Program-made: the position numbers and the translations under genes | The notes under the pieces: model-generated | Seen by the model: only the letters and a program-made list of their open reading frames with translations | What the model was told of the DNA's origin: nothing | Databases searched by the model: none | Shown here: positions 1 through 64,000 of the stretch, one piece after another | How the letters are laid out: each line of letters starts with the position of its first letter | Numbering within the stretch: the first letter of the stretch is position 1 | NCBI GenBank assembly: GCA_013285705.1 | Contig: JABDHA010000006.1 | Coordinates: forward strand, 1 to 64,000 | DNA length: 64,000 nucleotides | Source of the DNA: Acidobacteriota bacterium | Lineage (GTDB): Bacteria; Acidobacteriota; Terriglobia; Terriglobales; Acidobacteriaceae | Direction of reading: 5' to 3'

Positions 1-86
1 ACGAAGAATCTGCTTTTTTTCTTACACCAGATTCTTCACGGCTCAGAATCACAAGCTCCTGGGGTTCATTCATGTTGAGAGTATTC

Positions 87-1124
87 TCACTTCACCTGCG
101 GAACAGGCGATGGATTGCGGTCCGCAAACTGCTCCTGATGCCAATAGGGATAAACCGACTGCACGGCGCTCGCCTTATCCAGCGTGGCTACCTGCTCGGC
201 TGTCAGATTCCATTCCGCAGCCACCAAATTCTGCTTGAGCTGCTCCTCATTGCGCGCGCCAATAATGACGCTCGCGATCGTCGGCCGCTGCAGTAGCCAG
301 TTCAGAGCAACCTGCGGAACAGTCTTCCCTGTTTCCTTCGCAACCGCATCGAGCGCATCCACCACCTTGTACAGATACTCATCCTCAACCTGCGGCCCCT
401 GCTCGGATGTCTTGTGCAGGCGGCTCGTCTCCGGCAACGGATGCCCGCGGCGAATCTTGCCCGTCAAACGACCCCAACCCAGCGGACTCCAAACCAGCGC
501 CGAAACCTTCTGGTCTAGGCCCAGAGGCATCAATTCCCATTCATACTCGCGTCCCACCAGCGAGTAGTACACCTGGTGCGCCACATACCGCGCCCATCCA
601 TACCGCTCCGAGACCGACAGCGACTTCATCAGGTGCCATCCCGAAAAATTCGAGCACGCAATGTAGCGGACTTTGCCCTGGTGGACCAGCGTATTCAGCG
701 CGTCCAGCGTCTCCTCAACCGGAGTCGTCGCGTCGAATCCGTGCATATGATAGATGTCGATGTAGTCCGTGCCCAGCCGTTTCAGGCTTGCATCGCACTG
801 CTGAAGCAGGTGGTAGCGCGACGACCCCACATCGTTCGGACCATCGCCCATCTTGAACGTAGCCTTGGTCGAGATCAGCAGCTTCTCGCGCTTGCCCTCG
901 ATGGCTTTCCCCAACACTTCCTCGGCCAGCCCAGTCGAATAGACATTCGCCACATCAAAAAGGTTCACACCCGCGTCCAGGCACAGATCGACGAGCCGTT
1001 TCGCCTCCGCCACATCCGTATCGCCCCAGGCTTTGAAAAATTCGTTGCCGCCTCCAAAAGTTGCCGCGCCAAAACTGAGCGCAGAAACCTTCAGTCCCGA
1101 ATAACCAAGCTGTCTATATTCCAT
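87..1124 (-). CDS. aldo/keto reductase
   Basis: MEYRQLGYSGLKVSALSFGAATFGGG start and AKR motifs (DIYHMHGFDATTPVEETLDAL; SVIIGARNEEQLKQNL). Internal ATG at 1124 preferred over the 381-aa ORF start. Confidence 0.9.
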   Translation of the reverse strand: MEYRQLGYSGLKVSALSFGAATFGGGNEFFKAWGDTDVAEAKRLVDLCLDAGVNLFDVANVYSTGLAEEVLGKAIEGKREKLLISTKATFKMGDGPNDVGSSRYHLLQQCDASLKRLGTDYIDIYHMHGFDATTPVEETLDALNTLVHQGKVRYIACSNFSGWHLMKSLSVSERYGWARYVAHQVYYSLVGREYEWELMPLGLDQKVSALVWSPLGWGRLTGKIRRGHPLPETSRLHKTSEQGPQVEDEYLYKVVDALDAVAKETGKTVPQVALNWLLQRPTIASVIIGARNEEQLKQNLVAAEWNLTAEQVATLDKASAVQSVYPYWHQEQFADRNPSPVPQVK

Positions 1125-1245
1125 GCCCCAATAGATGCGCGTATGGAACCTCGCGGCGCAAATCCATAAGAAATATGGATGCGTAAGCACCACTTGATCG
1201 ACACGAAATACCATGGTACTTTTTCCGCACAATCAGGAGGTCATC

Positions 1246-1923
1246 ATGAGCACGGACGAAGTCCGCAGTAACGACGCGACCAACGCCGCCCGAGTCGATA
1301 CGAAACTCGAGATCGTCGTCATCCCCGTCTCGGATGTCGACCGCGCGAAGGAGTTCTACGCGAAACTCGGGTGGCGGCTCGATGCCGACTTCGACAACGG
1401 CAGCGACTTCCGCGTAATCCAGTTCACGCCGCCCGGCTCCGGATGCTCGGTCATCTTCGGTAGGAACGTCACCGGAGCAGCACCCGGCTCCGCTCAGGGC
1501 CTGTACCTGATCGTCTCCGACATCGCGGCCGCCCGCAGCGAGTTCCTCAGCCGCGGCGTCGAGGTCAGCGAGGTGTTCCACAACGAGGGCGTGTATGCCG
1601 GCCCGGACGAGCCCTACCTGTTTGGACGGAAGCGTGTCAGCGGTCCGGATTCCGAGCATCGCAGCTATCGCTCCTTCGCCTCGTTCCGTGATCCGGACGG
1701 CAACGGATGGCTCTTCCAGGAAATCACGACGAGACTTCCCGGCCGTGTTGCCGGCAACACAACGTACGCGTCGGCAAGCGATCTGGCGCAGGCGCTTCGA
1801 CGCGCTGGCGCCGCACACGGCGAGCATGAGAAGCGCACTGGCGGGCAGCACGACGAGAACTGGCCGGACTGGTATGCCGAGTACATGGTGCGCGAGCAAT
1901 CCGGTGAGGAGCCTCCGCAATAG
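1246..1923 (+). CDS. VOC/glyoxalase-bleomycin resistance family protein
   Basis: KLEIVVIPVSDVDRAKEFYAKLGWRLDADF...FRDPDGNGWLFQEI. ATG at 1246 preceded by aggagg. Confidence 0.9.
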   Translation: MSTDEVRSNDATNAARVDTKLEIVVIPVSDVDRAKEFYAKLGWRLDADFDNGSDFRVIQFTPPGSGCSVIFGRNVTGAAPGSAQGLYLIVSDIAAARSEFLSRGVEVSEVFHNEGVYAGPDEPYLFGRKRVSGPDSEHRSYRSFASFRDPDGNGWLFQEITTRLPGRVAGNTTYASASDLAQALRRAGAAHGEHEKRTGGQHDENWPDWYAEYMVREQSGEEPPQ

Positions 1924-1962
1924 GCGGCGCACCCGACAAGCTATGCCGCTGCGAAATAAAGC

Positions 1963-2463
1963 TTATTGCGAAGGTGGGATCGACGGCGGAATCTGCATGG
2001 TCGCTTTTGGCTTGCGAAACGCATAAATGATCGCCAGCAGGGGCGGAGCCAGCAGCACGCCCCAAAAGGGAATGATGATCCCCAGCACGATCGGCGCAAG
2101 AATCGACGCCCAGATCGGCACGCGCGCTGAGCGCTTCATCAGCATGGGTTGCAGCACCAATTGATCGATAACCACGATCACCGCGTACAGCCCGAGAACA
2201 AAGCCCAGCCTCTCCAGGTCCTTGCCCGTCACCAGGATGCTGAAGACCGGACCGATCAGCGCAATCACGCCGCCAAAGTTTGGGATGAAGGTCATCAACC
2301 CGCCCAGCAGCGCCCACACGGGAAAGAGCGGCACATGCAGTAGCCACAATCCGATCAGCCACATCACCGCAACACACAAGGCCTCAATCGAAACAGCGCG
2401 CCACCAGTTCACCAGCGCCGTTCCCGCCTTGCGTCCCGTCGTCTTGAGGTCAAAGCCGCCCAT
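1963..2463 (-). CDS. AI-2E/PerM family transporter, C-terminal half only
   Basis: LLGGLMTFIPNFGGVIALIGP and VLQPMLMKRSARVP motifs typical of the AI-2E C-terminal half. Only 166 aa, N-terminal half missing. Confidence 0.7.
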   Translation of the reverse strand: MGGFDLKTTGRKAGTALVNWWRAVSIEALCVAVMWLIGLWLLHVPLFPVWALLGGLMTFIPNFGGVIALIGPVFSILVTGKDLERLGFVLGLYAVIVVIDQLVLQPMLMKRSARVPIWASILAPIVLGIIIPFWGVLLAPPLLAIIYAFRKPKATMQIPPSIPPSQ

Positions 2464-2582
2464 GTCGAAAGATTATGCTCACTTTAAAGGCATTTACCAG
2501 CACGAAAAATGGTTCACAACGCATTAACACCGGTATCAGGAAATTGAACGCAAATCCCCTCCGAAACTGCTAGCCTATAAGT

Positions 2583-3317
2583 ATGAAATTCGGTGTTCTC
2601 GTCTTTCCCGGCTCCAACTGCGACCACGACACGTATCACGTCGTTTCCGACATCGCGCAGCAGCCGGTAACGTTCCTTTGGCACGACTCTCCGAGCCTCG
2701 AAAACTGCGACGCCATCCTCGTTCCCGGCGGCTTTGCCTATGGCGACTACCTCCGCACCGGAGCCATCGCCCGCTTCTCGCCCGTCATGCAGTCGGTCAA
2801 GAAATTTGCCGCCGACGGCGGTCTCGTGCTCGGCATCTGCAACGGTTTCCAGATCCTCGCCGAAGCCGGCCTCTTGCCCGGCGCGCTAATGCGCAATGCG
2901 GGACTGAAATACGTCTGCAAGCAGGTCTATCTGCGCACGGAAACGGCCAATACCGCATTTACCCGCACACTAAATAAGGGCGAGATCATCAAGATTCCAA
3001 TCGGGCATATGGAGGGCAACTACGTCTGCGACGCCGAAACCCTCTCGAAACTTGAGAAAGACGACCGCATCGTCTTCCGCTATTCGACTGCGCAGGGCGA
3101 AATCACGCCGGAAGCCAATCCGAATGGCTCGCTCGGCAACATTGCCGGCATTCTGAATGAGGGCCGCAACGTTCTGGGAATGATGCCGCATCCGGACCGA
3201 TCCTCAGAAAGCCTGCTCGGATCAGTAGACGGTTACAAGATATTTGCATCTATAGTAGAAGCGCTTGAAGATAAAAAGGACGTATCCCCCGCGACCTCGG
3301 AATTGGCTCTATCGTAA
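2583..3317 (+). CDS. purQ: phosphoribosylformylglycinamidine synthase subunit PurQ
   Basis: [64 protein letters not shown]: class I amidotransferase of PurQ type. Confidence 0.95.
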
Positions 3318-3332
3318 GGGGAATTTGACGGA

Positions 3333-4127
3333 ATGATCGATATTCATCACCACCTTCTTTTTGGACTGGATGACGGCTCCCCCGATCTTGACACCTCAGT
3401 AGCCATGGCGGAGATGGCTGCTGGCGATGGCATCACCCACATTGCCTGCACCCCGCATGCAAACCACAGATACCACTTCGATCCAGCAGTGAACGCTGAA
3501 CTTCTGGCGGAGCTGCAACAGCGGCTGGCAGGCAAAATATCCTTCGGCCTTGGCTGCGACTTTCACCTGTCGTATGACAACATCGAAGACGCGCTGAAGC
3601 ACCCGACGAAATACACCATCAACCAGAAGCAATACCTGCTGGTCGAGTTCGCCGACCTGCTGATCCCGCAAAACATCACCGACACCTTCTATGAAATGAA
3701 GATTGGCGGCACGCAGCCCATCATCACGCACCCGGAGCGCAACATGACCATCCAGCGCCATCCCGAGCGCATGATTCCCTGGTTGCGCGAGGGCTGCCTG
3801 GTGCAGGTTACGGCATCCTCACTTACCGGACGCTTCGGCCGCACAGCTCAGTCCATGGCCTTCAATTACTTCGACAAGAACTGGGTGCACTTCCTCGCGA
3901 CCGATGCTCACAATCTCACCTCACGGCCGCCCATTCTCAGCGAAGCCTATAGGATCGTCGAGAATAAATACGGCAAAGAAACAGCCGAGCGTGTCTGTGT
4001 CACGAATCCTGGCGCAATCTTTCATGGTCAGGCCTTCCCTTCGCAACCGGAGATGCTGGGCCTCTACGACGAACCAGAGTTACAACCGAAAAAGAACTTG
4101 CTGAGCAGGCTATTTTCCTCCAAATAG
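3333..4127 (+). CDS. CpsB/CapC-type PHP-fold tyrosine-protein phosphatase
   Basis: MIDIHHHLLFGLDDGSPDLDTSVAMAEMAAGDGITHIACTPHAN; THPERN; LATDAHN. Confidence 0.88.
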   Translation: MIDIHHHLLFGLDDGSPDLDTSVAMAEMAAGDGITHIACTPHANHRYHFDPAVNAELLAELQQRLAGKISFGLGCDFHLSYDNIEDALKHPTKYTINQKQYLLVEFADLLIPQNITDTFYEMKIGGTQPIITHPERNMTIQRHPERMIPWLREGCLVQVTASSLTGRFGRTAQSMAFNYFDKNWVHFLATDAHNLTSRPPILSEAYRIVENKYGKETAERVCVTNPGAIFHGQAFPSQPEMLGLYDEPELQPKKNLLSRLFSSK

Positions 4128-4148
4128 CCTGCCCGATTTACCACATCG

Positions 4149-4186
4149 TTGTCCGTCCCCGGACAAAGGTGTCCGCAATTGAACAC
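4149..4186. promoter_or_regulatory. inverted-repeat operator candidate TTGTCCG-N4-CGGACAA followed by a third TGTCCG half-site
   Basis: Perfect 7-bp arms at 4149-4155 and 4160-4166, further TGTCCG at 4170-4175, about 115 bp upstream of the first permease gene. Confidence 0.45.
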
Positions 4187-4288
4187 CTGGCACTTTCAGT
4201 CATGCCCGCAAGTCATTCTATCTAGATAACTTAATAATTCAGGGAACCTGGCCGCTCAACTGCTCGTATGCCGCAGGAGAGGATCGCC

Positions 4289-6841
4289 ATGCAGACCCTG
4301 CGCCAAGACATCTCCTACGCATTGCGTCAGATGCGGCTGTCTCCCGTCTTTACCTTCACCGCAATGCTGACGCTCGCGCTGGGTATTGGCGCAACCACGG
4401 CCATCTTTTCCCTGATCCACACAGTCATGCTCAAATCGCTGCCGGGAGTCGATGCTTCGCGTCTGTACCGCATCGGCGATGGCACCGACTGCTGTGTCGA
4501 AGGCGGCCCGCAGGACAACTGGGGCATGTTCTCCTATTCGCTCTACCAGCGCATGAAGACGGCAGCCCCTGAATTTGAGCAGATGGCCGCCTTTCAGGCC
4601 ATGCCTGCGCAATTCAGCGTGCGCCGCGGAGAGAGCGACCACCAGGCCAAGCCGTTGCGCGGCGAATTTGTTACCGGGAATTATTTTTCCACCTTTGGCG
4701 TCGGATCGTTCGCCGGACGCACGATCACTCCCAGCGACGATCAACGCTCCGCGGCACCCGTAGCCATGCTGAGCTACCGCGCATGGCAGCAGCAATATGG
4801 TTCTGACCCTTCGGTGATCGGCTCGACTTTTGTCATCGAAGGCCATCCTTTCACCATCGTCGGCGTTGCCCCTCCTGGATTCTTCGGAGAAACGCTGCGC
4901 AGCGATCCTCCAGAACTTTGGCTGCCCCTGCAGCAGGAACCGCTGGTGAATGGCGCCAACGCGCTCCTGCAGCAATCTGTTTCCGCGTGGCTGCGGGTCA
5001 TTGGCAGGATAAAACGCGGCGTCACACCGGATGGCATCGCCCCACGGCTTACCGGAGTGATGCAGCAATGGCTCCTACATGAAAGCGACCTCCCTGCTGA
5101 ATTCCTGCCTGCGATTGAAAAGTCGCTGCCGAAGCAGGTCATCCACGTCGTTCCCGCAGGTGCCGGAGTCGGAGCCATGAAGGCCGATTATGGTGACAGT
5201 CTGCGTATTCTGCTCACCGTCTGCTGCCTGGTGCTCTTCATTGCCTGCGCCAATATCGCAAACCTGCTGCTCGCTCGCGGCGCCGCCCGCCGCTCACAGA
5301 CATCGGTCCGTCTGGCATTGGGCGCATCGCGTCAGCGGCTCATTCGCCAGTCTTTGACGGAAAGCGTTGTCCTCTCCATCCTCGGCGGGCTCGCCGGCAT
5401 CGTGGTTGCGTATTTAGGTGTAAGAGTCATTGTCGCGCTTGCCTTCCACAGTGCGCACTTCATCCCCATCGATGCAGCGCCATCGCTGCCCGTGCTTGCT
5501 TTTGCCTTTGGACTGTCTCTCATCACCGGCGTCCTCTTCGGAACAGCTCCGGCATGGTTCGCCTCGCACGCCGATCCAGCCGAAGCCCTGCGTGGCGCGA
5601 ATCGCAGCACCCACGATCGCTCCTCGCTGCCGCAGAAGATTCTCGTCGTCGTGCAGGCCACGCTGTCCATCGTGCTGCTTGCAGGCGCAGGCCTGCTCAC
5701 GCGCAGCCTCAGCAAGCTCGAACATCAGGACCTCGGCTTCGATACGGACCGCCGCCTCAGCATCGTGATGAACAGTCCGCTGGCAAGTTATTCGACGCCA
5801 CAGCTGGACGCGCTCTATCGCAATTTGCAGGACCGCCTCTCGCATCTGCCGGGCGTGGAACGCGCCGCGCTGGCCGGATATACGCCCTTCCTCGACAACT
5901 GGGGCGAGTTAATCGTTCCCGAAGGCCACGGCATGCCCGATGTCGATACGAATAACGACAATGCCTCCTGGGACCGCGTAAGTGCAGGCTATCTGGAAAC
6001 GATGGGCCACACGATTCTTCGTGGCCGTGGCATCGCCGAGCAGGACACAGCCTCCACGCAAAACGTTGCCGTCGTCAACGAAACATTTGCCCGCAAATTT
6101 TTCAAGAATCAGGATGCCCTCGGAAAACACTTCGGTCTCGACATGCCCGAAAATAACACCACCTATGAAATCGTCGGCATCGTCCGCGACTTCAAATATG
6201 TCGATGCGCGCAGTCCCGCACGCCCCATGTTCTTCGCTTCCCTTGCGCAATATGTGGCCTATAAGAATCCGCTGATGCTGACATTCGATCATCGCACCCA
6301 CTTCATCAATGGCGCAGTGCTCAAGCTGCGAGGCGATGCCAACGGCCTTGAACCTCTCATCCGCAAGACCTTCAGCGACGTCGATCCCAATCTGACCATC
6401 CTGAATATTCAGCCCATGCAAGAGCAGGTAGATTCGAACTTCGATCAGGAGCGCACCGTCGCGCAGATGACCGGACTCTTCGGCATCCTCGCGCTGGTTC
6501 TTGCCGCCATCGGCCTGTATGGCGTCACAGCCTACACCGTCGAGCGCCGCACCAGCGAAATCGGCGTGCGCATGGCGCTCGGTGCTAACCGCGGCAATAT
6601 CGTTCAGCTCGTTTTGCGCGGAGCCTTTCTGCAAATCGTCATCGGACTTGCCATCGGCATTCCCATATCCATCGGCTGCGGACGACTCATCGCCGCGCAG
6701 CTATATGAGGTAAAGAGCTGGGATCCGCTGGTGCTCGCAGCCTCTATCACCGCTCTGGCGATATGTGCATTCATCGCCAGCGTCATTCCCGCGCAACGCG
6801 CCGCATCCATCGATCCGGTGAAAGCCCTGAGAACGGAGTAA
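4289..6841 (+). CDS. ADOP-like (MacB/FtsX) orphan ABC transporter permease, paralog 1
   Basis: MQTLRQDISYALRQMRLSPVFTFTAMLTLALGIGATTAIFSLIH; two FtsX-like blocks; terminal IPAQRAASIDPVKALRTE. ATG 4289 with upstream GGAGAGG. Confidence 0.9.
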   Translation: MQTLRQDISYALRQMRLSPVFTFTAMLTLALGIGATTAIFSLIHTVMLKSLPGVDASRLYRIGDGTDCCVEGGPQDNWGMFSYSLYQRMKTAAPEFEQMAAFQAMPAQFSVRRGESDHQAKPLRGEFVTGNYFSTFGVGSFAGRTITPSDDQRSAAPVAMLSYRAWQQQYGSDPSVIGSTFVIEGHPFTIVGVAPPGFFGETLRSDPPELWLPLQQEPLVNGANALLQQSVSAWLRVIGRIKRGVTPDGIAPRLTGVMQQWLLHESDLPAEFLPAIEKSLPKQVIHVVPAGAGVGAMKADYGDSLRILLTVCCLVLFIACANIANLLLARGAARRSQTSVRLALGASRQRLIRQSLTESVVLSILGGLAGIVVAYLGVRVIVALAFHSAHFIPIDAAPSLPVLAFAFGLSLITGVLFGTAPAWFASHADPAEALRGANRSTHDRSSLPQKILVVVQATLSIVLLAGAGLLTRSLSKLEHQDLGFDTDRRLSIVMNSPLASYSTPQLDALYRNLQDRLSHLPGVERAALAGYTPFLDNWGELIVPEGHGMPDVDTNNDNASWDRVSAGYLETMGHTILRGRGIAEQDTASTQNVAVVNETFARKFFKNQDALGKHFGLDMPENNTTYEIVGIVRDFKYVDARSPARPMFFASLAQYVAYKNPLMLTFDHRTHFINGAVLKLRGDANGLEPLIRKTFSDVDPNLTILNIQPMQEQVDSNFDQERTVAQMTGLFGILALVLAAIGLYGVTAYTVERRTSEIGVRMALGANRGNIVQLVLRGAFLQIVIGLAIGIPISIGCGRLIAAQLYEVKSWDPLVLAASITALAICAFIASVIPAQRAASIDPVKALRTE

Positions 6842-6850
6842 CAGTCCATC

Positions 6851-9412
6851 ATGCAAACTCTTCGCCAGGACATTTCCTACGCACTGCGGCAGATGCGTCT
6901 GTCCCCCGTCTTCACCCTTACGGCGATGCTGACGCTCGCGCTCGGCATTGGCGCAACGACGGCAATCTTCTCGTTGATTCATACCATCATGCTCAAGTCG
7001 CTGCCGGTCGTCGATCCGTCGCGCCTCTACCGCATCGGCGATGGCAACGACTGCTGCGTCGAAGGCAGCGCGCAGGACAACTGGGGCATGTTCTCCTATC
7101 CCTTCTACGAGCTCATGAAGAAGAACACGCCTGAGTTCGAGGAGCTTGCCGCCTTCGAGGCCGGCTCACGCACCCTCAGCACGCGTCGCAGCGAGAGCGA
7201 CCGTATCGCCAAGCCGTTGCGCGCCGAATTCATCAGCGGCAATTATTTCTCCACCTTCGGTCTCGGCGCTTTCGCCGGACGCACCATCGCAGTCGCCGAC
7301 GACCAGGCTTCAGCGGCCCCGGTCGCCATGCTCAGCTACCGCACCTGGCAGCAGCAGTACGGCTCTGATCCAAAAATCGTCGGCTCGTCCTTCATTCTCG
7401 ACGGCCATCCCTTCACCATCATCGGCATCACTCCTCCCGGCTTCTACGGCGAAACCTTGCGCAGCGATCCCCCGGAGTTGTGGATTCCCATTCTGCAGGA
7501 GCCCGTCTTCACCGGAGCGAATTCCTTTCTGCATCATTTCCAGGCATGGCTGCGCGTCATCGGCAGGCTCAAGCCCGGCGCAACCGCGGACGCTGTGCCC
7601 GCGCGCATGACAACCCTCATCCGGCAGTGGCTGGTCAATGACAGCGGCATGCCCGCCGACTGGATGACCGGCATCAAAGCCGGCCTGCCCAAGCAGATCG
7701 TCAAAGTCGTTCCCGCCGGAACCGGCGTCGGCCTTATGAAAGAGGACTACGGCGCCAACCTCCGCATCCTGCTCGGCGTCTGTTGCCTGGTCCTGCTCAT
7801 CGCCTGCGCCAACATTGCCAACCTGCTGCTCGCTCGCGGCACAGCCCGGCGCTCGCAGACCTCCGTCCGGCTAGCACTCGGCGCATCGCGCAAAAGGCTC
7901 ATCCGCCAGTCGCTCACCGAGAGCCTCGTTCTTTCCGTCTTCGGCGGCCTTGCAGGACTGGTCATCGCCTATCTGGGAGTCAAGGTGCTGGTCGCCCTCA
8001 CCTTCCACAGCGCGAAGTACGTTCCCATCGACGCTGCTCCCTCGCTGCCCATCCTCGCCTTCGCCTTCGCTCTTTCTCTGTTCACCGGCATGCTCTTCGG
8101 CACCGCTCCCGCATGGTTCGCCTCGCACGCCGATCCGGCCGAAGCGCTGCGCGGAGCCAACCGCAGCACGCACGACCGCTCTTCGCTGTCGCAAAAAATT
8201 CTCGTCATCCTCCAGGCGACGCTCTCCGTCGTCCTGCTCGCAGGCGCTGGCCTCTTAACGCGCAGCCTCATCAACATGCAGCACCAGACGCTGGGTTATG
8301 AGACCGACCACCGCGCCCTCATCAGCCTGACCGGTCCCTTCAATTCCTACTCAAAGCCAAAGCTCGACGCCATGTACATCGAGCTGCAGGATCGCCTCGC
8401 CCACATTCCCGGCGTCGAAAGCGCCGCCGTCGCCCTCTATGCGCCGCTCCAGGACAACTGGGGGGAAATGGTCATTCGCGAAGGCCATGGCATGCCCAAC
8501 ATGGATGAAAAGGTCGGCTCGTCCTGGGACCACGTCAGCCCCGGCTACCTCGAAACGCTGGGCCAGCAGATCGTGCGCGGACGCTCCCTCACTCCGGAAG
8601 ACACAGCCTCCACGCGGAACATCGCCGTCGTCGATGAGACCTTCGTCAAGCGCTTCTTCAAGCCCGGCGAAGACCCCATCGGCCAGCGCTTCGGCCTTGA
8701 CCTGCCCAAATACGGCGCTACTTTCGAAATCGTAGGCGTTGTTCGCAATGCAAAATATATGTGGGGAAATCTCTACGGAACCGAAGAGCTGCGGCCTATC
8801 TTCTTCGTCCCCCTGGCCCAGCGCACGACTTACGACAACGCCATGATGCAGGCCATCGACGACGACACGCACTTCATCGAAGGCGCAGTTCTCAAGCTGC
8901 ACGGCAGCATGGACGGACTCGAGCCGCAGGTCCGCAGCGTCCTCAGCGATGTCGATCCCAACATCACGCTGCTTGGGCTCGATACGATGCAGGAGCACAT
9001 CGACGCTAACTTCGACGCGCAGCGAGCCGTCGCGCAGATGACCGGCCTCTTCGGCATCCTCGCGCTCATCCTCGCCGCCGTCGGCCTCTATGGCGTCACC
9101 GCCTACACCGTCGAGCGTCGCACCGGCGAAATCGGCGTCCGCATGGCGCTCGGCGCCGACCGCACCAACATCGTCAAGCTCATCCTGCGCGGAGCGTTCC
9201 TGCAAATCGTCATTGGTCTCGCCATCGGCATTCCCATTTCCATCGGCTGCGGCCATCTACTCGCCACGCAGCTCTACCATGTCAAAAGTTGGGACCCGCT
9301 GGTGTTGACCGGCTCGATCGTCGCTCTGGGAATCTGCGCGCTCATCGCCAGCATCATTCCCGCACAACGGGCCGCATCCATTGACCCCGTAAAGGCACTA
9401 CGCACCGAATAG
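6851..9412 (+). CDS. ADOP-like (MacB/FtsX) orphan ABC transporter permease, paralog 2
   Basis: Same architecture as the preceding gene along its whole length; only 9 bp between stop and start. Confidence 0.9.
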   Translation: MQTLRQDISYALRQMRLSPVFTLTAMLTLALGIGATTAIFSLIHTIMLKSLPVVDPSRLYRIGDGNDCCVEGSAQDNWGMFSYPFYELMKKNTPEFEELAAFEAGSRTLSTRRSESDRIAKPLRAEFISGNYFSTFGLGAFAGRTIAVADDQASAAPVAMLSYRTWQQQYGSDPKIVGSSFILDGHPFTIIGITPPGFYGETLRSDPPELWIPILQEPVFTGANSFLHHFQAWLRVIGRLKPGATADAVPARMTTLIRQWLVNDSGMPADWMTGIKAGLPKQIVKVVPAGTGVGLMKEDYGANLRILLGVCCLVLLIACANIANLLLARGTARRSQTSVRLALGASRKRLIRQSLTESLVLSVFGGLAGLVIAYLGVKVLVALTFHSAKYVPIDAAPSLPILAFAFALSLFTGMLFGTAPAWFASHADPAEALRGANRSTHDRSSLSQKILVILQATLSVVLLAGAGLLTRSLINMQHQTLGYETDHRALISLTGPFNSYSKPKLDAMYIELQDRLAHIPGVESAAVALYAPLQDNWGEMVIREGHGMPNMDEKVGSSWDHVSPGYLETLGQQIVRGRSLTPEDTASTRNIAVVDETFVKRFFKPGEDPIGQRFGLDLPKYGATFEIVGVVRNAKYMWGNLYGTEELRPIFFVPLAQRTTYDNAMMQAIDDDTHFIEGAVLKLHGSMDGLEPQVRSVLSDVDPNITLLGLDTMQEHIDANFDAQRAVAQMTGLFGILALILAAVGLYGVTAYTVERRTGEIGVRMALGADRTNIVKLILRGAFLQIVIGLAIGIPISIGCGHLLATQLYHVKSWDPLVLTGSIVALGICALIASIIPAQRAASIDPVKALRTE

Positions 9413-9442
9413 TTCTTCGCGCATTTCAATAAATCATTCCCC

Positions 9443-9484
9443 TTGACATTCGACCTGAAGACGCGTAACTTCAGGTCGAATGTC
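9443..9484 (+). promoter_or_regulatory. PadR autoregulatory operator/promoter overlapping the padR start codon
   Basis: TTGACATTCGACCTGAAG-ACGCGTAA-CTTCAGGTCGAATGTC: perfect 16-bp inverted repeat (9445-9460 / 9469-9484) containing a TTGACA -35 (9443-9448) and the ATG (9480-9482). Confidence 0.75.
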
Positions 9485-9833
9485 GACTAAAGAGACCGAA
9501 AATCAGTTACTGCAGGGCACGCTGGATCTGCTCATTCTTCAGACCCTTGCCTTTGGGCGCGCGCATGGGCACGCGATCGCACGGACGATTGAACACAGAT
9601 CCGAAGAAGTGCTGCAGGTCGGGCACGGCTCGCTGTATCCAGCACTGCAACGGCTCATGAAATCTGGATTGATCACAGCCGAAGACGGCATTTCAGAGAA
9701 CAATCGTAAAGCCAGGTTCTATCGCCTTACCCGAAAAGGACGGCAAAGATTATCGCACGAAACGTCAAAGTGGCAGCGGTTTTCGCTCGCCATAACGCGC
9801 ATTCTTGCGCCAGTTGTTGAGGAAGGCAAGTAG
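9480..9833 (+). CDS. PadR family transcriptional regulator
   Basis: [57 protein letters not shown]: PadR winged-helix signature. Confidence 0.93.
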
Positions 9834-9848
9834 CAAAGGAGCCCTGTG

Positions 9849-12566
9849 ATGTTTTGGAAGAGTCGCAAAGACCTTTTGGAAGATGAGATCCAAACGCACA
9901 TCGATCTCGAAACACAGGAGAACATCGAGGCTGGCATGTCACCGGAGGAAGCGCGACACGCTGCGATGAGGAAGTTCGGCAATGTCCTGCTGGCAAAAGA
10001 GAAGTCGCGTGACGTCTGGGGTTGGCGATGGATGGAACGGTTGTGGCAAGACGTGAATTTCAGCCTTCGCATGCTGCGCAAGTCGCCGGGCTTCACTTTT
10101 GTCGCCGTTCTCACACTGGCGCTTGGCATCGGCGCGAATGCGGCCATCTTTACGCTTGTTCATGCTGTGCTGATGAAGAACCTGCCTGTCGCTGATCCAA
10201 AGACATTGATAAGGATTGGCGATGCCGATGATTGCTGTGTAGGTCAAGGACGGCCCCGTGATGACGCCTTCTCACTATTTCCAACTGCGGCGTGGCAGCT
10301 TTTGAAGCAAAATGCTCCTGAATTCGAGGAACTGGCGGCCATCCAGGCGGGATTTGAATGGCGGCCACTCACTGTCAGACGCGATGGACCGAATCAGGCA
10401 CAGTCGGCAATTGGCGAGTTCGTATCCGGCAATTACTTCCGCACCTTTGGACTACAGCCGCAACTAGGTCGGCTGCTGACCGACTCGGATGATGTTGCGG
10501 GTGCCCCCATGATGGCTGTCATGAGCTATCAGACCTGGCAGCGCGACTATGCAGGCGACCCGAATGTTGTCGGCAGTACGTTCTGGGTGAATACAAAGCC
10601 GGTAACCATCGCGGGTGTTGCGCCATCTGGATACTTTGGCGACCGCATGTCAAGTACGCCACCCGATTTCTATCTGCCGATTGAGACAATGCCAGTCCTG
10701 GCAACTGCTCCTTACGTGCATCAGCCGAAGGTGCAGTGGTTGTACATGGTAGGACGAGTGAAGCCAGGCACGCCACTGCCGGCGCTGCAGACAAAATTAA
10801 GCGCGCTGCTCAGGCAATACATGGCGGAGAACAAAATCTACTATACCGGCAACCAAAAATTGGAAATGGCAAAAGTGCATGTGGTGCTTACGCCTGCCGG
10901 AGCAGGCATCCAGAACATGCAGGAAGCGTATGGATCGCAACTGCGTATGCTGATGGCGCTTTCCGGGCTGGTTCTTCTCATTGCCTGCGCGAACATCGCA
11001 AATCTTCTTCTCGTCCGCGGAATGGCGCGCAAAGCTGAAATGTCCGTGCGAACGGCGTTAGGTGCCGCCAGAACAAGAATCATCCGACAGCTCTTGACCG
11101 AGAGCATCATCCTGTCTTTGGTCGGTGGAATAGCAGGTCTGACCGTGGCGTACGGTGGCACCCGAATGTTGCTGGCGCTGGCCTTCCCCGGAGCACAGAA
11201 TGTTCCCATTCACGCGAGTCCATCGTTACCAGTCCTTGGATTTGCATGTGGGCTATCGCTGTTGACGGGCATTCTCTTTGGAGTAGCTCCCGCTTTGATG
11301 ACTGCCCAGGCAGATCCAGCGGATGCGCTGCGTAACGGCTCACGGACAACGGCGCGCAGTACTTCTTTACTGCAGCATGGACTGGTGATTTTTCAAGCTG
11401 CTCTGTCGCTGGTATTGCTGGTAGGTGCGGGCTTATTCTCCCTGAGTCTCTATAAGCTCCAGACTACCGACCTCAAGCTCGAATCAACTAACCGTTATAT
11501 CGTCCACATCAATCCGCAAGCTGCGGGTTACAAGCAGACGCAAGTGGAAGCGCTCTACCGGACGATGGAAGAAAGGTTCCATGCGATTCCGGAGGTGGAG
11601 AAGGTAGGGATCAGCTCCTATACGCCGATGGAAGACAACAATATCGGCGACAACGTTCAAGTACAGGGAAAGCCGGATCCGAATCTTAACTCTTCCTGGA
11701 TCAAAGTGAATGCAGATTACTTCGACTCCGTGGGAACTCACGTGGTCATGGGACGAGGCATCAGCCCACAGGATACTTCCACCTCAATGACCGTAGCGGT
11801 GGTGAACCAGGAGTTTGTGAAGCAATTGTTCCATCCGGGGGAAAATCCGATCGGTCATCACTTTGGCTCGCCCGGGCCAGAGTCAACCGGAGACTTTGAA
11901 ATTATCGGCGTGGTAGAAGATACCGTCTATTCCAATATCTATGACAAGCACCACGTAATGTATTTTGTTCCGCTGGCACAAAGGCCGTTGAGCGATAAAG
12001 GGCCCATTGAAAATGATCCGATTATGTATGCAGGCGCCATCGTAATAAAGACAAGTCGGTCCATAAACAACATGGAAGCCCTGGCACGGCAGACGCTCGC
12101 GAGTATCAATCCAAATCTGACCGTGGTGAAATTCCAGACATTTGATCAGCAAATTTCAGATCAATTCGCTCATGAGCGCATGCTTGCACGACTGACGGTT
12201 CTCTTTGGCGCTCTTGCCTTGATGCTCGCAACAATCGGGCTCTATGGCGTGACAGCCTACACGGTTGCGCGGCGAACGAGTGAGATTGGCATTCGCATGG
12301 CTCTCGGCGCGAAGCGTCTCCGCGTAATCGGAATGGTCATGCGTGGAGCCATGATCCAGGCCGCGCTGGGGCTGCTCATTGGCATTCCGACGATTCTGCT
12401 CTGCGCGCGCTTCGTCGAGTCGCAGCTTTACGAGATCAAGGGCATCGACGACGGTGTGTTGCTGGTGTCGATTGTTACGCTGGTGCTGGCTGCATCGGTC
12501 GCCGGGTTGATTCCTGCACGACGGGCCGCATCGATTGATCCGGTAAAAGCCTTACGCACCGAATAG
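9849..12566 (+). CDS. ADOP-like permease, paralog 3, with N-terminal helical extension
   Basis: FWKSRKDLLEDEIQTHIDLETQENIEAGMSPEEARHAAMRKFGN then MLRKSPGFTFVAVLTLALGIGANAAIF; terminal IPARRAASIDPVKALRTE. 15 bp downstream of padR; aaggag SD. Confidence 0.9.
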   Translation: MFWKSRKDLLEDEIQTHIDLETQENIEAGMSPEEARHAAMRKFGNVLLAKEKSRDVWGWRWMERLWQDVNFSLRMLRKSPGFTFVAVLTLALGIGANAAIFTLVHAVLMKNLPVADPKTLIRIGDADDCCVGQGRPRDDAFSLFPTAAWQLLKQNAPEFEELAAIQAGFEWRPLTVRRDGPNQAQSAIGEFVSGNYFRTFGLQPQLGRLLTDSDDVAGAPMMAVMSYQTWQRDYAGDPNVVGSTFWVNTKPVTIAGVAPSGYFGDRMSSTPPDFYLPIETMPVLATAPYVHQPKVQWLYMVGRVKPGTPLPALQTKLSALLRQYMAENKIYYTGNQKLEMAKVHVVLTPAGAGIQNMQEAYGSQLRMLMALSGLVLLIACANIANLLLVRGMARKAEMSVRTALGAARTRIIRQLLTESIILSLVGGIAGLTVAYGGTRMLLALAFPGAQNVPIHASPSLPVLGFACGLSLLTGILFGVAPALMTAQADPADALRNGSRTTARSTSLLQHGLVIFQAALSLVLLVGAGLFSLSLYKLQTTDLKLESTNRYIVHINPQAAGYKQTQVEALYRTMEERFHAIPEVEKVGISSYTPMEDNNIGDNVQVQGKPDPNLNSSWIKVNADYFDSVGTHVVMGRGISPQDTSTSMTVAVVNQEFVKQLFHPGENPIGHHFGSPGPESTGDFEIIGVVEDTVYSNIYDKHHVMYFVPLAQRPLSDKGPIENDPIMYAGAIVIKTSRSINNMEALARQTLASINPNLTVVKFQTFDQQISDQFAHERMLARLTVLFGALALMLATIGLYGVTAYTVARRTSEIGIRMALGAKRLRVIGMVMRGAMIQAALGLLIGIPTILLCARFVESQLYEIKGIDDGVLLVSIVTLVLAASVAGLIPARRAASIDPVKALRTE

Positions 12567-12707
12567 AGTTTTGGTTTGCACTGAGCTTGCCGAAGGGGAC
12601 CTGTAGTTTCTAAGCGCAGGATACGGCGTTTTTCATGCAGATGAGAACGCACTTCCACAATGCGCCTTGTAGTCTGCGAGTTTCGCAAAAGAACATGAAG
12701 AATGAGA

Positions 12708-12735
12708 CGGCGGCGAGGTGTTTGACTCGCCGCCG
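12708..12735. terminator. GC-rich hairpin, possible terminator after the permease cluster
   Basis: CGGCGGCGAG-N8-CTCGCCGCCG perfect 10-bp arms. No clear T tract. Confidence 0.5.
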
Positions 12736-12845
12736 ATCATACCCCGGTGACTAACCGCTACTTCGCGGTCCTATCAGCAAACGCAGATCACGCTTCGATC
12801 CAGGCAGCGCCGAGCGAGAACCGCGATTGCCAATCAGAATCAAAC

Positions 12846-13460
12846 TTATTCAACGCGCTGGAATCCGGTTTCCATGGTCACTCTGGTTCCGGTGACTTTG
12901 CCCTGTATGTGAGCGAGCAGATTGCCCGACTCGTCCCACTGATCGACGGTGAATGTTCCCGAAGTTGAATTCCCTTTGGGATCGATGGTTAGTGATTGCT
13001 GAATGCGGGCCGGGCCCACGATGTTGAGGCCTGTGGAGTCGTACGAGACTCCAAAGTGGTTCAGTCGGTAAGTCCGCGCGCCAGTTCTTATCCATTCACC
13101 GAGGCACACGTCGCCGGTCAAGGGAAGACGCAGGCCAGAGACATTGATCTCAGTGCCGTCACTGTGCCACTGAGAGTAGGAAGCGTCAAACTCGGTGCCG
13201 TCCGGGATTCCCTCACTGCCTTCGGAGATCCAATGCTCTTTCCAGGTTCCAACGATGCTGGGTTCGTGCGTGTTGGCAGCTTCGTCGTCGAGGATGAGAG
13301 CGGCCAGTACAAATCGCGGCGAGGCGATCTGGGGCTGCCAACTGGCGGGGTGTGGCACTGGACTATAGAGGCCGCAGCCGGCACGGGCGTAGGGACCAAC
13401 CATGATTGCGAGTACCAGCACGCTCAGCGCTGGCACGATTTTCCAATTTCCTGATCTCAT
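12846..13460 (-). CDS. secreted hypothetical protein
   Basis: Signal-peptide-like MRSGNWKIVPALSVLVLAIMVGPYARAG; GTWKEHWISEGSEG and GKVTGTRVTMETGFQRVE; no family recognised. Confidence 0.65.
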   Translation of the reverse strand: MRSGNWKIVPALSVLVLAIMVGPYARAGCGLYSPVPHPASWQPQIASPRFVLAALILDDEAANTHEPSIVGTWKEHWISEGSEGIPDGTEFDASYSQWHSDGTEINVSGLRLPLTGDVCLGEWIRTGARTYRLNHFGVSYDSTGLNIVGPARIQQSLTIDPKGNSTSGTFTVDQWDESGNLLAHIQGKVTGTRVTMETGFQRVE

Positions 13461-13649
13461 GACTTTCTCCTCTGCCGGGGAATTTGCCGGCTCGAACGAG
13501 ATAAACACCAGTTCGACTTCTGGGAACAATGCAGGAAGGTAAATTCGGAGGTGAAGAAAGCTGAAGGCGTAAGTCGTTGAACCTGGATGAGAATCCTCCG
13601 TCCAGATTTTGACGAATGCTATACTTCAGCCACTCTGCGGAGGGCGACC

Positions 13650-15557
13650 GTGCCCTTTGTTGTCTATCAATTCGGCAACTTCAGCCTTGATTGCGGCAAA
13701 TTTGAACTCTGCCGCAAAGGCCGCAGGCTCAAGCTTGAGCGGAAACCTCTCGAACTTCTCGTTCTCCTGGTCACCAAACATGGGCAGGTCGTTACCCGGG
13801 ATGAAATTGCCGGGTGCCTTTGGGAGCGGGAAGTCTTCGTCGATATCGAACACGGAATCAACACGGCTATCCGTAAAATTCGCCAAATTCTTGATGACAG
13901 TTCGGACATGCCGCAGTTTGTGCAGACAGTCTCCGGCTCTGGTTACCGCTTCATCGCACCCGTTACAGTCGTTGAGCCAGAAGTCGCCGAGCCAATTCAA
14001 CCCTCTGGCGATCCGGTCGACCTGCCTCCTCCTCTACCGGAGATCTCTGCTACGCCTGTCATCCCATCGGCTGGCAAACCCCATCACGGAGTCTGGCTGG
14101 TCACTGCCTTTTGTGCCTCCGTGCTCGTTGCCATTTTTATACTTACGCTCGGCCCGCATCCGCTGGCCGCCCGCTTCCTCGATCGAAACACTCACGCTGC
14201 AATCGCCTCGCTCGCCGTTCTCCCACTCGACAATCTCTCCGGCGATCCGAATGAGGAGTACTTCGCCGACGGCATGACCGACGAACTCACGACCTTGCTT
14301 GCCAAGGACTCCACCCTCCGGATCGTTTCCCGCACCTCCGCCATGCAATTCAAGGGCGCGCACCGGTCACTGCCGGAAATTGCCCGTGCCCTCAACGTTG
14401 ACGCCATCCTCGAAGGCTCAATCTCGCGCTCCGGTAACCAGGTTCATATGACCCTGCAACTTGTCCGAGCTAACACGGACAGTCATCTATGGGCCGAAAG
14501 TTACGACCGCGACACCAATGATGTTGCTGTGCTGCCCGACGTCGCGGCCAGAGCCATTGCTGCTCGCTTGAACAGTTCAGCGCCGCCACACGCCAACGCC
14601 CGCTTCATCCAACCGGAAGCTCACGACGCCTACTTGCGTGGCCACTACTATTGGGCCGTCGGACGAAATAAAGATGCCGGCAGGTACTACCAGCAGGCCG
14701 TCGATCTTCAGCCCGATTATGCTCTTGGCTGGACCGGGCTGGCCGATTATTACGCACAGGGGGCAATCCTGGGTGAACTCGATCCCCGTCAGGCGTTGCC
14801 GCAGGCGGAAACTGCGGCCCGCAAGGCAGTGGAGTTCGACGATAGTCTTCCACGAGCCCACGCAACTCTCGGAGGGATGATCTTTTTCAATCGTGGTGAT
14901 GACGTGCGGGCACTCAAGGAGCTTACCCGCGCTACAGAATTAGACCCTCACGATGGCGAGAATTTTCATCTGCGCGCGTGGATTCTTTGCGCACTGGGCC
15001 GCTATGACGAAGCTGTCGCGGTGCAAAAACAGTCCACTGCGATCAATCCCTTCGAATATCCGGGGGCGATGGCGGCGATATACAACTGCACCCGCCAATT
15101 TGATGCTGCGATCAGTGATGGCGAGATGCGCCTGAAAGACTTTCCTGTGGCTCCCGATATCCTCGGACAACTCTCTGATAGCTATCACTGGAAAGGCATG
15201 GACAAAGAGGCCGTGGACATGCTCGCCCGCGAGATTTCAGCCTACGGAGATCTTCCCTTGGCGGCCGCTGTCCGCCGCGCATTCGAGACAGGCGGATACG
15301 CTGCTGTGATTCGCTGCCAATTGGCTGCAGTTAAAAAGAGGGCGCGAACCGGGAGAGTTTCTACTTTCGAGCTTGCAGGCTTGCACGGGAGGCTCAGTGA
15401 GCACGATGAGACGCTTGCCTTGCTCGAGCAAGGTGTAAATGAACGCGATCCGCTATTGCTGCTCCTGGCTCAATCGGACCCCGCTTTCGACTTCCTCCAT
15501 GCCGACCCGCGCTATCGCTCCCTCATCCAGCAGATGGGCCTGCCACCGATGTACTGA
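13650..15557 (+). CDS. winged-helix (CadC/OmpR-like) DNA-binding protein with FlgO-like and TPR domains
   Basis: YQFGNFSLDCGKFELCRKGRRLKLERKPLELLVLLVTKHGQVVTRDEIAGCLW wHTH; TM segment; IASLAVLPLDNLSGDPNEEYFADGMTDELTTLL; TPRs. GTG 13650 after gcggaggg; in-frame ATG at 13587 is the alternative. Confidence 0.82.
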   Translation: MPFVVYQFGNFSLDCGKFELCRKGRRLKLERKPLELLVLLVTKHGQVVTRDEIAGCLWEREVFVDIEHGINTAIRKIRQILDDSSDMPQFVQTVSGSGYRFIAPVTVVEPEVAEPIQPSGDPVDLPPPLPEISATPVIPSAGKPHHGVWLVTAFCASVLVAIFILTLGPHPLAARFLDRNTHAAIASLAVLPLDNLSGDPNEEYFADGMTDELTTLLAKDSTLRIVSRTSAMQFKGAHRSLPEIARALNVDAILEGSISRSGNQVHMTLQLVRANTDSHLWAESYDRDTNDVAVLPDVAARAIAARLNSSAPPHANARFIQPEAHDAYLRGHYYWAVGRNKDAGRYYQQAVDLQPDYALGWTGLADYYAQGAILGELDPRQALPQAETAARKAVEFDDSLPRAHATLGGMIFFNRGDDVRALKELTRATELDPHDGENFHLRAWILCALGRYDEAVAVQKQSTAINPFEYPGAMAAIYNCTRQFDAAISDGEMRLKDFPVAPDILGQLSDSYHWKGMDKEAVDMLAREISAYGDLPLAAAVRRAFETGGYAAVIRCQLAAVKKRARTGRVSTFELAGLHGRLSEHDETLALLEQGVNERDPLLLLLAQSDPAFDFLHADPRYRSLIQQMGLPPMY

Positions 15558-15856
15558 GCGGCTTGGGCTCACTGAAACTGTCCTCGAACATGCCACGGTT
15601 CCTGTATGCGTGAGCTAGAGATGTGAGGCAGCGCGTGCCGCCGTACATTCGCCGACAGATAGATAATCGTAAACGGTCGAGTAAATACGACAGAGTCGAG
15701 CTATTCCTCGCGTCGGAATTTCTACTGCTGCTCTCGCAGCCGGAGCCATGCAATCTCTGCGCGCACTTGGAATAAATACTGGATGTCTCAGTTATCTTCG
15801 TTGAGCGCGCCGGCGCTAGAAGCTTCTCTGCCAAAAGAAACAGGAGAAATATAGTA

Positions 15857-17056
15857 ATGAGGAAGTCACGGTTGTTTGCGTTTCAAACATTGTTCACCCT
15901 TACCATGTCGTCACTGCTTCTCACTGGCTGCAGTAGCAGTCGACAAATGGCAACTCCACAGCCAACACCGCAACCGGCTCCGCAGCCAGTCCTTGTACCT
16001 CAACTCGCAATCATCGCGAACCGAGATGACAATACGATTTCTACGTACAGCATCAACGCTTCTACGGGCGAGCTTCGCAGCAGCGGAAGTGTCGCGAGTG
16101 GAGGCAACGCGCCGATCGCGCTTGCCGTGGATCCCGCCGGCCATTTCGCTTATGTTGCGAACTTAATAGCCCTCGGCGGAGTAGGCGACAGCAACGGTGA
16201 CATCGGCGGTGGTGGTATATCCGCGTTCTCCATCAATACCGATACTGGAGCTTTGACACCAGTGGGTTCACCGGTCGACGCTGGCCAGGGACCCCGCACT
16301 GTAGTCGTGCACCCCAGCGGAAAGTTTCTCTATGGCACCAGCCTGCTTTCCGATAACATCTTCGCCTACGCCATCAATCCCAGCACTGGAGCACTTACCC
16401 CGATCGGGTCTCCAGTGCCCACAGGGACAGGGCCTCTATCTCTGACTCTAGATCCTGCCGGGAAGTTCGCTTACGTCGTAAATTCAGACGACAATACAAT
16501 ATCGGAATTCACCATTGACCCAATCACAGGCGCTCTCACGACATCAGGAAAGCCTGTCCCAGTTGCTGGCTTCGATCCGACATTCATGATGGTGCATGCT
16601 TCTGGCAAGTTCGCATACCTTGCCAATACCGTATCCAATACTATTTCCGTGTTTGCAATTGATCCCATGAGTGGGGCGCTTACGCCGCTGGGAGATCCGG
16701 TCCTCAGTTGCGGGACTTTCCCGACAGCATTAGCAGAAGATCCGAGCGGGAAGTTTATCTATGTTTCAAACGTAGGCTCGGGAGGTATTTGTGCGTATGC
16801 GGTTAATTCGACAACCGGTGCACTATCTCCGATCGGTTCGCCAGTGCCAGCAGGAGACGGGCCGGCGTCGCTCAACATAGACCCTTCTGGAAAGTACTTA
16901 TTTGCAGCCAATTCTCAGTCCGCCAACGTATCGGCGTTTGCGATTGACCCCACTGCGGGCACGCTCACTTCCGTAGGGACGCCAACACCTACCGGTAAGA
17001 CGCCATCCTCAGTGGCTACGATTGGCAAACTTATTACTCCCCCTGCCCCGAACTGA
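15857..17056 (+). CDS. beta-propeller (lactonase/YVTN-like) lipoprotein
   Basis: Lipobox LLLTGCSSS, PQPTPQPAPQP linker, then repeats of GALTPIGSPVPTG..PLSLTLDPAGKFAYVVNSDDNTIS. Confidence 0.85.
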   Translation: MRKSRLFAFQTLFTLTMSSLLLTGCSSSRQMATPQPTPQPAPQPVLVPQLAIIANRDDNTISTYSINASTGELRSSGSVASGGNAPIALAVDPAGHFAYVANLIALGGVGDSNGDIGGGGISAFSINTDTGALTPVGSPVDAGQGPRTVVVHPSGKFLYGTSLLSDNIFAYAINPSTGALTPIGSPVPTGTGPLSLTLDPAGKFAYVVNSDDNTISEFTIDPITGALTTSGKPVPVAGFDPTFMMVHASGKFAYLANTVSNTISVFAIDPMSGALTPLGDPVLSCGTFPTALAEDPSGKFIYVSNVGSGGICAYAVNSTTGALSPIGSPVPAGDGPASLNIDPSGKYLFAANSQSANVSAFAIDPTAGTLTSVGTPTPTGKTPSSVATIGKLITPPAPN

Positions 17057-17195
17057 TATATCGACGGGGCACTGCCCCCTGCACTGGAAAGTTCGGCGAA
17101 GCGAAGCTTCGTTTCCCGCGATCGAAAAATTCGCTCCATGCTTGGTAGACTTGATTTCGGCCCGCCTGGGGCAGCATTCGAGACTGGAGCAAACC

Positions 17196-18218
17196 ATGAA
17201 AGCGATCGCATTCACTCGTCCACTACCAATCGACGCCCCGGATTCACTGGTAGAGCTAGATCTGCCGCAACCGGAATTCGGGCTACGCGACTTGCTTGTC
17301 AATGTGCGGGCAGTTTCGGTGAATCCGGTGGATACAAAGGTGCGGGGCGCCCGGCACCAGGGATCCGCGTCGGACAACACAGGCAAACCACGGGTGCTTG
17401 GCTGGGATGCTGCGGGCGTGGTGGTGGACAAAGGCAACGCAGTCACCGGATTCAACGTGGGCGATGAGGTTTACTACGCGGGCGCATTGGATCGTCCCGG
17501 ATCGAACGCAGAATACCAGGCAGTCGATGAACGGCTCGTCGGACGCAAGCCGAAATCGATTGGCTTTGCCGAGGCCGCCGCGTTGCCCCTGACCAGCATT
17601 ACCGCCTGGGAACTGTTGTTTGATCGGTTTGGCATCCGTGAGGGCGAAAACGGCGCGTCCTTGCTGGTCAGCGGAGCCGCTGGCGGCGTCGGCTCAATTC
17701 TCGTGCAACTGGCCCGCCGGCTCACAGGACTAACGGTCATTGCCACTGCGTCTCGGCCAGAGACTGTAGATTGGGTGACGCAAATGGGTGCTCACTACGT
17801 GATTGATCACACCAAGCCTCTGGCAGAGCAGGTGGATGGACTCCGCGTGGCTCCGGTGAAGTACATCGCCAGCCTTACGGCCACAGCGCGAAACTTTGCG
17901 CCGTTGGTCGAGGTCCTGGCTCCTCAGGGCAAACTCGGCCTGATTGACGACCCTGCGACCCTCGACGTGGTGCCGCTCAAAAGAAAGGCCGCGTCACTTC
18001 ATTGGGAGTTCATGTTTGCACGCTCGATGTGGCAAACCGCGGACATGGGCGAGCAGGGACGTCTGCTGAGCCGCGTAGCAGAGCTTGTCGATCGCGGCGA
18101 ACTGCGCTCTACGCAAACACAGACCTTCAGTCCAATCAATGTCGAGAATCTGAAGAAGGCTCATGCAATCGCAGAGAGCGGAAAATCAATCGGCAAAGTG
18201 ACGTTGAGCGGATTCTGA
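17196..18218 (+). CDS. zinc-type alcohol dehydrogenase-like / quinone oxidoreductase family protein
   Basis: MKAIAFTRPLPIDAPDSLVELDLPQPEFGLRDLLVNVRAVSVNPVDTKVR; LLVSGAAGGVGSILVQLARRL Rossmann motif. Confidence 0.9.
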   Translation: MKAIAFTRPLPIDAPDSLVELDLPQPEFGLRDLLVNVRAVSVNPVDTKVRGARHQGSASDNTGKPRVLGWDAAGVVVDKGNAVTGFNVGDEVYYAGALDRPGSNAEYQAVDERLVGRKPKSIGFAEAAALPLTSITAWELLFDRFGIREGENGASLLVSGAAGGVGSILVQLARRLTGLTVIATASRPETVDWVTQMGAHYVIDHTKPLAEQVDGLRVAPVKYIASLTATARNFAPLVEVLAPQGKLGLIDDPATLDVVPLKRKAASLHWEFMFARSMWQTADMGEQGRLLSRVAELVDRGELRSTQTQTFSPINVENLKKAHAIAESGKSIGKVTLSGF

Positions 18219-18256
18219 TACTGAAGCCTATGAGGCGGACCACCGGACAACCGGAA

Positions 18257-18319
18257 GGGTTGATTCCTGCGCGACGGGCCGCATCGGTTGATCCGGCGCA
18301 GTCCCTAAGAGCTGAATAA
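18257..18319 (+). pseudogene. remnant of an ADOP-like permease C-terminus
   Basis: GLIPARRAASVDPAQSLRAE-stop; the first ~40 nt are near-identical to the 3' end of paralog 3 (around 12507-12546). No permease body upstream. Confidence 0.7.
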
Positions 18320-18393
18320 AACTGCAGATCGGACATGCAGCGACTATCTCAGCTATCGAAAGCAGGTCTCCTCGCGAACAAAGCAAGGGTTCG

Positions 18394-19578
18394 CTAGTCC
18401 GGGAAGTAAATCGTAATCGAATCAGAATCAGCGTTGGCAGTGATGATTGCGCTGCGCGGGCTGGCCGTAAGGCGCGCGATAGCGACGGATCCCCAGCCAC
18501 CAGCAACGGGCATGGTTATGACGGTGAATTTTTCAGCCTGACCCAGGTGGTAAGTGCGAATCGTCCGGCTCTCCGCGCAGGCGATCACAATCGTCTGCGT
18601 TCCGTCTCCAGTAAGGTCGCCAGCGGCCACGCTGTTGGGGCCGCGGCAGTCTCCCAGAGAAATCGGTGAGCCGCGCATTGGATGGAAACCGCCATGGCCG
18701 TCATTGAGCAGGATAGAGATGGCATTCTCAGCGGAACGGCTGATGTCTCGTTGATAAGGGATGATGATGAGATCAGGCTTGCCGTCGCTGTTGAGATCGT
18801 CGACGGCAACCTCCCATGGTTTAGCGCCGGCAGGGAACGGCGAACCGGGAGCGTTCTGCAGGGCGCCCCGGCCATCGCCAAGCAGGATAGATACGGTATC
18901 GTCGTCAAGATTGGTAGTAACGATGTCGGGGTGGCCGTCCTGGTTGAAGTCGGCAGTGCGGAGTCGTTCGTAGGGGCGTCGGCCGGTTGGAAAAAATGTA
19001 CCTGGCGTGAGAAGGCGCCCGGTGCCGTCCCCGCGGAGAATTTCGATTTGGTTGTTGCCCCAGCTGTCTGTGGCAGCATCAAGTTTGCCATCGGAATTAA
19101 AGTCTGCGACGACAACGCTATGCGGATGCGGGTAAGAATGGACGTCGACCGGTGACCCGGGCGCAAGATGGAAGCCGCCACGACCGTCGCCGAGAAAGAC
19201 GCGCAGATAGGGCGACTGGTGGTTGGCGACGACCAGGTCGAGGTTGCCGTCGTTGTTCATGTCACCGATGGCGATGTCGTTGGGCAGATGACCGGCGGGA
19301 AAAGGTGAGTCGGGCGCTAGGTGAAAGCCGCCGCGCCCATCGCCGAGCAATACGGTGATGGAGCCGGAGTCGGCACTGTCCGAGCCGGCGTTGGCGACGA
19401 CGATGTCCGGATTGCGATCATGATTGACGTCGGCGACGGCAATCCACCGTGGGCTGAGCCCGGTAGAAATCGTAACCTGACGAAAGTGCTGACCGTGCGC
19501 TGCCAGGTTGCTGGCGAGGAGGAGCAGCGCGAACTGGGTTGCAATGCGCATGGGGGCGCTTCTGACGAGTCTACGCAA
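18394..19578 (-). CDS. FG-GAP/VCBS repeat secreted protein
   Basis: Repeats such as DVNHDRNPDIVVANAGSDSADSGSITVLLGDGRGGF and DMNNDGNLDLVVANHQSPYLRVFLGDGRGGF; N-terminal signal peptide. Confidence 0.87.
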   Translation of the reverse strand: MRRLVRSAPMRIATQFALLLLASNLAAHGQHFRQVTISTGLSPRWIAVADVNHDRNPDIVVANAGSDSADSGSITVLLGDGRGGFHLAPDSPFPAGHLPNDIAIGDMNNDGNLDLVVANHQSPYLRVFLGDGRGGFHLAPGSPVDVHSYPHPHSVVVADFNSDGKLDAATDSWGNNQIEILRGDGTGRLLTPGTFFPTGRRPYERLRTADFNQDGHPDIVTTNLDDDTVSILLGDGRGALQNAPGSPFPAGAKPWEVAVDDLNSDGKPDLIIIPYQRDISRSAENAISILLNDGHGGFHPMRGSPISLGDCRGPNSVAAGDLTGDGTQTIVIACAESRTIRTYHLGQAEKFTVITMPVAGGWGSVAIARLTASPRSAIITANADSDSITIYFPD

Positions 19579-19642
19579 AATAAGCCTGCCACCTGTTGGA
19601 CAGCGGAGTCCCGGCTCAGTGAGTGACTCGGCGATTATGCGC

Positions 19643-20296
19643 TTAACTAAGAACCCTGTGCGCCGCTCTCAGCTCTTCCACAGATCCGATTTCCTGAATT
19701 GGAGATAAGGTGTGACCGGATCCAGACGGCTCGCGCTTGGTGATTCGATAGACCGCTGCTGGTGGAATGTTGAGAAGCGCACGACCTAGACACGACGCTC
19801 GGAGACCGAGTCGATCAAGAAATGTTCTCGGCACTGGACAACGGGGACCATAGGTGAACTGATAGAACGCTCCACAGGGGCGCATGTAGCGAAATGCCCC
19901 GCTAAGAATGCGGATGATTTTCCTGGACGGCATATTGAGAAGTGGAAGCCCGCTGACCATAGCCCCAACCGGTGCATTCTGAAATAAATCATGCTTATGG
20001 AGACTTCCAGCGTCGATTCGAAGGACGCGTGCGTCGGGAAATCGTTCTTGCAGGAGCTTTGCAAAATCGGAACGGTACTCGACTAGCGTCAGATCTTCTT
20101 CTCTTACGCCCTGAGCAAGGAGTGCCTGGGTAAATACACCTGTTCCTGGGCCAAATTCAACAATGGGCCCGGAGTCGTGTCCTATTTCGCTGGTTATCAA
20201 TTTGGCCAAAGCCGCACCAGATGGTGCAATCGCGCCTACAAGGCCCGGATCGGAACTCAACGCTCGCAAGAAGGTCAGTGTCTGTCTCAACTTCAT
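19643..20296 (-). CDS. SAM-dependent (phospholipid N-methyltransferase/rRNA adenine dimethylase-like) methyltransferase
   Basis: LRALSSDPGLVGAIAPSGAALAKLITSEI then IVEFGPGTGVFTQALL motif I. Confidence 0.75.
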   Translation of the reverse strand: MKLRQTLTFLRALSSDPGLVGAIAPSGAALAKLITSEIGHDSGPIVEFGPGTGVFTQALLAQGVREEDLTLVEYRSDFAKLLQERFPDARVLRIDAGSLHKHDLFQNAPVGAMVSGLPLLNMPSRKIIRILSGAFRYMRPCGAFYQFTYGPRCPVPRTFLDRLGLRASCLGRALLNIPPAAVYRITKREPSGSGHTLSPIQEIGSVEELRAAHRVLS

Positions 20297-21110
20297 TCCC
20301 TGGGATCTGCAGCAGAAACCTTAGAATACCTCTAGGTGACTAGAGCTAACGTGTGAATCGTGGGATCGCACCATCTCGCAATGTTGCAATATCAATAACA
20401 ACGCATGTCGACCGATCTCCTTACTTATAACTTAGACCGAAATATCAAAACGAACGGAAACAACTGATTTCTATCAGATAAACCTTAATTTTGCGTGAGC
20501 AGACCGCTGGAAGAAACCCCCGAGAATAGCCATGCATGCTGCAGGCGGACTCATAAAGTCAAGTCATCCCCTTTGGTTAGCCTGACTGCCAATGCTTAAT
20601 CTCCATTGTTGCTAACAGGGTAATGTACTCATCCAAATTGTCGCACTCTTGTAGGCAGATCGTCGGAAAATGAAATGGAACCCGGGTGTCCGATCGTACG
20701 GGTAGCTAGCGTAGTTTTTGACGTTTGTGGAGTGACACCCCACGCAAAAATGACGAGTACCGCGAACACCATTGCCTCCCCGCTCTGTGAAGCCTCATCC
20801 TGGAGAGTTCCCCGCTAACAGATTGAAAATAAAGCAAATAAAGACAAATGGGTTTGGCAGAGTATTTCCATCGAAATTGCTAAAATAGAAGTAGGACAAA
20901 AAAGCTTAAGAACGATCCAGCAAATCAAGCAAAATCAATACTTTGCAGATAAGCTAAACAGCATCAATACATTGCAGCCATAAAAATTAAGAAGCCTTTG
21001 TTTTCATAGACCTGACGCCTCCCCCACCCCCGGGGGATAGCGCTCAAATGCCCACGATGAACACGTCAGAATCATGATCGAACCAATCTGCTTCCTGCGC
21101 ACAACTCTCG

Positions 21111-22565
21111 CTACTGAATCCGCGCGATAGCAGCATCTTCTTTACTGGCCACATCCTTCGGGATGGGCAGATACCCCAATGCGGCTGCCTGCCGCTGAGC
21201 AGGGCCGACCATCCACCGCAGAAAACCGGTGAGTGCCTTCCGTTTGGCGTCGTCCTCAATATGCGCAGGAACAACAACCCAGGTAAAGGTGCTGATGGGG
21301 TATACGCCCGCACCTGGGGCATCCACGATCGAGACTTTGAAGTCACCGCTGATTTTGACGGAGTGGCTCACAGCCGCAGCGATACTTTCGAGGCTGGCTT
21401 GGACAAATTCGCCGTTTCGATTTCGAACCCTGCCGTAGCTCAGATGGTTTTGAAGGGCGTAGATGAATTCAACATACCCGATGGAGCCGCTCTGCTCTTT
21501 TACCAATTTGGATACACCGTCGTTCCCGTCTGCCCCCAGTCCTATCGGCCATTTCGGAGTCAGACTTGTACCAACCTGGGCCTTCCACTCGGGACTGGTC
21601 TTCGAGAGATAGTCCGTCCAGGCATAGCTGGTGCCACTGCCCTCCGCGCGATGAGCGACGACGATATCGAGATCGGGAAGGTGAAGGCCTCGATTAGTGC
21701 GGGCTAAGATCGGGTCATTCCATTTCTTGATCTTTCCCAGATAGATACCGGACAGTGCCTCGGGCGTGAATGCTATATCGCCAGACAATCCGGGCAGGTT
21801 AACCACAGGCACGACCGCGCCTACCACCGAAGGAAAAAACAAGTACTTCCCGTCGTCTCCCGGCGAGAGCTCGTGAATCGCTTGCGGGCTATCCGACGCG
21901 GCGAAATCGATGCTGTTTGCAAGGAGTCTGCGAACTCCCGCCTCCGAACCAATTGGTTCGTACATGATCTGTAGCGCTGGATTTTCGCGCCGGTAGTTTG
22001 TGAACCATTTCTCGTAAACGGGAAAAGGAAAGGTAGCGCCCGCTCCTTTCAGAGTGGTCGTGGGTTGGGATAAGGAAGCAGCTGTGGATGGCTCTTCACC
22101 TTGTGCCAGCCCCTCGACCAGTTTCTTTACGATGAGCGTCGAAAGATCTTTCGATACGTCTCGCGACGACGCCGGCGGTGTTGCCAGATAGGACCAGAGC
22201 GTCTCACCATTCCTGTCTCTCAGCTCAATCGAAAGGAAGCCTGTGTAGATGGGAGTCCCGTTGGGTGCAACGTTCCCCAACTGCGGGTTGTGACTGCGGT
22301 ATCCTTTGATCCAGACTTCTCCCCCGCCACCGAGGATTGCATCTGCGCTCGATTCGTCTCCGGCGAGCGAGACCGAACTCACTTTGCGAAGTTCGGCGAT
22401 TACATCCTCACGAAACTTCTGAGAACCTTCCTGGGTAACAAACGGCTCGACGTAAATCCGCCGCGTGCTGTGATCAGCGGGGGCCGGCTGCCGGGCGAGC
22501 GCGGACCCAAACAACGAGCAGCAGAATGCGAAACACGCGATCATCCGGAACCGGGGAACGTTCAT
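21111..22565 (-). CDS. PstS-like phosphate-binding protein with extra N-terminal domain
   Basis: LKGAGATFPFPVYEKWFTNYRRENPALQIMYEPIGSEAGVRRLLANSIDFAASDSP...AHRAEGSGTSYAWTDYLS; about 145-aa N-terminal domain precedes it. ATG at 22565. Confidence 0.87.
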   Translation of the reverse strand: MNVPRFRMIACFAFCCSLFGSALARQPAPADHSTRRIYVEPFVTQEGSQKFREDVIAELRKVSSVSLAGDESSADAILGGGGEVWIKGYRSHNPQLGNVAPNGTPIYTGFLSIELRDRNGETLWSYLATPPASSRDVSKDLSTLIVKKLVEGLAQGEEPSTAASLSQPTTTLKGAGATFPFPVYEKWFTNYRRENPALQIMYEPIGSEAGVRRLLANSIDFAASDSPQAIHELSPGDDGKYLFFPSVVGAVVPVVNLPGLSGDIAFTPEALSGIYLGKIKKWNDPILARTNRGLHLPDLDIVVAHRAEGSGTSYAWTDYLSKTSPEWKAQVGTSLTPKWPIGLGADGNDGVSKLVKEQSGSIGYVEFIYALQNHLSYGRVRNRNGEFVQASLESIAAAVSHSVKISGDFKVSIVDAPGAGVYPISTFTWVVVPAHIEDDAKRKALTGFLRWMVGPAQRQAAALGYLPIPKDVASKEDAAIARIQ

Positions 22566-22605
22566 GCTAGGGATTATCCTCCAACTCAATAGGAACCGGT
22601 GCGGC

Positions 22606-23565
22606 CTACTTGTGCCCGAACAGTTCCACTCCGAATACGACTCGCCATTGTGCCGCTCCGAAGTTCTGCACAAGAGCATGGCCGACGCCCAGCTTGATCC
22701 GCAGCTTTCGTTCTCCGATTTGTTCTAATCGTCCGGTTAAAAGAGCCTCCGTGCCTGTCTCCCCGCTGAAAAATTGGTGGAAAGCAGTTTCGCCATAAAT
22801 CTCAGGCCCCGCGACAAATCTCCAGCCAGTCGGCCCGGCAAACCTGCGTCCTCCGCTGATGCCGTAGAGGAACTCGCTCCCGTTTGGACTGCCGGGCACC
22901 GGCGCATCATTCAGCGGACGAACATGGACACCGAGCTGCCCCGCATAGCTGTAGGCACCGGCATCACCGGCTGCGAGAAACCGAAACATGGCGCGGTATC
23001 TGGCATCGCTCACGTAGTCGGAGCGGTTTCCGGAAGGAAAGATGACCTGCGCACCTGCACCGAGACGGAGCAAGCTACCCGGCTCTCCTAACAAACGAGT
23101 ATCGACGCCGATACGAAAATCGGAGACGGTATCGGGCGTGGTCCCGAGGTTTACTGAGGGAGCGGTGAACTGATACGGACCAAGTGTCCCGCTCGTTCCG
23201 GTGACCGAAAGAGGCATGGGAAGGTCGAGGTAAGCCCGAAAGCGATGATAGGTAACCGCACCGCCAATATCGAGGAACGCCTCTTGCGACACAACCGCGA
23301 GCTTCTGCTTGCTGTCTGGATCTGTGATGACCAGCGGGTTTCGCGCATAGCCAGAGGTGATTGAAATCGCGCCCCCGAGTCGGCCGCTGATGTCGAGGTC
23401 GTCCATGATGAACCACCCGCCACCGGGAGCTGACTGATAGAAGCGCTCGACTGCGAAGCCGGCCGGTTGCTGCTGCGCATCCGCAGGCAAGGGCCGGAAG
23501 CTGAGGAGAGCCAATGCAGCCAGCAACACGCGAACACAGCTACGATGCGGTTTAAAACTCGCCAT
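22606..23565 (-). CDS. predicted outer-membrane beta-barrel protein
   Basis: Signal peptide; GFAVERFYQSAPGGGWFIMDDLDISGRLGGAISITSGYARNPLV; alternating strands to the C-terminus. Start overlaps the upstream gene by 14 bp. Confidence 0.65.
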   Translation of the reverse strand: MASFKPHRSCVRVLLAALALLSFRPLPADAQQQPAGFAVERFYQSAPGGGWFIMDDLDISGRLGGAISITSGYARNPLVITDPDSKQKLAVVSQEAFLDIGGAVTYHRFRAYLDLPMPLSVTGTSGTLGPYQFTAPSVNLGTTPDTVSDFRIGVDTRLLGEPGSLLRLGAGAQVIFPSGNRSDYVSDARYRAMFRFLAAGDAGAYSYAGQLGVHVRPLNDAPVPGSPNGSEFLYGISGGRRFAGPTGWRFVAGPEIYGETAFHQFFSGETGTEALLTGRLEQIGERKLRIKLGVGHALVQNFGAAQWRVVFGVELFGHK

Positions 23566-25018
23566 GGACTCTCACCGTAAAGACATTGACGGGACCGCGT
23601 GCGGCATTGAAACCGGGATTTGTGATGTGCTGATAATCGCCGGTCAGCCAATACACTTTGCCCAGGTTGGCACTGTAGAACATATCAAGAGATCTTTCCG
23701 AGCCAGCCGTGATGGCGCCGTCACCAATAAATCCATCTACCCCGCCCATTCCGAGGTATTTCGCATGGATATTCGAGATCCATCCCAAGTTGCCGCCAAT
23801 ACCCGTGAGATCTTTGGATCGTGACCATACGGAACCCTTCGCCAGCACTCCTACAGTTGCAGAGCGATCCGTCGATGTGTAGGCATACACTTCGGTCTTT
23901 CCGTCGGAGTACATTCCGCGAGCGAAGACACCAATGTCGTGTCCAATGTACTGCTCAGCGAACGCGCCGATGCCCTCCTTAATGTTGGGTTTTCGCGCCC
24001 AGCAGAGATCCGGGGCACCGGCGTTCTGCGATCCGTAGTTGAACCCAGTGCAGGTGGTCGCGTTCTCCTGGGGATTTGCGTCGAACGCGGCGATGGCGTC
24101 ACTGAAGCGTCCCATATTTTCGCGGTTGCGGTAGCCCAGTACGCGAATCATGCCTTCCTGTTCGTGAATTGTGTGCTTATGCTCCACTTCCACCTGGTCT
24201 CCGTAATACTTGAGGAGCCGGAAGTCTACCGGAAGCTGGTTGGGCTGCTTTGGAGGAGTGATGCGGCCGTAGCGCACTGCCCAGTCATCCCAATGAAATT
24301 CGCCGATGCCTCCATACGAGTAGCCGCGCGCGTCGGAAGCAAAGTCATAGGCAGCGTAGGTCATGAATCCCAGGCTGAGAAAGCCCTGGCGAGGATCGAT
24401 GTCAAAAGCGTTGGTGTCGAAGAAATCCAGAATCGTAAAATTGCCTGCGACAAATACGAGTCTTCTGCTGTCGTAGTGCGTTCCCAATTGGAGAGGGCCC
24501 GATTCCTCCACATCGCTTTTCCCACCAAGGCCGATTGTCTGCTTGAGGAAAAGCCGGGAACGATAGACCTGAGGCACGCTCGCTCCGCCCTTTTGCAGCT
24601 CGAAATTCTGAATCGCGCCGCCCAGCCCACGGAGTTGCGAAAACGGCTGCTCCGAAATCAGCTCTGGGACGAGATAAGCTTCAGCGCCCTTCCAGAGCCG
24701 TAGGCCAAGGTAAAGTGTCGCCGTCCCGGTGAAGCTTCGTTCGGCGGTGGGAAGCAGCGAATTGATGCTGCCATTCAGGTTGGTATAAGGGGCATCGAAC
24801 GAGGGCTTCCAGCTTGAGATATACGTAAATTGCCCATACGCGTTCCAGCTTTCGTTTTCGATGTCGTGCAGGCCCTTGTCCGTCAGCACCTGCATGAGGC
24901 TATCTTCACCCTCCGGACGAGGCGCGGGGGTGCCGTTTTGGGCGCTGGCGAGCGATGATGCAAGCAGACAACTCGTGAGCACAAGCATGACCGATCTTGC
25001 GCGATTAAATAAGCTCAC
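23552..25018 (-). CDS. carbohydrate-selective porin OprB-like
   Basis: FVAGNFTILDFFDTNAFDIDPRQGFLSLGFMTYAAYDFASDARGYSYGGIGEFHWDDWAVRYG. Start uncertain: GTG 25018 places a signal peptide (MLVLTSCLLASSLASAQ) near the N-terminus. Confidence 0.75.
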   Translation of the reverse strand: MSLFNRARSVMLVLTSCLLASSLASAQNGTPAPRPEGEDSLMQVLTDKGLHDIENESWNAYGQFTYISSWKPSFDAPYTNLNGSINSLLPTAERSFTGTATLYLGLRLWKGAEAYLVPELISEQPFSQLRGLGGAIQNFELQKGGASVPQVYRSRLFLKQTIGLGGKSDVEESGPLQLGTHYDSRRLVFVAGNFTILDFFDTNAFDIDPRQGFLSLGFMTYAAYDFASDARGYSYGGIGEFHWDDWAVRYGRITPPKQPNQLPVDFRLLKYYGDQVEVEHKHTIHEQEGMIRVLGYRNRENMGRFSDAIAAFDANPQENATTCTGFNYGSQNAGAPDLCWARKPNIKEGIGAFAEQYIGHDIGVFARGMYSDGKTEVYAYTSTDRSATVGVLAKGSVWSRSKDLTGIGGNLGWISNIHAKYLGMGGVDGFIGDGAITAGSERSLDMFYSANLGKVYWLTGDYQHITNPGFNAARGPVNVFTVRVHGEF

Positions 25019-25384
25019 GAGATTCGCTCGTCCGAGGCTCCGATCGGAACCGTCGCAGCCATATCCGTCAGACACTGCTGCGCGCCGTTCGCGGCGATAC
25101 ACGTACCGCGTTACGGCAAGAATCAACGACCGGAAATGCATCCAACCTCCGCAGAGAAATGAGAGCAGCCCTTTGGAGAATAATTGACAGAACCGTAACA
25201 AAGATCAATCGTTCTTGAATTCTTTGCTTAGAAGGAGATACCTCGTCCAAAATTTCCACATACAGCGCCAGATCATGCCAAATCAAGACCGCTCAATATA
25301 GGCTGTTTCTCTGCCGCCAGAGCCAATGAGGCAAAAGATAGGTAAAGCCGGCGTCGATCGCGGGATCGATCCGAACTTCCGCAA

Positions 25385-26308
25385 CTAGCTTCTTCGCAGC
25401 TTCGCCAGCTGCTCTTCTTCATCCGGTTCTATATGGACCAGGACCTCAGCAACCCGAGGCGCATCGTGGAGAACCGTATCTTCAACCTTGTGAGCGATAC
25501 TGTGCCCGTCGCTTACAGAAATCGTGCCGTCCACAATGACGTGAAGATTCACATAGTAGAAAAAGCCGACCTTGCGAACCTCGCACTTCTCCAGACCGAC
25601 CACACCCGGCACCGTCGAGGCAATGGAACGGATTTGCCGTTCGATCTCAGGCGAGGGCTTGGCATCGAGCAGCTCTGCCAGCGGGTGCCGGAGCTTCCTG
25701 TAGGCGTTGAAGATAATGACGGGCGAAGCACAGAGCGCCGCCCAGTCGTCGGCTGCGGGATTCCGTGTCCAAAGAGCGATGGAGATTCCGACGAAGGCAA
25801 AGCCCGATGTAATCGCGTCGCTCAGGTGGTGCCAGGCATCGCTTTCGACGGCGCTGCTTTCGAGACCCGTTCCTACCGATGTGACGTACCGGGACAGGAC
25901 AACCTTGACGCCGACGACAGCCAATAGCACCCACAGCGTATAAGGCAGGGGCAAGGGATGCGGTTCTTTAATTCTCTGGATGCTCTCGGCGCCGATAAAC
26001 ACCGCTGCCACGATCAAAGCAAGACTGACGATGATCGATGCAATCGGCTCCGCCTTTCCATGCCCGTATGGGTGATCTTCATCGGGCGGCTTAATGGCAA
26101 ACTTGAGCCCAAAAAACACGACTGTCGAGCTGACAACATCGGAGAGCGATTCAACGCCATCTGCGATCAGTGCAAAGGAATGGCCCAGAAATCCGGCCAC
26201 ACACTTGAACACCGCCAATACCAGATTCGAACCGATTCCGACCAGCGACGACCGCATACCCTCGTGGACGGCTTTCTCAAGTGGTGCTGTACGCGGATCT
26301 TCTGGCAT
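25385..26308 (-). CDS. cation diffusion facilitator family transporter
   Basis: HSFALIADGVESLSDVVSSTVVFFGLKFAIKPPDEDHPYGHGKAEPIASI; ESDAWHHLSDAITS. Confidence 0.94.
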   Translation of the reverse strand: MPEDPRTAPLEKAVHEGMRSSLVGIGSNLVLAVFKCVAGFLGHSFALIADGVESLSDVVSSTVVFFGLKFAIKPPDEDHPYGHGKAEPIASIIVSLALIVAAVFIGAESIQRIKEPHPLPLPYTLWVLLAVVGVKVVLSRYVTSVGTGLESSAVESDAWHHLSDAITSGFAFVGISIALWTRNPAADDWAALCASPVIIFNAYRKLRHPLAELLDAKPSPEIERQIRSIASTVPGVVGLEKCEVRKVGFFYYVNLHVIVDGTISVSDGHSIAHKVEDTVLHDAPRVAEVLVHIEPDEEEQLAKLRRS

Positions 26309-26407
26309 GAATGAGTCTCCCTCATCAGTCCGGATTTCATAGGATTTCGCCTGGGAATGAAGAACAACTCGAACGAGTCATTTTCAATACTTGCCGGAGG
26401 AGTCAGA

Positions 26408-26812
26408 TCAGATGAGAAGCGGAAGATTGTATGGGCCTAAAACGAGATCGGGTAGGGGCACGGCGTGGAAAATCAGGACCCGACAGAATGACGATCTCGG
26501 AGACGCAGGCTCGAGAGGCTGAAATACGACCGACAGCCAACGACGCAGCAGGAACAAAAACGACAAGCCCCGCTTGCTCTGCTGCATCAATACCAGCACC
26601 AGGCAGAAAACCATGATCGTAGAAAGAAGCCCGAACTCGAAATCCTGACCGCCCTGAAGAAAATTGTCGAAGTGCCAGTAATACTCAGTCCACGGACTGA
26701 CCGCAATCAGCAGAGCCGTGAGCACAATGAGGATGCGGCCACCGACAGTACAGGCCTCCGCCTCAAAGGCCCTATCCTGGAGCACTCGCTTCGCATTGAG
26801 TATCCGCTTCAA
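26408..26812 (-). CDS. hypothetical membrane protein
   Basis: 134-aa ORF with two hydrophobic segments; no recognised family. Confidence 0.45.
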   Translation of the reverse strand: MKRILNAKRVLQDRAFEAEACTVGGRILIVLTALLIAVSPWTEYYWHFDNFLQGGQDFEFGLLSTIMVFCLVLVLMQQSKRGLSFLFLLRRWLSVVFQPLEPASPRSSFCRVLIFHAVPLPDLVLGPYNLPLLI

Positions 26813-26880
26813 TCAATTCTCTCGATATACCTCGATTCTACCCGTTCCGGTAGAGTTGTGAGTGAAGGGCGGGCCCCGTA

Positions 26881-27987
26881 ATGAATGCTCGAACACTAAA
26901 AATTCCTTTCTCATCGCTCAAAAGTCGAGTGCCCTTTCTACTCCTGCCACTGATTGGAGCCACATTCATTGCAACGATCTCCGGAATATCACCGGCGCAG
27001 ACAGTCGAACACACGACCCTGCTTGCTGCCGACTCGGACGGTGACGGAATGAGTGACGTACTGGAACAGGCCCTTCTCATCCAGTTCGAACCCGTCTTCA
27101 TGGTGGGGCGGCACGATTGTTCGGAGACTCCCGCTGAATTTCATCCGGACGTCAGAACGCCGGAGCCCGAACAGGAGAATGGGACCATCTACGGTCAGGT
27201 CTTCCTCGCAAAAACCTCCACCGATACACGGCCCGTTGCGGAAGTTCATTATTATCACCTCTGGAATAAGGATTGCGGTCCTCACGGTCATGCGCTCGAT
27301 ACAGAACATGTCTCTGTTCTCGTTCAAGCCTCTGACAGCCAGCTCTCTTCCGCCACATGGAAGGCGATGTACTGGTACGCAGCAGCACACGAAAACACCG
27401 TGTGCGATGTGAGTCAGATAGCACGCGCCTCCACCCTTCGCGCCGAAGATCATGGTGCAAAAGTTTGGATTTCGCCTGGCAAACATGCTTCCTATCTCAA
27501 TGAGACTCTATGCCAGAGCGGGTGCGGGGCGGACAGGTGCTTGGACATGGTTCCGCTCACACCAGGAAAGCTCATCAATCTGGGAGAGATTGGCCAGCCA
27601 ATGAACGGCTCTCTGTTCATCGCATCGACAGCGTGGCCGCTTGCGGACAAAATGACCCGCTCGAACTTCCCGCCCGGTCCGATCGCTCGTCTCAATGAAC
27701 TTCCGGTGAGTGATATCGCATGGTTCAATGTGGGCATGCATCCGGCGCAGGGTATGATCGCCGTCAGCAGTTCGACAGAACAGGCCATAGCAGAAAGCGG
27801 ATACAACACTACAGCGGCAATTTCTATCGCAGGAGATTCGACTGGCACAGCTCTTTCCACCGCACAAGACTCGACGGGCAACGCTCTCCAGAAGAGCTAT
27901 CGGCATACGAAGCATGCTCTCGGTATTTCAGCCAGGCATGTGGGAGAAGCTCTCCATGTAACCCCGAAGGATGTGACGCCACAGTAG
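26881..27987 (+). CDS. secreted Vps62-like protein with Asp-rich Ca-binding-like motif and C-terminal 11-residue repeats
   Basis: ADSDGDGMSDVLEQALLIQFEPVFMV; AEVHYYHLWNKDCGPHGHALDTEHVSVLVQ; AAHENTVCD; GKHASYLN. Confidence 0.65.
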   Translation: MNARTLKIPFSSLKSRVPFLLLPLIGATFIATISGISPAQTVEHTTLLAADSDGDGMSDVLEQALLIQFEPVFMVGRHDCSETPAEFHPDVRTPEPEQENGTIYGQVFLAKTSTDTRPVAEVHYYHLWNKDCGPHGHALDTEHVSVLVQASDSQLSSATWKAMYWYAAAHENTVCDVSQIARASTLRAEDHGAKVWISPGKHASYLNETLCQSGCGADRCLDMVPLTPGKLINLGEIGQPMNGSLFIASTAWPLADKMTRSNFPPGPIARLNELPVSDIAWFNVGMHPAQGMIAVSSSTEQAIAESGYNTTAAISIAGDSTGTALSTAQDSTGNALQKSYRHTKHALGISARHVGEALHVTPKDVTPQ

Positions 27988-28860
27988 CTACGGTACGGTG
28001 GCGACGGGCGGCAGCGATACTAGGAATGCCCCGAGGTCGCGTTTGAGGTAAGAAATTCTGGCCCGAACGTCCTGTAGCATGGCTGCGCGGTCTTCGAAGT
28101 CGTCGATGCTGAGTTGCAACTGCTCTGATGGCTGGCTTGTGAGGTGATCGATCTTCTCTTTGCTCTCCAGTGAGTCGATCCGTTTCACCTGCACCCACGT
28201 CTGTAACAAGTCCTGCTTGCGGGTGACGCCGCGAGGCCCGTAGGCGGACTCTTCATTCAAGAACGTCCATATGATCGGTGGATACTGGCTGTTCTGCAGA
28301 ATGGGCCGGTCGAAAAATTGGGCGAGCATATTGGATGGGAAATCGAATTGCCCGCTCTTCCCTGCCTGCGCGTGAATTCCAGCGAGGGCGAATCCGACAG
28401 ACAATGTGCCGGCTCCGATGCCGACACCGGCCGCAGGCTTAGTCAAATTGGATGAAAACTGGAGACCGGAGCTGGTTGCGCCGACAGCCCCACCGATGAG
28501 TGCGCTGAGCAGGTTGTCGCGGCTGACAGTGCGGTCGCGACGGTCGGCGAGATACCCGCGCACTTCATTGGAGCGCGCTATCTCGTTGTCGATCTGGGCG
28601 ATGGTAGCATCCACCTGCAGCGAAGCGGCCATCACTTGTTCGGAGATGTGTTGATGCAGCCAGAGGATCTGCCACCGATCTGCGGATACGGCGCTGCCCG
28701 AAAGCTCTTCCAGTTGCTTTATTTCGGACAGAACCCCTATAAGTTGAGCAGTGGTCTCAGAAGTGGGCTGCTTCGGTCGCCCGGATACAGGAGACTGCGC
28801 CGCAGCGGTCAATGTAATGGTCACAAGCGCAAACATCGTCAGGTTGCGAACAAGACTCAT
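27988..28860 (-). CDS. secreted hypothetical protein with Gly-rich hydrophobic segment between coiled-coil-like regions
   Basis: 290-aa ORF with signal peptide; LLSALIGGAVGATSSGLQF...AAGVGIGAGTLSVGFALAGIHA; no family recognised. Confidence 0.6.
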   Translation of the reverse strand: MSLVRNLTMFALVTITLTAAAQSPVSGRPKQPTSETTAQLIGVLSEIKQLEELSGSAVSADRWQILWLHQHISEQVMAASLQVDATIAQIDNEIARSNEVRGYLADRRDRTVSRDNLLSALIGGAVGATSSGLQFSSNLTKPAAGVGIGAGTLSVGFALAGIHAQAGKSGQFDFPSNMLAQFFDRPILQNSQYPPIIWTFLNEESAYGPRGVTRKQDLLQTWVQVKRIDSLESKEKIDHLTSQPSEQLQLSIDDFEDRAAMLQDVRARISYLKRDLGAFLVSLPPVATVP

Positions 28861-28969
28861 CGCGATTATGATGACACGTCGCTTGCCGTCTGCGCACAGG
28901 TGAAATTAGCCCGCCTGTGGACCACCACGGCCTGATCGACGGATTTCTCCTCTAAACTCACATATACGC

Positions 28970-30541
28970 ATGATCAAGCCTCTTCGCCGGTGGTTCCGTG
29001 TTCCGCTTTTCCTGCTGGCTCTCGCAGCGGGGCTCATCGCCTTCGTAGTGCAATCGGGAGAGTTGGGTTCAGCCGACACACAACATCGGCTTCAATCGAC
29101 TCATTCCTTCTGGACTGCGGAGCCCCCGGTATTTCCGCAGGAGTTTCCCGAATTCGGCGTGCATGGCAGTGGAGGCAGGTTACAGAGTTGGTATGGTATC
29201 GGGCAGTCGCTGCTCATGCTGCCTGCGGACTTGGTTGGTGCGTATGTGGAGCGGCTTCCGGTGTTTGCTGACTACAACGGGAACGATCCCAGCGTTCGCA
29301 ACATCATCGTCAGCTACAGTACAAACATCCTTGTCAGCGTGTTGACCTCGCTGGTTTGCTTCCGATTTCTGCGGCAATTGGGCTTTAAGGAGAAGCATGC
29401 CATTGCCGGGGTTCTGGCGCTGCTGCTCGCGACGACGCACCTGCATTACATGCAGAACATGATGGAGAACAACTACATCTTTCTGTTGACGCTGACCGGC
29501 CTCTCTTATCAATACGAATGGTTGCGCAACGATAGTCGGCGCGCTCTCCTGGTTGGCTCAGGCGCTTTCGGGCTGAACCTGCTGACGCGACTCACCACAG
29601 GCATGGACCTGCTGGCTGGAGCCCTCTTCATGTTGCTTGTCCTGTGGTTCGAAGGGATTCGGGGGCGAGTTCTCTGGAGCCGGTGTCGGACCTACATCGT
29701 AGCCGGTCTCCCGGTGTATGCGTTTTTCGGATTCATTGACCGCTGGTATCAGTACCATCGTTTCGGATCGTTCTTTAACACCTACGTGAGTGTGGTCGCT
29801 CGCGAAACCCGGCAACGAAATCCATCTCTGCCTGCCAGCTATCCATTCGAGACCCCATTTCATGTCGGTTTTTTCGGGGCGTTATTCGCACCCGAGAAGT
29901 CGATTTTCCTCTTCGACCCGTTGCTGATTCTCATGATTTTGCTCGCCGTCGTAGCCTGGAAGCGGTTCAGTCCAGCCGTTAAGGCGTATGCAATCACGGT
30001 TTGTATCTTGCTGTTTGCATACATCAGCTTCTATGCCCGATATACGGTGTGGAGCGGTGATTTCGCCTGGGGTGATCGCTACGTTTCAACGACCGTTGAA
30101 TTTGTGGCCCTGCTCGCAGTTCCCTTGCTGCTACGTTATCGCAGCGAGATTGGGTCTCTCGTTTGGACAACAGGAATAGCGCTCATAGCAATCAGCACTG
30201 CGGTACAAATCGCATCGCTGGCCTTCTGGCTGCCCCTCGAAATTTACCAGATGGAGACACTCGGTCATCCAACTTTCGTCATTGCCTTGCGCATGCGGAA
30301 TATTGTTGCCTTCGCGTTCGGAAAAATGGATGTCTGGGGCCTGAGTAATCACGCCATGACTGAGGATCCATGGGACTACGTCCACATCACCACTTGGAAT
30401 TTCCTGCCCTTTTTACTGAAGCGGGTAGGTGTGGCGCCCGCGAAGATCGTGCACCTGGCATTCGCCGTATGGAGCGCAGGCCTGGCTGCGTTAGCGATCG
30501 TTCTTTGGCGACTCCGCCAAGTGTCTGCGCAACTGGATTAG
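28970..30541 (+). CDS. polytopic membrane protein, glycosyltransferase-39/PMT-like
   Basis: 523-aa multi-TM protein with mannosyltransferase-like layout (EFPEFGVHGSGGRLQSWYGIGQSLLMLPADLVGA). Confidence 0.6.
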   Translation: MIKPLRRWFRVPLFLLALAAGLIAFVVQSGELGSADTQHRLQSTHSFWTAEPPVFPQEFPEFGVHGSGGRLQSWYGIGQSLLMLPADLVGAYVERLPVFADYNGNDPSVRNIIVSYSTNILVSVLTSLVCFRFLRQLGFKEKHAIAGVLALLLATTHLHYMQNMMENNYIFLLTLTGLSYQYEWLRNDSRRALLVGSGAFGLNLLTRLTTGMDLLAGALFMLLVLWFEGIRGRVLWSRCRTYIVAGLPVYAFFGFIDRWYQYHRFGSFFNTYVSVVARETRQRNPSLPASYPFETPFHVGFFGALFAPEKSIFLFDPLLILMILLAVVAWKRFSPAVKAYAITVCILLFAYISFYARYTVWSGDFAWGDRYVSTTVEFVALLAVPLLLRYRSEIGSLVWTTGIALIAISTAVQIASLAFWLPLEIYQMETLGHPTFVIALRMRNIVAFAFGKMDVWGLSNHAMTEDPWDYVHITTWNFLPFLLKRVGVAPAKIVHLAFAVWSAGLAALAIVLWRLRQVSAQLD

Positions 30542-30554
30542 AGCATCTTCCTGT

Positions 30555-31706
30555 TCACTCTTGCGTGATGATGTGAACGTCAATAAAGGGCACATCTTGG
30601 AGAAAGCGTTGAATCGCCCAGTAATATAGATATTTTCGAATCCCGCGAATTGCGGAGCGTCCGAAAATCACCTGCGTTGCTCTTTTCTCACGAACAAATG
30701 CGGCTACTGCCAGCGGCACACTCCGCCCTTTTAATTCAATGATCTCAGCTTCAAGATTTCGGGCGAACTGCTGATTGATCGCCAGGGTCCGCTCCTGTTC
30801 TTCCGTGCGCGTTTGCCCTAAATCGACGTGGACAACGTAGAGATCGCCCCCGATGCCTTGGGCCATCCGTGCGCCCCGGGCAATGAGTTGTTGCGATGCC
30901 GGGTTGGAGCTGATGCAGACAACCACGCATTCATGCACTGCCCAGTGCCCGCCCAGTTTCTTCTTTCTTACGTAGTCATCCAAATTTCGGTCAACGGCGC
31001 GCGCAACTTGTTGCAAAGCCATTTCTCTGAGGGCAATTAAGTTCCCACGCCGGAAAAAATTCGTGAGTGCCTGTTCTGCCCTGTCAATGGGATAGATGTC
31101 GCCCCTGCGCATTCTCGTCTGCAGGGCCTCCGGAGTCAGATCTGCCATCACGATCTCATCTGCTTTTTGCAAGACCCAGTCGGGAATCATCTCTCGGACG
31201 GTAATTCCCGTCAAGCTCTGGACGGTGGGGCTGGCGCTCTCAATATGCTGAATATTGATTGTGGACAGGACATCGATCTTGGCGTCAAGCAGTTCCAGAA
31301 CATCTTCATAGCGTTTCGCATATTTGCTGCCTTCGATGTTGGTATGAGCCAGTTCATCCACGATTACAACCTGGGGCGCCCGCGCGATGATGGCATCCAC
31401 GTCCATTTCCTCAAAGACTGTGCCGCGGAATTCCAGCGAACGTCGTTGTACCGTCTCAAGTTTAGAGGCCAGTTCTGCCGTCGGAACACGCCCGTGAGTT
31501 TCGACGATTCCAATCACGACATCTTCACCGCGTTGACGACGGCGTATCGCTTCGCTGAGCATGCTATAAGTTTTGCCAACGCCAGGAGCGTATCCCAAAA
31601 AGATCTTGAATAGCCCCTTTGCTTTGGCAGGTGCCACCTTTTCGAGCCAGTTCTCAGGCGTCTCATGTTCAAAAGGCGAGTTGTCCGCTCTGGAGGGCAT
31701 ATCCAT
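30555..31706 (-). CDS. truncated KdpD: N-terminal KdpD domain plus USP domain, no kinase
   Basis: KGLFKIFLGYAPGVGKTYSMLSEAIRRRQRGEDVVIGIVETHGR (Walker A), VVIVDELAHTN (Walker B), QHIESASPTVQSLTGITVREMIPDWVL, then a USP-like domain; ends at 383 aa. Confidence 0.92.
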   Translation of the reverse strand: MDMPSRADNSPFEHETPENWLEKVAPAKAKGLFKIFLGYAPGVGKTYSMLSEAIRRRQRGEDVVIGIVETHGRVPTAELASKLETVQRRSLEFRGTVFEEMDVDAIIARAPQVVIVDELAHTNIEGSKYAKRYEDVLELLDAKIDVLSTINIQHIESASPTVQSLTGITVREMIPDWVLQKADEIVMADLTPEALQTRMRRGDIYPIDRAEQALTNFFRRGNLIALREMALQQVARAVDRNLDDYVRKKKLGGHWAVHECVVVCISSNPASQQLIARGARMAQGIGGDLYVVHVDLGQTRTEEQERTLAINQQFARNLEAEIIELKGRSVPLAVAAFVREKRATQVIFGRSAIRGIRKYLYYWAIQRFLQDVPFIDVHIITQE

Positions 31707-31718
31707 TACAATGACGCC

Positions 31719-33158
31719 GTGAACCGGCGTTGGGTATTAGAGCTCGTTAGATATGTGTGCGCCACTGCTGTCATCGGATGCATCGTCCTCATCTATTTCA
31801 AGTGGATCCATGTCAACCCGACCACGGTTGCTCTCACATTCTTACTCGGGATCCTTTTCATTGCCAACCGTTTTGGCCTTCGCTACTCCGTTTATATGTC
31901 GTTTCTTGCGGCATTGGCTTTCAACTTCTTTTTCCTTCCACCGGTCGAAACACTTACCATTGCCGATCCCCAAAACTGGGTGGCACTCCTGGCCTTCCTG
32001 ACTGCAGGCGTCCTGGCAAGCCATCTATCGGAGCGGATAAGACGTGAGGTTCGGGCAACAGACCAACGTAGGCGTGAAGTCGAGCGACTGTACGACTTCA
32101 GCCAAAGAATTCTCACATCCGATCGGCTCGCAGACCTTTTGAACGCCATGCCCAGCCACATTGCCTCTTTATTCCAAAATGAAGCAGCGGATATCTACCT
32201 TCTGGAAAGTGACAGGGTGTATCGTTCACCGTCCGATAGCGGAAGTATCACCACGGAAGAGCTGCGTAAGGTCGCGAATCGTGGGGAGATACGCTGTGCT
32301 GGTGCCAAAGACCTGTGTATTGCTCCACTGTTGCAGGGGGGGCGGCCTATTGGCGCGATAGGTATCGCAGGAAACGTACCCTCTAGAGAGACGATCGACG
32401 CCCTGAGCGGCTTGATAGCCCTTGCCGTAGAGCGAAGCATTACGGGGGAGCACTTGGCTCGTACCGAAGCAGCCCAGGAAAGTAAGCGAATGAGAGCCGC
32501 GCTGCTCGATTCTGTCACGCATGAACTGCGTACACCATTGAGGGCTATTACCGAATCGGTCACGAACTTAACATCCGGCACGATCCAAGACTCGGCGACG
32601 AAAGAAGAGATGTTGGCGATGATCGAGGAACAGACCGCGCGAATGAACCGCTTGATCGCCCAGGCCGTCGAGGTCGCACAGTTAGATGCGCAACAAATCG
32701 AACCGCGGCTCGAACCGGCGCAGATGAAAGACGTCGTTCAGGAAGCGATTGCAGAGTGTCAGGCGCTCCTCAAGAAGCACCCTGTCGATGTACGTCTTCC
32801 TTCCACGCTGCCGGCAGTGCGTATGGACCTCAAGTTGATTCAGAAGGTCCTTCGCAACCTGCTTGAAAATGCCGCCAAATATTCCGAGGATGAGGAACCG
32901 ATATTCATCAGCGCAGAAGTACAAGGATCTCTTCTGGTAACGAGCGTTGCAGATCGCGGAAGCGGCATAGACGACTTTGATAAATCTCTCATCTTCGACA
33001 AATTCTACCGAGGGCAAGGTCAGCGCTACCGCGTGCAGGGAACCGGCATGGGCCTTGCAATTGTAAAGGCTATTGTTGACGCTCACGGTGGCAAAGTTGA
33101 AGTGACCAGCCAACTTGGAATAGGATCTGTGTTTTCTTTTTCTTTGCCAACTACGTGA
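31719..33158 (+). CDS. sensor histidine kinase with DUF4118-like membrane region and GAF-like domain (C-terminal KdpD equivalent)
   Basis: Four TM segments resembling the KdpD membrane part; DSVTHELRTPLRAI H-box; NLLENAAKYS N-box; DRGSGI and GTGMGLAIVKAIVDAHGG G-boxes. GTG 31719 proposed; ATG 31665 is in frame but overlaps the divergent gene. Confidence 0.88.
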   Translation: MNRRWVLELVRYVCATAVIGCIVLIYFKWIHVNPTTVALTFLLGILFIANRFGLRYSVYMSFLAALAFNFFFLPPVETLTIADPQNWVALLAFLTAGVLASHLSERIRREVRATDQRRREVERLYDFSQRILTSDRLADLLNAMPSHIASLFQNEAADIYLLESDRVYRSPSDSGSITTEELRKVANRGEIRCAGAKDLCIAPLLQGGRPIGAIGIAGNVPSRETIDALSGLIALAVERSITGEHLARTEAAQESKRMRAALLDSVTHELRTPLRAITESVTNLTSGTIQDSATKEEMLAMIEEQTARMNRLIAQAVEVAQLDAQQIEPRLEPAQMKDVVQEAIAECQALLKKHPVDVRLPSTLPAVRMDLKLIQKVLRNLLENAAKYSEDEEPIFISAEVQGSLLVTSVADRGSGIDDFDKSLIFDKFYRGQGQRYRVQGTGMGLAIVKAIVDAHGGKVEVTSQLGIGSVFSFSLPTT

Positions 33159-33238
33159 CATGTACTCTTTAGTCCGATAAAGAAGCTGTAACCTTATCCA
33201 CATTGATAGAGTCTCAGTGTCGGGGGAGTTAAAGTTTC

Positions 33239-34984
33239 ATGGTCTTGTTCGTTTTGGCCTATCTGGGCGGTGTTCTTACAATTCTGAGCCCGTGTATCCT
33301 CCCGATTCTGCCCTTCACCTTCGCGCGCGCCGACCAGCCCTTCCGAAAAACCGGCTTGCCGCTGCTGCTGAGCATGGCCATCACATTCGCCGCTGTGGCT
33401 TCCATCGCTGTAGCCGGCGGCTCATGGCTGGTGCGTGCGAATCAGTATGGACGCATCGCCGCTCTCATCGTCTTTGCACTGTTGGGACTGTCTCTTCTCT
33501 GGCCCGCATTTGCCGAAAGACTCTCACGGCCGTTTGTACGACTCGGCAGCCGTCTCACACAGAGTGCATCGACTGATTCTCGCAGCATTGTGTGGCAGTC
33601 GCTCTTGCTCGGCGTTGCCACCGGCCTGCTCTGGGCACCGTGCGCAGGTCCGATCCTCGGCCTCATCCTCACTGGCGCGGCCCTGCAAGGCGCAAGCGCC
33701 CACACCTCGGTGCTTCTGCTGATCTATGCCGCAGGTGCGGCGACATCCCTGGCCGTGGCACTGCTCGCAGGCGGCCGTGTCTTTGCTGCCATGAAGCGTT
33801 CGCTTGGCGCAGAAGAGTGGGTACGCCGGATTCTCGGTGTGGCTGTTCTCGCTGCCGTAATTGCGGTCGCTTTTGGACTCGACCGCGGTATCCTGACGCG
33901 CATTTCGCTCGCCAGTACATCGGGCGTAGAGCAGAAGCTGCTCGATCGCCTGCACCCAAAGGTCCTGCGCATTCCCGATCAGACTCTCACCATCACGGAT
34001 ACAGGAGAGACACTCACGGACAGCTCCGTGTTATCCAGCCTGTCAGGAGCTACAGCCTGGATTAATTCGCCACCACTGACCGCCGATCAACTCAAAGGCA
34101 AGGTGGTTGTCATCGACTTCTGGACATATTCCTGCATCAACTGCCTGCGCGCCCTGCCCTACACTCGCGCGTGGGCGGAGAAGTACAAAAACAGCGGGCT
34201 TGTCGTCATCGGTGTTCACACTCCGGAGTTCCCTTTCGAGAAAGACCTGTCAAATGTGCAGAAGGCCGTCCGCGATTTAGGAATTACTTACCCTGTGGCG
34301 CTCGACAACAACTACTCGATCTGGACCGCCTTCAGCAATGAATACTGGCCCGCGCACTATTTCATCGATGTAAATGGCAAAGTCCGCTACCACCATTTCG
34401 GTGAGGGAGAATACGACCAGTCCGAGCAATGGATTCAGGAACTCCTGAAGGAGCGCCCGAACGAGCAATCGCTTCCTGGTGGAATTGTGAACGTCAGCGC
34501 GCAGGGTGCCGAAGCCGCGCCGGATACGAGCGAGGTGCAATCTCCGGAAACCTATGTTGGTTATGAGCGGGCACAGAACTTTGCATCCCCTGGTGGTTTC
34601 AAGCAGAACAAAGCCAGCCTCTATATCATCCCCGCCAGCCTCGAGCTGAATCAGTGGGGGCTTGCCGGTAACTGGATTGATCACGATCAAACCGCAGTGC
34701 TTGTCTCTCCGCAGGGAAAGATTGCGTTCCGCTTTCACGCGCGCGATCTGCATCTGGTCCTCGGGCCCACGGCTGATGGAAAGCCCGTGCGCTTTCGCGT
34801 AACCATCGACGGCCACGCGCCCGGTGAAAATCATGGAGTGGATACCGACGAGCAAGGCAACGGCGTCGTTACCGAGCATCGCCTGTATCAACTAGTCAGG
34901 CAAAAAGGGACTATCATGGATCGCGTCTTCGAGATCGAGTTTCTCGATCCAGGTGCGCAGGCGTTCGCCTTCACCTTCGGGTGA
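33239..34984 (+). CDS. DipZ-like CcdA/DsbD - thioredoxin-like (TlpA) - C-terminal sandwich domain protein
   Basis: GGVLTILSPCILPILPF and GLLWAPCAGPILG (CcdA); VVIDFWTYSCINCLRALPYTRAW (TlpA-type); C-terminal GKIAFRFHARDLHLVLGP domain. Confidence 0.9.
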   Translation: MVLFVLAYLGGVLTILSPCILPILPFTFARADQPFRKTGLPLLLSMAITFAAVASIAVAGGSWLVRANQYGRIAALIVFALLGLSLLWPAFAERLSRPFVRLGSRLTQSASTDSRSIVWQSLLLGVATGLLWAPCAGPILGLILTGAALQGASAHTSVLLLIYAAGAATSLAVALLAGGRVFAAMKRSLGAEEWVRRILGVAVLAAVIAVAFGLDRGILTRISLASTSGVEQKLLDRLHPKVLRIPDQTLTITDTGETLTDSSVLSSLSGATAWINSPPLTADQLKGKVVVIDFWTYSCINCLRALPYTRAWAEKYKNSGLVVIGVHTPEFPFEKDLSNVQKAVRDLGITYPVALDNNYSIWTAFSNEYWPAHYFIDVNGKVRYHHFGEGEYDQSEQWIQELLKERPNEQSLPGGIVNVSAQGAEAAPDTSEVQSPETYVGYERAQNFASPGGFKQNKASLYIIPASLELNQWGLAGNWIDHDQTAVLVSPQGKIAFRFHARDLHLVLGPTADGKPVRFRVTIDGHAPGENHGVDTDEQGNGVVTEHRLYQLVRQKGTIMDRVFEIEFLDPGAQAFAFTFG

Positions 34985-34993
34985 GCTCGACGT

Positions 34994-35587
34994 ATGAATC
35001 AGGAGATGATGATGACCGAAGACAATTCGAAAATTAGCCGCCGAATGTTTGTCATTACTGGCGCTGCTGCCGCTGCCGGAGTTGCCCTTCGCTTACACCG
35101 CATTCGCCCCGTCGAAGCGAAAGATGTAGCTCCGAAACAGGTGAAACTCGTTCAGTTCTCCGACTCCGGCCAACGGGAAGACCTCATCACGGTTCCCATG
35201 ATCGTCAAGAGCGACGCCGAGTGGAAGGAACAATTGCCACCGGATACTTTCATCGTTACGCGTCACGCCGGCACGGAACGGCCCTACTCAGGACAATACT
35301 GGAACCTGCACGATAAGGGGTTGTACCGCTGCATCTGCTGCGACACGGCTCTCTTCAATTCGGACACAAAGTTCGAATCCGGCACCGGCTGGCCGAGCTT
35401 TTGGCAGCCAATCGCCAAAGAGAATGTCCATGAAATTTCCGATATGTCGTTGGGCATGGTGCGAACCGCGGTTTCCTGCCGAAGATGTGAGGCTCATTTA
35501 GGACACGTCTTCGACGATGGCCCAAGACCAACAGGCCTTCGCTATTGCATGAACTCAGTCTCGCTGAAATTTGCGAAATCTGCCTGA
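34994..35587 (+). CDS. msrB: exported peptide-methionine (R)-S-oxide reductase (MsrB) with Tat-like signal
   Basis: SRRMFVITGAAAAAGVAL; RCICCDTALFNSDTKFESGTGWPSFWQPI; CRRCEAHLGHVFDDGPRPTGLRYCMNSVSLKF. True start may be ATG 35009 or 35012 after aggag. Confidence 0.92.
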   Translation: MNQEMMMTEDNSKISRRMFVITGAAAAAGVALRLHRIRPVEAKDVAPKQVKLVQFSDSGQREDLITVPMIVKSDAEWKEQLPPDTFIVTRHAGTERPYSGQYWNLHDKGLYRCICCDTALFNSDTKFESGTGWPSFWQPIAKENVHEISDMSLGMVRTAVSCRRCEAHLGHVFDDGPRPTGLRYCMNSVSLKFAKSA

Positions 35588-35627
35588 CATCTTGGTAGAC
35601 AAGAAAGACCGTCAACCGGATTCCGCA

Positions 35628-37007
35628 TTAGCGCGGGATTTGTCCGATCGTTTTTATGAGATCGCCTTGCGCCAGCGATAAGCTGAGATTCGCTTCAAGC
35701 GACGAGGCTTCAGCCGAAATTACTTTCGCATGTGCTTCAGAGCGAGCCGACGCGAGAGCCTCGTTCTGCTCGAATTGACGATCTGCGAGACGAGCAGCTT
35801 CCGTTCTCACCTTCAGTGCTTCTTCCGCTACTCCAACCAGATCCTGCAATTGTTCAACCTTGTCGTAAGCCTTTTCCACCTGAACGGCTACGCCTTCTTC
35901 CACCTTGGTGAGATTGAGTTCGGCCTCTGAAAGCAAGGTCCGCGAGTCTCTAACCTCGGCTTCGCGCTTGCCTCCATCAAACAGGTCGTATGAGAAAGTG
36001 ATGCCGAAGGTACCGAAGTTGTGAACCAGGAAAGGAATTCCACTCTGATAGCTGTATCGTGCGAGGCCAGTGATGTCGGGAATATAAGCATCCTTCGCAC
36101 CCGCCAGCCCCGCCCTGGCCTTGACGACGGCCTGTTGAGCCGCTCGAATTTCGGGGCTGCTTTCCTGCGCGATGCGGAGACATTCTTCGCGAGACGGAGC
36201 TGACAGCGACGTGGAGGCTTCCCTTTCGAGGTGGAGTTCCGTATTCAGTGGCAAACCTAACAGGTCGTCGAGTGTGATCATCAGATCGTGTATCTGAAGT
36301 TTCTGCGTCAGAGCAGCTTGCCTGGCGTCGAGCATGGATGCACGGCTCTCGAGTGCTACGACTTCCAGGGCACTCCCTTTTTCCACGTCATCGGTGCTTT
36401 CCTGCAACTTCACCTGGCTTGCGGCGACTTCTTCCGTCGCGGCCTGTTGTTTGAGTTGCGCAATCAGGATGCCGTAATACAGTTGCCGTACTTTGAGGGC
36501 GACTTCATTCTGCGTCTGATTCACCTGGATCTTTGCCGTGTTGATATCGGCGGTCGCGGCGCGATTGGATTCGTGAATCTTGAACATCTGCGTCAGCGGC
36601 TGAGTCAAACCGGTGCCGCTGGTGTAGCCAGTAAGGCCCCCCTGGTCAATGACCAGACTCTGTCCGGGAATGGACCCGGTGGCAGGATGGGTACCAAACG
36701 CACCGGCCGGGATCTGCACACCCTCAAGCTCCGTCAGGTGCAGCAGCGTGCTCTCGTTCTTGATGTTGGGAAAATAAGCGGAGCGTGCTATCTCCTTCTT
36801 GTGCTCGCTGTCGACAACGGAAAGTTGCGCCAGCTTCAAATCGCGGTTCTGATTGAGGGCGAGATCGATGGCCTGGGAAAGCGTCAGGTGATACGGTGCA
36901 CCGGTCTGAGCCGGGACGGTTTGGCAGGCGCTGAACAATGGAGGAAAGCAAAGAAGCGTCGGTAGCAGAACTCTCAACGGGAAACGTCGCATTGTCTTAG
37001 GCCGCAT
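35628..37007 (-). CDS. TolC family outer membrane protein
   Basis: LTLSQAIDLALNQNRDLKLAQLSVVDSEHKKEIARSAYFPNI; long coiled-coil repeats. Confidence 0.9.
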   Translation of the reverse strand: MRPKTMRRFPLRVLLPTLLCFPPLFSACQTVPAQTGAPYHLTLSQAIDLALNQNRDLKLAQLSVVDSEHKKEIARSAYFPNIKNESTLLHLTELEGVQIPAGAFGTHPATGSIPGQSLVIDQGGLTGYTSGTGLTQPLTQMFKIHESNRAATADINTAKIQVNQTQNEVALKVRQLYYGILIAQLKQQAATEEVAASQVKLQESTDDVEKGSALEVVALESRASMLDARQAALTQKLQIHDLMITLDDLLGLPLNTELHLEREASTSLSAPSREECLRIAQESSPEIRAAQQAVVKARAGLAGAKDAYIPDITGLARYSYQSGIPFLVHNFGTFGITFSYDLFDGGKREAEVRDSRTLLSEAELNLTKVEEGVAVQVEKAYDKVEQLQDLVGVAEEALKVRTEAARLADRQFEQNEALASARSEAHAKVISAEASSLEANLSLSLAQGDLIKTIGQIPR

Positions 37008-37039
37008 GTTAGATTCCTTCAAAATGCCTCTACCTTGTC

Positions 37040-38692
37040 TCAGGCTGGTACGGCTGCGGCCTTGATGACCTGCCGGTATTGAGTGGGGACAGGTGCCATG
37101 CACGCGATGACGATCAGGCAGCAGACGACCGCGAAAGCCACCAGCATAAAACTGTCGGTGATCGCCAGCGTGAACGCTTGTTGCCGGATCTGCAGAGTGA
37201 GAATTTCCCCTGCTCTGCCGCCCGCTGTCATCAGGCTCGGAGACTGACTCGACATCCCGGCAGTCAGGCCGAGCAGTCTTTGACCAGTTGCGGGTTCGCC
37301 AAGATGTACACCTTGCCCAAGGATGTTCGAGTGAAACTGTTCGCGCACCGAGAGAAAATGCCCCATGAAGGACGCGCCCATCTCTCCACCAAAAAGCCGG
37401 ACACTCTGGAAATAGCCGGCGAACGTAAGAACATCAATGGGACGGGTTAACGCGCCAGTATTCACGACTTCGAGAATGATCGCCCCCACCATTGAGTTAA
37501 AAGCCAGGGCCAGTCCAATCGCCATGATCCATTGCGAATTCCAGAAATTCGCACCCGACCAAGCGGATGACAGGTGAGCGTTCATCAGGCACGCCGTTGC
37601 GACTAGAGAGAATCCTGCCGTCATAATCAGTCGTGCATCAATGTATTTCAGCAGGTATATCGCAAGCAGGCCGAAGAGGCACTGCGGTAGTGCAACCTCG
37701 AGCATGACTGGGCCGGTTTGCAGCGGCAGATAGCCTTTGATGGTCCCGAGATAACTCGGCAGTACAACGACTGTCGCCAACATCACAAAACGAAAGCAGA
37801 CTAGGACCACTCCGAGCAAGAGAGTATTGCGCCGTACAAGAAATCGAAAATTGATGAGTGGGTTCGGCAGCACAAAATGCCTGACTACCGCCGCACCAAG
37901 CAGGAATAAACCAGACGCCAACAACGCGACGATAATTCCTGAATTTAGCCAGTCCAGTCTCTGACCTTGATCGAGAGCCATGTACATCAACGCGAATCCC
38001 AGGCTGAAATACAGAAAGCCTCTCCAGTTCGGCCTTGGCTGCCCCGGCTTCGGAGTGGGCAGCGGCTGCCACGGGATTCCGAAAAAGATCAGGACCATCA
38101 TCACCGGGGTCAGCACGGCGCTGTTCCAGAATATCCAGTGCCACGACAGATGATCCATGTACCACGCTTCGACCGCGGTTGAGAAATTGGTGATAAAAAC
38201 GATGTCCGCGGCATACATGGCAATGCCAACCAGAATGTAGCGCATGGGAAGATTGCGCAGGACGAAGGACAGAGTCAAAGGATAAAAGGTTCCGGCCGTC
38301 AGCCCCGCAAGTACCAGCAGAGTCAGCATCACCGGAAGGCTGGCAGCAAACGGCAGCAGGATGCAGATCACGGTAAAGATGGCTGCGCAGGCCAGCAGAA
38401 CGCGCCTCGCACCCAGCAGTCCGCCGAGATATACCGAGAACGGGCCAATGAACATCAGTGCTGCATTGAATGCCGTGCCGAGCCATGAGGCTTCGTCGAC
38501 CCCAAGGTGCAAATTTCCCCGCAGATCCGGCAGGCCGACGCTTATCAACCTGCCGGTGCTGGTCGCGATCAAGGCGCCGAGCAGCACGCCAAATACTCCA
38601 ATGATCGGGTGTGTCGTGATGACGCCCCGAGCCAGAGGAGGAGTGGTGGAAGCTGGCGGAGACGCAGGGCTGGAGGGTGACGGAGTGCTCAA
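37040..38692 (-). CDS. DHA2 (EmrB/QacA-like) MFS transporter
   Basis: LISVGLPDLRGNLHLGVDEASWLGTAFNAALMFIGPFSVYLGGLLGARRVLL; about 14 TM. TTG start overlapping the upstream stop (TTGA). Confidence 0.9.
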   Translation of the reverse strand: MSTPSPSSPASPPASTTPPLARGVITTHPIIGVFGVLLGALIATSTGRLISVGLPDLRGNLHLGVDEASWLGTAFNAALMFIGPFSVYLGGLLGARRVLLACAAIFTVICILLPFAASLPVMLTLLVLAGLTAGTFYPLTLSFVLRNLPMRYILVGIAMYAADIVFITNFSTAVEAWYMDHLSWHWIFWNSAVLTPVMMVLIFFGIPWQPLPTPKPGQPRPNWRGFLYFSLGFALMYMALDQGQRLDWLNSGIIVALLASGLFLLGAAVVRHFVLPNPLINFRFLVRRNTLLLGVVLVCFRFVMLATVVVLPSYLGTIKGYLPLQTGPVMLEVALPQCLFGLLAIYLLKYIDARLIMTAGFSLVATACLMNAHLSSAWSGANFWNSQWIMAIGLALAFNSMVGAIILEVVNTGALTRPIDVLTFAGYFQSVRLFGGEMGASFMGHFLSVREQFHSNILGQGVHLGEPATGQRLLGLTAGMSSQSPSLMTAGGRAGEILTLQIRQQAFTLAITDSFMLVAFAVVCCLIVIACMAPVPTQYRQVIKAAAVPA

Positions 38693-39837
38693 GCCTGGGA
38701 GCCCTCCTTTGCACCCTGCTTGCCGGAAGCGTGAATGGTAACGACGGCCGAGAAGCCCGGACGCAGCACCTCCCGGAGAGGATGGTCCTGATCGAGCACG
38801 ATCTTTACCGGAATTCGCTGGACGACCTTGGTGAAGTTTCCGGTTGCATTGTCCGGAGGCAGGAGAGCAAATTGTGACCCGCTGGCCGGGGAAATCTCGA
38901 CGACTTTCCCATGAAGTACGACGCCGGGAAACGTATCGATTGTAATATCGGCGACATCGCCTCTCCGAATGTTAGTAAGCTGCGTCTCCTTGTAATTCGC
39001 CTGAATCCAGACATCGCCCTTGACCACGTCGATCACCCGCATACCCGGCGCAACCAACTGCCCATCCTGTACATGACGTTCGCCAACCGCGCCCGCTACG
39101 GGAGCGACAATGCGCGTATATCCCAGATTGACATTGGCGACGATGATTGCTGCCTGCTTGGCTTGAATATCTGCCCTGTAGAGGTTGTCTTTTGTATCGA
39201 GCGCCGCCCTTTCCCGCTTCTCGGCTTCGAGCGATGTCTGGCTGCTTGAAAGAGCAGCCTTTGCGTGCTCTAAATCAGCTTGTCGGCTTGCAAGCATCCC
39301 GGCATAGCGATCGGCATCAGCAACGGCTTGTTCCAATTGCTGATGCGTCGTAGCCTTTGAAGCCAGAAGCGCTTCCTGGCGTTTGCGCTCAATCTCCGTG
39401 CGGTTCGCATCAGGCTGAACCGCCGAGACACCTGCCTTTGCTGCATTCATTGCCGCCGCTGCCGCCAAGATAGCGGTCTGCGCGCTTTGAACCTTGGCAT
39501 CCTGAATCCGTTTCGCAGCCTGGTTATCGGCCAGCTGCGCCTCTGCGCCCGCCAACGCTGCTTTCGCTTCTTCCAGGTTGGCCCGATAGTCGTCGTCATC
39601 GAGTTGAACGAGGAGCTGGCCGGGCGTCACAGCTTCATAGTCGTTGACATCGATTTTCCGCACGGTTCCGGAGATGCGTGTGCTCAACGGCGTCATATCG
39701 GCGCGCACATACGCGTCATCCGTTCGCTGCTCTGCGCTCCCACCCTCCCATGAGGTCCAGCAGCCTTCGATCGTAAAGAGAAGCACGGCAGCAGCAGCCA
39801 GAGTGATGGCCGGAACAAAAATGGCTGGTTTCCACAT
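38689..39837 (-). CDS. HlyD/EmrA family membrane fusion protein
   Basis: TDDAYVRADMTPLSTRISGTVRKIDVNDYEAVTPGQLLVQLDDDDYRANLEEAKAAL; NLGYTRIVAPVAGAVGERHVQDGQLVAPG. Confidence 0.92.
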   Translation of the reverse strand: MWKPAIFVPAITLAAAAVLLFTIEGCWTSWEGGSAEQRTDDAYVRADMTPLSTRISGTVRKIDVNDYEAVTPGQLLVQLDDDDYRANLEEAKAALAGAEAQLADNQAAKRIQDAKVQSAQTAILAAAAAMNAAKAGVSAVQPDANRTEIERKRQEALLASKATTHQQLEQAVADADRYAGMLASRQADLEHAKAALSSSQTSLEAEKRERAALDTKDNLYRADIQAKQAAIIVANVNLGYTRIVAPVAGAVGERHVQDGQLVAPGMRVIDVVKGDVWIQANYKETQLTNIRRGDVADITIDTFPGVVLHGKVVEISPASGSQFALLPPDNATGNFTKVVQRIPVKIVLDQDHPLREVLRPGFSAVVTIHASGKQGAKEGSQA

Positions 39838-39841
39838 GTAG

Positions 39842-40471
39842 TCAGTGCCTCTTCATGATTGAAGTTGTTAATGCAGGTGAGCCATGCCTGCCATGGATCG
39901 GCCAGGGGAATGGCAAAACGTTTCCAGCCGGAGCAGACACGTCCGCACCGTGTATTGAGGTAGCAAGCAACACGATAGCATGCGCGTTCCCATACCGAAT
40001 CCTGCTCGCCGGAAGACGCAGCAGGAGACCCGCCTCATAGAACGGGTAGTTCTCGTAGGTGCGAAGAACAAGGACAGAGCGATGAAAAGCGTTTAATCGG
40101 CGGAACGACATCAAAAACTGTGTTCGTGATACTTCAACATTCTTGTGAACGCATAGCGTGCTCTGATTTTTCTCTCGAAGATTTTTCTCGTCGGCTCTTT
40201 GCGTTGCACAGTGTTGGATTTCAGCGCCGACTCTGCGAAGAGCGCTCTTGATCGTTGAACGCTTCGCTGCCTTCAAGGCGAAATCCGGCGAAGGTAGAAA
40301 CGAGCCGTGCATCCGATCGAAAGCCTCAAGAATGCATTCGCCCGCAATCTCTTGAGATCCTGTGATCAGGAAGGCAGGCAAGTGCAGACGATCGAAATGA
40401 TCGTGAAAGACACCGCATAAGACATCGCCATTGGGAGGATGATCTCTTTGCATATCGCTGTCCTCGTCCAT
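39842..40471 (-). CDS. divergent sigma-70-like (region 2/4) protein
   Basis: FRRLNAFHRSVLVLRTYENYPFYEAGLLLRLPASRIRYGNAHAIVLL resembles a sigma region 4 HTH. ATG 40471 overlaps the USP stop by 1 nt (TGATG). Confidence 0.55.
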   Translation of the reverse strand: MDEDSDMQRDHPPNGDVLCGVFHDHFDRLHLPAFLITGSQEIAGECILEAFDRMHGSFLPSPDFALKAAKRSTIKSALRRVGAEIQHCATQRADEKNLREKNQSTLCVHKNVEVSRTQFLMSFRRLNAFHRSVLVLRTYENYPFYEAGLLLRLPASRIRYGNAHAIVLLATSIHGADVSAPAGNVLPFPWPIHGRHGSPALTTSIMKRH

Positions 40472-40920
40472 CAATGCACACCCAAAACACTGCAAGGTGC
40501 TTCTTGTGCGAGCTCGTAAACAGTGCTCCATAAGCGCGCAATGTAGAGATCGCGCTGATGAAGTCCGACAACCAGAAGGTCCACTTTCTGCGACCGAAGA
40601 AAGTCCACGATGGCCTCCACCTCATGTCCTTCGACCAGATGACAGCTAAGCTCCACGCCGTGGTCGCTGGCATAGGTGCGAGCCGCGTCTTGAAGAGACC
40701 CATAGACTGTCGTTCGATCTTCCTGCAGGACTCGCGTGAGCGAAGCATCGGCAGCTCCTGCATAGGCGGTGTATGCGGGAAGGTCGGCCACCACCGTCAC
40801 CGCCTGCACGTCAGCGTTCAGGTTCTTCGCCAGCTGAATGGCTGATGCCAGCGCACGTTTGGCTTCGGGAGATTCATTGTAGGCTACGGCAATCTTTCGA
40901 AACATAGCTGCCTCTTCCAT
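40471..40920 (-). CDS. universal stress protein
   Basis: MFRKIAVAYNESPEAKRALASAIQLAKNLNADVQAVTVV; VDLLVVGLHQRDLYIARLWSTVYELAQEAPCSVLGVH. Confidence 0.88.
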   Translation of the reverse strand: MEEAAMFRKIAVAYNESPEAKRALASAIQLAKNLNADVQAVTVVADLPAYTAYAGAADASLTRVLQEDRTTVYGSLQDAARTYASDHGVELSCHLVEGHEVEAIVDFLRSQKVDLLVVGLHQRDLYIARLWSTVYELAQEAPCSVLGVH

Positions 40921-40947
40921 TCATGCGTAGATAACACGCCCAAAAAT

Positions 40948-41373
40948 CTATTCATTCGCGATGTCACTCGAGGGACGTTCGTCAACACTCTTTGCGGCGT
41001 GCAGCACGGCGCACTGAAGCTCATCGTCCGTGAACGGCTCCACAACTACATCGTAACCGCCAGATTCAAGCACTCCAGACCAGAGTTGAAAGCTCGCCCT
41101 ATGCGCGTATACCAAAATTGCAGGTCGCGGATTGAGCAGAAATATCTCGCCCCAGACTGTCCACCAGTCAGCATCGGGAAGCGCTGCCGGTAGCAGAACC
41201 ACATCATAGACCCCTCGATTGCGGATAATGCGAAAGAGTTCATTTGCCCGACTGGCAAAGGCAAGCGCAGCGACGATCGGATCCAGTTGACGTCGAATCT
41301 CTTTCTGCATGTCTAAAGCAACCCATACAAGTACGCGGACCCCTTCGTGTTTCTCCGTCACGTTTGGCCTCAC
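40948..41373 (-). CDS. pseudo-receiver (CheY-like, non-phosphorylatable) protein
   Basis: 141 aa; YDVVLLPAALPDADWW in place of the phospho-Asp loop, VVEPFTDDEL in place of KPF. Confidence 0.5.
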   Translation of the reverse strand: MRPNVTEKHEGVRVLVWVALDMQKEIRRQLDPIVAALAFASRANELFRIIRNRGVYDVVLLPAALPDADWWTVWGEIFLLNPRPAILVYAHRASFQLWSGVLESGGYDVVVEPFTDDELQCAVLHAAKSVDERPSSDIANE

Positions 41374-41582
41374 ACTGCACTGCCAGAGTATGACAGCTAT
41401 TCGCAGAAATCGAAGCGTGAAGACCTGTTAGATCACTGTCATGAACAGGGCCGAGGTTTTGCCCCATCTACTTTCCGGACAAGGCCCAGAGCCTCATGAC
41501 TTGGCGATATGATCGTAACCAGAAACCCCGTGGCTGTTCTCACCAGCTAAGGGCGCTACTGCCTGTGCTCATCGAGGTCCAT

Positions 41583-41674
41583 CCAACAGTGAACCGATGC
41601 GAGTTTGCAAGCAACCCCTGTTGGAGGAATTTCTTAATTCCTCAACAGTGTTACCTGGCAGCACCACTGTTGAG
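41583..41674. promoter_or_regulatory. multi-half-site inverted repeat cluster (CAACAGTG/CACTGTTG)
   Basis: Perfect CTCAACAGTG (41641-41650) / CACTGTTGAG (41665-41674), plus CCAACAGTG (41583-41591) and CTGTTGGAGGAATT pairing with AATTCCTCAACAG. Confidence 0.5.
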
Positions 41675-41858
41675 AAACTTGAACCTCACATGAATTGAGG
41701 ATTTCAATCTTCTGTCACGTCGCTCTGTGATTACGACCGCTTCCAGCATCCTTGGGGAATATGAAGAAGAATCGGACCTTCATCAATACCTTCCGTCATA
41801 TAGATTGTGGAACAGGGTCTAAATTTTTCGGCCACACGCTACCCGGAGTTGCGAATCG

Positions 41859-43634
41859 ATGAACAAGACAAGCGAAGGCGCTATTTCAGATCAAAGCATT
41901 CTCGAAGAGCTCGCACGCATACTGAAGAGTCCGATCTTCGCTCAATCCGACCGGTTGGCGCGGTTTCTCCGCTTTACGATCGATCAGGCCATCAGCGGAA
42001 ACAAGGACGCCCTTAAGGAATACGCAATCGGCACGGAGGTATATGATCGCAAGCCTCCCTATCATCCAAGCCAGGACTCGATTGTCAGAACAGAAGCTCG
42101 TCGCCTCAGAAGCAAGCTCAAGGAATACTACGAGACTGAAGGCCAGAACGATCCGATGTTTATTTATTTCCGCCCCGGCAGCTACATTCCCGTCTTTCGT
42201 TCTCGGGATACACTCGACCACGAACGCCCAGCCGAACTCTTCATTGATCTCCCCGGTGTGCCCATCGCGGTGATTCCTTTCGCCAATCTCTCGAACAGTC
42301 CAATTTCCGAATCTTGCGCGCGAGGCATTACCGACGAGCTGGTTCACGAACTGTCAAGAACCGATGGATGCCGTGTGATCGCGATGAGTTCCATCGCACA
42401 ACCCGGACTCCAGGTGTCAGACATTCCCGCGCTGGCGCAGAAATTGGGCGTTCAGATCGTCTTCGAGGGAACAGTAAGGGAGGAGGGTGGTCGAATCCGC
42501 GTCACGGCAAGAATTGTGAACGCGGATGCCTTTCAGCTTTGGTCGCAGCGATTTGAAGCCGAGGCTGACCCCGCAAGCCTCTTTAAGGTACAAGAGCAGA
42601 TCGCCTCAGCTCTCATCAGCCGCGTTGCACCGCAGCAGTCGGTAATCCGCAAAGGAAAGGCTTCGGCAGGGCCATCTATTTTGGCTGTCTATCCGGCCAC
42701 TCTGGCGGCGGAGGCGTTGCTGGATCAGGGCACCGTAGCGGATGTTAAGGCCGCCCTAACGAAATTTGAAGAGGTCACGAAGACCGCGCCCGGTTATGCA
42801 CGGCCCTACTGCGGCATCGCGCAATGCTATTACTGGATGGCTCTCCGCGGCACTCCCCACTCCGCCGATCTGGCCTCTCATGCAAAAAAAGCTGCTCTTC
42901 ACGCCATGGAACTCGATCCGCAGATGATCGAAGCCCACTCGACGCTGGGAGGTGCTTTAACTTTGGAGTGGGACTGGAGCGGTGCCGAGGCCAGCTTTAT
43001 TCAGGCTTTGAGCCTGGGGACGCACGCTCCGACATATCGTCAGTATGCAATCTATCTAACCGCTTTGGAGCGTTTCGATGAGGCGTGGCTCTATCTGCAA
43101 TACGCACAGCAGATCGATCCATTCTCTTATCGTCAGAAAGTCGCCTGCGCGAAATTCTTCTTTCTTAGTCGCAGATATGACGAGGGACTGGATTATGTCG
43201 CAACACTCGTCGCCGATCCGGCTCTTCCTTTGGAAGTGCGGTTATATCAAGCGCTCACGTATATCGAGCTCGGTCGTCATGACGATGCAAAGAACATGGC
43301 GCAGAGCCTTCTACGGAGCGTCGGCTCTCAGCCTGCATTAAGAGCCTGCCTGGCGGAAATTTTCGCCTTGTGCGGCGAGAAGTCGTTAGCGGACAAAACC
43401 ACAGCAGAATTCAACCTGCTCTCACCCACCGCGCCCATCAGCAAATTCCGGCAGGTCTTGTTATCACTCGCCTTAGGCAATTTGAAAGCAGCACTGTCTC
43501 TGTTATCCGAAGCGTATGCAGACAAGGAAGCAGAAATGCCGTGGCTGGCCGTGGATCCCAGATTCGATTCCATCCGTAAGACAACTCGGTGCAGCGAAAT
43601 GATCAGAGACGTGCGACTTGGCATTTCCTCTTAG
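41859..43634 (+). CDS. FlgO-like/TPR regulator-like protein
   Basis: EELARILKSPIFAQSDRLARFLRFTIDQAISGN...YDRKPPYHPSQDSIVRTEARRLRSKLKEYYETEG; IAVIPFANLSNSPISESCARGITDELVHELS; TPRs. Confidence 0.8.
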   Translation: MNKTSEGAISDQSILEELARILKSPIFAQSDRLARFLRFTIDQAISGNKDALKEYAIGTEVYDRKPPYHPSQDSIVRTEARRLRSKLKEYYETEGQNDPMFIYFRPGSYIPVFRSRDTLDHERPAELFIDLPGVPIAVIPFANLSNSPISESCARGITDELVHELSRTDGCRVIAMSSIAQPGLQVSDIPALAQKLGVQIVFEGTVREEGGRIRVTARIVNADAFQLWSQRFEAEADPASLFKVQEQIASALISRVAPQQSVIRKGKASAGPSILAVYPATLAAEALLDQGTVADVKAALTKFEEVTKTAPGYARPYCGIAQCYYWMALRGTPHSADLASHAKKAALHAMELDPQMIEAHSTLGGALTLEWDWSGAEASFIQALSLGTHAPTYRQYAIYLTALERFDEAWLYLQYAQQIDPFSYRQKVACAKFFFLSRRYDEGLDYVATLVADPALPLEVRLYQALTYIELGRHDDAKNMAQSLLRSVGSQPALRACLAEIFALCGEKSLADKTTAEFNLLSPTAPISKFRQVLLSLALGNLKAALSLLSEAYADKEAEMPWLAVDPRFDSIRKTTRCSEMIRDVRLGISS

Positions 43635-44551
43635 CTACGCACTAACTCCGGCTGATTCGACTTCAGATGAAGACTCCGTTTAACTACGCCACGCAACGTT
43701 TCGATAACCGAAGCAAGGCGTCCGATATGAGATGCGTGCACAATCCAAACGGCTTGCTCCGCGAGGAAGTCGGCAACCTTTACCACCTTCAGCTGTTTTC
43801 GGAACTCGGACGCGCGAAAGACCTGGGGCATGACCAGAGCAAGGCCAACCCCCTGCGCCACGAGCGATAATTGCAGTTCATGTCCTTCGACCTCAACCGC
43901 AATCTTGTACGGAAGACGATGCGCTGCTAACGCAGACTCCATCGCTCGACGAGTTCCACATCCATGTGGATTTGCGATCCATCCATACGATGAGAGGTCA
44001 TGCAGCGTTGAACTAGTCGGGACCGGTGATGCCTTCGCCGCGACCACAACAAAGGACTCTGTGCCCATATATTCGCCGATCAGAGTAGCTGGCGGAGTTT
44101 CGCCGGGCGGCAGCAACACAGCGGCAGCGTCCAGCGTTCGATTGGTGATTTGGTCCATTAATTGAGCCGACCATCTGGAAAAGGCCTGAATGATCAACTT
44201 AGGATATTCCGCGCGAAGGCAACAGATCGATTCAGTGAGTATCGTTCCGCTCAAGCTGCGGGCGACTCCTAACCGGAAACCACCGGAGGGCTCTCCATCA
44301 TCGACAACAGCAGCTTTCAAGTCGCTTACCGAATTCAAAACCTGCTTGGCAAACGTGTAGGTCTCGAGTCCCGCCCGCGTCGGCTGTAGAGGTCTTGTCT
44401 TATGGTCGAGAAGTGGAACACCCAGCGCATCCTCCAGGCTCCGTAATCGTCTCGTAATTGCCGATTGGGTCACATGAAGACCAGCTGCGGCTCCCACCAC
44501 GGAGCCGTAATCGACAATGGCGACGAGTGCCTCTAAATCGTAAAAATTCAT
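43631..44551 (-). CDS. LysR family transcriptional regulator
   Basis: MNFYDLEALVAIVDYGSVVGAAAGLHVTQSAITRRLRSLEDALGVPLLDHKTRPLQPTRAG. Confidence 0.94.
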   Translation of the reverse strand: MNFYDLEALVAIVDYGSVVGAAAGLHVTQSAITRRLRSLEDALGVPLLDHKTRPLQPTRAGLETYTFAKQVLNSVSDLKAAVVDDGEPSGGFRLGVARSLSGTILTESICCLRAEYPKLIIQAFSRWSAQLMDQITNRTLDAAAVLLPPGETPPATLIGEYMGTESFVVVAAKASPVPTSSTLHDLSSYGWIANPHGCGTRRAMESALAAHRLPYKIAVEVEGHELQLSLVAQGVGLALVMPQVFRASEFRKQLKVVKVADFLAEQAVWIVHASHIGRLASVIETLRGVVKRSLHLKSNQPELVRS

Positions 44552-44623
44552 CTAGCCCTCGCTCCTATAGATGCCCCAGCAAATGTGTCGATTGCAAATC
44601 TTATCCCAGACGACACTAATATT

Positions 44624-44656
44624 TGTATGCGCCTTACGCATACAGAGTATGCGTAA
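44624..44656. promoter_or_regulatory. LysR-type operator candidate with three alternating TATGCG half-sites
   Basis: TGTATGCG-CCTTA-CGCATACA and overlapping TTACGCATAC-AGA-GTATGCGTAA, both perfect, in the lysR/RND intergenic region. Confidence 0.65.
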
Positions 44657-44801
44657 TAATCGTGAATCGCAAATTAAACACTCGAATCCATAGCTCATAC
44701 CCAACATGTCTGTACTGCATGAATGGATAACCGCCGCTTTAGAAAGATGACGATGGCTGTTTGCCGTCAGATGTACGGAACAGCTTCGATGAGACAGATT
44801 T

Positions 44802-47800
44802 ATGTGGATTGTCCGCCTCGCCCTCAACAGGCCCTATACGTTCATCATCGTTGCGCTGCTCATTATGATCGTGGGCCCAGCAGTCATCCTGAGCACGCCG
44901 ACTGACATCTTTCCCAACATCAACATTCCCGTCATCGCAGTCGCATGGACTTACACCGGTCTTAACGCTGAAGACGTCGAGACGCGCCTGACCACTCCTT
45001 ACGAAAAAGTGCTGACGACTCTTGTCGACAATATCCAGCACATCGAGTCAACCAGCTACAACGGCGAAGCAATCATCAAAATTTTCCTGCAGCCCGGTGC
45101 CAGCCTCGACACCGCAAACGCCCAGGTCGTTGCCTCGGGTGGTTTTGTGCAGCGCTTTCTGCCTCCAGGCATTCAGCCTCCGGAGATTATTAATTTCAGC
45201 GCCTCCAGTGTGCCGATTCTGCAGTTAGGTCTTTCCGGCGAGGGGATATCTGAGCAACAACTGAACGATCTCGCCCTCAACTTTCTGCGCACGCAGCTGA
45301 TCACAATCCCTGGCGCAGTCGTTCCTCTGCCCTATGGAGGAAAGCAGCGTCAGGTCATGATCAACATGAATCAGAACCTGATGCAGGCCAAGGGTGTTGC
45401 ACCCTCTGATGTGCTGAATGCGGTAAACGCCCAGAACCTCATCTTGCCATCCGGTACTGCCAAAGTAGCCGAGAGTGATCTGGACGTGCGCATGAATGTC
45501 TACCCGCGCACAGTCGCAGAGTTAAGCGATGTCCCGATCAAGCAGGTGGGGAACACGACGATCTATTTGCGAGAGGTAGCCACAGTAAGCGACGGTTTTG
45601 CGATCCAAACAAACGTGGTGCGCCAGGACGGGAGCCGAGGCGTTCTCATGAGCATCCTCAAAGCCGGGAACGCATCCACACTCGACGTCGTCTCCGGTAT
45701 CAGAAAAATCCTTCCGCGAGCCGCGTCGACGTTGCCTCCAGAATTAAAGATCACCCCGATTGCAGATCAGTCCGTCTTTGTGCGCGGCGCAATCAACGGA
45801 GTCGTCCGTGAAGCTCTGATTGCTGGATGCTTGACCGCTGTCATGATTCTTCTGTTCATCGGCAGCTGGCGCAGTACTGTCATTATTGCTATCTCCATCC
45901 CTCTTTCGATTCTGACCTCAATCATCGTGCTCAGCTTCCTGCACGAGACGATCAACATCATGACCTTAGGTGGACTGGCGCTGGCAGTCGGCATTCTGGT
46001 CGACGATGCAACAGTCGAAATCGAAAACATAAACCGCATTCTCGAAGAGGGACACGAAACCGATATCAAGCAGGCCATTCTGGATGGCGCACAGCAGATC
46101 GCCGTTCCCGCCCTGGTCTCGACGCTCTGCATCTGCATCGTTTTCATGCCTCTCTTTCTGCTTGGCGGCGTTGCCCGGTATCTGTTCGTTCCACTGGCCG
46201 AGGCCGTCGTTTTCGCCATGCTCGCGTCCTACCTTCTCTCTCGGACGCTCGTGCCCACGTTGGCGATGTTTATGCTCCGGCTCAACGAAGACGTGGGAGA
46301 TTCGAGAAACGTACTGTCACGGTTTCAGAAAGCATTCGAGCACCGCTTTGAGCGGGTGCGAGCTCTTTATCGTGATCTCTTAACTCGTTTCGTACTGCAT
46401 CGCAAAATCTTCATTCCGGCATTTCTAGTGGCCTGTCTCTGCTCGTTCCTTCTTGTCCCGTGGCTGGGAGAGGATTTCTTCCCGCAGTCAGACAGCGGAC
46501 AGTTCATTTTGCATATTCGCGCAAAGACCGGAATGCGTATCGAGGAATCTGCACGCCTTTCAGATATTGTCGAGAACTACATTCGCCAACAGATACCGCC
46601 CGCGGAGATGGACAACATCCTCGATAACATCGGCCTGCCATATAGCCCGTTGAATACCATGCACTCAACCGACGGTGTTCTCGGCGCCAATGACGTAGAT
46701 GTCCTGGTATCCCTGCGCGAAAAGCATCACCCGACCGCAGATTACGTGCGAATTCTGCGACAGCGGCTTCCCGAAGAATTCCCCGGCGTCACCTTCTACT
46801 TTCTGCCGGCTGATATGGTGACTCAGATTTTGAACTTTGGCCTGCCTTCACCCATCGATGTGCAGATTGAAGGCAGCAATGTTCAGCTCAGTCATCAGAT
46901 CGCCGAGAAAATGATGGCCGACATGCGCAACGTGGCCGGCTTGACGGATCTGCACATCCAACAGCCGCTCGACTATCCAACACTGGAGGTCAACGTTGAC
47001 CGGACCAAGGCCTCCCAGGCGGGCTACACCGAACAGCAAGTTGCACAAAGCGCATTGAACACGCTGAGCGGAAGTTTTCAGGTCACGCCGATGTTCCTGG
47101 TCAACTGGAATAACGGCGTGAACTACAACCTGGTCGCGCAAACCCCGCAATACAGAATTCAATCAGTGCAGGACATTCAAAACATCCCTATTGCGGGAGG
47201 CCGTCAGGGCAATCCCGAGATTCTCGCGGATGTCGCTTCCATGAAGCGGTTCCACGAGATGGCGATTCTGTCTCACTACAATATCCGCCGCGTTGTCGAT
47301 GTGTATGGGTCCGTTCAAGACCGCGATCTTGGATCCACAAGCCGCGATATTGAGCGCATTGTCGATCGGTATCGAAAGACTCTTCCGCGCGGAACCTTCA
47401 TTACCGTACGCGGTCAAGTTGAGACGATGCACAAATCCTATACGGGACTGCTCGCTGGCTTAGCGGCTGCCGTTGTCCTCGTCTACATGCTCATCGTGGT
47501 GAATTTTCAATCCTGGCTCGACCCATTCATCATCATCACTGCCCTTCCCGCCGCCATGGCTGGCATCGTGCTTATGCTCTTCTTCACAGGCACCACGTTG
47601 AGCGTGCCCGCGCTGATGGGAGCGCTGATGTGCGTAGGGGTTGCTACCGCGAACAGCATTCTGGTGATTTCGTTTGCGACGGACAAATTGGCAGAACATG
47701 GGGACGCAGTAAGAGCCGCTATCGAAGCAGGCAACACGCGCTTCCGTCCGGTAGTTATGACCGCGCTCGCCATGATCATTGGCATGGTGCCGATGGCATT

Positions 47801-47972
47801 GGGCCTTGGCGACGGCGGAGAACAGAATGCACCGCTCGGCCGCGCCGTTATTGGAGGGCTGCTGTGCGCGACGATGGCGACTCTGGTCTTCGTTCCATCG
47901 GTCTTTGCTCTCTTTCACTCGAAATCGAAATCTTCAGAAACGACTCAGGAGCTCCCACAGGTGTCAATATGA
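44802..47972 (+). CDS. RND efflux transporter permease
   Basis: MWIVRLALNRPYTFIIVALLIMIVGP..STPTDIFPNINIPVIAVAWTYTGL; LGGLALAVGILVDDATVEIENINRILEEG. Confidence 0.95.
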   Translation: MWIVRLALNRPYTFIIVALLIMIVGPAVILSTPTDIFPNINIPVIAVAWTYTGLNAEDVETRLTTPYEKVLTTLVDNIQHIESTSYNGEAIIKIFLQPGASLDTANAQVVASGGFVQRFLPPGIQPPEIINFSASSVPILQLGLSGEGISEQQLNDLALNFLRTQLITIPGAVVPLPYGGKQRQVMINMNQNLMQAKGVAPSDVLNAVNAQNLILPSGTAKVAESDLDVRMNVYPRTVAELSDVPIKQVGNTTIYLREVATVSDGFAIQTNVVRQDGSRGVLMSILKAGNASTLDVVSGIRKILPRAASTLPPELKITPIADQSVFVRGAINGVVREALIAGCLTAVMILLFIGSWRSTVIIAISIPLSILTSIIVLSFLHETINIMTLGGLALAVGILVDDATVEIENINRILEEGHETDIKQAILDGAQQIAVPALVSTLCICIVFMPLFLLGGVARYLFVPLAEAVVFAMLASYLLSRTLVPTLAMFMLRLNEDVGDSRNVLSRFQKAFEHRFERVRALYRDLLTRFVLHRKIFIPAFLVACLCSFLLVPWLGEDFFPQSDSGQFILHIRAKTGMRIEESARLSDIVENYIRQQIPPAEMDNILDNIGLPYSPLNTMHSTDGVLGANDVDVLVSLREKHHPTADYVRILRQRLPEEFPGVTFYFLPADMVTQILNFGLPSPIDVQIEGSNVQLSHQIAEKMMADMRNVAGLTDLHIQQPLDYPTLEVNVDRTKASQAGYTEQQVAQSALNTLSGSFQVTPMFLVNWNNGVNYNLVAQTPQYRIQSVQDIQNIPIAGGRQGNPEILADVASMKRFHEMAILSHYNIRRVVDVYGSVQDRDLGSTSRDIERIVDRYRKTLPRGTFITVRGQVETMHKSYTGLLAGLAAAVVLVYMLIVVNFQSWLDPFIIITALPAAMAGIVLMLFFTGTTLSVPALMGALMCVGVATANSILVISFATDKLAEHGDAVRAAIEAGNTRFRPVVMTALAMIIGMVPMALGLGDGGEQNAPLGRAVIGGLLCATMATLVFVPSVFALFHSKSKSSETTQELPQVSI

Positions 47973-49195
47973 ATGATAAAAATCATCCATCATCTATAGA
48001 TCATGCATCTGCGTCGGATACCTCCAGCGCAAGTGGCCTACTCGCCGGCAACCGACTTCTGATCGCAGTAGCTTTTCTCTTCCTCCTGATTGCGTTCGGA
48101 ATCTTTAACGGGATCCGTGCGCGTGTCGAAGCTGCGACGGAACTGCGTACGGTAGCGCGGGCATCAGCGATCCCGGTTGTAGAGGTGATTCACCCGAAGC
48201 TGGGAGCGGATGGCCAGGAGGTTGCGTTACCTGGAAATGCGCAGGCCTTCAACGACACTCCGATCTATGCGCGCACCAGCGGCTACGTGGAGCATTGGTA
48301 TGTCGATATTGGTGCGCATGTAAAACAGGGACAGCTGTTGGCTCTGATCCAGACTCCTGAACTCGATCAACAATTGGAACAGGCCCGGGCCGACCTGAAG
48401 ACTGCTCAGGCGAATCTGGAGATTGCCCAGATTACCGCAACACGCTGGCAGAATCTGCTCAAGACAAATTCGGTTTCGCAGCAGGAGACTGATCAGGCAG
48501 TGAGCGATCTCAATGCGAAACGTGCGCTTGTCGACTCCAACAAGGCAAACGTCGACCGCCTCGGGCAGCTGCAGGCGTTTGAACGAATCACCGCGCCGTT
48601 CGATGGCGTCATCACCGCCCGCAATACCGATGTGGGAGCGCTGATCCAGGCTGGGGACAACTCGGTGCCGAAAGAGATTTTCCACCTCGCCTCCATCCGG
48701 AAGCTGCGTGTTTACATTCCCGTCCCCGAAGTCTACGCCGCTTACGTGCGCAATGGGGAATCAGTGAAAGTGACCCTCGATGCATTTCCCAATGAGGAGT
48801 TCCCCGGGACGGTAGTCCGCAATTCGGATGCCATCGACCTGAACTCGCGCACCCTCAACGTTGAAGTCGATGTAGACAACGCCACAGGCCGTTTGTTTCC
48901 GGGAGCCTATGCCTTCGTTCATCTCAAGATTCCCGCCGGAACGGGTGCAGTTACGATTCCCTCAAATGCTTTGCTTTTCCGCTCTGAGGGATTGCGCGCA
49001 GGCGTGGTTCGCAACAGCCACATCGTCCTCACGCCGATTACCATCGGTCAGGATTACGGAAGCGCCGTCGAAATCCTCTCCGGGCTGACTCTCAACGACG
49101 CAGTGATCGTGAACCCGTCCGATTCACTGGCAGATGGAACCGCTGTCCGCGTTCGCGCAAAGCCAGCAGATCCCGCAAGTAAGGTGCAGCCATGA
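47969..49195 (+). CDS. RND periplasmic adaptor (HlyD/MFP)
   Basis: VALPGNAQAFNDTPIYARTSGYVEHWYVDIGAHVKQGQLLALIQTPELDQQLEQARADL. ATGA overlap with the upstream stop. Confidence 0.93.
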   Translation: MNDKNHPSSIDHASASDTSSASGLLAGNRLLIAVAFLFLLIAFGIFNGIRARVEAATELRTVARASAIPVVEVIHPKLGADGQEVALPGNAQAFNDTPIYARTSGYVEHWYVDIGAHVKQGQLLALIQTPELDQQLEQARADLKTAQANLEIAQITATRWQNLLKTNSVSQQETDQAVSDLNAKRALVDSNKANVDRLGQLQAFERITAPFDGVITARNTDVGALIQAGDNSVPKEIFHLASIRKLRVYIPVPEVYAAYVRNGESVKVTLDAFPNEEFPGTVVRNSDAIDLNSRTLNVEVDVDNATGRLFPGAYAFVHLKIPAGTGAVTIPSNALLFRSEGLRAGVVRNSHIVLTPITIGQDYGSAVEILSGLTLNDAVIVNPSDSLADGTAVRVRAKPADPASKVQP

Positions 49196-50646
49196 CACTG
49201 CGTGGACTCATTTCAGTAAGCACATTGCCGCTTCTGTTAACCGGCTGCATGGTTGGTCCGAAGTACAGTAAGCCGGATGTGCCTTCAGCCCCGGCCTTCA
49301 AGGAAACGTCGGAATGGAAGGAGGGCGACGGGTGGAAGGTCGCGCAACCAAACGATACCGCACTGCGTGGAAAGTGGTGGGAGCTCTATGGGGATGCAAA
49401 GCTGAATGAAGTAGAAGATGAGGTAGATCCCTCGAATCAAACCCTGAAAGAAGCTGAAGCAAATTTTCGCCAGGCTCGCACCGCGATTCGATTCAACCGT
49501 GCCGCAGAAGCACCAACGATCGGTGTCGCGCCCAGTATCTCGGCGGTCCGCGCCTCGGCCAACCAGCCCTATTTCACCCCCTCCCTGGTAAACAACGGCA
49601 CTGGACAGTTCACACTTCCGGTCGACCTGTCATACGAGGTGGACCTCTGGGGACGCATTCGCCGAACCATTACCGCATCGAAAGAACAGGCACAGGCCAG
49701 CGCTGCAGATCTGGACACCGTGCGGTTAAGTCTGCACGCCGAGGTTGCAATCGACTACTTTGAGCTTCGCAGCGCTGACGCACAAAAGCAGCTGCTGGAC
49801 GACACCGTCAAAGCATACAGCGATGCACTCCAACTAACCAAGTATCGTTTCGAAGGCGGGGCAGCCCCAAAAGCAGACGTAGCCCAGGCTCAGACACAGC
49901 TTGATGAAACGCGCGTGCAGGCTTCCGACATCATGGTGCAGCGAGCGCAATACGAGCATGCGCTGGCAATTCTCATCGGCGAACCTCCAGCGCAGTTTCG
50001 CCTTCCCCCAATTCCAATCAATCTGCAGGCTCCTGCAATGCCCGACATTCCCGTGACTCTACCGGCGCAGTTGCTGGAGCGCCGTCCTGATATTGCGGAA
50101 ACGGAGCGGCGCATGGCCGCGGCAAATGAGCAGATCGGCATCGCGAAGGCTGCATACTATCCCACGCTCAATATTGCCGCTGTCGCCGGTCTGCAAGGGA
50201 GCTCCGTGCTGAACTGGTTCAATTGGCCAAGCCGTTTTTGGGCAGTGGGGCCAACTCTCTCTGAAACGATATTTGATGCCGGCAGACGCAGAGCCACCAC
50301 CGAATCAGCTCTAGCTGCATACGACGGAACCGTCGCCAACTACCGTCAGACCGTGCTGAATGCCTATCAGCAGGTCGAAGACAATCTTGTTGCACTTCAT
50401 ATTTTGAATACAGAATCAACCCAGCAGCATTCAGCTACAGCTTCAGCAGAGGAATCACTCCAACTCTCCCAGAACCGCTACGCGGGTGGAGTCGACACCT
50501 ATCTCCAGGTGGTTATCTGGCAAACCACGGCGCTCACCAACGAACGCAATGATATCGACATCATGCGTCGGCGGCTTGAGGCAAACGTTCTGCTAATCAA
50601 AGCACTGGGCGGAGGATGGGACATCAGCAGCTTGCCCCGTTTCTAG
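49192..50646 (+). CDS. NodT-type efflux outer membrane lipoprotein
   Basis: LPLLLTGCMVGPKYSKPDVPSAPAF; WWELYGDAKLNEV; LLERRPDIAETERRMAAANEQIGIAKAAYYPTLNI. ATGA overlap with the adaptor gene. Confidence 0.94.
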   Translation: MTLRGLISVSTLPLLLTGCMVGPKYSKPDVPSAPAFKETSEWKEGDGWKVAQPNDTALRGKWWELYGDAKLNEVEDEVDPSNQTLKEAEANFRQARTAIRFNRAAEAPTIGVAPSISAVRASANQPYFTPSLVNNGTGQFTLPVDLSYEVDLWGRIRRTITASKEQAQASAADLDTVRLSLHAEVAIDYFELRSADAQKQLLDDTVKAYSDALQLTKYRFEGGAAPKADVAQAQTQLDETRVQASDIMVQRAQYEHALAILIGEPPAQFRLPPIPINLQAPAMPDIPVTLPAQLLERRPDIAETERRMAAANEQIGIAKAAYYPTLNIAAVAGLQGSSVLNWFNWPSRFWAVGPTLSETIFDAGRRRATTESALAAYDGTVANYRQTVLNAYQQVEDNLVALHILNTESTQQHSATASAEESLQLSQNRYAGGVDTYLQVVIWQTTALTNERNDIDIMRRRLEANVLLIKALGGGWDISSLPRF

Positions 50647-50656
50647 ACTGCGAGAG

Positions 50657-51538
50657 TTGGCAAATCCTATGCTATCGACGAAATACAAGATTCTTTATCC
50701 GGTCGACTTTTCAAAGCGTTCCACATTAGCCACGCAGCAGGTGAAGGTATGGGTCGAACACTTTCGTGCTGTTCTGGATACGCTGCACATAGTCGACAAC
50801 AATACATCTGGACCTCTGACGAACCTGCACGATCCTGCACTCTACCAGGAGCAGTCCCGCGTTGTATCAAGGCGCACCGCGGATCTGAAACACTTCTCCG
50901 ATCATTATTTCGGTGAGAATGTAGCTCGCGCTGTCGTTCTAAATGGCAACATAGCTGACCAGATTCAGCACTTCGCGGATCGTGAGCAGGCTGATCTGAT
51001 TATGTTGCCTCGAAATCATCAGAGGCTAATAGCCCGCATCTTTCACGACTCGTTGACGGCAACACTCCTCGAGCGCTGCAAAGCCTCCATATGGATGACA
51101 GAGCACCTCGAAGTCGCGAGTCCCTCGGTCCCAAACCATATTCTTTGTACCGTGCAATTTGGACACGATGCGACAGCGGATGCGCACAACCACCGCATTC
51201 TTCAAACAGTTCGAGACCTTGTGTCCAGTTTCCGGGCTCATGTGACATTCGTCCACATCACTGGCAACAAAAACACGAGCGAGCCCTCGACTGAACTGCG
51301 AACGAAGGCTCTACCCATGTCGTGGCTAGAGCAAGCACGCGCTTTATTCGGAAGCTCCGTAAAGCTCCTGAGAACGTCAGGCAGCGTCATCGCTGGCATC
51401 AGAGAAACTGCACGCCAGATAGAGGCTGACCTGATCGTCGTTGGACGCATGCACCCAGGAGCCCTGAGTTTTGGACGACAGAGTCGCATATTGAAAATCG
51501 ATCATGCCGTGCACTGCCCTGTTCTTAGCGTGTGGTAA
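50657..51538 (+). CDS. tandem-domain universal stress protein
   Basis: YKILYPVDFSKRSTLATQQVKVW...; second half EADLIVVGRMHPGALSFGRQSRILKIDHAVHCPVLSVW. TTG 50657 or ATG 50669 start. Confidence 0.82.
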   Translation: MANPMLSTKYKILYPVDFSKRSTLATQQVKVWVEHFRAVLDTLHIVDNNTSGPLTNLHDPALYQEQSRVVSRRTADLKHFSDHYFGENVARAVVLNGNIADQIQHFADREQADLIMLPRNHQRLIARIFHDSLTATLLERCKASIWMTEHLEVASPSVPNHILCTVQFGHDATADAHNHRILQTVRDLVSSFRAHVTFVHITGNKNTSEPSTELRTKALPMSWLEQARALFGSSVKLLRTSGSVIAGIRETARQIEADLIVVGRMHPGALSFGRQSRILKIDHAVHCPVLSVW

Positions 51539-52826
51539 GACTGCGATCCGCCAGCTCGGCTGTCTCATAATTTTGGAATGCCTCTTCGATGATATCGGCG
51601 GCCACATCCAGCCCACGCGTCTTTGAAATCACCTTCTGGAAATAACCAGCCCGCTCGCAATAGCTCGGGTCTTGCAAAACTTTCTCGATCAAACCCCTCA
51701 GGCGGTCCGTTGTTAGCTCGTCCACTTCTATGAATTCGCCTGCGCCATGATGTGCAATTCTGGCGGCAACTCCTGGCTGGTCATAGCCTATTGGAATCGC
51801 AACCATGGGCACTCCATGCGCCAGAGATTCAAGCGTTGTATTCAGTCCAGCATGCGTAATGCAAAGCGCTGCACGCTTCAACAATTCAATTTGAGGAGCA
51901 GAGCGAACGACAATCGTATTTGAAGGAATAGGGCCCAGACTCTCTGGATGAATATTCTTGCCAACGGAAAGTACAACTTGAACATCTTCCAGTGGCGCAA
52001 CCGCTTCAAGAATGTGTGTGTACACATCATATAGACCATTCACGAGTGTCCCCAGTGAAGCGTAAATAAGAGGTTTGTCCGTCAATTTGTCCCATGGAAA
52101 AAGTACCGGCTCCCTGCCGTCATCGTCGTGGAACGGACCAGCGTAGTGAAACTGTGCCGGCCATGGGATTCCAGGAAAATCGAACTCCTTCGGCGTCTGA
52201 GTGATTACGGCCAACTTGGAAACAGTCGCAGCAGGATCATTCCAATCGATCTCGAGTCCAACCTTTTCAGCATAAGTCCTCGCGACTTCCGCTAGCGGGC
52301 CAAGTATCGCGCCCATCTTATGTAAATTCTCAGCGTTTCGATTAAGTCCTTCCGGAGAAGTATCAAGCGGGGAGCTGAAAAGAGAGGGTGGAGTTGCTCC
52401 CGAGAAATCGAGGTGAAGAACATTCCAAATGTGTACATAAGGGATGGACATGCTTAGAGGAACAAGCTCGATGAAGAAGTGGATCGTGTCGATTACCAAA
52501 ACCTCAACGCCTGTCGTGGCTAATTTTTCAGCCAGGTAGTCGAGGGTCACTCGGGTCAGGTCAGGATTTAGATCCTCACACGAATGCCGCACTACCTCAA
52601 AGCCATGCAACTGTGCCACGGAACTATAGACTTTTTCGATAGAACCGACGGGATATTCTCTTTCGCCGTAGGGCACGAAGTCGAGACCCGCAGCGCGAGC
52701 GAATGGTTCGACATCGGGAACGCCAAAAAATACCACTTCATTGCCGCGTGATTGCAGTCTGCGTGCGAGCGCCGTCATGGGGTTCAAATGCCCTGACAAG
52801 GGCATGCTCACGAAACCAATTTTCAT
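51525..52826 (-). CDS. UDP-glycosyltransferase family (MGT/GT1-like) glycosyltransferase
   Basis: MKIGFVSMPLSGHLNPMTALARRLQSRGNEVVFFG; ALCITHAGLNTTLESLAHGVPMVAIPIGYDQPGVAARI donor-binding motif. Confidence 0.93.
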   Translation of the reverse strand: MKIGFVSMPLSGHLNPMTALARRLQSRGNEVVFFGVPDVEPFARAAGLDFVPYGEREYPVGSIEKVYSSVAQLHGFEVVRHSCEDLNPDLTRVTLDYLAEKLATTGVEVLVIDTIHFFIELVPLSMSIPYVHIWNVLHLDFSGATPPSLFSSPLDTSPEGLNRNAENLHKMGAILGPLAEVARTYAEKVGLEIDWNDPAATVSKLAVITQTPKEFDFPGIPWPAQFHYAGPFHDDDGREPVLFPWDKLTDKPLIYASLGTLVNGLYDVYTHILEAVAPLEDVQVVLSVGKNIHPESLGPIPSNTIVVRSAPQIELLKRAALCITHAGLNTTLESLAHGVPMVAIPIGYDQPGVAARIAHHGAGEFIEVDELTTDRLRGLIEKVLQDPSYCERAGYFQKVISKTRGLDVAADIIEEAFQNYETAELADRSLTTR

Positions 52827-53117
52827 TGTTGCTCCTTCTTTCGCTCACCTGAGCCGCAGCACGGCTCAGGCAATGATTCTCGCCTTATATTCAGTGCCGA
52901 AATTGTGTCCTGCTATAAGAACCCGGCTGAGCAGGTTCTATTCCACGATGGAGGGATGAGGGGCTCGGCAGTACGGCAAGACGCACCTCACGGCGCGCAG
53001 ACAGGGCGAGGAACGATTCACTCTTGAGGATGGATTGTGATTGCGCCGTGAGTCGCTCAGCAAAGGTAGTGAGAGCAGCGATCCATTCGACATCTGAGCC
53101 GCAACTGGTTAAACAGA

Positions 53118-53143
53118 AAGGCCCGCCTCATGAGGCGGGCCTT
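53118..53143. terminator. intrinsic-terminator-like hairpin
   Basis: AAGGCCCGCCTCA/TGAGGCGGGCCTT perfect 13-bp arms without spacer, just 3' of the 53165-53602 minus-strand gene. Confidence 0.7.
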
Positions 53144-53164
53144 CCACTCAGTCCATGCAATTCT

Positions 53165-53602
53165 CTATCTGTGACCACCACCGGGGTGACCACCGCCTGA
53201 AAATCCAGCGCTGTGCTCATGGCCCCCATCATGGCCGGGATCGCCGATGTGGCCTTGTCCGTCGCGGGCTTCGTTCGCCTGGAAGTGCTGGAAGGGCTGT
53301 GCCCCACGCTCGGGTAGCGGTCCGTGGTAACCATGACGTGGATCCCAGCGGTTATCGACGTGGCCGTAGAAGCCATGAGGGCCATGGAACCACGGGCCGG
53401 CCCCGATGAAAATTCCGCCGGTAAACCAATCCGGCCCATAGAAGCCGTAAGGAGCACAGTCATAAGGCGCATAGTCGAAATATCCGTATGGGCATACCGG
53501 CGCCGCTCCAATGTTGATGGAAACTTGAGCGGGTGCCACCGACACGCTGCTCACCAGCGCAACCGTGAGAGCAGAGAAAACGAGCGATTTCCACCGATTC
53601 AT
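53165..53602 (-). CDS. secreted Gly/His/Tyr-rich hypothetical protein
   Basis: Signal peptide MNRWKSLVFSALTVALVSSVSVAPA; APVCPYGYFDYAPYDCAPYGFYGPDWFTGGIFIGAGPWFHG; C-terminal GHDGGHEHSAGFSGGGHPGGGHR. Confidence 0.75.
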   Translation of the reverse strand: MNRWKSLVFSALTVALVSSVSVAPAQVSINIGAAPVCPYGYFDYAPYDCAPYGFYGPDWFTGGIFIGAGPWFHGPHGFYGHVDNRWDPRHGYHGPLPERGAQPFQHFQANEARDGQGHIGDPGHDGGHEHSAGFSGGGHPGGGHR

Positions 53603-53750
53603 GATTTCTTTGATACCTCCGGTTTGAGTCTAACGGAGGATTGCAGTGTGTGTCTCAACGCAGCTTCCATCCCGGGCAATTAAATCCTCGCGGATGTTCC
53701 TGAGTGCACTGGGACTTTTGTAACAACGAGTGACGTAATTAGGATGCAGA

Positions 53751-56360
53751 CTATTCGGCGCGAAGAGCCTCCACTGGATTTACCGACGCCGCGCGTCGTG
53801 CCGGCAGAAAACTTGCCGCCAGTGACGCCAGACCGAGCAACACGGAGACGCAAACCAAAGTGACTGCGTCCCATGCTTGAACGCCGAACAGCAGGCTACG
53901 CATCAGCATCGACGTTCCCAGGGAACAAAACAGTCCGATCGTCAGCCCTGCCAAGGTCAGCCATGCTGCTTGTCGAATGACGAGATTGTAGACAGAGCTG
54001 CGCTGTGCCCCAAGCGCCATGCGCACGCCTATCTCGCGCGTTCTCTGGCCTACTGAATAGGCAATCACCCCATAGAGCCCGACCACGCCGAGTATCAATG
54101 CCATCGCTGCGAATCCGCCCACCAGCCATGCAGAAAAGCGGTGCAACAGGGCGGCTTGCGTCACGTCAATTTTCTCGATCATGGTCGCTTCATCGGATAC
54201 ACCCAAATTCAAATTGATCTGATGCAGCGTGCTCACGAGCACCGGCAGGAGTGCGCTCGCATCCTGCGAAGAGCGCACGACCAGAGTGAACGAGTGATCG
54301 CCCGTTTGGTTGATGGGGAAATATTCTGTGGGCGCAATGCCGACATCGAGCGGACCTTCGCGAACGTCCTCGACTACGCCGACAATCTGCCAGACGGATG
54401 GAACTCCGCCCTCATCATCTGCGATGCTCTGGCCAATTGGATCTTGAAAAGGAAAATACTTTCGCGCAAGCGCCTCATTAATCACAGTCACACCGGGCCT
54501 CGAAGCATCATCAGTTTCAGTGAAGTATCGTCCCCTTACTAACGTCGCTTTGAGCGTAGGCAGATAATTCGCGCTTACATGGCGCTCGTTCACCTCGTTA
54601 TGCTCGCCGTGATATGTCCTTCCCACAATTCTGATTCCATCGGTGGGGCAGTTGCACCCGACCGGAAGCCTGCTCGTCAGTCCTGCCGATTCGACACCCG
54701 GCAAGCTTGTGGCACGTCGCACAACTTCACGGTAAAGCTCGATCGTCTGCTCGCTCGTCGGATAAATCGTGCCGGGTACGGCGACTTCTGTGGTTGCAAG
54801 ATGATTTGCGTCAAATCCGAGAGGCACGTGCAGAAGGCGATAAAAGCTCCGTCCCAACAATCCCGCACCTGCAAGAAGCACGACTGCAATTGCAAGTTCA
54901 AAGACGACCAGATTCGCACCCAGCCTGCGCCAGATCTGGCTGGCTGCACCGCGACCGCCGTCCGGCAATCCGGCGCGTATTCGCTGAAATGAAAGCCGCA
55001 ACATCGGCGTGATTGCCAGCAGCAGTGCCGCCAGCGCGGCAACCGCGACAGCAAATCCTGCGGTGTGCGCGTTCAACCCAACCCCACCAAGGAACGGCAT
55101 ACCTGACGCCATATCTTTAGGAACCAGTCGAACCAGGAGCCTCATGAGGGCAGCGGCAACAATGATGCCTGCCCCGCTGCCGAGCACCGCAAGAAACAAC
55201 CCTTCGGTTGCGAATTGTTTTACTAATCGTGCTGGCGTTGCGCCGAGCGCGCCACGTACCGCAATCTCGCGCCTGCGATTTTCTGCGCGCGCCAGAACAA
55301 GGCTGCTCACATTGACGCATGCAATCAACAACAGCAGTCCCGCTCCGCTGAGTAACGTCAGCAAAATGGGCCGCACATCGCCAACCACTACCTCCGAGAA
55401 AGGAGTGACACTCGCGTTCAGATCATGTCCGGTGATGGCATATTGCCGTTGGAGTTGTTTAGAAATCGACCTCATTTCAGCCCGCGCTGATTGCACCGTC
55501 ACACCGTCGCGTAGCCTTCCAATTCCAAAAAAGTTGTAGAAAGTCCGCGAATGCTCGTGCGGACTCAACACATTGATGGGAACCCAGAACTCGGCGTTGC
55601 CGCTCAGCGCGAAGGAAAACGACCGCGGCAGCACGCCGATAACCGTATAGGGCTGATTATCCAGGTCTACGGTTCGCCCAACCACATCGGGCCGCGCGCC
55701 TAACCGACCAGCCCACGCCCCATAACTCAGGATCACGACATTGGGCCCGCCTGGCCGATCTTCACCGGAGTTGAAGTCTCGCCCCAAGATAGGCTGTACG
55801 CCAAGAGTGCGAAAAAATCCGCCGCTCACCCGTTCGCCCTGCACCGGCTCCGCGCCTGAGCTGGTGCGCAGAAGATAGCCGCTTCCTGTATAGATATCGA
55901 GCGAGCTGAACGACTTGTTCTGAGCCTGCCAGTCAAGAAAATCAGGATACGAAAGCGGCCAGCCCGGCAACTCGGTGTCGCTCTCGTTTACAGACATGAT
56001 CCGGCCAGGATTCGCGTACGGCAGCGGTTCCAGCAGCGCAGCATCGACAAATGCAAAGATAGCGACGCCCGTGCCAATGCCGAGAGCGAGCACGAGAATG
56101 GCAACGGTGGCAAAGCCCGGATTTCTAGCGAGCTGACGAATCGCGAATTTGATATCGCGGAGCAGATTGTCGAACCAAACCATGCGGCTTCTGAGATAGA
56201 AGCGTTCTTGCGCCGTCTGCACATTGCCGAACTCGACTTTTGCTCTGCGCCGCGCTTCCTCTTCGCTTAAGCCTTCACTCTCTAATTCATCCGCTTCGAG
56301 TTCGAGATGCGCTTTGATCTCCTCGGCAAAATCGTCTGTGCTGCGTCTGCGTCTGAACAT
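53751..56360 (-). CDS. ADOP-like permease with N-terminal helical extension
   Basis: MFRRRRSTDDFAEEIKAHLELEADELESEGLSEEEARRRAKVEFGN; IRQLARNPGFATVAILVLALGIGTGVAIFAFV; terminal LPARRAASVNPVEALRAE. Confidence 0.92.
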   Translation of the reverse strand: MFRRRRSTDDFAEEIKAHLELEADELESEGLSEEEARRRAKVEFGNVQTAQERFYLRSRMVWFDNLLRDIKFAIRQLARNPGFATVAILVLALGIGTGVAIFAFVDAALLEPLPYANPGRIMSVNESDTELPGWPLSYPDFLDWQAQNKSFSSLDIYTGSGYLLRTSSGAEPVQGERVSGGFFRTLGVQPILGRDFNSGEDRPGGPNVVILSYGAWAGRLGARPDVVGRTVDLDNQPYTVIGVLPRSFSFALSGNAEFWVPINVLSPHEHSRTFYNFFGIGRLRDGVTVQSARAEMRSISKQLQRQYAITGHDLNASVTPFSEVVVGDVRPILLTLLSGAGLLLLIACVNVSSLVLARAENRRREIAVRGALGATPARLVKQFATEGLFLAVLGSGAGIIVAAALMRLLVRLVPKDMASGMPFLGGVGLNAHTAGFAVAVAALAALLLAITPMLRLSFQRIRAGLPDGGRGAASQIWRRLGANLVVFELAIAVVLLAGAGLLGRSFYRLLHVPLGFDANHLATTEVAVPGTIYPTSEQTIELYREVVRRATSLPGVESAGLTSRLPVGCNCPTDGIRIVGRTYHGEHNEVNERHVSANYLPTLKATLVRGRYFTETDDASRPGVTVINEALARKYFPFQDPIGQSIADDEGGVPSVWQIVGVVEDVREGPLDVGIAPTEYFPINQTGDHSFTLVVRSSQDASALLPVLVSTLHQINLNLGVSDEATMIEKIDVTQAALLHRFSAWLVGGFAAMALILGVVGLYGVIAYSVGQRTREIGVRMALGAQRSSVYNLVIRQAAWLTLAGLTIGLFCSLGTSMLMRSLLFGVQAWDAVTLVCVSVLLGLASLAASFLPARRAASVNPVEALRAE

Positions 56361-56363
56361 GAC

Positions 56364-56729
56364 TTAGACCTCCTCGCTGCTCGGTCCCCCATCCAGGATC
56401 AGTCCCATCGCTCGCGTCAATCGCTGCCATTCGGTGGTTTTTTCTACAAGCTGCTGGCGTCCTTTAGGTGTCAATGAATAAAAGCGCGCCTTGCGATTGT
56501 TCTCGCTCACGCCCCACTTGGCGCTGATCCATTTCTTGTCTTCAAGCCGCTGCAGCGCAAGATAGAGCGAACCATGATCGACAAAAAAGACCTCTTCCGA
56601 CTGGCGGAGTATGCAGCGCGCTATACCTTGTCCGTGACGCGCACCGAGTACCAGGGTTTTCAGAATGAGCAGGTCAAGCGTGCCCTGCAATAGAGCAATG
56701 CGATCTTCGGAATTATTTTGGGAAGGCAT
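56364..56729 (-). CDS. PadR family transcriptional regulator
   Basis: [68 protein letters not shown]. Start 56729 supported by the shared operator/start-codon layout; 3 bp upstream of the permease. Confidence 0.93.
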   Translation of the reverse strand: MPSQNNSEDRIALLQGTLDLLILKTLVLGARHGQGIARCILRQSEEVFFVDHGSLYLALQRLEDKKWISAKWGVSENNRKARFYSLTPKGRQQLVEKTTEWQRLTRAMGLILDGGPSSEEV

Positions 56730-56767
56730 CCGACCCAAGAATGGCATAGCCTCGGGTCGGATGTCAA
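56725..56767 (-). promoter_or_regulatory. PadR operator/promoter overlapping the padR start codon (second copy)
   Basis: Minus strand TTGACATCCGACCCGAGG-N9-TCTTGGGTCGGATGCC: 13 of 16 arm positions complementary, includes TTGACA and the ATG. Confidence 0.7.
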
Positions 56768-57119
56768 CAGGAATATACGAGCCCTGAATGGTCACCGTAT
56801 GATGTTGCCGTTTGCGTTGCTCGGGTCAACGCTCGACTGGACCGTGGCGCGCGGCCGGAAGCTTTCTTTCCAGGTAACGTAGAACTCCTGTGCGCATAGA
56901 GTCTGATTGCTGGCAACTGAATATGAGAAGACGCCGACATGGCAGATGCGGCGAGAAGTTCAATCGACGAATCAATCGCAAAACGAAAGTCATTGGAGGC
57001 TTCCCTCCAGCGAATTCGCGAGAGGAAAATATGTGGCGGTCATGGCTGAATGTATATATAAATTGCAGAGGCTTCCGTATCTTTGAAAGTCGAGACCCAA
57101 GGGCCGAATAAGTTCCAAA

Positions 57120-60100
57120 ATGAAGAAAACTTATTGCTTTGTATTGCTTTTGCTGACTGTCGTGGTTTGTGTGACATTCGCTGCGCCTGCCGAATCATTT
57201 CGTAATCCGGTGCGAATCCCTACAGATTCTGACCCTGTCGGCGTGTTTGTCGTAGACCTTAACCATGACGGACTCCCTGATATTTTGTGGGGCGGCTACG
57301 GCGCCACAACTTCGAGCCCAGGCATCCTACATACGCTGCTTGCACAGTCATCTGGAGGTTACCTGCCGGGTCCAACGATGACGATGCCTGCAAATGTCAG
57401 CTCAGTCTGCGTTCCAGCGGATGAAACCGGCGACGGCATAGTTGATATCGTTTGTCCATCGGCCTACCAATTCAGCGCAAGTATCTACACGTTTCCGGGA
57501 AAAGGAGATGGTTCCTTCGGGTCCCCTATCATCACGCAAATCCCGAGCCTTCCCAATAATGGCGCCTGGGTTTCACTAGTTTTTCTCCCTGTGACGGATC
57601 TGAACGGGGACGGCATTGCTGATCTGCTCGTGGCCGATGCGCAAACACAATCCGGGTATGTAATGCTCGGGGATGGCCATGGCAGTTTCACCAAGTCCTC
57701 CAGCATCACCAATATTTACGGTGTGCCCCAGGTTATGGACATTAATAGTGACGGCAACGTCGATCTCTTGTTCGCAAATGGTGGTATTTGGCTCGGCAAG
57801 GGAGATGGCACCTTCACGCAATCACCATTCGTCCCAAGTTTTCCCTTCACTAGCCGCTGCGTTTTTCATGATATGGATAATGACGGGAAACCCGACGCAG
57901 TCTGTGGCTTACAGGAAACAGTCACTGGCGACATCATCGGTGGCACCCAGTTATTGATCTTCCACGGCAACGGTGACGGCAGTTTCGCTCCAACACCGAT
58001 CAAGACCATCACTTACGGAGACCACAGTAACGAATTCAACGGGTTTGGGACGTTCCAATTTCCCATTTTCGTCCAAGACATAAATGGCGATGGAACGCCT
58101 GATATTCTTGCTTATTCTGGAGACGGACTCGCTGTAATTCTTAACCGCGGCGGGCTCCAATTCGATGATCCTACCCACTACGCAACCGGCAACTTTCCGT
58201 GGACAATTGTAGCGGGGGTCAATGCGTACACAATGCAACTTGCTGATATCGACAATGATGGTTTTCCCGATCTTGTCAGTACCGGTCCGAATGGGATCTA
58301 CATCAGCAATAATCAAAAAGATGGGACCTTTAACGCGGCTCCAGCCTATGAAGTCACCCAAGTAATTGGTTACCAGACAGTAGCGGATTTCAACGAAGAT
58401 GGCATCCCTGACATTGCCGCAACAGGAGATCAGTCCATTGAAATAAACATCGGCAAAGGGGATGGAACTTTTCAGGCACGCGTTGCTCTTCCTTCCTCAG
58501 GAATCGACTTCAGCACTCCGCTGTCCACAACCAACGCACGTATTCTCCATGGCGACTTCAATGGCGACCATCATCAGGACATTCTCGCTATCGGCTCTTC
58601 GGCAACCTACCAGTACGACAGCTATGTCCTGTTCGGCGACGGGACCGGTTCTTTCTCCAGTCCGCAACTAGTCCCCAACACTTCCAGCAATTTCTCGATC
58701 TATGATTCGCGGGTAGCTCTCGATATCAATCACGATGGACGGGATGACCTCTTCAGTAACGACTACAGCCATCTATACGTTTATCTATCCAATGGAGATG
58801 GCACTTTCACGACTACCACGACAACTGTGAGCCCTAATTCAAGTCAAGATCAGAATGGAGTCCATTCCATACCTGCTCTTGCTGATTTCGATCACGACGG
58901 CAAACTCGACGCCGTTTGGGCTGCGGGAGCAAACGTTACAATTTGCAAGGGGCATGGGGACGGCACCTTTGATGCCAACGCTGTCACGGTACCCATTCCA
59001 ACCAGTGTTTTCAGCAGTTGGATCGGAGCAGATGTAACCACCGGAGATTTCGATGGCGACGGGAATCAGGATTTCGCCTTGCTTCTCGAACAACAGAACC
59101 CGCTTCTTGTTTTGCCAGGTGCAGCTATCTCAGCAGCGTTCGTTTTCTATGGTGACGGTCATGGGAATTTCACCCCAGGCACCTTGGCTGGAACATTTAA
59201 CCGTGTTTACACTGAAATTTATGCAGCGGACCTGAGCAATCAGGGACTGGAAGACTTAATTCTCAAAACAGGCGGCGGTTTTTTTGAGGCTTACGCCGTG
59301 GGTATTGTCAACAGCCTTCCTAAGCGCACCTTCGATTCCGAGGTCAATTACGTCGCTGGAAGCGGAATTTCGGACCTCTCTATCGCCGATCTCAATCACG
59401 ATGGCTTCCTCGACCTGGTTTTTTCTAATGGTGATTACAATATCCGAGCCAGTTCAGTTACTGTCTTGATGAACCAAGGCAATCCGCCCGTTACTGGGAC
59501 ATTAACCATCACCCCCGAGCCCTCAGAGTACGGTCAGCCGCTCACTTTCGATGCCACGCTTGTCCCATCTTCCTTCACTCCGGTCACCGGAACGATGACA
59601 TTCACGCTCGATGGCACGTCTCTCGGTTCAGCCCCCATTTCAGACAATAAGGCTTCGTTTTCGGTCTCCACATCTGTACTGCCCGGAACACATAGCCTTA
59701 CAGCATCCTGGCCTGGGAACGCGATTTATTCAGCGGTGACCCTCTCTGCAACCCATCACGTCGAGCCTATTCCCAGTTCCATAACCCTTTCCAGCAGCCT
59801 CAACCCTGCCCCGCTCGACGGAAACATAACCTTCACCGCTTCCATTTCGCCTGCTGTTGTGGGTGTCGATAGCTCAGGCACTGTTACCTTCTTCGATGGA
59901 CAGACCCAGCTGAGTGCACCTGTCTCCATTGCTACTGGGCAGCCAGCTACCATCACCACGTCCAACCTCGGCGTCGGCTCTCACTCGATAACTGCGGTTT
60001 ACTCGGGAAACTCCCAGGTTCAAGGGAGCACGTCATCGGTACTCACGGAATCCGTGGTTTTCTTCGTCGGCGGTTTTTCCATCCAAAGCACTCCGACTAC

Positions 60101-60587
60101 CGCGACCGTCACCGCCGGCCAATCCGCCACATTCCAACTCGCCATCACGGCCTCTGGTGGCTTTAGTGCGCCGCTATCTTTCTCATGTTCTGGCCTTCCA
60201 GCTCAGGCCACTTGCGTTTTCAGCCCCTCCACGCTTTCGATGGGCCAAGGACAAGTGGCTCTGAGTATTCATACCGTCGGCTCTACGCAATCCGCCTCTT
60301 TGATTCAGTCTCCCAGTCTGACCACTACTGGCGCTACGGCCATTCTTGCCGGACTCGTGTTTTGTTTTCTGCCCTCGGCCTCACGTCGGAAACGCTTTGT
60401 GAGCTTTCTTGTTCTTGCTATCTTCGGCTTCGTCACGCTTATAACCACGAGCTGCGGCGGCGGCTCCGGCCATGGAACCACAGGTTCTACCTCGCCTGTT
60501 AGTTACCAGGTGTCCGTCACAGCACAGACCACCGAGCCGTCGCAAAACATTTCCCACTCTTCCGTCATTACGCTAACGGTTCAATAG
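57120..60587 (+). CDS. large FG-GAP/VCBS plus Ig-like repeat surface protein with C-terminal membrane segments
   Basis: Repeats (DLNHDGLPDILWGGYG, DINSDGNVDLLFANGGIWLGKGDGTF), Ig-like GTMTFTLDGTSLGSAPISDNKASFSVSTSVLPGTHSLTASW, then two hydrophobic segments and LITTSCGGGSG. Confidence 0.87.
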   Translation: MKKTYCFVLLLLTVVVCVTFAAPAESFRNPVRIPTDSDPVGVFVVDLNHDGLPDILWGGYGATTSSPGILHTLLAQSSGGYLPGPTMTMPANVSSVCVPADETGDGIVDIVCPSAYQFSASIYTFPGKGDGSFGSPIITQIPSLPNNGAWVSLVFLPVTDLNGDGIADLLVADAQTQSGYVMLGDGHGSFTKSSSITNIYGVPQVMDINSDGNVDLLFANGGIWLGKGDGTFTQSPFVPSFPFTSRCVFHDMDNDGKPDAVCGLQETVTGDIIGGTQLLIFHGNGDGSFAPTPIKTITYGDHSNEFNGFGTFQFPIFVQDINGDGTPDILAYSGDGLAVILNRGGLQFDDPTHYATGNFPWTIVAGVNAYTMQLADIDNDGFPDLVSTGPNGIYISNNQKDGTFNAAPAYEVTQVIGYQTVADFNEDGIPDIAATGDQSIEINIGKGDGTFQARVALPSSGIDFSTPLSTTNARILHGDFNGDHHQDILAIGSSATYQYDSYVLFGDGTGSFSSPQLVPNTSSNFSIYDSRVALDINHDGRDDLFSNDYSHLYVYLSNGDGTFTTTTTTVSPNSSQDQNGVHSIPALADFDHDGKLDAVWAAGANVTICKGHGDGTFDANAVTVPIPTSVFSSWIGADVTTGDFDGDGNQDFALLLEQQNPLLVLPGAAISAAFVFYGDGHGNFTPGTLAGTFNRVYTEIYAADLSNQGLEDLILKTGGGFFEAYAVGIVNSLPKRTFDSEVNYVAGSGISDLSIADLNHDGFLDLVFSNGDYNIRASSVTVLMNQGNPPVTGTLTITPEPSEYGQPLTFDATLVPSSFTPVTGTMTFTLDGTSLGSAPISDNKASFSVSTSVLPGTHSLTASWPGNAIYSAVTLSATHHVEPIPSSITLSSSLNPAPLDGNITFTASISPAVVGVDSSGTVTFFDGQTQLSAPVSIATGQPATITTSNLGVGSHSITAVYSGNSQVQGSTSSVLTESVVFFVGGFSIQSTPTTATVTAGQSATFQLAITASGGFSAPLSFSCSGLPAQATCVFSPSTLSMGQGQVALSIHTVGSTQSASLIQSPSLTTTGATAILAGLVFCFLPSASRRKRFVSFLVLAIFGFVTLITTSCGGGSGHGTTGSTSPVSYQVSVTAQTTEPSQNISHSSVITLTVQ

Positions 60588-61050
60588 CGAACTCGGCCGG
60601 TCCGGCGGTCGCACTTTACGCTTTAGGCCGCTGGATCGTCGGCAATGCTGCTGGTATGTTCGACTTCCACCCATTCGGAGTTGCAGAAGTCAGGAGACAG
60701 GACGAACACAATATATCTGCATTCATCGATTGCTCTTTGTCCCTGCTGCTATGACTGAGGAAGACCTCATAAGAGGACGCGGCCATTGGAGCATCTTACC
60801 GCCGGGCATTGCGATTCACGATCTCAATTTTGTCGATCAGTTAAGTGGGCGCCGATGGAACGTAGTCGCGCGGTTGAAATCAAATCCCCCTCGTTCCCAT
60901 ACGTTCGCTTCCGGACACGTCGGTCCACCATCGGACAGAGATTTTCATTCTCGAAGGACGCTGACTCCTGTTTTCAATGAGTTACAACCTCGCAAGACTG
61001 GCCCTTCATGTGAAGATGCCACAGGAGTAGTCACTGAGGACCTTCAACCA

Positions 61051-61908
61051 ATGCGCGCTCTTGTCCATCTCTCGCTGTTCTTGCTATTTGTCTCGCCTCT
61101 TCTCAACGCCCAGTCTGACGTTCCATACGGATCAAACGCCGCAGTAGGCCACTATGTCCAGACACCCGATGCCAAAATTTATTATGAGCGGTATGGTACC
61201 GGCGGTCGCCCGCTTGTGCTGCTGCATGGCGGCGAATATGGCTATATCGACGAATTCGCCGATCTCATCCGCGAAATGAGCAAGAGCCGTACCGTTATCG
61301 CCATCGCCACCCGCGGCTACGGCAAATCGGAACGCGGCAAAGTTCCACTATCTCATCGTCAATTTGCCCTCGACGCGTGGGCAGTGATCGAGGAAGTATT
61401 CAAAGATGACGAAAAAGTAGATGTACTCGGCTTCAGCGAAGGCGCCATCACATCCTACCTGCTTGCCTCCGCACATACTGAGCGCATCAACAGGCTGATC
61501 GCGATCGGAGGCTCAAAAGGTACTTATGATCAGGCATTGCAGGCCCTTGAAGCCGATCCATTAACGCCGGAGCTTATGCAGAAGCAGGTTCCTGACTTAG
61601 TGGCCAAACGCAAAGCCATCATGCCCGACCCTAGCCAATGGGAGCCGCTGATTCGAGAACTGGACCTGATGTATCACGCTCCTTATTACGTCAAGCAGGA
61701 TGAGATTCGTGCTATCAAAAGTCCCACTTTGATCATGGCTGGGGATCACGATTTCTATAACAACTTGGACGGACTCGTCGAAACATTTCGGCTTTTACCC
61801 AAAGGACAGCTAGCATTGATTCCCGGATGCGGGCATGTCGTCCTCGACTGTAAACCGGCGCTTGTTATTTCAATCGTCACCACTTTCCTGGACGAATCGC
61901 AAAAGTGA
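61051..61908 (+). CDS. secreted alpha/beta hydrolase
   Basis: Signal peptide MRALVHLSLFLLFVSPLLNAQ; YERYGTGGRPLVLLHGGEYGYIDEF; nucleophile elbow VLGFSEGAITSYL; MAGDHDFYNNLDGLVETF; GCGHVV. Confidence 0.88.
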   Translation: MRALVHLSLFLLFVSPLLNAQSDVPYGSNAAVGHYVQTPDAKIYYERYGTGGRPLVLLHGGEYGYIDEFADLIREMSKSRTVIAIATRGYGKSERGKVPLSHRQFALDAWAVIEEVFKDDEKVDVLGFSEGAITSYLLASAHTERINRLIAIGGSKGTYDQALQALEADPLTPELMQKQVPDLVAKRKAIMPDPSQWEPLIRELDLMYHAPYYVKQDEIRAIKSPTLIMAGDHDFYNNLDGLVETFRLLPKGQLALIPGCGHVVLDCKPALVISIVTTFLDESQK

Positions 61909-61944
61909 GCGAGGCCTCCCAACTAAGTGACCCAGTTCGAGGAG

Positions 61945-64000
61945 TCATTCGGAGTGAAGTGTAGTGATCGGATCGACGCGCATGGCGCGCAACGCCGGGA
62001 TATAGCTGGCGGCAAGCGCAACAGCGGTAAGTACAAGGGTGACGCCAGCGAAGGTGGTTAGATCGGTAGGCGACACGCCGTAGAGCAGTCCGGCCATGAG
62101 GTGAGAGACGATGAGCGCACCGGCCACACCCAGCCCGGCGCCAGCAGCGGCCAAACCGAATCCACGGCGCAAGACCATCTTGAGGATATTGCCTCGTTGA
62201 GCTCCCAGCGCGAGGCGAATGGCAATCTCACGTCGCTGTTCATTCACAACATAGGAGATAGTCCCGTAGATTCCAAGCCCAGCCAGCAGCAAGGCCGTGG
62301 CCGCAAAAAACGCCACCATTTCCATCGAGAATCGCCTGACCGAAAGCGAATCGGAGAGGACGTGATCCAAAGTCTCTGCATGAAAGACAGGCAGTCCCGA
62401 GTCGATGGACTGGACCTGCGCGCGCACTTGTGCGGGGATGGTGCTGGGATCGAGTTGTCCGCGAAGAAAGATGGCCAGGCTTTTGGCGGGGTGCTGGTAC
62501 ACGCTACGGTAGATCTCGGGAATTGCCTCGTCCGCCAACGATTCCGTGCGGGCATCCGCAATCACCCCGACGATCGTGGTCCAGGCTGGCTTGGCAGAGT
62601 TCAACAGCTCGCGGGCATCCAAATGCAAGCGGACGCGTTTGCCAAGCGGGTCCTGATTTGGCCAGTAGGTACGAGCTGCGGCCTCATTGATGACCGCAAC
62701 TTGGGGAGTATCCTCAACGTCGTGGTCGCTGAAAAGGCGTCCGCGCAACAGCGGCATACCCAACAGGTGGAAGTATTCGGGCGAAACGATGGGACTATTG
62801 ATCACAGGAGCTTGATTGTCCTTCGTCTCGAGGCCTTCCCTGATTCCTTCTTGGATCAATGGCAGTCGGCCGGGATTGCTGTGGCTCAGGGGAAGAGCGT
62901 CCGCGTCGCCGATGGCCACTTCTTCCACGCCCGGCAGGGTTCGACTGCGGCGAAGAACCTCGCGCACTAAGACCGCTTCCTGGGTCGCGGTTCGGTAGAT
63001 ATCCTGACTGGGATCGTTAGGTCCCGGAAGCCAGGTTTGAACGGCCATGACGCGATCAGGATTGAACCCAGGCTGCACCTGGAACAAGTCCCAGAAACTG
63101 CGCAACAGAAGTCCCGCGGCGACCATGAGCACCAGGGAGAGCGCCAATTCACTCATGACCAGAATCTGGCGGGCACGCGAGCGTTCCGGGGAACCCTTGG
63201 AGCCGCGTCCTTCCTGCCTAAGCGTACCGATCAAATCGAAGCGGCTCATGAGCCACGCGGGAGCAAGCCCAAAGATAGTTCCGGCTACGACAGAGACAGC
63301 CATAGAGAACGCCAGCACGCTCCAGTTGATCGATATGTCGTTCATCTGCGGGAGGCTCTCCGGAACCAACTGGAGCAGAAATTTCCTCGTGAAGAAGAGA
63401 ATCGCAAAACCGGCGATCCCGCCAAGCAAGAAGAGCAGCAGACTCTCGGCGAGGAACTGGCGGATGAGCTGCGCTCTTGTGGCTCCCAGAGCCTGGCGAA
63501 CCGCGATCTCACGACCTCGCACACTGGCCCTGGCGAGCAGGAGATTGGCGACGTTGACGCAACTGATCAGTAGGACCAATCCTACTGCGCCGAACAGCAG
63601 AATGAGAGATTGGCGAACGCTGCCGACCACGCTTTCGCTGAGAGGAGTCAGATGCAGAGTCCATGCGGCCTGTGCCGGATACTCCGCCGGATATTGCTTT
63701 TTCAGCGATGCAACCAGCGCATCGAGACGTCCTTGCGCGGCCGCAATCGAGAGACCGGGCTTCAGGCGCGCGACCGCTCGACTCTGCAGACGTAAGCCGC
63801 GCAGCGGGGTCGGAAACGGCAGACCCGCCATGCCGGCTCCCAGCCACACTTCCGTATTCCGCTCCTCGCTGGTTGAGCCCAGATCGCGAAAACTGCGCGG
63901 CATCACGCCCACGACGTGATACACGTCGTTGTCCAGGAGCAGAGCTTTGCCGACAATGTGCGGGTCGGCTCCGAATTCCCTCTTCCAGAGCCCGTCGCTG
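61945..64000 (-). CDS. ADOP-like permease, 5' end beyond the window
   Basis: MYHVVGVMPRSFRDLGS...; LVLLISCVNVANLLLARASVRGREIAVRQALGATRAQLIRQFL; terminal IPALRAMRVDPITTLHSE. The frame stays open to the window edge (SDGLWKREFGADPHIVGKALLLDNDV). Confidence 0.9.
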   Translation of the reverse strand, partial: SDGLWKREFGADPHIVGKALLLDNDVYHVVGVMPRSFRDLGSTSEERNTEVWLGAGMAGLPFPTPLRGLRLQSRAVARLKPGLSIAAAQGRLDALVASLKKQYPAEYPAQAAWTLHLTPLSESVVGSVRQSLILLFGAVGLVLLISCVNVANLLLARASVRGREIAVRQALGATRAQLIRQFLAESLLLFLLGGIAGFAILFFTRKFLLQLVPESLPQMNDISINWSVLAFSMAVSVVAGTIFGLAPAWLMSRFDLIGTLRQEGRGSKGSPERSRARQILVMSELALSLVLMVAAGLLLRSFWDLFQVQPGFNPDRVMAVQTWLPGPNDPSQDIYRTATQEAVLVREVLRRSRTLPGVEEVAIGDADALPLSHSNPGRLPLIQEGIREGLETKDNQAPVINSPIVSPEYFHLLGMPLLRGRLFSDHDVEDTPQVAVINEAAARTYWPNQDPLGKRVRLHLDARELLNSAKPAWTTIVGVIADARTESLADEAIPEIYRSVYQHPAKSLAIFLRGQLDPSTIPAQVRAQVQSIDSGLPVFHAETLDHVLSDSLSVRRFSMEMVAFFAATALLLAGLGIYGTISYVVNEQRREIAIRLALGAQRGNILKMVLRRGFGLAAAGAGLGVAGALIVSHLMAGLLYGVSPTDLTTFAGVTLVLTAVALAASYIPALRAMRVDPITTLHSE

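What the first reader, a model, noticed from the sequence alone, without database searches (positions are those of the whole stretch)
9443..9484. Leaderless padR with -35 box and start codon inside one perfect 16-bp inverted repeat
TTGACATTCGACCTGAAG-N8-CTTCAGGTCGAATGTC. TTGACA begins in the left arm and the padR ATG sits in the right arm. A 17-nt spacer puts a weak -10 (TAACTT) in the loop and right arm, and predicts transcription starting about at the ATG. A bound PadR dimer would then block promoter and start codon together. Arms and positions are read directly; promoter function and leaderless status are inferred.
Basis: partly seen in the sequence, partly recalled or inferred. Interest (0 to 1): 0.7.

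Follow-up and report, generated by a model that had tools for sequence, protein, structure and literature searches.

The report
Self-repressing gene with operator-centred start codon
In soil acidobacteria, a small PadR-type repressor gene appears to be switched off by its own protein at a pair of DNA sites, one on the promoter's -35 box and one centred exactly on the start codon, and its message probably begins at the start codon with no leader; this is a tidy, conserved and apparently undescribed variant of a familiar feedback switch.

Summary
The repeat is real: perfect 16-bp arms (9445-9460, 9469-9484), 8-nt loop, the only perfect repeat with arms of 12 bp or more in the window (loop up to about 54). 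The gene is a TIGR03433 PadR followed by an ADOP permease in an acidobacterial genome. Comparative data support the promoter and the leaderless call: 28 of 28 orthologues (window included) have a TTGACA-like -35 (27 exact), 17-18 nt, TANNNT, 7-9 nt, start codon; only 2 have a Shine-Dalgarno core. The reading of one perfect 16-bp operator needs revision. The strongest conserved dyad is centred on the T of ATG: YTCnRGTCGA-ATG-NCGACYnGAR (window 9470-9492), half of it inside codons 2-4, where codon 2 is NCG in 28 of 28 although the amino acid varies. The same 10-bp half-site recurs just after the -35 box, with a weaker mirrored copy on it (9437-9459). Tandem dyads at this spacing recur in many other acidobacterial padR promoters. 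Best reading: autorepression by two PadR dimers at a leaderless promoter. Binding and the transcription start are untested.

The parts
9443..9448 (+). -35 hexamer TTGACA
   Evidence: exact in 27 of 28 orthologues, TTGATA in the other, 17-18 nt before TANNNT
9466..9471 (+). -10 hexamer TAACTT (TANNNT), ending 8 nt before ATG
   Evidence: TANNNT starts at -13 to -15 in 28/28 orthologues and almost nowhere else upstream
9478..9480 (+). predicted transcription start (5' UTR about 0-2 nt)
   Evidence: inference from the -10 to ATG distance; TANNNT about 12 bp upstream of the start is the published leaderless signal (PMC3160421)
9437..9459 (+). operator dyad O1, TTCCCCTTGA-CAT-TCGACCTGAA, centred on the -35 box; right half (L, 9450-9459) strong, left half (H1, 9437-9446) weak
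   Evidence: TTGA-anchored symmetry centre +5, 3.9 sd above mean; L is the best upstream hit of a matrix trained on R and D in 27/28 orthologues; H1 near-consensus in L100, L105, L121
9470..9492 (+). operator dyad O2, TTCAGGTCGA-ATG-TCGACTAAAG, centred on the T of the start codon (halves R 9470-9479, D 9483-9492)
   Evidence: highest symmetry centre in orthologues, 7.0 sd above mean; pairs -2/+4 and -4/+6 complementary 28/28, -3/+5 27/28, -5/+7 26/28, -9/+11 25/28
9480..9833 (+). padR, 117 aa, TIGR03433 padR_acidobact, presumed autorepressor
   Evidence: TIGR03433 141 bits (cut-off 101.8), PF03551 66.7 bits
9846..12566 (+). ADOP duplicated permease, second gene of the presumed operon; AAGGAG Shine-Dalgarno upstream, in contrast to padR
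   Evidence: TIGR03434 860 bits; sequence; ADOP directly downstream in 28/28 orthologues

Best explanation
This is the autoregulatory promoter-operator of an acidobacterial padR-ADOP operon. Sequence shows: a sigma70-type promoter (TTGACA, 17 nt, TAACTT) whose -10 ends 8 nt before the only possible start codon, so the mRNA should begin at or within about 2 nt of AUG (leaderless). Comparison shows: four copies of a 10-bp half-site (consensus TCGACYnGAR) forming two tandem dyads about 33 bp, three helical turns, apart: O1 centred on the -35 box and O2 centred on the start codon, with the -10 box between them. Inferred: one PadR dimer binds each dyad on the same face of the DNA, excludes RNA polymerase from the -35 and start regions, and so shuts off padR and the permease gene until a ligand releases it. 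Because the gene is leaderless, the operator also dictates the DNA of codons 1-4.
For: 28 orthologues (70% identity or more, window included; Acidobacteriaceae such as Granulicella, Edaphobacter, Acidicapsa, Terracidiphilus) all have a TTGACA-like -35, 17/18 nt, TANNNT, 7-9 nt, start codon; only 2 have an SD core. Symmetry centres fall on the T of ATG (7.0 sd) and in the -35 box (3.9 sd). Codon 2 is NCG 28/28 (Ser 15, Thr 11, Pro 1, Ala 1) and codon 3 is ACT 23/28, whereas other S/T/P/A/V/G codons of the gene average 0.51 top third-base frequency (max 0.82) and ACT is only 12 of 122 Thr codons. Among 15 divergent promoters the half-sites change together: R-D p = 5e-5, L-R p = 2e-4, outer H1 about 0.02-0.03. 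L120 carries TTCTTGGGTCGG-ATG-CCGACCCAAGAA, a 12-bp dyad centred on the ATG. Of 129 non-orthologous padR promoters 56 exceed the 99th percentile of shuffles for tandem dyads, 45 of them at 29-36 bp offset, against 28% of shuffles in that range. The operator is private to padR: TTGACATNCGACCNGA has 5 matches in 61 genomes, all just upstream of TIGR03433-type padR genes (against the gene list); the full pattern has 9 matches in 201 genomes, 8 opening directly into padR.
Against: No binding or TSS data. H1 is weak in this window (score -4.9 against 14.0 for L), so O1 may be a half-site, and only 7 of 28 orthologues pass the generic tandem-dyad test. The canonical PadR box ATGT-N8-ACAT is absent here. 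The L-R inverted repeat is itself a conserved symmetry (3.5 sd), so a unit that bridges L and R cannot be excluded. The -10 matches consensus at only 3 of 6 positions. The orthologues are one clade, so they are not independent observations.
Confidence: 0.72

Rival explanations
1. One long operator: a PadR dimer (or a dimer of dimers) recognises the L-R inverted repeat as a unit, and the symmetry at the ATG and at the -35 box is secondary.
For: L and R half-sites change together (p = 2e-4); L-R centre is the second strongest symmetry; the L019/L114 type has 11-14 bp L-R arms that are perfect while D is degraded.
Against: L-R core centres are 24 bp apart, more than one PadR dimer spans in the canonical 8-10 bp spaced box (PMC5428041); loop length varies by 1-2 bp among orthologues; L-R arms outside the 7-bp core do not match in most orthologues; R-D symmetry is stronger and reaches into coding DNA.
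Confidence: 0.15
2. The repeat works in RNA: read-through from the upstream ADOP gene (6851-9412, same strand) makes a 16-bp hairpin that hides the AUG, so padR is translated only from its own leaderless transcript.
For: Fold of -40 to +8 is -29.5 kcal/mol, z -7.5 here, and stable in all 28 orthologues; no terminator separates the genes.
Against: An ADOP gene ending just upstream on the same strand was seen in only 1 of 28 orthologues; a DNA operator produces the same hairpin for free; the D half-site and O1 symmetry are not explained.
Confidence: 0.06
3. padR has an ordinary leader from an undetected upstream promoter, and the AGGT before the ATG serves as a weak ribosome-binding site.
For: AGG(T) lies 7 nt before the ATG in many members.
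Against: SD core of 4 nt in only 2 of 28; the TTGACA/TANNNT geometry is conserved to within 1 nt in 28/28; the scan finds no other + strand promoter in 9350-9900 (whose strict rule also misses this one); leaderless genes are predicted for about 13% of genes in three acidobacterial genomes (PMC3160421).
Confidence: 0.1

Closest known systems
LmrR and PadR autoregulated operators (PMC5428041, PMC3506622)
   Same: PadR-family repressor that binds inverted repeats in its own promoter and controls a linked membrane transporter; one case (lmrCD) binds two dimers.
   Different: Canonical box is ATGT-N8-ACAT; that box is absent here. Here two tandem dyads flank the -10 and the second is centred on the start codon of a leaderless gene.
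acuR-acuI-dddL of Rhodobacter sphaeroides (PMC3017554)
   Same: Repressor gene first in the operon, mRNA experimentally leaderless, inverted-repeat operator overlapping the promoter.
   Different: TetR family; a single 8-bp-arm repeat within the promoter; no operator half inside the coding sequence is reported in the passages read.
Leaderless repressors lambda cI and Tn1721 tetR (named in PMC3017554)
   Same: Low-output leaderless mRNA for a self-regulating repressor.
   Different: Unrelated proteins and operator layouts; not a conserved family-wide arrangement.
TIGR03433 padR_acidobact / TIGR03434 ADOP pairs (NCBIfam)
   Same: This locus is a member: both genes score above the curated cut-offs.
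   Different: No paper in the held library describes their operators.

Membership tests
TIGR03433 acidobacterial PadR paired with ADOP | PadR protein above the TIGR03433 cut-off | tested here: met
   141 bits against 101.8
TIGR03433 acidobacterial PadR paired with ADOP | ADOP (TIGR03434) gene directly downstream | tested here: met
   9846-12566, 860 bits against 622.3; 28/28 orthologues
Canonical PadR operator | ATGT-N8-ACAT inverted repeat in the promoter | tested here: not met
   No match near 9443-9492; the two matches in the window are at 8949 (inside the upstream ADOP gene) and 52012
PadR autorepressor | protein binds its own promoter and represses it | not testable with these tools
   Indirect only: half-site covariation and confinement of the motif to padR promoters
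Leaderless gene | TANNNT -10 about 12 bp before the start codon and no Shine-Dalgarno | tested here: met
   28/28 with TANNNT starting at -13 to -15; 2/28 SD cores; criterion from PMC3160421
Leaderless gene | 5' end of mRNA at the AUG | not testable with these tools
   needs 5' RACE or Cappable-seq
AcuR-type leaderless autorepressor operon | TetR-family repressor with single inverted repeat over the promoter | tested here: not met
   The protein is PadR and the operator is a tandem dyad; it works like AcuR but is not one

The most novel reading that the evidence does not exclude
Acidobacterial PadR-ADOP operons share an undescribed operator class, two tandem dyads three helical turns apart that flank the -10 box, and in one large subclade the start codon has moved into the centre of the downstream dyad, giving leaderless autorepressors whose first codons are set by their own operator.
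Probability: 0.55. Interest if true: 0.6.

Novelty: new variant of a known kind. Interest (0 to 1): 0.5.

Why it matters
Acidobacteria carry large expanded sets of PadR-ADOP pairs (about 1 to 30 PadR matches per genome in most relatives searched) of unknown signal and cargo. A readable operator code, private to each padR, lets the regulators be matched to promoters by sequence and gives ready reporters for finding their ligands. It also offers a clean natural case of a start codon sitting at the centre of an operator, where protein-DNA recognition constrains synonymous and even amino-acid choice in the regulator's own first codons.

Tried and rejected
Chance: rejected. Intrinsic terminator: none found. 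Conserved 16-bp palindrome: rejected, arms beyond the 7-bp core are not kept in orthologues. Canonical PadR box: absent. Regulon beyond padR: the O2 core RGTCGANNNTCGACY has 3 exact genome matches, one of them this site, and with one mismatch fewer matches than the reversed control, so no sign of a wider regulon. Plasmid-borne copies: no match. Single-sequence AlphaFold model of PadR had mean pLDDT 49 and was not used. One of nine exact operator matches in 201 genomes (L186) has no padR after it and no -10; treated as an orphan remnant.

Full report
Observation. The sequence at 9443-9484 is as described. The arms are 9445-9460 and 9469-9484, 16 nt, fully complementary, with an 8-nt loop. It is the only perfect inverted repeat with arms of at least 12 bp and a loop up to about 54 nt in the 64-kb window, and 100 Markov resamples of the window never gave arms above 13. 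The start codon at 9480 is firm: it is the only ATG/GTG/TTG between the preceding in-frame stop and the conserved LLQGTLDLL motif.

Genes. The 117-aa product is a TIGR03433 acidobacterial PadR (141 bits, cut-off 101.8) and the next gene, 9846-12566, is an ADOP duplicated permease (TIGR03434, 860 bits). The permease gene has an AAGGAG before its start while padR has none. The two genes stay together: ADOP follows in 28 of 28 orthologues and 110 of 117 testable PadR genes of the wider set.

Promoter and leaderless status. I collected 28 orthologues at 70% identity or more, the window's own included, from whole genomes and named genome records. Every one has a TTGACA-like -35 (27 exact, one TTGATA), a 17- or 18-nt spacer, TANNNT, and 7-9 nt to the start codon. 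TANNNT begins at -14 in 21, -13 in 4 and -15 in 3, and almost never elsewhere upstream; a Shine-Dalgarno core occurs in 2 of 28. A TANNNT signal about 12 bp before the start codon is the published signature of bacterial leaderless genes, predicted for about 13% of genes in three acidobacterial genomes (PMC3160421). So leaderless transcription is well supported by geometry, though not shown.

Where the symmetry really lies. Scoring dyad symmetry over ten base pairs at every centre, the orthologues peak at the T of the ATG (mean 0.69 complementary, 7.0 sd above the mean of all centres). Anchored on TTGA (13 sequences), a centre inside the -35 box also stands out (3.9 sd). The consensus around the start codon is YTCnRGTCGA-ATG-NCGACYnGAR. 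In some relatives this dyad is perfect: L120 has TTCTTGGGTCGG-ATG-CCGACCCAAGAA. A matrix trained only on the two halves of this start-codon dyad finds the site after the -35 box (L) as its best upstream hit in 27 of 28 orthologues. The mirrored fourth half-site on the -35 box is weak in the window but near-consensus in L100 and L105 (CTCTrGTTGA) and clear in L121 (TGGGTTGACATTCTACCCA). The simplest description is two tandem 23-bp dyads, O1 9437-9459 and O2 9470-9492, with centres 33 bp apart and the -10 between them.

Selection on DNA inside the gene. Codon 2 is NCG in 28 of 28 orthologues although it encodes Ser (15), Thr (11), Pro (1) or Ala (1). Codon 3 is ACT in 23 of 28. In the rest of the gene S/T/P/A/V/G codons average 0.51 for the commonest third base (maximum 0.82) and ACT is 12 of 122 Thr codons. 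This fits an operator half lying in codons 2-4.

Covariation and specificity. Among 15 divergent promoters, the four half-sites of one promoter resemble each other more than those of other promoters: R-D p = 5e-5, L-R p = 2e-4, the outer bases of the -35 half-site p about 0.02-0.03; L-D alone is weak (p = 0.06). Several of these 15 are probably not true leaderless members, which adds noise. The operator seems private: TTGACATNCGACCNGA has five matches in 61 genomes, each about 60-90 bp before the domain match of a TIGR03433-type padR, and the full pattern has nine matches in 201 genomes of the family, eight of which open directly into padR at the predicted ATG; the ninth looks like an orphan remnant.

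Family-wide view. In 129 other acidobacterial padR promoters, 56 exceed the 99th percentile of (mononucleotide) shuffles for tandem dyads; 45 of these have an offset of 29-36 bp against 28% of shuffles. In many the start codon lies 13-22 nt beyond the O2 centre, often with a Shine-Dalgarno, while in a subset it sits at the O2 centre. On a PadR tree the leaderless label needs 11 changes against 36.6 for shuffled labels; many forks are unresolved. I read this as an old promoter-operator layout in which the start codon moved into the operator in one large subclade.

Mechanism. Shown: sequence anatomy, conservation, half-site concordance, DNA-level constraint in codons 2-4. Inferred: PadR binds both dyads, one dimer each, on one face of the helix; this blocks polymerase at the -35 and start regions and represses padR and ADOP together; a ligand relieves it. 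The O2 size of 17-23 bp suits one PadR dimer, whose known boxes have half-sites 8-10 bp apart (PMC5428041, PMC3506622).

Comparison with the known. Leaderless autorepressor operons with an inverted repeat over the promoter are known, AcuR being the clearest (PMC3017554), and PadR autoregulation is known from LmrR. The canonical PadR box is absent here. I found no paper in the held library on the operators of acidobacterial PadR-ADOP genes, though subscription papers are not held. I rate it a new variant of a known kind.

Noticed in passing
window 56364-56780 (- strand): A second padR-ADOP pair in the window has the same layout with a related half-site: TTGACATCCGACCCGAG...CTTGGGTCGG-ATG-CCTTCCCAA; its likely ATG near 56728 is downstream of the longest-ORF start (GTG 56795).
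   Followed up: partly
window 56820-56842: CTCGGGTCAACGCTCGACTGGAC scores second in the window for the O2 dyad matrix and lies about 50 bp upstream of the second padR promoter; a possible extra operator.
   Followed up: no
L015 (own genome C4:63218): A padR-like gene of another subfamily (35.5 bits to PF03551) has its own long inverted repeat, CGCCAAGCATGATTAG..CTAATCATGCTTGGCG, starting in TTGACG and covering its ATG: a parallel case with unrelated arms.
   Followed up: partly
window 4268-9412: Two further ADOP permease genes lie in tandem upstream on the same strand with no padR directly in front of them.
   Followed up: no
L055, L058, L062 and relatives: Another padR group has tandem dyads that read as near-direct repeats (such as CCCATAGAAGTTCGAGTGG, about 30-32 bp apart), many with a normal Shine-Dalgarno start.
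   Followed up: partly
L186 (G072:C8:123857): An exact operator-like match, TTGACATTCGACC..GGTCGAATG, without a -10 and without padR after it; perhaps the remnant of a lost padR.
   Followed up: yes
L114: A record titled Cyanobacteria bacterium carries a 70%-identical padR with an acidobacterial-type operator; mis-binned contig or transfer.
   Followed up: no
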